The notes under the pieces were generated by a model that was not told where the DNA came from, searched no databases, and worked only from the letters and a program-made list of their open reading frames with translations. A program made the translations under genes and the position numbers. Shown here in pieces: positions 1 to 20,346 of a stretch of DNA of 20,346 nucleotides. Each line of letters begins with the position of its first letter. The first letter of the stretch is position 1. The DNA comes from a virus. The stretch spans positions 1-20,346 of IMG/VR virus record IMGVR_UViG_3300025138_000502; one strand, given 5' to 3'.

Positions 1-6
1 TTCATT

Positions 7-147
7 TTATTTTCCATAATTTATTAATCCTCTTACGTCTTTTTCATCAAAATCCCAGCGATTTAATATTTTATCTACAATTTCATTTTCAGAAAAACCC
101 TGTATTTCCCATTTATTTATTAATTCTACTATATATTCTACTAACAT
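7..147 (-). CDS. Small hypothetical protein (46 aa)
   Basis: This is an intact 46-codon frame starting MLVEYIVELINKWEIQ and ending GLINYGK before TAA. It is acidic and looks helical, with no motif I recognise. It starts 3 nt after the stop of the upstream 65-aa gene. Another ATG at position 5 follows its stop by one base, so the minus-strand unit continues past the left edge. The support is the tight packing and a plausible amino-acid composition; the function is unknown. Confidence 0.6.
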   Translation of the reverse strand: MLVEYIVELINKWEIQGFSENEIVDKILNRWDFDEKDVRGLINYGK

Positions 148-150
148 AAT

Positions 151-348
151 TTATTCATTTTTTAATAATTTAATTAATTCTTCATTACAAAGCATATGTC
201 TTGTTTGATTTGCAGTAAAATTATCAAGGTGTAGTATTTGTTGATCTAGTGATAATCCACCTTGCACAATCCGTTTGCTTATAAGATCCATTTTAGTTTG
301 TGCGTCATGCGCTACATTTCTTAATTCTTTAATTCTTTTTAATTTCAT
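151..348 (-). CDS. Small hypothetical helical protein (65 aa)
   Basis: A 65-aa charged protein, probably all helical (MKLKRIKELRNVAHDAQTKM... to LIKLLKNE), with no recognised domain. The start is well supported. The ATG overlaps the upstream gene's stop as ATGA, and GGAGGT lies about 5 nt before it, the only strong Shine-Dalgarno-like sequence seen in the window. Because GGAGGT also encodes Gly-Gly of the upstream gene, it may be coincidental. Translational coupling to the 42-aa membrane protein upstream is likely. Confidence 0.75.
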   Translation of the reverse strand: MKLKRIKELRNVAHDAQTKMDLISKRIVQGGLSLDQQILHLDNFTANQTRHMLCNEELIKLLKNE

Positions 349-473
349 ATCGCACCTCCAACATTAAAGGCTGTAAATTTATTTAAATATACGCCGTGAT
401 ACATAATAATAAATATACTTGGCAATATAAAAGTTAATGCAATAATTCTAATAGTCATTTCTAAGTTTTTCAT
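345..473 (-). CDS. Small single-pass membrane protein (42 aa)
   Basis: The frame encodes 42 aa beginning MKNLEMTIRIIALTFILPSI. Residues about 7-24 are a continuous hydrophobic stretch (IRIIALTFILPSIFIIM) that would span a membrane once, followed by a short polar tail. It is chained by ATGA overlaps at both ends: its start overlaps the stop of the 36-aa gene and its stop overlaps the start of the 65-aa gene. That nesting is strong evidence that this very short frame is translated. The role is unknown; a small early membrane effector is one possibility. Confidence 0.65.
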   Translation of the reverse strand: MKNLEMTIRIIALTFILPSIFIIMYHGVYLNKFTAFNVGGAI

Positions 474-580
474 TTTAATCCGTATTGTATTTTTAATTTA
501 TTTTTTGTTATATTTAATTGTTTACTTATTTCAGTTATACTTTTATTATCTAATAAGTATAATCTCCAAACTTTATGCAT
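470..580 (-). CDS. Mini helix-turn-helix-like protein (36 aa)
   Basis: The 36-aa product begins MHKVWRLYLLDNKSITEISK and continues QLNITKNKLK. The pattern (helix, 'SITEISKQLNIT' turn, second helix 'TKNKLKIQ') resembles the HTH of resolvase or sigma-like DNA-binding domains, but little else is present. Its start overlaps the end of the 104-aa gene by 8 nt and its TGA overlaps the next ATG, so it sits in a chain of overlapping genes. It could be a minimal DNA-binding protein or a decayed remnant of one. The HTH call is by eye. Confidence 0.6.
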   Translation of the reverse strand: MHKVWRLYLLDNKSITEISKQLNITKNKLKIQYGLK

Positions 581-887
581 TTGCATCTTCTTCTTGTAAT
601 TTCATTTCGGTATAATTTAATGCATCATTGTGATCGTGTAACAAATCCCATAGAGCGTTGTATCCTGCTTCGAACCAGTTATTTGCACGACCAAATATAT
701 GATGATCTTCAAATATATCTGCGTCTAATTCATTGCAATACTTTTTGCAATCATCTGTATATATTACTTTGTTTTCAAGCCATTGATGCATTTCTCTAGT
801 GAAATCATCGCTATCATTAATTGTACCATCGTGATACATTAACCATATATCGTCGTTAAACTCATATACTAAATCATCTCTATACAT
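573..887 (-). CDS. Highly acidic hypothetical protein (104 aa)
   Basis: A 104-aa protein with about 26 Asp/Glu against 7 Lys/Arg (hand count), rich in aromatic residues and His (for example IWLMYHDG, EDHHIFGRANNWFEAGYNALWDLLH). No catalytic motif or membrane segment is seen. Its start overlaps the upstream 63-aa gene by 8 nt. GC content is higher than in the genes from 1270 to 3130. Strong negative charge in a small phage protein is sometimes linked to DNA mimicry (Ocr, for example), but nothing specific here shows that. Confidence 0.8.
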   Translation of the reverse strand: MYRDDLVYEFNDDIWLMYHDGTINDSDDFTREMHQWLENKVIYTDDCKKYCNELDADIFEDHHIFGRANNWFEAGYNALWDLLHDHNDALNYTEMKLQEEDANA

Positions 888-1071
888 ATCTTATATAATT
901 TTTAATTGTTTCAATACTTGCTTTGTTGAAAGCTTTTACATTTTGTCTATACTTTTCATTTGTGCAATATTTTTTCATTGCTCTGGTTGTTGTACATTCA
1001 CCAAATCGATTTTCATGTATAGCAATTTGCTTTAACTTGTCGTCGATCATTTGTTTTGTTAATTGTATCAT
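880..1071 (-). CDS. Small basic hypothetical protein (63 aa), first gene of promoter-A unit
   Basis: A 63-aa Lys-rich protein (MIQLTKQMIDDKLKQIAIHE... ETIKNYIRYV) with two Cys (ECTT, KKYC) and a probable C-terminal helix. No family is recognised. It is the first gene downstream of the 40-bp promoter-like motif at 1082-1121; the ATG lies about 15 nt from the GATAAT block, implying a very short leader. It overlaps the next gene by 8 nt. Confidence 0.75.
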   Translation of the reverse strand: MIQLTKQMIDDKLKQIAIHENRFGECTTTRAMKKYCTNEKYRQNVKAFNKASIETIKNYIRYV

Positions 1072-1081
1072 ATTTATTTTA

Positions 1082-1121
1082 TTATATTATCACTTATTAA
1101 TTTTTTTTGTTGTGTACTTTT
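1082..1121 (-). promoter_or_regulatory. Promoter-like motif, copy A
   Basis: Read on the minus strand, this holds AAAAGTACACAACAAA, then GTGATAATATAA. GTACAC and GATAAT are separated by exactly 20 nt, as in copies B and C. The second block contains an extended -10-like TGATAATAT. It begins at the stop codon of the 46-aa gene and lies just upstream of the 63-aa gene, as expected of an internal promoter between two operons. No -35 matching TTGACA is present, so a phage-specific factor or activator site is possible. Confidence 0.7.
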
Positions 1122-1260
1122 AATTAAATAATTCACAACTTCCAGTTTTTCCCGGAGTTAATGTAATTGTTTCAAACTCTTCATTTGTTATTAAATTTTC
1201 CATTAAACCTAAATACTCTCTGGAAACATCTCTACCTGTTATTTTATTTATTATCATCAT
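1120..1260 (-). CDS. Small hypothetical protein (46 aa)
   Basis: The frame encodes 46 aa: MMIINKITGRDVSREYLGLM, a stretch NLITNEEFETITLTPGK, ending CELFN. The start may be either of two adjacent ATGs (1260 or 1257); both follow an AATAAATAAT leader. It appears to be the last gene of the promoter-B unit, since copy A of the promoter begins at its stop codon. No family is recognised. Confidence 0.6.
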   Translation of the reverse strand: MMIINKITGRDVSREYLGLMENLITNEEFETITLTPGKTGSCELFN

Positions 1261-1272
1261 ATTATTTATTTT

Positions 1273-1461
1273 TTATTTATTATTATATCTTTCATATTTT
1301 TTTAATGTTGAAAAGTTTATATCTAATTCTTTCATTAAATCAATTTGTTCATTAATTTCTTTTATTCTTTTGTTGTAATCAGATTTATACATTAATTCTT
1401 TAGAATTATTTACTTGTTCTAATAATGCTTCTAATCCTAAAATTATTAAATATTTATTCAT
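1273..1461 (-). CDS. Small coiled-coil-like protein (62 aa)
   Basis: A 62-aa protein (MNKYLIILGLEALLEQVNNS... NFSTLKKYERYNNK) with an amphipathic N-terminal helix and a second Lys/Glu-rich helix around residues 30-46, consistent with a short helical hairpin. It is preceded by AATAAATAATATG, the recurring SD-less leader of this block, and its ATG is one nt past the stop of the 101-aa gene. Function unknown. Confidence 0.7.
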   Translation of the reverse strand: MNKYLIILGLEALLEQVNNSKELMYKSDYNKRIKEINEQIDLMKELDINFSTLKKYERYNNK

Positions 1462-1462
1462 A

Positions 1463-1768
1463 TTATTTATTTGTATTTATAAATCTTTCAAAGATTTCAT
1501 GTAATTTATAAAAATCTTCCGGAGACAAATCTCCACTATCTAATTCAAAATCATCAACTATATTATTAAAATCAATATATTTATCTAAATCAAAATCATT
1601 TGAACTTTTTACTTTTGGTTCAATTTTTAAATATCTTTCTCTTATTGTTTCTTTCATATCTTCTAATTCCATATGAGATTGGATTTTTAAAAATTCCAAA
1701 TCTCTTGATGGATCATATTTTAAAATAAATTCTATTAATTCATTTCTTTCTATTTGTTCTTGTGTCAT
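1463..1768 (-). CDS. Acidic hypothetical protein (101 aa)
   Basis: A 101-aa acidic protein (about 26 Asp/Glu, 14 Lys/Arg by hand count), helical in the N-terminal half (MTQEQIERNELIEFILKYDP) with an Asp-rich middle (FDLDKYIDFNNIVDDFELD) and a C-terminal amphipathic helix (SPEDFYKLHEIFERF). No known domain is identified. It lies in the promoter-B unit, 4 nt after the preceding gene's stop and 1 nt before the next start. Confidence 0.75.
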   Translation of the reverse strand: MTQEQIERNELIEFILKYDPSRDLEFLKIQSHMELEDMKETIRERYLKIEPKVKSSNDFDLDKYIDFNNIVDDFELDSGDLSPEDFYKLHEIFERFINTNK

Positions 1769-1772
1769 ATTT

Positions 1773-1946
1773 TTATTTATTTATTTTGAAGTATAAACTT
1801 GATATTGTATCTTTTAATATTTTACCATGTAAATCATGATCCATATCATTATTATTATCTTTGAAATTTTCCCAAACTTCATTGTGTATTAAATCAAAAC
1901 AATCATTTATATGATTATTATATTTTTTTAATTCTTTTGTATTCAT
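1773..1946 (-). CDS. Small hypothetical protein (57 aa)
   Basis: A 57-aa frame (MNTKELKKYNNHINDCFDLI... to LYFKINK) with a run of Asn/Asp and His in the middle. The start follows an AAAAAATAAATAATATG context shared with neighbours, and lies 1 nt after the stop of the 39-aa gene upstream. Function unknown; the call rests on packing and the shared leader. Confidence 0.6.
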   Translation of the reverse strand: MNTKELKKYNNHINDCFDLIHNEVWENFKDNNNDMDHDLHGKILKDTISSLYFKINK

Positions 1947-1947
1947 A

Positions 1948-2067
1948 TTATTTATTTTTTAATTTTTTTATTTTCTTTTTTTGTTTTTTTATAATATCAT
2001 CTTGTTCAAGTATACAATGGACTAAATCATCTTTATCCCATTCCATAAATCTATTATATTCTGTCAT
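1948..2067 (-). CDS. Tiny protein with Lys-rich C-terminal helix (39 aa)
   Basis: The frame encodes 39 aa: MTEYNRFMEWDKDDLVHCIL, then an almost pure Lys/Ile/Leu tail (KKQKKKIKKLKNK). It has an acidic amphipathic N-terminal half and a basic tail that could form a coiled coil or bind nucleic acid. It is spaced one nt from the downstream ATG. I believe it is real because of the tight junction and non-random composition; function unknown. Confidence 0.6.
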   Translation of the reverse strand: MTEYNRFMEWDKDDLVHCILEQDDIIKKQKKKIKKLKNK

Positions 2068-2105
2068 AATTTTTATTTTTATAATTCTTTATATTTAACT
2101 TATTT

Positions 2106-2243
2106 TTATTCTTTTATATTTTTATTTAATTCATCTAATAAGTAACTTACATTTCTTAATCCATCTTCATCTTTTAAATCATTATAAAAATCATGTAAAT
2201 TTATTAATTCATCATAAATTCTTTTTAACATTTCATTACTCAT
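2106..2243 (-). CDS. Small acidic helical protein (45 aa)
   Basis: The frame encodes 45 aa (MSNEMLKRIYDELINLHDFY... LLDELNKNIKE), acidic and predicted by eye to be helical. It lies 3 nt after the 70-aa gene's stop. No family recognised. Confidence 0.6.
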   Translation of the reverse strand: MSNEMLKRIYDELINLHDFYNDLKDEDGLRNVSYLLDELNKNIKE

Positions 2244-2246
2244 ATT

Positions 2247-2459
2247 TTATTTTTTTAAATTTTCTATTTCTTCTAAAGTTGTATTTTCAATTTGATATAA
2301 CAAATCTTTAATTAAATCTTCATAATCTTCATTATCTTCTAAATCACATTCATTATAAACAAACATTTCTACACTTTCTTTCATTTTTTCATTTCCTTCA
2401 CTATGTTTTAATAGTTGAAAATAATCTAAAGTTTCTACATTCCAATGGAATTTTTTCAT
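2247..2459 (-). CDS. Acidic hypothetical protein (70 aa)
   Basis: A 70-aa acidic protein (MKKFHWNVETLDYFQLLKHS ... LEEIENLKK) with a Glu/Asp-rich C-terminal half (ECDLEDNEDYEDLIKDL). The start follows AAATTAAAAATATG without a Shine-Dalgarno sequence. It is a member of the promoter-B unit; no domain is recognised. Confidence 0.7.
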   Translation of the reverse strand: MKKFHWNVETLDYFQLLKHSEGNEKMKESVEMFVYNECDLEDNEDYEDLIKDLLYQIENTTLEEIENLKK

Positions 2460-2488
2460 ATTTTTAATTTAATTTATGTATAGCAATT

Positions 2489-2617
2489 TTATATATAATA
2501 AAGAATATGAATTCTTTCTTCTTCATTTAAATTATAATATTTTTTTAATTTATAACTTAATAATTCTTTATTCATATTTGAATTTTTATAACTTTTTATA
2601 ATTTTATTTATTTTCAT
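2489..2617 (-). CDS. Tiny basic protein (42 aa)
   Basis: The frame encodes 42 aa from ATG at 2617 (MKINKIIKSYKNSNMNKELL ... RIHILYYI). An in-frame internal ATG at 2575 would give a 28-aa version. Composition is Lys/Asn/Tyr/Ile-rich as expected for extreme AT content, so coding status is less certain than for its neighbours. It fills the gap between the 60-aa and 70-aa genes on the same strand. Confidence 0.45.
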   Translation of the reverse strand: MKINKIIKSYKNSNMNKELLSYKLKKYYNLNEEERIHILYYI

Positions 2618-2629
2618 TTTTATTTATTT

Positions 2630-2812
2630 TTATATATTATATATTAAACTTAATTCTAAATAACTTTTATAAAATTCTTTAACATTTTTATAATTTTTAA
2701 ATTCTAAATTAAAATCTTTAAAACCTAAATTTTTAATTAATTCAAAGTTTTTACTTTTATAATTATTATTATTTTTTAATTTATTTAATTCACTTTTTAG
2801 AAATTTATTCAT
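2630..2812 (-). CDS. Small Lys/Asn-rich protein (60 aa), first gene of promoter-B unit
   Basis: A 60-aa Lys/Asn/Phe-rich protein (MNKFLKSELNKLKNNNNYKS ... SYLELSLIYNI). It is the first gene downstream of promoter-like copy B, with the ATG about 48 nt past the GATAAT block. AT content is extreme. No domain is recognised. Confidence 0.6.
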   Translation of the reverse strand: MNKFLKSELNKLKNNNNYKSKNFELIKNLGFKDFNLEFKNYKNVKEFYKSYLELSLIYNI

Positions 2813-2855
2813 TTTATTATATTTTATTTTATTATTATTTATATTTTATTTACAA

Positions 2856-2895
2856 TTATATTATCACTTTTTTATATACTTTGTAGTGTACTTTT
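2856..2895 (-). promoter_or_regulatory. Promoter-like motif, copy B
   Basis: On the minus strand it reads AAAAGTACACTACAAA followed by GTGATAATATAA, with 20 nt between GTACAC and GATAAT, identical in spacing to copies A and C. It sits in the 92-nt gap between the 75-aa gene and the 60-aa gene and would transcribe the genes from 2812 down to about 1120. Confidence 0.7.
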
Positions 2896-2904
2896 TTATA
2901 TTAT

Positions 2905-3132
2905 TTATATATTATTTAAAGTAGAATTTTGTATATATTTTTTATTTATAAATGTTAAACCTTTTAAGTTAAATTCTATAACATTTTCAATTTGTAATTT
3001 ATCTTTTAATTTTATATTTTGTAAATCATTTATTAAAAATCCAAAGTAAATATTATTTTTTAATTTTAATTTTTTAATTTTTAATATTTTAGAAATATAG
3101 TGATTTGTTTTTAAGTTTTTTAAATTTGACAT
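2905..3132 (-). CDS. Small Lys/Asn/Ile-rich protein (75 aa), first minus-strand gene
   Basis: A 75-aa protein rich in Lys, Asn, Ile and Leu (MSNLKNLKTNHYISKILKIK ... IQNSTLNNI). The middle and end (IYFGFLINDLQNIKLKD, VIEFNLKGLTFI) suggest beta strands. It lies directly downstream of promoter-like copy C, with the ATG about 46 nt from the GATAAT block, and seems to be a single-gene unit because copy B follows it. No family is recognised. Confidence 0.6.
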   Translation of the reverse strand: MSNLKNLKTNHYISKILKIKKLKLKNNIYFGFLINDLQNIKLKDKLQIENVIEFNLKGLTFINKKYIQNSTLNNI

Positions 3133-3173
3133 TTTATATTTTTTTATTAAGATTATTATTATTTTAATTACAC

Positions 3174-3213
3174 TTATATTATCACAATATATATATATTT
3201 GTTGTGTACTTTT
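3174..3213 (-). promoter_or_regulatory. Promoter-like motif, copy C
   Basis: On the minus strand it reads AAAAGTACACAACAAA followed by GTGATAATATAA, with 20 nt between GTACAC and GATAAT. It is the outermost of three copies, at the edge of the divergent intergenic region, and would drive the 75-aa gene. Confidence 0.7.
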
Positions 3214-3436
3214 TATTAAATATATATAAATATTATTAAAATGTCACAAATTATAAATATTGCACTATATTATATATATATATAAATATAACTTAAGTAA
3301 TATAAAGTATTATCATTATATTATTAATAAATATTAATAAACATTGAATATATGATAATGTAAAGTAAATACTATATTATATTAATATATATTATTGTTA
3401 TATATATGTATAATCCAATAGATATATGTATATAAT

Positions 3437-3481
3437 GTGATAAAATGTAGTAATTGTTGTTAATATGATGATAATAACTAT
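3437..3481 (+). repeat. Degenerate direct repeat, unit 1
   Basis: The unit has GTGATAAA, four variable bases, AGTAATTGTT, two variable bases, TAA, a variable stretch, and AACTAT at its end. Unit 2 at 3539-3582 has the same blocks in the same order with equal spacing over the first 22 nt (18 of 22 identical). Unit starts are 102 bp apart. Confidence 0.6.
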
Positions 3482-3488
3482 AAATCTT

Positions 3489-3533
3489 TGACAATGTAAC
3501 AATATATTGTAATAAAATGTATGTGCATTGTCA
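3489..3533. repeat. Inverted repeat enclosing a palindrome
   Basis: TGACAATG (3489-3496) and CATTGTCA (3526-3533) are perfect 8-bp inverted arms. Between them lies the perfect 12-bp palindrome ACAATATATTGT (3499-3510). The whole sits between the two direct repeat units, which makes a protein-binding or initiation site plausible. Confidence 0.55.
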
Positions 3534-3538
3534 TATAT

Positions 3539-3582
3539 GTGATAAATATAAGTAATTGTTACTAAATTAGTAGAAAAACTAT
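3539..3582 (+). repeat. Degenerate direct repeat, unit 2
   Basis: This is the second copy of the unit at 3437-3481, with GTGATAAA, AGTAATTGTT, TAA and AACTAT in the same order. It is one base shorter overall. Confidence 0.6.
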
Positions 3583-3668
3583 GTGTTTATTATCATATAT
3601 GGGGCATATTTTATATTGACTTTTCTATATACTTGGTTATCAAATACATATATGTAATACAAAACCTC

Positions 3669-3676
3669 TATATTTG
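3669..3676 (+). promoter_or_regulatory. Possible Bacteroidota-type -7 element
   Basis: TATATTTG matches the Bacteroidota -7 consensus TAnnTTTG exactly and lies 17 nt before the ATG of the first plus-strand gene. No clear -33 TTTG is present at the usual distance upstream, so this is weak. Confidence 0.25.
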
Positions 3677-3693
3677 AAATACTTATAATTACT

Positions 3694-3933
3694 ATGGCAG
3701 ATACATTTATTAAGAACAACCTTTCTGTTGTACTATCTTTATCTTTAGCTGTATTTACTGCAGGTGGTATATTTGCGGAGTTTACGGCTATTAAGAATGA
3801 GCTTACGACTGTGCATGATAGGTTAGATAAGAAGATAGTTGTGATAGGAGGTCTTGAGGACAGGCTATTACAGATAGAGAAACAACTAGAATACGAGCGT
3901 GGCTTTTTAGAGGCTGCGGCAAAAAAGAGATAG
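3694..3933 (+). CDS. Small membrane-anchored coiled-coil protein (79 aa)
   Basis: A 79-aa protein with a hydrophobic segment at about residues 10-30 (LSVVLSLSLAVFTAGGIFAE) and a charged helical heptad-like region at 31-72 (ELTTVHDRLDKK, LEDRLLQIEKQLEYERG). The topology, one transmembrane helix plus a coiled coil, is seen in phage spanin-like and holin-accessory proteins. No endolysin is present nearby, so a lysis role is inference. It is the first gene of the plus-strand block; the start lacks a Shine-Dalgarno sequence. The next gene begins 1 nt after its stop. Confidence 0.8.
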   Translation: MADTFIKNNLSVVLSLSLAVFTAGGIFAEFTAIKNELTTVHDRLDKKIVVIGGLEDRLLQIEKQLEYERGFLEAAAKKR

Positions 3934-3934
3934 C

Positions 3935-4093
3935 ATGGCTAAAACAAGAAGAAGATCCAGCAGAAAGCGCTCAGGTTCAAATAAGGACAGCTGTTATTAC
4001 AGTGTAAAGGCTAGGTATGATGTATTTCCATCTGCCTACGCATCGGGTGCTATAGCTAAGTGCAGAAAAAACAAAGGTAAGAAGAAGAAGTAG
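3935..4093 (+). CDS. Small basic protein with YDVFPSAYASGAIAKCR motif (52 aa)
   Basis: The frame encodes 52 aa: MAKTRRRSSRKRSGSNKDSC, then YYSVKARYDVFPSAYASG, then AIAKCRKNKGKKKK. Net charge is about +16 by hand count. I recall the central pattern (ARYDVxPSAYASGAxxKCR) from small proteins of large phages and giant viruses, where its function is unknown. The two Cys flanking the motif (C20, C43) might form a disulfide or bind metal. The ATG lies 1 nt after the previous stop. A virion-internal or DNA-binding role is inferred from charge only. Confidence 0.75.
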   Translation: MAKTRRRSSRKRSGSNKDSCYYSVKARYDVFPSAYASGAIAKCRKNKGKKKK

Positions 4094-4111
4094 CCTGCGT
4101 TTAAAAAAAAA

Positions 4112-4306
4112 ATGAAGACACTATTTGCTACCTTATTGTTAATTTTATGTTATGCTTGTGGTTCTATAAAAGGCCAGGCATATATAGATATTAATGAGAA
4201 CATCGACTATGAGTACAATGAGGACCTAAGATACCGTGCCCGCTTTAAGGTGGGGTATAAAATATACTTAGGGGAAAAGCATACAATTAAAAAAGAAAAA
4301 ATATGA
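4112..4306 (+). CDS. Small secreted protein or lipoprotein-like (64 aa)
   Basis: The 64-aa product starts MKTLFATLLLILCYACGSIK, a typical export signal: basic N-end, hydrophobic core, then C-Y-A-C-G. The Cys at residue 16 could be a lipid-attachment site, but the -3 residue is Cys rather than Leu, so the lipobox is imperfect. Plain signal peptidase cleavage after GQA is also possible. The mature part is short, with alternating residues (YRARFKVGYKIYLG) and a Lys-rich end. It overlaps the next gene by ATGA. An outer-spanin-like role is conceivable beside the coiled-coil membrane protein upstream, but unproven. Confidence 0.75.
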   Translation: MKTLFATLLLILCYACGSIKGQAYIDINENIDYEYNEDLRYRARFKVGYKIYLGEKHTIKKEKI

Positions 4307-4719
4307 AAAACGGAATAGGACCACAAAGTTTAGGTGCATCAGGCATGAGCCCTAATAGCAAACCCTGCGGATCACCCCTTAAAAAGCTTGAAGATCTTTC
4401 AGGCGATGGTAAAGTTACACAAAAAGATGTACTTATAGGAAGAGGGGTTATAGATGCAGATGGAGATAAATCAAACCTTAACTCCGGCACACCTTTATAC
4501 TTTCAAGATGATATAACAAAAATTCAAGATGCAGCCAGTACACTTGAATCACATAATATCGGTGGCGGTGGAGTACAAGGTGCAGCATCAATGGCACAAG
4601 AAAATGCATCAGCTCAAGTGGGTCAACCCAGAATGAGAGGCGGACTTGGTGGTTTGTTTTCGAGGGTGAAAAATCTTCGCAGCAAGATGACTCAAACAGC
4701 AATGCCTAGAGGATTTTAA
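4303..4719 (+). CDS. EF-hand/dockerin-like motif protein (138 aa)
   Basis: A 138-aa protein. Residues 31-42 (DLSGDGKVTQKD) match an EF-hand loop at positions 1, 3, 5, 9 and 12, and residues 51-57 (DADGDKS) look like a partial second acidic loop, so calcium binding is likely. The rest is Gly/Ala/Ser/Gln-rich and probably disordered (SHNIGGGGVQGAASMAQENA), with a basic C-terminus (SRVKNLRSKMTQTAMPRGF). There is no signal peptide. The start overlaps the upstream stop (ATGA) and the stop overlaps the next start (TAATG). A structural or assembly role in the virion is a guess from context. Confidence 0.8.
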   Translation: MKNGIGPQSLGASGMSPNSKPCGSPLKKLEDLSGDGKVTQKDVLIGRGVIDADGDKSNLNSGTPLYFQDDITKIQDAASTLESHNIGGGGVQGAASMAQENASAQVGQPRMRGGLGGLFSRVKNLRSKMTQTAMPRGF

Positions 4720-4880
4720 TGAAAAGAGTAAAAGCACCTGCAGGCTTCCACTGGATGAAATCTGGTAGACAATATAAACTAATGAAAACTCCGGGTAAGT
4801 TTGCAAAGCACCCCGGGGCTTCTATATACGCAAGCTTTCCTATACAAAAAGTGCATAAACGTGGCAGTAAGAAAAACTAA
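4719..4880 (+). CDS. Small basic protein with FHWMKxGxxYKLMK motif (53 aa)
   Basis: The frame encodes 53 aa: MKRVKAPAGFHWMKSGRQYK, LMKTPGKFAKHPGASIYASF, PIQKVHKRGSKKN. It has no Asp or Glu and about 14 Lys/Arg. I recall similar short proteins (GFHWMK...YKLM...HxGAS) in marine phage genomes, always uncharacterised. It starts on a TAATG overlap with the EF-hand gene and overlaps the next gene, in another frame, by 20 nt. It is one of five basic genes in this block. Confidence 0.75.
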   Translation: MKRVKAPAGFHWMKSGRQYKLMKTPGKFAKHPGASIYASFPIQKVHKRGSKKN

Positions 4881-5136
4881 GAAAGGGTTAGCGCTTAAAA
4901 GATGGTTTAAAGAAAAGTGGACCGACGAAAAAGGTAATGTATGCGGTTCACGTAAAAATAAAAATACTAAGAAGTGTAGGCCCTCAAAACGTGTATCCGG
5001 TAAAACCGTTAAAACCTGGAGTGAAATGTCACCCTCGGAAAAAAAACGGGCAGTAGCCGAGAAAAAGCGCGTAGGCATGGGTAGAAAGACATCTCAGATA
5101 CGTAGAAAATCAACCAAAAGAAAAAAGAGAAAATGA
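4861..5136 (+). CDS. Basic protein, DUF5872-like (91 aa, GTG start)
   Basis: The product (MAVRKTKKGLALKRWFKEKW, then TDEKGNVCGSRKNKNTKKCR, PSKRVSGKTVKTWSEMS) carries the pattern I associate with DUF5872: basic W...W, DEKGN.CG, KKCRP, and TWSEMSPxEKK. Such proteins occur in phages and giant viruses. The frame is open back to 4801, but that part lies inside the upstream 53-aa gene and does not look like the family; GTG at 4861 gives the family's usual start (AVRKTKKGL). Net charge is about +30 and two Cys (C28, C39) could bind metal. Its stop overlaps the next ATG (ATGA). Nucleic-acid binding is inferred from charge. Confidence 0.8.
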   Translation: MAVRKTKKGLALKRWFKEKWTDEKGNVCGSRKNKNTKKCRPSKRVSGKTVKTWSEMSPSEKKRAVAEKKRVGMGRKTSQIRRKSTKRKKRK

Positions 5137-5579
5137 AACTTCCAAGAAACGGCGTAGCCAAAGAAATCCGTCATTACATCGGGTCGTTGTTTATATTCCT
5201 TTTCGTTATAGGAATTATAGTTGTACTGATACAGTTCCCTGTATTAGATGGCAACAAAGAAGTAGTAATGATGCTTATCGGCACAATAAGTGCATCGATA
5301 GGACTTGTAATAAGTACCATCACTGGATCTAAACCAGATGATGTAAACTCACTCAAGTCAGAAATAGAAAAGAAGCAGCTTAAGATAGATATGTTAACAC
5401 AAGGCAAAGATGACCTTGAAGACATGGTGATTAACCTGCAAAAAGAAATGTTAGAAAACCAAGACGAAATTATGGACAAAATCGTTCTTAAGGCTGCTCT
5501 TGATTTTGATGACAGAAATAAAGCTTTAACAATGTTGCAGGGATGCGGCTGTGGTAAAGATAAATGTGATTGTGAATAA
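5133..5579 (+). CDS. Two-helix membrane protein with coiled coil and Cys-rich tail (148 aa)
   Basis: A 148-aa protein. Two hydrophobic segments lie at about 16-35 (IGSLFIFLFVIGIIVVLIQF) and 43-63 (EVVMMLIGTISASIGLVIST), followed by a coiled coil at about 70-120 (EIEKKQLKIDMLTQGKDDLE) and a C-terminal GCGCGKDKCDCE with Cys 138, 140, 145 and 147. Two transmembrane helices with a long cytoplasmic-type tail fit a holin-like protein, though length and Cys tail are unusual for one. A metal-binding or disulfide-linked membrane scaffold is an alternative. It overlaps both neighbours (ATGA upstream, TAATG downstream). Confidence 0.85.
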   Translation: MKLPRNGVAKEIRHYIGSLFIFLFVIGIIVVLIQFPVLDGNKEVVMMLIGTISASIGLVISTITGSKPDDVNSLKSEIEKKQLKIDMLTQGKDDLEDMVINLQKEMLENQDEIMDKIVLKAALDFDDRNKALTMLQGCGCGKDKCDCE

Positions 5580-5830
5580 TGAGTCAGAAATTAACCCTTA
5601 AAGCCCGAGCGGCTAAGGCTAAACGAGATTTGCGTTATGCAAATTCACCAGCTCGCAAAAGAAAAAGAGCAGATAGCCAAAAGAAACGTAGAGCTGCTAA
5701 GAAGGCGGGTAGATCTCTGGCCGGTAAAGATTACGATCATAAAGATAGTAAATTCAAAACAGTAAAAAAGAATCGCGGAAACGACGGTTTAGGAACAAAA
5801 AAAGAAAGTAAAACAAAACGTAAATATTAA
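5579..5830 (+). CDS. Highly basic protein with HKDxKF...NRGNDGxGTKKE motif (83 aa)
   Basis: An 83-aa Lys/Arg-rich protein (about 32 Lys/Arg, 7 Asp/Glu). The N-terminal two-thirds is a basic helix-like stretch (KARAAKAKRDLRYANSPARK, KRRAAKKAGRSLAG); the C-terminal third is a conserved-looking motif, KDYDHKDSKFKTVKKNRGND then GLGTKKESK. I recall this ending in uncharacterised proteins of large phages. Nucleic-acid binding inside the capsid is a reasonable inference from charge. The start overlaps the previous stop (TAATG). Confidence 0.8.
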   Translation: MSQKLTLKARAAKAKRDLRYANSPARKRKRADSQKKRRAAKKAGRSLAGKDYDHKDSKFKTVKKNRGNDGLGTKKESKTKRKY

Positions 5831-5833
5831 ATT

Positions 5834-6373
5834 ATGGGAAATGCAATTAACAAACAATTTCAATTGCGCAGAAATGGTGGTGAAGCATCTAGAGCTTCTG
5901 AAACATCCGCAACGGCTTATTCTGTGAATCAAGAAAGGACCATGGCTAACATGGGCATGGTTGACTCAGGTATGAATATGGGGCATCCAATGAATTATGG
6001 TACTCCCATGCTAAAAAAGATTGATGAGTTCGGTAATGAAGTACCTGAAGGTTTTAAATCTAGTACCGGAAAAGACTATGAAATAACGGCAAGTAAAGGT
6101 GTACTTAAAGGACGACAAACTTCTCAAGGGCCTAGGGGCAGAGATGGGTCTCCTACAGTAACTGAAGGCAGCGGAACAAGACCACTTCAAACTAACAAGG
6201 GAGAGACTACAACTCGCCAAGATGGAAATACTACAACTAGAACCACTTATAACAAGACAACGAAGTCCCCTACTCCAGGAAAACAGTATAGCGATTTTAA
6301 AAAAAATAAGGAATACGATACAACTACAAAATATAAAAAAGAACAACTTAAAATTAAAGATTATAAAGCCTAA
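5834..6373 (+). CDS. Low-complexity Met/Gly/Thr-rich protein (179 aa)
   Basis: A 179-aa protein, probably largely disordered. Residues about 37-60 are Met/Gly-rich (TMANMGMVDSGMNMGHPMNY) with an NYGTPMLKK motif that I have seen in other phage proteins. The middle has Gly-Pro-Arg-Gly-Arg-Asp-Gly, a collagen-like fragment, and 120-150 is Thr-rich (KGETTTRQDGNTTTRTTYNK). The C-terminal 40 residues are Lys/Tyr-rich. It could be a virion linker or an internal protein. Its stop overlaps the next start (TAATG). Confidence 0.8.
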   Translation: MGNAINKQFQLRRNGGEASRASETSATAYSVNQERTMANMGMVDSGMNMGHPMNYGTPMLKKIDEFGNEVPEGFKSSTGKDYEITASKGVLKGRQTSQGPRGRDGSPTVTEGSGTRPLQTNKGETTTRQDGNTTTRTTYNKTTKSPTPGKQYSDFKKNKEYDTTTKYKKEQLKIKDYKA

Positions 6374-6675
6374 TGCCTCCTAAAAAAAGACGTAAGCCAC
6401 CAGCACCTTCTAAAAAGAAGTCGCTTGGATATTACGCTAAAGTAAATAAAAAAGGTGGTACAGGTAAAAAAGCCGGCGGCGGAATGACCCGTAAAGGTGT
6501 TGCTAAGTATCGTAGAGATAATCCTGGTAGCAAACTTAAGACAGCAGTTACAACTCCTCCTTCTAAATTAAAAAGGGGTAGCAAAGCTGCAAAACGTAGA
6601 AAGTCATTCTGCGCTAGGTCTAAAAGCTGGACCTCAGAAAGAGGTAGAGCTGCAAGACGAAAATGGAATTGTTAA
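6373..6675 (+). CDS. Highly basic protein, DUF6321-like (100 aa)
   Basis: A 100-aa protein with about 35 Lys/Arg and only 2 acidic residues. The second half carries GGMTRKGVAKYRRDNPGSKL, KTAVT, then GSKAAKRRKSFCARSKSW and RGRAARRKWNC. The order (Gly-rich lead, KYRxxNPGSKLKxxVT, KxGSKAAKRRKSFCAR, ending RKWNC) resembles the DUF6321-type phage family, from memory. C80 and C100 are the only Cys. The N-terminus (MPPKKRRKPPAPSKKK) is a basic tail. It is the last of the basic cassette, 28 nt before groEL. Confidence 0.85.
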   Translation: MPPKKRRKPPAPSKKKSLGYYAKVNKKGGTGKKAGGGMTRKGVAKYRRDNPGSKLKTAVTTPPSKLKRGSKAAKRRKSFCARSKSWTSERGRAARRKWNC

Positions 6676-6703
6676 TATAATTATATAAATTAAATCAAAT
6701 CAA
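6676..6703 (+). promoter_or_regulatory. AT-rich gap upstream of groEL, possible promoter
   Basis: This 28-nt gap starts with TATAAT (6676-6681) and includes TATAAATT, one mismatch from the T4-type late promoter word. No good -35 hexamer is seen 16-18 nt upstream. It is one of the few non-overlapping junctions in the block, so an internal start for the chaperonin genes is possible but weakly supported. Confidence 0.25.
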
Positions 6704-8287
6704 ATGGCACAATTCGGTGGGCCTAAGCTTGTCAAAAAAATGTATTTTGACGGTGAAGCCAAAGAAAAACTAATTAATGGAATAAATAAGATAGCAAATG
6801 CCGTTGGTTCAACTTTAGGAGCCAGCGGTAAAACTGTTATTATAGAAGACGACTTCGGAGGTCCGCAGGTTACAAAAGATGGTGTTACTGTAGCAAATAG
6901 TATTTTACTACAAAACCCAATAGAAAACCTTGCGGTATCTATGATGAAGCAGGCTGCTCAAAAAACTGCTGCGATAGCAGGAGACGGCACAACAACTTCT
7001 ATTGTACTTACGAAAGCTATCATAGATTACTACTACTCTGAAAAAGCATTTGAGCACTCTTTTAGAGATGTAAGAAAAGGTATGGAGCTTTACAAAGAAC
7101 ATATCATTAAGATATTAGATAAAAAAGCAATACCTGTTAAAGAAGATAAATTAATGCAAGTATCTACTATATCTGCTAATAATGATATAGAGCTAGGTGA
7201 AACTATAGCTGAAGCTTTTACAAAAGCCGGAGACAATGGCGTAGTTACAATGGAAAGTTCACCAACTAGTGAAACTTTCATAAAAGCGGTTCAGGGTACT
7301 AAAATTGGTTCTGTAAGTAAAACCCCTCATTTTTATACAAATAATGAAAAAGAAATAACAGAACTTGACAATCCTCTTATTTTTCTTAGCGTATCAGATA
7401 TTGTAAATATGCGGAAAATACAAGAAATCTTGGAGTACGCGATTAAGTCCAATCGCTCAATACTCCTTGTTGCTCCTTTAGAGTCGCAACCGCTAGCGGC
7501 ACTATCAATGAATAAGGTTAAAGGCAACATTAAGGTCAACGTAATAGATCCTCCTAGTTTTGGACTTAAAAGAAAAGATATACTGGAAGATTTAGCGTTG
7601 CTTGTCGGTGCTAAGGTGTTTGATGAAACACTGGGTGATTCTATTGATTCGATCACCCCTGACATGCTAGGATCGGCTGATAAAGCTATTTCAGATAAAG
7701 ACGGTACTGTACTTATGGTTGAAGACAAACCAAAAGAAGTACAAGAAAGAGTTGAGTATTTAAAAACTGTTCTTGACAAAGAAGATCACCACGTGATGAC
7801 TAAACATCTAAATGATCGATTAGCTTTGCTTTCAGGTGGAGTGTCTGTTATATATGTAGGCGCTGATACAGAAGTTGAGTTAAAAGAAAAGCAAGACAGA
7901 GTAGATGATGCTATACACGCAGTTCGTGCAGCTAAAAAAGAAGGCATACTACCAGGTGGTGGCTCTGCCCTTGCGTACGCTGCGGTAATGGATACCGGAG
8001 TTATGAAATTGAACGGGGCCATGCTTACGGGTGTACAAATACTACAGTCTGCACTTGCAGCGCCATTTACCAAAATACTCACTAATGCTGGTTTACAACC
8101 CGCTTCCTATACTTTAACTAAATGGGGAGAAGGCGTTGATGTTACCTGTGGCTGTATAAAGAAAATGATTGATGTTGGAATTGTCGATCCTTTGCTTGTT
8201 ACAAAAACAGCGTTAAATAATGCTGTATCTGTTGCTGCAACTATTCTTTCAACTGATTGTGTAATTTCAAATGTCAGAGAAGAATGA
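6704..8287 (+). CDS. groEL: Phage GroEL-type (group I) chaperonin large subunit, 527 aa
   Basis: This is a full-length Cpn60/GroEL-type ATP-dependent folding chamber subunit. Equatorial and ATP motifs are present: TLGASGKTV at 37-45, KDGVTV at 59-64, GDGTTT at 93-98 (D94 equals E. coli D87), and DDAIHAVRAA at 401-410 (D402 equals the catalytic D398), followed by PGGG at 417-420. The P-loop GPKG of E. coli is GASG here. By eye, several apical positions that bind substrate and GroES are changed: Y199 to S, Y203 to H, L234 to Q, V263 to S; F204 and L237 are kept. The protein stops at STDCVISNVREE, without the GGM-rich tail. groES follows with an ATGA overlap. It presumably folds phage virion proteins in the host cytoplasm. 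Confidence 0.98.
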   Translation: MAQFGGPKLVKKMYFDGEAKEKLINGINKIANAVGSTLGASGKTVIIEDDFGGPQVTKDGVTVANSILLQNPIENLAVSMMKQAAQKTAAIAGDGTTTSIVLTKAIIDYYYSEKAFEHSFRDVRKGMELYKEHIIKILDKKAIPVKEDKLMQVSTISANNDIELGETIAEAFTKAGDNGVVTMESSPTSETFIKAVQGTKIGSVSKTPHFYTNNEKEITELDNPLIFLSVSDIVNMRKIQEILEYAIKSNRSILLVAPLESQPLAALSMNKVKGNIKVNVIDPPSFGLKRKDILEDLALLVGAKVFDETLGDSIDSITPDMLGSADKAISDKDGTVLMVEDKPKEVQERVEYLKTVLDKEDHHVMTKHLNDRLALLSGGVSVIYVGADTEVELKEKQDRVDDAIHAVRAAKKEGILPGGGSALAYAAVMDTGVMKLNGAMLTGVQILQSALAAPFTKILTNAGLQPASYTLTKWGEGVDVTCGCIKKMIDVGIVDPLLVTKTALNNAVSVAATILSTDCVISNVREE

Positions 8288-8535
8288 AAGCAATAGGTAA
8301 CTATTTAATAATTAAAGACATCGCTGAAGAGGGTAAAAAAACGGCAGGTGGTTTAGAATTAACAGAAAAGCACGAAGAAATAAGGTATAAGAAAGGTACT
8401 ATTATATCTTCGGGTCCTGATTCTATACAAGAAAAACAAAAAATACTATACGACAAGGTTGCGGGCCATGAAGTAGAATATAACAACGAAATACATAAAG
8501 TTATATCTCTACGTGACATAGTGGCTATCCTATAA
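8284..8535 (+). CDS. groES: Phage GroES-type co-chaperonin (83 aa)
   Basis: A Cpn10-like protein that would cap the GroEL ring. The start is the ATG at 8284 (MKAIGNYLIIKD), which overlaps groEL's TGA; the frame stays open upstream but only inside groEL. It shows the first strand (NYLIIKDI), a mobile-loop region (EEGKKTAGGLELTEKHEE) where the hydrophobic tripeptide that docks to GroEL is LEL rather than IVL, KGTIISSG, and the closing strand SLRDIVAIL. At 83 aa it is somewhat shorter than the 95-97 aa bacterial protein, mainly in the roof-loop region. Its TAA overlaps the next ATG. Confidence 0.93.
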   Translation: MKAIGNYLIIKDIAEEGKKTAGGLELTEKHEEIRYKKGTIISSGPDSIQEKQKILYDKVAGHEVEYNNEIHKVISLRDIVAIL

Positions 8536-8984
8536 TGGACAGATCCGATTTTATTGAAAGAGGTGAGTTAAAAGTAGATTTTTTAAAAAATTATAGGTTG
8601 GTTTCCCGTTGGGCTTGTGTAAATAATAATTTAGGTGTAGCAGATTTGGAACTTTTATTTTATTTAGATCCAATAGTATATTTTACAATTCAAGACTTTA
8701 AAGATGGTACTTTGTATTATTCTTGGGATAAAACAAGATTTTACAGATTACAAAAAGAGGGCTGGATTGAAAAAGTACATATGGGTAAAGGCAGAATAGG
8801 AGATCATAATAAATATAAAATAAGCTACAAAGGAAAGCATCTTATAACAAGAGTGTATAAGATACTTATAGGTGAAGAAAGCTTACCTGAGTCTACTAAA
8901 CGTAACAAAATAATGAAACGAGAACGTTACATAGACAAAGTATATAGCCAAGCAATTAAAAAATTTAACAAACAAAAAAAATAA
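8535..8984 (+). CDS. Winged-helix-like DNA-binding protein (149 aa)
   Basis: A 149-aa protein whose residues about 34-115 look like a MarR-type winged helix: helix LGVADLELLFYL, a recognition-helix-like SWDKTRFYRLQKEG at 64-77, then WIEKVHMGKGRIGDHNKYKI as a two-strand wing and YKGKHLITRVYKILIG as the closing helix. The C-terminus is basic (RNKIMKRERYIDK, KKFNKQKK). It overlaps groES by one base (TAATG), so it is probably co-expressed with the chaperonins. It could be a late transcription regulator or a phage factor that recruits the basic proteins to DNA. The fold assignment is by eye, and no target is known. Confidence 0.75.
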   Translation: MDRSDFIERGELKVDFLKNYRLVSRWACVNNNLGVADLELLFYLDPIVYFTIQDFKDGTLYYSWDKTRFYRLQKEGWIEKVHMGKGRIGDHNKYKISYKGKHLITRVYKILIGEESLPESTKRNKIMKRERYIDKVYSQAIKKFNKQKK

Positions 8985-8987
8985 AAA

Positions 8988-9344
8988 ATGGGATTTTTAG
9001 CTATAACTCCTTCTATTGATAGTGCAACTGGTGAAGTAACTTACTCATCTGCAGTACCTGCAAATGGCGTAAGTGTAACAGGTGTGGTATTAAGAGAATT
9101 TATGACAAATGGCCCTAACAAAAATGCTAACGGTACTTACAATACAACTCTTGCCGATTTAGTTTTTGATGTTAAGGTTAGACCAAACAGTGTTACAGCA
9201 ACTATAACTGTAACAAGCGGAAGCGTTGAGTATCAAATAATCATGCTTAAAACGCCAGAAGGCATACAACAATCATATAAATTTGCAACCGGTGATACTA
9301 TAAAAGTTAACGCTGTGGTAGCTGCATTAATAACTGACGCATAA
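8988..9344 (+). CDS. Small beta-rich virion-like protein (118 aa)
   Basis: A 118-aa protein rich in Val, Thr, Ala and Asn with regular beta-strand periodicity (GEVTYSSAVPANGVSVTGVV, DVKVRPNSVTATITVTSGSV, FATGDTIKVNAVVAALITDA). It has no signal peptide, Cys or catalytic motif. The composition and its position at the head of the structural block suggest a head decoration or fibre-associated protein. The start has a TAAAAAATGGG context. No specific family recognised. Confidence 0.8.
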   Translation: MGFLAITPSIDSATGEVTYSSAVPANGVSVTGVVLREFMTNGPNKNANGTYNTTLADLVFDVKVRPNSVTATITVTSGSVEYQIIMLKTPEGIQQSYKFATGDTIKVNAVVAALITDA

Positions 9345-9355
9345 AAAATAACAAG

Positions 9356-9493
9356 ATGGAAGGATTAAACTTATACAACGGATTACCTGGAATTAAGATT
9401 AAGTCTGATAAAGCGTCAGACGATAATTGCATGAAACCAGTAACTAAAAGAATAAAAGATAGTTCTAACGGAACACAATTAAAAAATAAATAA
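9356..9493 (+). CDS. Small hypothetical protein (45 aa)
   Basis: The frame encodes 45 aa (MEGLNLYNGLPGIKIKSDKA, SDDNCMKPVT, KRIKDSSNGTQLKNK) and fills the gap between two structural genes. Its TAA overlaps the next ATG (TAATG), the same junction type used throughout this strand, which supports translation. Function unknown. Confidence 0.65.
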   Translation: MEGLNLYNGLPGIKIKSDKASDDNCMKPVTKRIKDSSNGTQLKNK

Positions 9494-11619
9494 TGGCTAG
9501 GATCAGTACATATACCATAGACTCTACTGTAGAAGGCAGTGATAAGCTTTTGGGTACTGATGCAAATTCAAGTTCCGCATTAGCCACTAAAAACTATACA
9601 ATAGATAGCTTAAAAACCTATATCAATGGCAGCCAAAGTACGGCTGTCATACCTGATGTAGTGCCTTTAGGCTTTGCACTCTCTGTAAATAGAGAAGGTA
9701 CGGCATTTGAAAAAGCTCAGGTAAGAACACTTGCCGGATCAGTATTAAGTAATGTCGTTTTAAAAAGCAGTACTGTAAATACAGGATCTGATATATACTT
9801 AAATACACTTGGTACGGGCCAGGTTTTTTTAATTATACGTGATTATAATGATGGGCAGTTTGGTCTTGACTTTGATTTTCAAGCATTTGCGGATAATTCT
9901 GCAACGTTTACAGGCTCATTATCAGGTGTTACATATACAGGAACTGTAACATCATTTAATCCGGGAACGCTTACAAGTGATAGCCCGGCGGTTAATGATA
10001 GCAAATATATAACGTCAGGTAGCAACAAATATACTGAATGGTGCTTTAACGTAACGCTTGGTTCCGGTGAAACATATACCGGCGGGCAAGTTGCATTTAC
10101 ATCATTTACATTTTCAACAGGAGTACAACAAGTTGAAACGCAGGTAGTTGGTAGTTTAAAAATAACTCGCAACCTTGATATTGAAGGTGATGTTGTAATT
10201 GGGACTGAATCTCCTAACACAGATCCGCAATCACTTACGGTCCATGGACCAATTAAAGTTAAAGACGCTGAAGGAAGCATTGAATTTGGTGACACAGATC
10301 CTAATGTATCTTTAGGTACGGACGGATCCAATTTATTAGTATCAGGTAATGGTTCTAATATAATATCGAATGCTACTAGATTTACTCAAGATTTAGTTGT
10401 TGACTCTAACACCACAACAAATGATGGCCGCACGATAATGGGCCAAAATACTGTTACAGCTATTGCTACTAATGGTAATAGAGCTGTACTATCTGCTACG
10501 GGTATTTCACTGCAAAACTCAAGCGGTGTGCCCACAGGAGCTCAGGTAGCTGCTGTAGCCGGTAATCCAACAGATTTGTCAGGATTAACCAATCAAGGCA
10601 CGCTAACTAAACTGCAGGTTGCATCTAATTACTTTACACTTCCAGAATTAAACTCTGGTGTAGCAGCTATATTGCCAGGACTTTCAGAAACTTTATCAGG
10701 CCCTTCAGGCAATATAACGATGGGTAGAATGCTCTATGGAATAAGACAAAGCAACGGTACTTTATTTCAAGCAGTAACTTCCCCTGCATCTGTTTCAGGT
10801 GTCTCAATAACAAGTGGAGCCACATCAGCAACTACTACTAGTAGCAATTTTACTAGCATAAAGACACTATTTGGAGCAATCCCATCAAATCAATCTTTAT
10901 ATTTTGTAGAATCAACTTATACAACAGCATTTCCTGCACAAGGACAATTAATAAATGACTCTTCAGTAAATATATACCAAATAGTATCTACTAATGATGG
11001 TAATAATAGTTTTACTTTTGGAAAACAAGGAAGCGGAATAATAACAGTAAACACCAGTGAGTTTAATGTTAATTCAGAAGTTTTTAAGCTTAATGATATA
11101 CCTACTGCTGTAAAAGCAAATTTTTTATATTATGATCCATCAAGTAAAGCGGTATCTCACAATCCTTTAAGCGTTCTTGCATCTGCAAATGGCGCTAATT
11201 ATGATTTTGGAGGTAATACAAACGTGCCCGCAACTTCTATAGATTTCAATAATCTTATAGTATCAGCGGCTGGTTTAAACGGAGCGGTTGTACTAAAACA
11301 AGGCTATGAATATGGTGGGGCTTTAACAGCTAACGCAACAGCAGTAGCTTGGAAATACTACGTACTAAGTAATATAACTGCGGATAGAGTTTTAACTTTG
11401 CCTGCAGGTGTAGCTGGAGATAGTATTAAGTTTACTAATTTATCTGCTTTTAATGCTAACGGTTTATATAGCCAATCAGCATTTGTATGGACAATAAACC
11501 CTAACGGGTCAGAAAAAATAATGAGAACTACCTCTTTGGTGCTAGATGAACAAACTTCATCTTTTGAACTGTTTTATACAGACGCTGCCAATGGTTGGGT
11601 AATAAATGGAATTAGCTAA
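9493..11619 (+). CDS. Large modular tail-fibre/virion structural protein (708 aa)
   Basis: A 708-aa fibre-type protein, Ser/Thr/Asn/Gly-rich and beta-dominated. Residues 1-45 are the N-terminal module (MARISTYTIDSTVEGSDKLL, GTDANSS, KNYTIDSLKTYI) shared with the gene at 14569, probably the virion-attachment end. The middle (about 210-340) has strands like LKITRNLDIEGDVVIGTESP and VHGPIKVKDAEGSIEFGDTD, typical of fibre shafts. Residues 622-708 form a terminal module (YYVLSNITADRVLTLPAGVA, GDSIKFTNLS, NPNGSEKI, FELFYTDAANGW) that recurs in three other genes here. Likely role: receptor-binding fibre or its shaft. The stop overlaps the next start (TAATG). Confidence 0.85.
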   Translation: MARISTYTIDSTVEGSDKLLGTDANSSSALATKNYTIDSLKTYINGSQSTAVIPDVVPLGFALSVNREGTAFEKAQVRTLAGSVLSNVVLKSSTVNTGSDIYLNTLGTGQVFLIIRDYNDGQFGLDFDFQAFADNSATFTGSLSGVTYTGTVTSFNPGTLTSDSPAVNDSKYITSGSNKYTEWCFNVTLGSGETYTGGQVAFTSFTFSTGVQQVETQVVGSLKITRNLDIEGDVVIGTESPNTDPQSLTVHGPIKVKDAEGSIEFGDTDPNVSLGTDGSNLLVSGNGSNIISNATRFTQDLVVDSNTTTNDGRTIMGQNTVTAIATNGNRAVLSATGISLQNSSGVPTGAQVAAVAGNPTDLSGLTNQGTLTKLQVASNYFTLPELNSGVAAILPGLSETLSGPSGNITMGRMLYGIRQSNGTLFQAVTSPASVSGVSITSGATSATTTSSNFTSIKTLFGAIPSNQSLYFVESTYTTAFPAQGQLINDSSVNIYQIVSTNDGNNSFTFGKQGSGIITVNTSEFNVNSEVFKLNDIPTAVKANFLYYDPSSKAVSHNPLSVLASANGANYDFGGNTNVPATSIDFNNLIVSAAGLNGAVVLKQGYEYGGALTANATAVAWKYYVLSNITADRVLTLPAGVAGDSIKFTNLSAFNANGLYSQSAFVWTINPNGSEKIMRTTSLVLDEQTSSFELFYTDAANGWVINGIS

Positions 11620-11930
11620 TGGGATTACAAATAGATTTACCAACGTCTGGGCTATTAGGAATAAATAGTGCATCTGGAGGTGTTATAACAGGCAATACAA
11701 CTGCAGTACAAAATGGTATATATGTAGTTCAAGGCTCTAATAGTTTAACACTAACGCTTCCAGCTACTATGGAGCAAGGTGGTACTGTACTACTTAAAAA
11801 TTTAGGTACAGGAACAGTAACAATTGCCTCTGCTCTTATAGAAGCATCAAATCAATCAATAACAGTAAACAACAACCAAGCAGTACGTTTAGTATATTTA
11901 AACAGTACTATTGGTTATTTAATAACATAA
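11619..11930 (+). CDS. Small fibre-module protein (103 aa)
   Basis: A 103-aa protein that is almost only the terminal fibre module: YVVQGSNSLTLTLPATMEQG, GTVLLKNLGTGTVTI, NNNQAVRLVYLNSTIGYLIT. It matches by pattern the C-termini of the genes at 9493 and 16242 (LPA, strand, VRLVY..., ending around GW or GY). It starts on a TAATG overlap with the 708-aa gene. It may be a separately encoded fibre tip, or a domain split from a larger fibre. Ala/Thr/Gly-rich, no Cys. Confidence 0.8.
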   Translation: MGLQIDLPTSGLLGINSASGGVITGNTTAVQNGIYVVQGSNSLTLTLPATMEQGGTVLLKNLGTGTVTIASALIEASNQSITVNNNQAVRLVYLNSTIGYLIT

Positions 11931-11933
11931 GCT

Positions 11934-12083
11934 ATGGCAGATATAAATACTTTTTATGCACCAGCTAGAGCAGTAGATGATCAAAACTCTGCTAGCGATT
12001 CTTTAATATGGACGGGTACTGCCGCACAATATGCAGCAATTGGGTCTAAAGACGCTAACACACTTTATTTTGTAACAGCTTAA
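11934..12083 (+). CDS. Small fibre-associated protein with WxGTxAQY motif (49 aa)
   Basis: The frame encodes 49 aa: MADINTFYAPARAVDDQNSA, SDSLIWTGTA, AQYAAIGSKDANTLYFVTA. The second half is a compact motif (W-T-G-T-A-A-Q-Y-A-A...K-D-A-N-T-L-Y-F-V-T) known from phage tail-fibre proteins as WxGTxxQYxAxxxxDxxTLYxVT. The same motif, interrupted by an insertion, occurs in the gene at 13043. It starts 3 nt after the previous stop and ends one nt before the next ATG. Confidence 0.75.
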   Translation: MADINTFYAPARAVDDQNSASDSLIWTGTAAQYAAIGSKDANTLYFVTA

Positions 12084-12084
12084 G

Positions 12085-13032
12085 ATGCCATTATACAAAG
12101 GAACAACGGAAATAGCCAGCGGAAAATTATATAAAGGAACTACTGAGATTGATAAGCTCTACAAAGGCACTTCTCTAATCTATCAGTTAGGTTTTAGCCT
12201 AAGGTTTTTAGGTATTGCAGGCGGGAGCGACGGTGTTGCGCTAGACTCTAATTCTTACTATGGAGGCGGAGGCGGTGCCGGTGAATATTTAGAGGTAACA
12301 GGCTTAATAGGCGAACCTAATAAAAACTATCAAGTTATTGTTGGGGCAGCTAGCGGGGGCAATACTAGATTTCAAACTAATAGTACTCAGTCAAATACCT
12401 TTGATTATGAACTTTCGGGTTCTTCTGGAAATGGTGGTAGATCGTGGCCTTCCGGCTTTCCAGCATCATGGGCCGGTTATTCAGCAACTTTAAATGAGGC
12501 TGCAGCTGGATCAAGAGGGTTTAGTGGCGGTAATGGGTTATGGAGGCCTTCTTTATCTGGCAGTCCCAATGGCGGTCTTGGCGGTGGTGGTGGAGGTGCT
12601 GGTGGCGCCGGAGGAAACACTAGTGCTAATGTTTATGCAGGAAATGGCGGTCCTGGTTACGCATCAGACATCACAGGAACTAGCGTAACAAGAGCAGGCG
12701 GTGGTGGAGGTGCTGGCCAACTTCCCAGTACAAGTTCAGGCTATCAAAGTTCTGGAGGCTCAGGCGGTGGTGGAAGAGGGGCTGTGCAAGAGTATCAAGA
12801 CAGCTCAATTGTAGCATCCCCAACGAATGGAACTCCTAATACGGGCAGTGGTGGCGGAGCTGGTTGCTCTGGAGGCGGAAATGGAACAGGTGGTTCTGGC
12901 GTTGTTATTTTAAGATATCCTAATACAATTACAATAAACGTAGGTTCTTCTTTAACTTCAACAACAACAACAACAGGTACAGATAAAGTAACAACATTTA
13001 CTGCCGGCAGCGATAATATTTCGTTCACATAA
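12085..13032 (+). CDS. Glycine-rich tail-fibre adhesin-like protein (315 aa)
   Basis: A 315-aa protein. Residues 1-35 contain three copies of LYKGT[TS]-x-I (MPLYKGTTEI, GKLYKGTTEI, KLYKGTSLIY), a common N-terminal repeat of phage fibre proteins. Residues about 45-268 are glycine-rich with blocks such as YYGGGGGAGEYL and GGLGGGGGGAGGAGGN, as in phage adhesins that fold as bundles of polyglycine II helices. Residues 270-315 (GSGVVILRYPNT, SSLTSTTTTTGTDKVTTFTA, ISFT) are shared with the 818-aa gene. Likely role: receptor binding at a fibre tip. C279-type residues are absent from the tail; one Cys (GAGCSGGG) lies near the end of the Gly-rich part. Confidence 0.85.
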   Translation: MPLYKGTTEIASGKLYKGTTEIDKLYKGTSLIYQLGFSLRFLGIAGGSDGVALDSNSYYGGGGGAGEYLEVTGLIGEPNKNYQVIVGAASGGNTRFQTNSTQSNTFDYELSGSSGNGGRSWPSGFPASWAGYSATLNEAAAGSRGFSGGNGLWRPSLSGSPNGGLGGGGGGAGGAGGNTSANVYAGNGGPGYASDITGTSVTRAGGGGGAGQLPSTSSGYQSSGGSGGGGRGAVQEYQDSSIVASPTNGTPNTGSGGGAGCSGGGNGTGGSGVVILRYPNTITINVGSSLTSTTTTTGTDKVTTFTAGSDNISFT

Positions 13033-13042
13033 AAAATAAAAA

Positions 13043-13426
13043 ATGGCAAATTTAACAACAAGAATAGGTGGTCAGCATTATTACGATGCCGCCACTACCA
13101 ATAGTGAGAAACTATTAAATTTTTGGAAAGGCACGGGCGCGCAGTATACAGCTGAAAAACAGACGGGTGCTACGACAAGTGGCAATCCATCAGGAGCTTC
13201 ATCAGTAACTTTTACAGTTACATCATCAAGTATATTTGCAGTAAATGCAACTGTATTTGTTACGGGCACTTCTGGAAATACAACAAGAACTGAAGGAACC
13301 GTAAGTGCAGTACCTTCAGGTACAACTGTAACTATATCTTTCCCGACTGCGTACACTTCTGCAGCTTCTTCAGGATATCAAGTAGACGTTTACGACCCTA
13401 ATACATTATATATATTAACATCATAG
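13043..13426 (+). CDS. Fibre-associated protein, WxGTxAQY module with inserted beta domain (127 aa)
   Basis: A 127-aa protein. The N-terminus (MANLTTRIGGQHYYDAATTN, SEKLLNF) leads into W28-KGTGAQYTAE, the first half of the fibre motif; the second half, YDPNTLYILTS, is at residues 117-127. Between them about 75 residues (about 41-115) of Thr/Ser/Val-rich beta sequence (SSVTFTVTSSSIFAVNATVF, GTVSAVPSGTTVTISFPTAY) are inserted, compared with the intact 49-aa protein at 11934. It probably belongs to the fibre or baseplate. It ends with TAG directly followed by the next ATG. Confidence 0.8.
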   Translation: MANLTTRIGGQHYYDAATTNSEKLLNFWKGTGAQYTAEKQTGATTSGNPSGASSVTFTVTSSSIFAVNATVFVTGTSGNTTRTEGTVSAVPSGTTVTISFPTAYTSAASSGYQVDVYDPNTLYILTS

Positions 13427-14569
13427 ATGCCTATTAACAATGAAAATCTACCTATATCAGATTTAAAACTAGGTATAGTAGACATAGCTAAACTTTACCA
13501 AGGGCATATACAAGTATACCCTAATGAGGCTTCCATAACAGGATTAGCTTTTTCTACAAGTAGTATAAGCAATGCTTCTCAAAGTGTGAACTTTGTTGTC
13601 ACAGGAACAGATGGTGCTCAGTATACTTTAACCGGATCGACCGGAGCTACTGCGCCTTCGGGAACTCAAACAATCCCTTCAGTAGGTAGTAATACTCATT
13701 CCGTTTCTATATCTTCAAACGGAACTGGTCAACCTTCAAGATTACCTAGGGTTACTGTAGCAACAGTAAGTTCTAGTACGCCAACTGTATTTTTTCCAGC
13801 TAATTTGCAGAATTATGATACTCTTACTCAGGCTGCTGGACCAGCTCAGGCATATAACCATACTTTAAACTATAGTGTTTCGGGAGCAACTATTCACAGT
13901 AGTACTAGTGGTTTTAGCACCTATAACCCTTCATCTGCTTCGAGCAATACATATCCATTAACCCCGGGGGCTACTTGGTATTCTCATACAGTATACTTTT
14001 ACCCTCTAGCAGGACAAGAATTCACAAATGCTGATAATGTTTCTTTATCTTTGCCTTCTTGGGCTAGTGCTGGGGCAAAGTATTTAGGTAGTTACGAAAG
14101 TCAACCTATTAATTCACAAACATCTTCTTATTACACTTATATAAGTATACCAATAACGTATACAGGACAGTCTGGAACAACTACCGGAACTCTTTCAGCT
14201 ACTTGCTCATCAAGTGTGGTTACAACTACATTCCAGTACAGTAGAGCTAGTATAAACCATAGCAATTTTGCAGGAAGTTTTACTCCTCTTAGCTGGGGAA
14301 CTGGAAGCTATACAGGACCAGGATCTAATACATTTGTTCAAACATTAACTGTAACAGGAAGCGGAACAGTAGGCAGCATCACATATTCTGAGTCTGGAGG
14401 TGCTAATACAGGAAGAGATATAATAAGTGAGGGATCTATAAGTGGTTTACCCGCCGGTGTAGGAGACACAGTTACTATAACCACAAACGTTGATATCCCT
14501 AACATGAGGAAAAGTAGAGTAATTAGTACCTCACAAAAAGCTGTAACATACACAGCATATGACCAATAA
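13427..14569 (+). CDS. Beta-rich virion/fibre protein with Ig-like repeats (380 aa)
   Basis: A 380-aa Ser/Thr/Gly-rich protein. The N-terminus (LPISDLKLGIVDIAKLYQGH, IQVYP) includes a diverged LYxG...VYP motif related to the LYKGT repeats upstream. It continues as beta-sandwich-like stretches (SSISNASQSVNFVVTGTDGA, QYTLTGSTGATAPSGTQTIP) and ends with GLPAGVGDTVTITTNVDIPN. No catalytic motif is visible. Probably a fibre, spike or adhesin with Ig-like domains. The start directly follows TAG of the preceding gene, and the stop overlaps the next start (TAATG). Confidence 0.8.
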   Translation: MPINNENLPISDLKLGIVDIAKLYQGHIQVYPNEASITGLAFSTSSISNASQSVNFVVTGTDGAQYTLTGSTGATAPSGTQTIPSVGSNTHSVSISSNGTGQPSRLPRVTVATVSSSTPTVFFPANLQNYDTLTQAAGPAQAYNHTLNYSVSGATIHSSTSGFSTYNPSSASSNTYPLTPGATWYSHTVYFYPLAGQEFTNADNVSLSLPSWASAGAKYLGSYESQPINSQTSSYYTYISIPITYTGQSGTTTGTLSATCSSSVVTTTFQYSRASINHSNFAGSFTPLSWGTGSYTGPGSNTFVQTLTVTGSGTVGSITYSESGGANTGRDIISEGSISGLPAGVGDTVTITTNVDIPNMRKSRVISTSQKAVTYTAYDQ

Positions 14570-15279
14570 TGGCTAGGATACAACAACTACCCTTAGATAC
14601 CACTATCACTGGTGGCGATAAACTAGTAGGAACAGACGTTGGAGATAACAACGCTAGTAAGTCTTACCAAATTGAAACTATTGCAGCATTCTTTGCACAA
14701 ACGGGTGGAGCTGACCCTTTAAGATCAGGATTACAATATAACTACGCGGGTAAATATGCAAGTAATACGCTAGCATCAGGAGAGTTTAGGTATCAAGTGG
14801 ATTCCAGTGCGCCTTCAGCTTTTGGTTGGGCGCATATAACAGGTATTGCGGTAAGCAGATACAATAGAAACTTAGTTGATATAAATCCTGTAATAGGATT
14901 GTTTACAAATCAATTAATTAAAATTACAGATATAGATACATCTAGTAATACAAGCTATGCAATATATGAAGTCAGCGCTAAATCAGATTTAACAAATGCA
15001 TATTTGTTATCTTTAACACATAGAGGCAGTGCAGGCGATCCCGTCGGTGGCGTAACGTGTATAGCACCTTCAGGATTTACAAACGAAACAACATTTACTT
15101 TTACACAAGGCAGCGCAAGCAACACATGGACAATAAATCACAACTTAGATAGATTTCCAAGCGTCACTATAGTTGATAATTCAAACAATATAGTTGTAGG
15201 TGCTGTAACATATAACAATTCAAATCAGGTTGTAGTTGCTTTTACAGAAACAGTAATAGGTAAAGCATATTTAAACTAA
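14569..15279 (+). CDS. Tail-fibre protein (236 aa)
   Basis: A 236-aa fibre protein. Residues 1-40 (MARIQQLPLDTTITGGDKLV, GTDVGDNNASKSYQIETIAA) match the N-terminal module of the 708-aa gene, suggesting that both dock to the same virion partner. Residues 177-236 (TFTQGSASNTWTINHNLDRF, PSVTIVDNSNNIVVGAVTYN, ending AYLN) match a very common phage-fibre C-terminal domain with the pattern TWxIxHNLxxxPSVTxVD. It is followed 5 nt later by another fibre gene. Confidence 0.87.
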   Translation: MARIQQLPLDTTITGGDKLVGTDVGDNNASKSYQIETIAAFFAQTGGADPLRSGLQYNYAGKYASNTLASGEFRYQVDSSAPSAFGWAHITGIAVSRYNRNLVDINPVIGLFTNQLIKITDIDTSSNTSYAIYEVSAKSDLTNAYLLSLTHRGSAGDPVGGVTCIAPSGFTNETTFTFTQGSASNTWTINHNLDRFPSVTIVDNSNNIVVGAVTYNNSNQVVVAFTETVIGKAYLN

Positions 15280-15284
15280 AAAAA

Positions 15285-16238
15285 ATGGCAATAAAATATT
15301 TAAACAATCTCGATCTAAATAAAAACCAGTTACAGCAGGCTGTAATACAGACTGCGTCTTCGGATCCGTCTTCGCCTGTTGCAGGTCAAATATATTATAA
15401 TACTACAGATAACGTTCTTAAGTTTTATAATGGTACTGCATTTGTAAGTGCTGGAGGGGATTTAACAGCTATAACCAGTGCAACAGCAGGACAACTTACT
15501 ATAGCTAATGGAACCGGTCCAATACCGACATTAACTGTTGTAACCGGGGCTGTTGCAAACGCAGGGACAGCTTTAGCTACAGGAGATCAAATATATGATT
15601 TTGTAACTACAGGTATTAACGCAAGAATACAAAACGTTACAAATCCAACAGGTGCACAAGACGCAGCAACCAAAGCATACGTAGATACCGTTGCAACGGG
15701 TCTATTAGAATATAAAGGTGCATATAATGCATCAACTAATTCACCTGCATTAACAGGTGGTTCTAACATTGCTAGCGATAAGGGAGATACTTATACTGTA
15801 ACTGCTGATGGCAGTTTTTTAGGTGAACAAGTTAGAATAGGTGATTTAATTATAGTTGAAGTAGCAATAGCGGCTAGCTCGACACCAGCGCTTGCTAGCT
15901 TTACAATTGTACAATCTAATGTAGATTTAGCTACTGCAGCTGCTACATCTGGAGCTACTGTAAAAGGTATTTCAGGTTATGATTCAAATAACTTTTCTGT
16001 AACAAGTGGTTTTGTATCGCTTAAAAAGTTTTCAGCCAGCATAGGCGATGGATCTAATACTTCATACACAGTAAATCATGCACTCGGATCTAGAGATGTA
16101 ATTGTACAGCTATATGATAATTCATCTTACGATACTGTTATAGCAGATGTTGTAAGAACAGATACAAACAATGTAACTATTTCGTTTACAGTAGCACCAT
16201 CTACAAATGATGTAAGAGTACTTATACAAAAAATTTAA
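15285..16238 (+). CDS. Tail-fibre protein (317 aa)
   Basis: A 317-aa fibre protein. The N-terminus (AIKYLNNLDLNKNQLQQAVI, PVAGQIYYNTTDNVLKFYNG, TAFVSAGG) is a widespread marine-phage fibre lead module. PTGAQDAATKAYVD at 121-134 is the conserved tail-fibre motif seen in many phages, often at the junction of trimer and shaft. The C-terminus (GDGSNTSYTVNHALGSRDVI, VQLYDNSSYDTVIADVVRTD) at 247-317 is a distal domain related in pattern to that of the preceding gene. Likely a receptor-binding or shaft subunit. Confidence 0.88.
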   Translation: MAIKYLNNLDLNKNQLQQAVIQTASSDPSSPVAGQIYYNTTDNVLKFYNGTAFVSAGGDLTAITSATAGQLTIANGTGPIPTLTVVTGAVANAGTALATGDQIYDFVTTGINARIQNVTNPTGAQDAATKAYVDTVATGLLEYKGAYNASTNSPALTGGSNIASDKGDTYTVTADGSFLGEQVRIGDLIIVEVAIAASSTPALASFTIVQSNVDLATAAATSGATVKGISGYDSNNFSVTSGFVSLKKFSASIGDGSNTSYTVNHALGSRDVIVQLYDNSSYDTVIADVVRTDTNNVTISFTVAPSTNDVRVLIQKI

Positions 16239-16241
16239 TAC

Positions 16242-18698
16242 ATGGGTCTAAAATTTAAGTCGCCATTAGAGCTTTCCGGTCACCGGGCAATAGCACATAC
16301 TGATGCTGCTCAGACTCTTGTAGTTAAAGTTGTAACTAAAACTACTGCACATCCAGAATATGGTAATGGCAGTACTTCAGGTTATACTATAGATGGTGTT
16401 GAGGGAGCATACTTAGAATTTACACCTGGCAATACATACAAGTTTGATCAATCAGATAGTTCTAATGCTAATCATCCTCTCAGGTTTTATGAAGATGCTG
16501 CAAAGGCAACCGCCTACACAACAGGTGTAACTACAAGCGGTACTCCTGGAAGTTCAGGTGCGTATACACAGATTATACCTACAACAAATACACCCCCTGT
16601 ATTATTCTATCAGTGTAGTGCTCATTCACTTATGGGTAGTTACGTTAAGTTTGGCACAGGCACTATAGGTGATACATATTCTATAGATGTTACACAAGAC
16701 GGTAATAATGTAGATTTAAAATTAGATGCTGCAAGCGGCACAGATTCTACAGTACAACTTACTGCAGGAACAAATGTAACACTTACTAGAAACGACGCGC
16801 AACAAGTTACTATTGCTGCTTCAGGTGGTGGTATAACAGTACAAGAAGAGGGATCTTCATTATCGACTGCTGCAACAACATTGAATTTTACAGGTGCCGC
16901 AGTAACTGCCTCAGGTACAGGCACTACTAAAACAATAGATGTAGCAGGCGGTGCTATAACCGTACAAGAAGAAGGTAGTTCGCTTTCTACAGCGGCAACA
17001 ACTTTAAATTTTACAGGAAGTGCCGTTACAGCCTCTGGAAGTGGTGCTGTTAAAACTATTAATGTAACAGGAGGCGGCAGTAGCGGCAGCACTGTTACTA
17101 TAGAAAAAAATGTATATACAGGCGATGGTTCAGATGTTACATTTGATACGTCAACGGCTATTGTTAATGAAAACAATGTTCAAGTATATATAGATGGTGT
17201 TTATCAATCTAAAGATAATTATACAACAAGCGGTAGTACTGTAACAATGTCTACCGCTCCTGGTAATAGCACATCTGTTGAGCTTATACATATGGTTTCT
17301 GTAGACGCTGTAATAGCAAGAGATAACTTTACAGGTAATAATTCGACTACAGCATATGTGCTTTCTAAAAGTATTTCAAATGAAAATGCTACACAAGTAT
17401 ATTTAGATGGTGTATATCAAAGTAAAAATAACTATACAACTTCTGGCAGTACATTAACGTTCTCCACCGCACCACCGAACGGTGCTGCTATAGAAGTTGT
17501 TCATATAAAAGCAAGTGTAGATTCAAGTACGCAGTGGCAATCTGCTATTAAAACATCTAACTTTACTGCTTCAGCAGGAGAAGGGTATTTTGTTAATACA
17601 ACATCGGGGGCTATAACAATTAGTCTGCCCGCGGGAAGCACAGGGGATGAAATACACTTTACTGATTATGCAAGTACATTTGATACAAATAAAATAACTA
17701 TTACTGCTAATGGCAGTGAAAAAATACAAGGCGGAACAGCTAATAAAGTTTGTGATACCGAAAATGCTCTTGTAAGGTTAGTATATCAAGATGCTACTCA
17801 AGGATGGACGGGTAATAATATAACTGAAAACTCAGCTGTTGTAAATTATTTAGTTGTTGCTGGTGGTGGCGGTGGTGGTGCAGGATACTATGCTGGAGCT
17901 GGTGGTGCAGGTGGTTATAGAACTTCTTATGGAGACGCGTCTGTTTCTGCTTTATCACTTATTAGAGCTACAAATTACACGGTTACTATAGGAGCGGGAG
18001 GAGCTAGTCAGAGCGATCAAACTACTGTAGGAAATAGCGGAAGTAATTCTGTTTTTGCAACAATCACTTCAGCTGGTGGTGGTGGTGGTGGGTCTAGAGA
18101 TTACGGAGTTGATGGAACTCCAAGAGCTGGTTTAGCTGGGGGTTCAGGTGGAGGTAGTGCATGGGGTTATGTAGGAGGTGCTGGTAATACGCCTTCGGTT
18201 ACTCCTTCACAAGGAAGTGCAGGAGGTCAAGCTCTCACAGGGAATACTTATGGTTCTGGTGGTGGTGGAGCAACTGCAGCTGGTGGTGGAACAAATACTG
18301 ATAACAATGGAGGCGCTGGTGCGACTAATTCAATTACAGGATCATCTGTAGCATATGCAGGCGGTGGCGGTGGTGGCGGTTATGTCGCGGGTGGCCCTAG
18401 TAGCCCTTACCATGTTGGTACAGGTGGCGCTGGTGGCGGAGGTAATGGTGGAGATTATGGAAACGGATCTGCAGCTACAGCGGGTACAACAAATACTGGC
18501 GGCGGCGGTGGTGGCGGTGGTGGTCCTAGTGGTAGTGCTAATAATGGAGCAAGTGGAGGCTCGGGTGTTGTTATATTAAGATATGCTAATACTGAAACAC
18601 TAACAATACCTGGTGGATTAACAAGCACAACTGCAACAGTAGGTTCAGATAAAGTAACAACATTTACAGCGGGTACCGGAAACATACAAATTAATTAA
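16242..18698 (+). CDS. Giant modular glycine-rich adhesin with cupredoxin-like domain (818 aa)
   Basis: An 818-aa mosaic fibre protein. Order: cupredoxin-like domain at about 47-137 with H78, C125, H128 and M131; VQEEGSSLSTAATTLNFTG repeat twice (about 198-236 and 239-277); a VYxDGVYQSK...NYTTSGST repeat twice (about 289-353 and 361-424); SLPAG/NGSEKI/LVYQDATQGW module at about 447-527; then a long glycine-rich region (VNYLVVAGGGGGGAGYYAGA and onward to about 772); and the C-terminal GSGVVILRYANTETL...TFTAGTGNIQIN, shared with the gene at 12085. It is probably the main host-recognition adhesin, with a glycine-rich tip likely folding as polyglycine II helices. Copper binding is a prediction from spacing. 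Confidence 0.9.
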   Translation: MGLKFKSPLELSGHRAIAHTDAAQTLVVKVVTKTTAHPEYGNGSTSGYTIDGVEGAYLEFTPGNTYKFDQSDSSNANHPLRFYEDAAKATAYTTGVTTSGTPGSSGAYTQIIPTTNTPPVLFYQCSAHSLMGSYVKFGTGTIGDTYSIDVTQDGNNVDLKLDAASGTDSTVQLTAGTNVTLTRNDAQQVTIAASGGGITVQEEGSSLSTAATTLNFTGAAVTASGTGTTKTIDVAGGAITVQEEGSSLSTAATTLNFTGSAVTASGSGAVKTINVTGGGSSGSTVTIEKNVYTGDGSDVTFDTSTAIVNENNVQVYIDGVYQSKDNYTTSGSTVTMSTAPGNSTSVELIHMVSVDAVIARDNFTGNNSTTAYVLSKSISNENATQVYLDGVYQSKNNYTTSGSTLTFSTAPPNGAAIEVVHIKASVDSSTQWQSAIKTSNFTASAGEGYFVNTTSGAITISLPAGSTGDEIHFTDYASTFDTNKITITANGSEKIQGGTANKVCDTENALVRLVYQDATQGWTGNNITENSAVVNYLVVAGGGGGGAGYYAGAGGAGGYRTSYGDASVSALSLIRATNYTVTIGAGGASQSDQTTVGNSGSNSVFATITSAGGGGGGSRDYGVDGTPRAGLAGGSGGGSAWGYVGGAGNTPSVTPSQGSAGGQALTGNTYGSGGGGATAAGGGTNTDNNGGAGATNSITGSSVAYAGGGGGGGYVAGGPSSPYHVGTGGAGGGGNGGDYGNGSAATAGTTNTGGGGGGGGGPSGSANNGASGGSGVVILRYANTETLTIPGGLTSTTATVGSDKVTTFTAGTGNIQIN

Positions 18699-18703
18699 TA
18701 AAC

Positions 18704-19075
18704 ATGGCACATTACGTTTTTTTAAACATGCAAAATATCGTTACCGAGGTAATAGTAGGTAAAGATGAAACTGAAGGCCCAACAAATTGGGAAATGCATT
18801 ATGGTAATATCCGTGAACAAGTTTGTAAAAGAACCTCTTATAATACAGTAGCGGGTGAACATACAGGTAATGGTACACCGTTTAGAAAAAATTATGCTGG
18901 TATAGGATATACTTATGATTATGCAAGAGATGCATTTATAACACCTCAGCCTTATGCCAGTTGGATATTAAATAACGATAAGTGCATATGGGAATCTCCG
19001 GTAGAGTACCCATCGGATGGTGAACAATATACATGGAATGAAGAAACACAAGCTTGGGATTTAATAACAAAATAA
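18704..19075 (+). CDS. Conserved phage virion-associated hypothetical protein (123 aa)
   Basis: A 123-aa protein with a recognisable pattern: AHYVFLNMQNIVTEVIVGKD at the start, then WEMHYGNIREQVCKRTSYNT, FRKNYAGIGYTYDYARDAFI, PQPYASWILNNDKCIWESPV and YPSDGEQYTWNEETQAWDLI. I recall this FRKNYAGIGYTYD...DAFIxPxPxxSWxLNxxxCxWexPxxYP family from T4-like cyanophages and other marine phages, uncharacterised and usually near tail-fibre genes. It has two Cys. The location inside the fibre block supports a virion or fibre-assembly role. Confidence 0.88.
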   Translation: MAHYVFLNMQNIVTEVIVGKDETEGPTNWEMHYGNIREQVCKRTSYNTVAGEHTGNGTPFRKNYAGIGYTYDYARDAFITPQPYASWILNNDKCIWESPVEYPSDGEQYTWNEETQAWDLITK

Positions 19076-19088
19076 AATATCATAAAAA

Positions 19089-19469
19089 ATGGCTCTAACA
19101 AAAGTAACACATGCCGTATTAGACAATAGGTATACGGCGAAAGCAACGAGCACAGCAACAGGAAGTCAAAACTTAGATGCATCTACAGCAACCACTTTTT
19201 TACTCACGGGTAACGTTGCAACTGCAACGCTTACTATTCAGAATATGAAATTGGGTCAAGTAATTGATATTGTTCTTTCAGGCACTTTAAGCAGTGCGGT
19301 AATTACCCTTGCTACTAATTTTTCAAGTACTTCAATTAATAAAGTGGGGACTACAGACTTAGATCAGTCTAAAACAAATGTAATTCAAGTAGTCTGTGTT
19401 GATGATACTGATAATGCAGCAATATTACTATATTCAATTAACGTATACGAGGTAGATACAACGCCATAA
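19089..19469 (+). CDS. Small fibre-module protein (126 aa)
   Basis: A 126-aa protein. The N-terminus MALTKVTHAVLDNRYTAKAT is the common phage fibre lead 'ALTKVTxxVLDxxYTA'. The rest (TTFLLTGNVATATLTIQNMK, LGQVIDIVLSGTLSSAVITL, QVVCVDDTDNAAILLYSINV) is a beta domain related in outline to the LPAG/NGSEKI module of the neighbouring genes, but lacks LPAG and the terminal GW. Probably a short fibre or a baseplate-associated subunit. Confidence 0.8.
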   Translation: MALTKVTHAVLDNRYTAKATSTATGSQNLDASTATTFLLTGNVATATLTIQNMKLGQVIDIVLSGTLSSAVITLATNFSSTSINKVGTTDLDQSKTNVIQVVCVDDTDNAAILLYSINVYEVDTTP

Positions 19470-19471
19470 TT

Positions 19472-20023
19472 ATGAAAGCAAGACAACAAAACGGAAATAT
19501 TACAACTTATAAAATTTTGCCTAATTTTTGGAATGGTTCTAGCGGACATATTATAAACTTTAGGAATGCATCTACAGAAGTATTAGAAGCCGAAGGCTTT
19601 TATGATGTGGTTATAGCTCCTTACAATCCATTAACACAAAAAAGAAGTGGCATAGCCTGGGACGAAACAAAAAAAATATTTATTGGTACAGTTACAGATA
19701 TAGATTTTGATGCTGAGCACGATGTGTTCGACGAAAACATGACCCCCACGGGCGAAAAAGAAAAAACTTATAAGATAGCCGACATTAAAGCGAACAAGAT
19801 TGCAGAGATAAAATCTAAAGCGGGCAAAATGTTAGAGCTTACAGATTGGCAGGTTATTAGAAAAACAGAAAGGGATATTGCTATTAGTTCTGATGTTGTA
19901 ACTGAAAGAGCAAAAATTTTAACCGAGGCTGATAGAATAGAAACTGAAGTAAATACTAAAAGCGATTATAAAGACTTACTGGAATATAAAGTAATATTTT
20001 TCCCGCTTGAAGAAAAAGAATAA
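19472..20023 (+). CDS. Tail-fibre assembly/chaperone-like protein (183 aa)
   Basis: A 183-aa protein, unlike its beta-rich neighbours. The N-terminal half is mixed (GHIINFRNASTEVLEAEGFY, DVVIAPYNPLTQKRSGIAWD); the C-terminal half is helical with the pattern KANKIAEIKSKAGKMLELTD, WQVIRKTERDIAISSDVVTE, RAKILTEADRIETEV. The layout (helix, LxxTDWxVIRxxE, helix with RxxILxxAxxIE) is that of XkdW/DUF4376-like tail-fibre assembly proteins, which help fold or attach adjacent fibres. Its place just after fibre genes fits that role. Assignment is by pattern memory. Confidence 0.8.
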   Translation: MKARQQNGNITTYKILPNFWNGSSGHIINFRNASTEVLEAEGFYDVVIAPYNPLTQKRSGIAWDETKKIFIGTVTDIDFDAEHDVFDENMTPTGEKEKTYKIADIKANKIAEIKSKAGKMLELTDWQVIRKTERDIAISSDVVTERAKILTEADRIETEVNTKSDYKDLLEYKVIFFPLEEKE

Positions 20024-20025
20024 AA

Positions 20026-20346
20026 ATGGCTCTAAATAAAAGATTAATAAGCACGGGATCACCGATTTGCACAACTGAGGTTACTGATATATTTGGCGAT
20101 TCAAGTGGTTTAGCTTTATATTCTTTTGACTATGATGCTTCTGGTGCAAGTGGATACTATAGTGGCACAGCTAATAATATAGCCTTCGGAGTTCAAGGAA
20201 AAACAAATACAGGGGCAAGGTTTAATGGTGATAATAGCCGCATAACTTTGCCAGCTATTTCTGCAATACCTACTAATTCATCTCCTAATAAATCTTATAG
20301 TGTTAGTTTTTGGATTAATAGCACCACAGCTAGATTAAATGGAACA
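20026..20346 (+). CDS. LamG-like virion protein, 3'-partial (first 107 aa)
   Basis: The frame opens at ATG 20026 (TAAAAATGG context) and is still open at the window's end. The visible 107 aa begin MALNKRLISTGSPICTTEVT and contain ARFNGDNSRITLPAISAIPT followed by YSVSFWIN, the F-N-G-x-x-S-x-I-x-L-P then S-V-S-F-W pattern of LamG/concanavalin-like lectin domains. It is probably a carbohydrate-binding fibre or spike; the remainder is outside the window. Confidence 0.8.
   Translation, partial: MALNKRLISTGSPICTTEVTDIFGDSSGLALYSFDYDASGASGYYSGTANNIAFGVQGKTNTGARFNGDNSRITLPAISAIPTNSSPNKSYSVSFWINSTTARLNGT

Follow-up and report, generated by a model that had tools for sequence, protein, structure and literature searches.

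Class I, a bipartite motif that by sequence comparison is restricted to phages, with a fixed 12-nt spacer and a single orientation, very probably provides the promoters of an early/replication gene block in the phage group described here. The window, i.e., the whole stretch of 20,346 bases that we analysed, is identical to its record and represents a fragment of a marine phage; it carries three copies of the motif. A second motif, class II, was found there on the opposite strand. We infer that class II sites are promoters as well, probably read by a sigma factor that the phages themselves encode.

Class I copies in the window

The earlier note had described three minus-strand copies of GTACAC-N20-GATAAT, and exactly these three matches were recovered, on the minus strand only (Table 1). 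All are exact copies of AAAAGTACACWACAAA-N12-GTGATAATATAA, agreeing at 27 of 27 fixed positions, while position 11 is A or T. Fixed bases also occur outside the two blocks that had been noted, with AAAA before GTACAC and ACAAA after it, and the shared format reads AAAAGTACAC-W-ACAAA, 12 variable bases, GTGATAATATAA. Hence, the truly variable spacer comprises only the 12 nt from ACAAA to GTGATAAT. The recurrence of blocks at fixed spacing withstood a chance control on the minus strand of window positions 1–3700: five fixed-gap pairs of 6-mers with at least four G/C recurred three times, compared with none, nor anything comparable, in 100 block-wise dinucleotide shuffles. Over the entire record, a one-mismatch scan of the two six-base blocks yielded nothing beyond the three copies, and the reversed-pattern control had 0 matches.

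As the earlier note stated, each copy lies upstream of a same-strand gene, and copy A coincides with the stop codon of the preceding unit. From copy A, the predicted leader would be only ~6–10 nt long, a point against the promoter reading.

Table 1. Positions of the motif copies and neighbouring features in the window
Feature	Position	Strand	Remarks
Class I copy A	1082..1121 (reads 1121 to 1082)	-	ATG of 63-aa ORF 10 nt downstream
Class I copy B	2856..2895	-	ATG of 60-aa ORF 43 nt downstream
Class I copy C, at the divergent region and predicted to be the first early promoter	3174..3213	-	ATG of 75-aa ORF 41 nt downstream
63-aa ORF downstream of copy A	880..1071	-	ATG at 1071; conserved in G001
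60-aa ORF downstream of copy B	2630..2812	-	ATG at 2812
75-aa ORF (MSNLKNLKTNHY...) downstream of copy C	2905..3132	-	ATG at 3132; conserved behind class I in G001, G002, G004, G010 and others
46-aa ORF	1120..1260	-	TAA stop (1120-1122) overlaps first two bases of copy A
Class II motif TGTCAC-N12-TTGCACTATATTAT	3242..3273	+	28 nt from copy C in back-to-back arrangement, toward late genes
AT-rich region, class II to first late ORF (ATG at 3694)	3274..3693	+	possible long leader, patchily conserved

The class I family and its phages

Because the record is a fragment identical to the window, the genome-wide test was moved to relatives. Relatives of the GroEL protein (83–98% identical) led to longer IMG/VR contigs, namely G001 (68 kb), G002, G003 and G004. 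In G001, one strand encodes an ERF annealing protein, an exonuclease, a primase-helicase and ribonucleotide reductase, together with a gene that on inspection looks ligase-like, whereas the structural genes are on the opposite strand; we assigned the terms early and late from gene content and strand. The G001 portal protein is at most 51% identical to those of Flavobacterium, Cellulophaga, Maribacter and Tenacibaculum phages and of one uncultured phage genome. Shine-Dalgarno-like sequences precede only 1 of 31 gene starts in the window and 2 of 74 in G001, and an A occupies position -3 in 23/31 and 50/74 starts, respectively. Gene starts of Flavobacterium johnsoniae show the same pattern, with A at -3 and without Shine-Dalgarno sequences (PMC6847099). 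Together, relatives and gene-start signals point to a likely Bacteroidota host. The phage is podovirus-like, and its closest named relatives infect Bacteroidota; megablast of the right part of the window against phage records gave no match.

Homologous portal proteins (38–51% identity), GroEL/GroES genes and oppositely transcribed gene blocks are shared with Callevirus (phi38:1), Elemovirus, Maribacter phage Panino and Caudoviricetes MW202828. Neither class I nor a relative of the sigma factor was detectable in MW202828, Panino, phi38:1 and elemoF, and class II was absent from MW202828 and Panino, the two scanned for it. In Cellulophaga phage phi38:1 (L167), nine minus-strand occurrences of AAACACTATCAAA lie between positions 11974 and 29674, at gene boundaries and often a short way ahead of an ATG, and may represent a gene-start signal.

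The earlier note had read the motif as a phage promoter and proposed that relatives be scanned for same-strand copies upstream of genes. Our scan supports this reading: the class I family comprises 119 copies of RTACRYWACAAA-N12-GTGATAATATAA in 41 contigs (42 loci, 679,511 bases), situated in the early/replication gene block on one strand per contig, in most cases 10–45 nt before an ORF start. Not one of the 28 loci with at least two copies carries them on both strands. Scores show a clear gap from 21 to 22, the 119 copies reaching 22–26 of a maximum of 26 and just seven sites 20 or 21. The number of copies is no census, since the contigs, metagenomic throughout and mostly fragments, were largely gathered by motif search; a looser pattern search had returned 36 stretches in viral contigs. 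The scan demanded the 12-nt spacer; under that constraint, positions are sharply defined: GTGATAATATAA is almost invariant, as are TAC and ACAAA of the upstream block.

Positions 9–10 are AC in the window, G001, G002, G004, G009 and others, and GT elsewhere. The type is uniform within multi-copy contigs, with the exceptions of MED657b and one ATACGC copy in 25608_26. A change running in parallel through so many sites would be expected from one reader acting in trans. We discarded an RNA hairpin between the blocks, because the upstream block goes from AC to GT and the downstream block remains constant.

Ahead of the ERF gene, both class I blocks are present in G001, G004, G022, G024 and G025, with a -10 block that in most carriers is slightly degraded, since it overlaps an ORF start; at the same site, neither block is found in G015, G020, G021 and G023, and the flanking genes are conserved. 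At this site, the two blocks are gained or lost together, as a unit. Another group of copies sits in codons 2–14 of a short ORF, where GTACAC encodes the peptide KSTQQ and ATACGT the peptide KNTLQ. The peptide thus shifts with the motif variant, which argues that the DNA motif is kept, not the peptide. In G001, this short ORF, with N-terminal codons coinciding with a class I site, lies at L015 19065–19169, and orthologues occur.

Among 84,980 host species genomes, an exact scan, which would miss degenerate host sites, found only four class I stretches. Three of the four belong to metagenome-assembled bins, and one bin contig, L164, also bears a class II site and the gene for the phage sigma. 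L163, L164 and L165, from assemblies labelled Rickettsiales MED657 and Flavobacteriales, carry class I and appear to be phage contigs that ended up in bins together with hosts.

Class II and the phage sigma factor

In G001, G004 and G015, the early block includes a gene for a 258-aa protein of the sigma-70 family; the window is a fragment without this gene. The protein matches phrog_351 (E 6.7e-10), and both regions 2 and 4 of the family were recognised: the match to Sigma70_r2 is weak, below the Pfam cut-off in five of nine members, and region 4 aligns with that of SigA in a profile comparison (E 2.5e-4). A single-sequence structure model was useless, and a nine-sequence alignment gave a partial, low-confidence model for which the top Foldseek matches were nearly all sigma factors, at E >0.001. 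Two lineages, sigma-A and sigma-B, the latter encoded in L130 and L132/L137, are ~28% identical and differ in their recognition helices.

In the window, the class II motif was the sole match in the scan, with none expected by chance. Class II-A, with the consensus TGTCMC-N12-TTGCACTATWWTAT, is found in the divergent region and a second time immediately after the sigma gene, where L120 has only a degenerate version. A further group of contigs has class II-B, WTATACY-N12-TATGTAATATAT, in the divergent region, and in L130 and L132/L137 this version also directly follows the sigma-B gene. The class II site behind sigma precedes the genes for ERF and exonuclease. Class I is unchanged in both sigma lineages, while class II differs in sequence at the same two places. 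We examined the predicted association in 13 further contigs, ten with II-B and three with II-A in the divergent region. All four II-B contigs with sigma in reach encoded sigma-B, with class II-B located at the stop codon of the sigma gene or just past it; the other nine, mostly short fragments, had no sigma match. As class II tracks the sigma lineage, its probable reader is the phage sigma, although one deep split underlies this association, which hence could reflect common descent. The earlier note's alternative of an activator or a phage sigma factor therefore stands in part: relatives do encode such a sigma, but it is class II and not class I that follows its lineage, making an activator or other shared factor the better guess for class I.

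Sigma-factor cascades of phages, of the T4 gp55 and SPO1 gp28 types, offer a parallel. As in those systems, the early/replication block houses a phage gene of the sigma-70 family, and class II offers conserved sites oriented toward late genes; in contrast, both known class II sites, whose function is predicted, are linked to either the sigma gene or the divergent region, and their sequence varies with the sigma lineage. Class II is positioned ~420 nt before the first late gene and would thus imply a long leader. At ~3600–3693 on the plus strand, just before the first late ORF, a block TTATCAnATACATATnTGTAATACAAAACCTCTATAT is conserved in 7/7 aligned relatives and may be a control site. Discovery by 6-mer pairs, which as a control found class I again in G001 and G015, detected no recurrent motif on the late strand.

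Possible readers of class I

We consider it somewhat more probable that class I is read by something other than the phage sigma, and the reader is probably host RNA polymerase with such a further factor. An RNA polymerase holoenzyme would bind GTGATAATATAA as the -10 region, assisted by a protein that touches RTACRYWACAAA at about -40 to -28, and transcription would begin just past the motif. Class I promoters would then drive the early block including sigma, and sigma would activate class II promoters for the late genes as well as for the recombination/replication genes behind its own gene. That some class I copies overlap coding sequence is unusual for promoters and counts against this model. 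As a common class I reader, a helix-turn-helix ORF of 39–40 aa was rejected, with no homologue in G004 or G015. This ORF (window 473–589, minus strand, SITEISKQLNITKNKLK) weakly resembles sigma region 4 (E 0.054) and occurs in G001, G002 and three II-B contigs. Sequence search alone revealed no convincing DxDxD of a virion RNA polymerase (crAss-like/N4) in giant ORFs and no polymerase match for the 2665-aa protein.

Class I might instead be read directly by the phage sigma, with region 2 on GTGATAATATAA and region 4 on RTACRYWACAAA, which would render early expression autocatalytic. Sigma and class I indeed occur in the same clade, and the four cultured relatives lack both; TAATAT is common to class I and II-B at equal distance behind the 12-nt spacer, and within sigma-A, the AC-type G001 and G004 differ from the GT type in the region of the recognition helix. 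However, class I stays the same despite such divergent sigmas with different recognition helices, it is class II, physically linked to sigma, that differs, and the AC/GT change in class I comes without a change in class II-A, so that direct reading by sigma appears rather unlikely. We judge it similarly unlikely, if not slightly more so, that class I is an immediate-early promoter for the unmodified host holoenzyme, with a primary or alternative sigma and no phage factor. Early genes need a host-readable promoter, no Bacteroidota consensus site lies upstream of them, and the motif is common to very different phages; yet class I is without the TTTG/TAnnTTTG of the Bacteroidota primary sigma, and its exact form is almost absent from host genomes (degenerate sites being missed). 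A site for binding or processing other than a promoter, be it an operator, a replication site or an RNA processing signal, would accommodate the many copies, some overlapping coding sequence or stop codons, and the AT-rich divergent region beside copy C could have a replication role. The strict single orientation, the position just before genes and the lack of any Rfam match within the window argue against it, and we regard it as very improbable.

The upstream element is non-standard, as the earlier note held. The Bacteroidota sigma-ABfr promoter has TTTG at -33 and TAnnTTTG at -7 (PMC7366714, PMC6847099), and position frequencies over the 119 copies show TTTG neither at -33 nor at the -7 end; likeness is confined to the T-A start of a -10-type element in TAATAT. 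Conserved TTTG-N17-21-TAnnTTTG sites were absent at early gene starts. Likewise, the TTGACA of E. coli-type sigma-70 promoters (TTGACA/TATAAT, 16–18 nt spacing) is missing, the -10-like element is GATAAT (5/6 positions) or TGn-TAATAT (4/6 positions), and a scan with the sigma-70 consensus missed all three copies. T4 middle promoters place the MotA box (a/t)(a/t)(a/t)TGCTTtA ~12 bp before a sigma-70 -10 and depend on sigma appropriation (PMC2988021). Class I shares with them a phage box around -30 that stands a short, fixed distance from a host-like and often extended (TGn) -10, many copies upstream of pre-replicative/replication genes, and a -10 better kept than the box. In contrast to T4, however, the box is RTACRYWACAAA, and the host polymerase is of a different type. 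As class I matches neither the MotA box nor the Bacteroidota consensus, we claim no membership in either class.

Our literature search found no paper on these motifs or on transcription signals of this phage group; the class II motif and its sigma link are new here and go beyond the earlier note. Taken together, class I and class II suggest that phages of Bacteroidota-type bacteria express their genes in a programme of two steps. It is plausible, though less likely than not, that sigma and its two class II promoters form a self-linked cassette that has been exchanged as a whole, with class I constant across distant phages and read by a phage factor that redirects the Bacteroidota RNA polymerase. 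A near-invariant short putative promoter with more than 100 natural examples, along with a sigma with two target sets, renders sigma–DNA specificity testable. In metagenomes, both motifs also serve as markers of phage contigs and their early blocks, and class I and II could provide promoters for flavobacteria genetics. Bacteroidota polymerase uses unusual promoters, and its takeover by phages now becomes directly testable.
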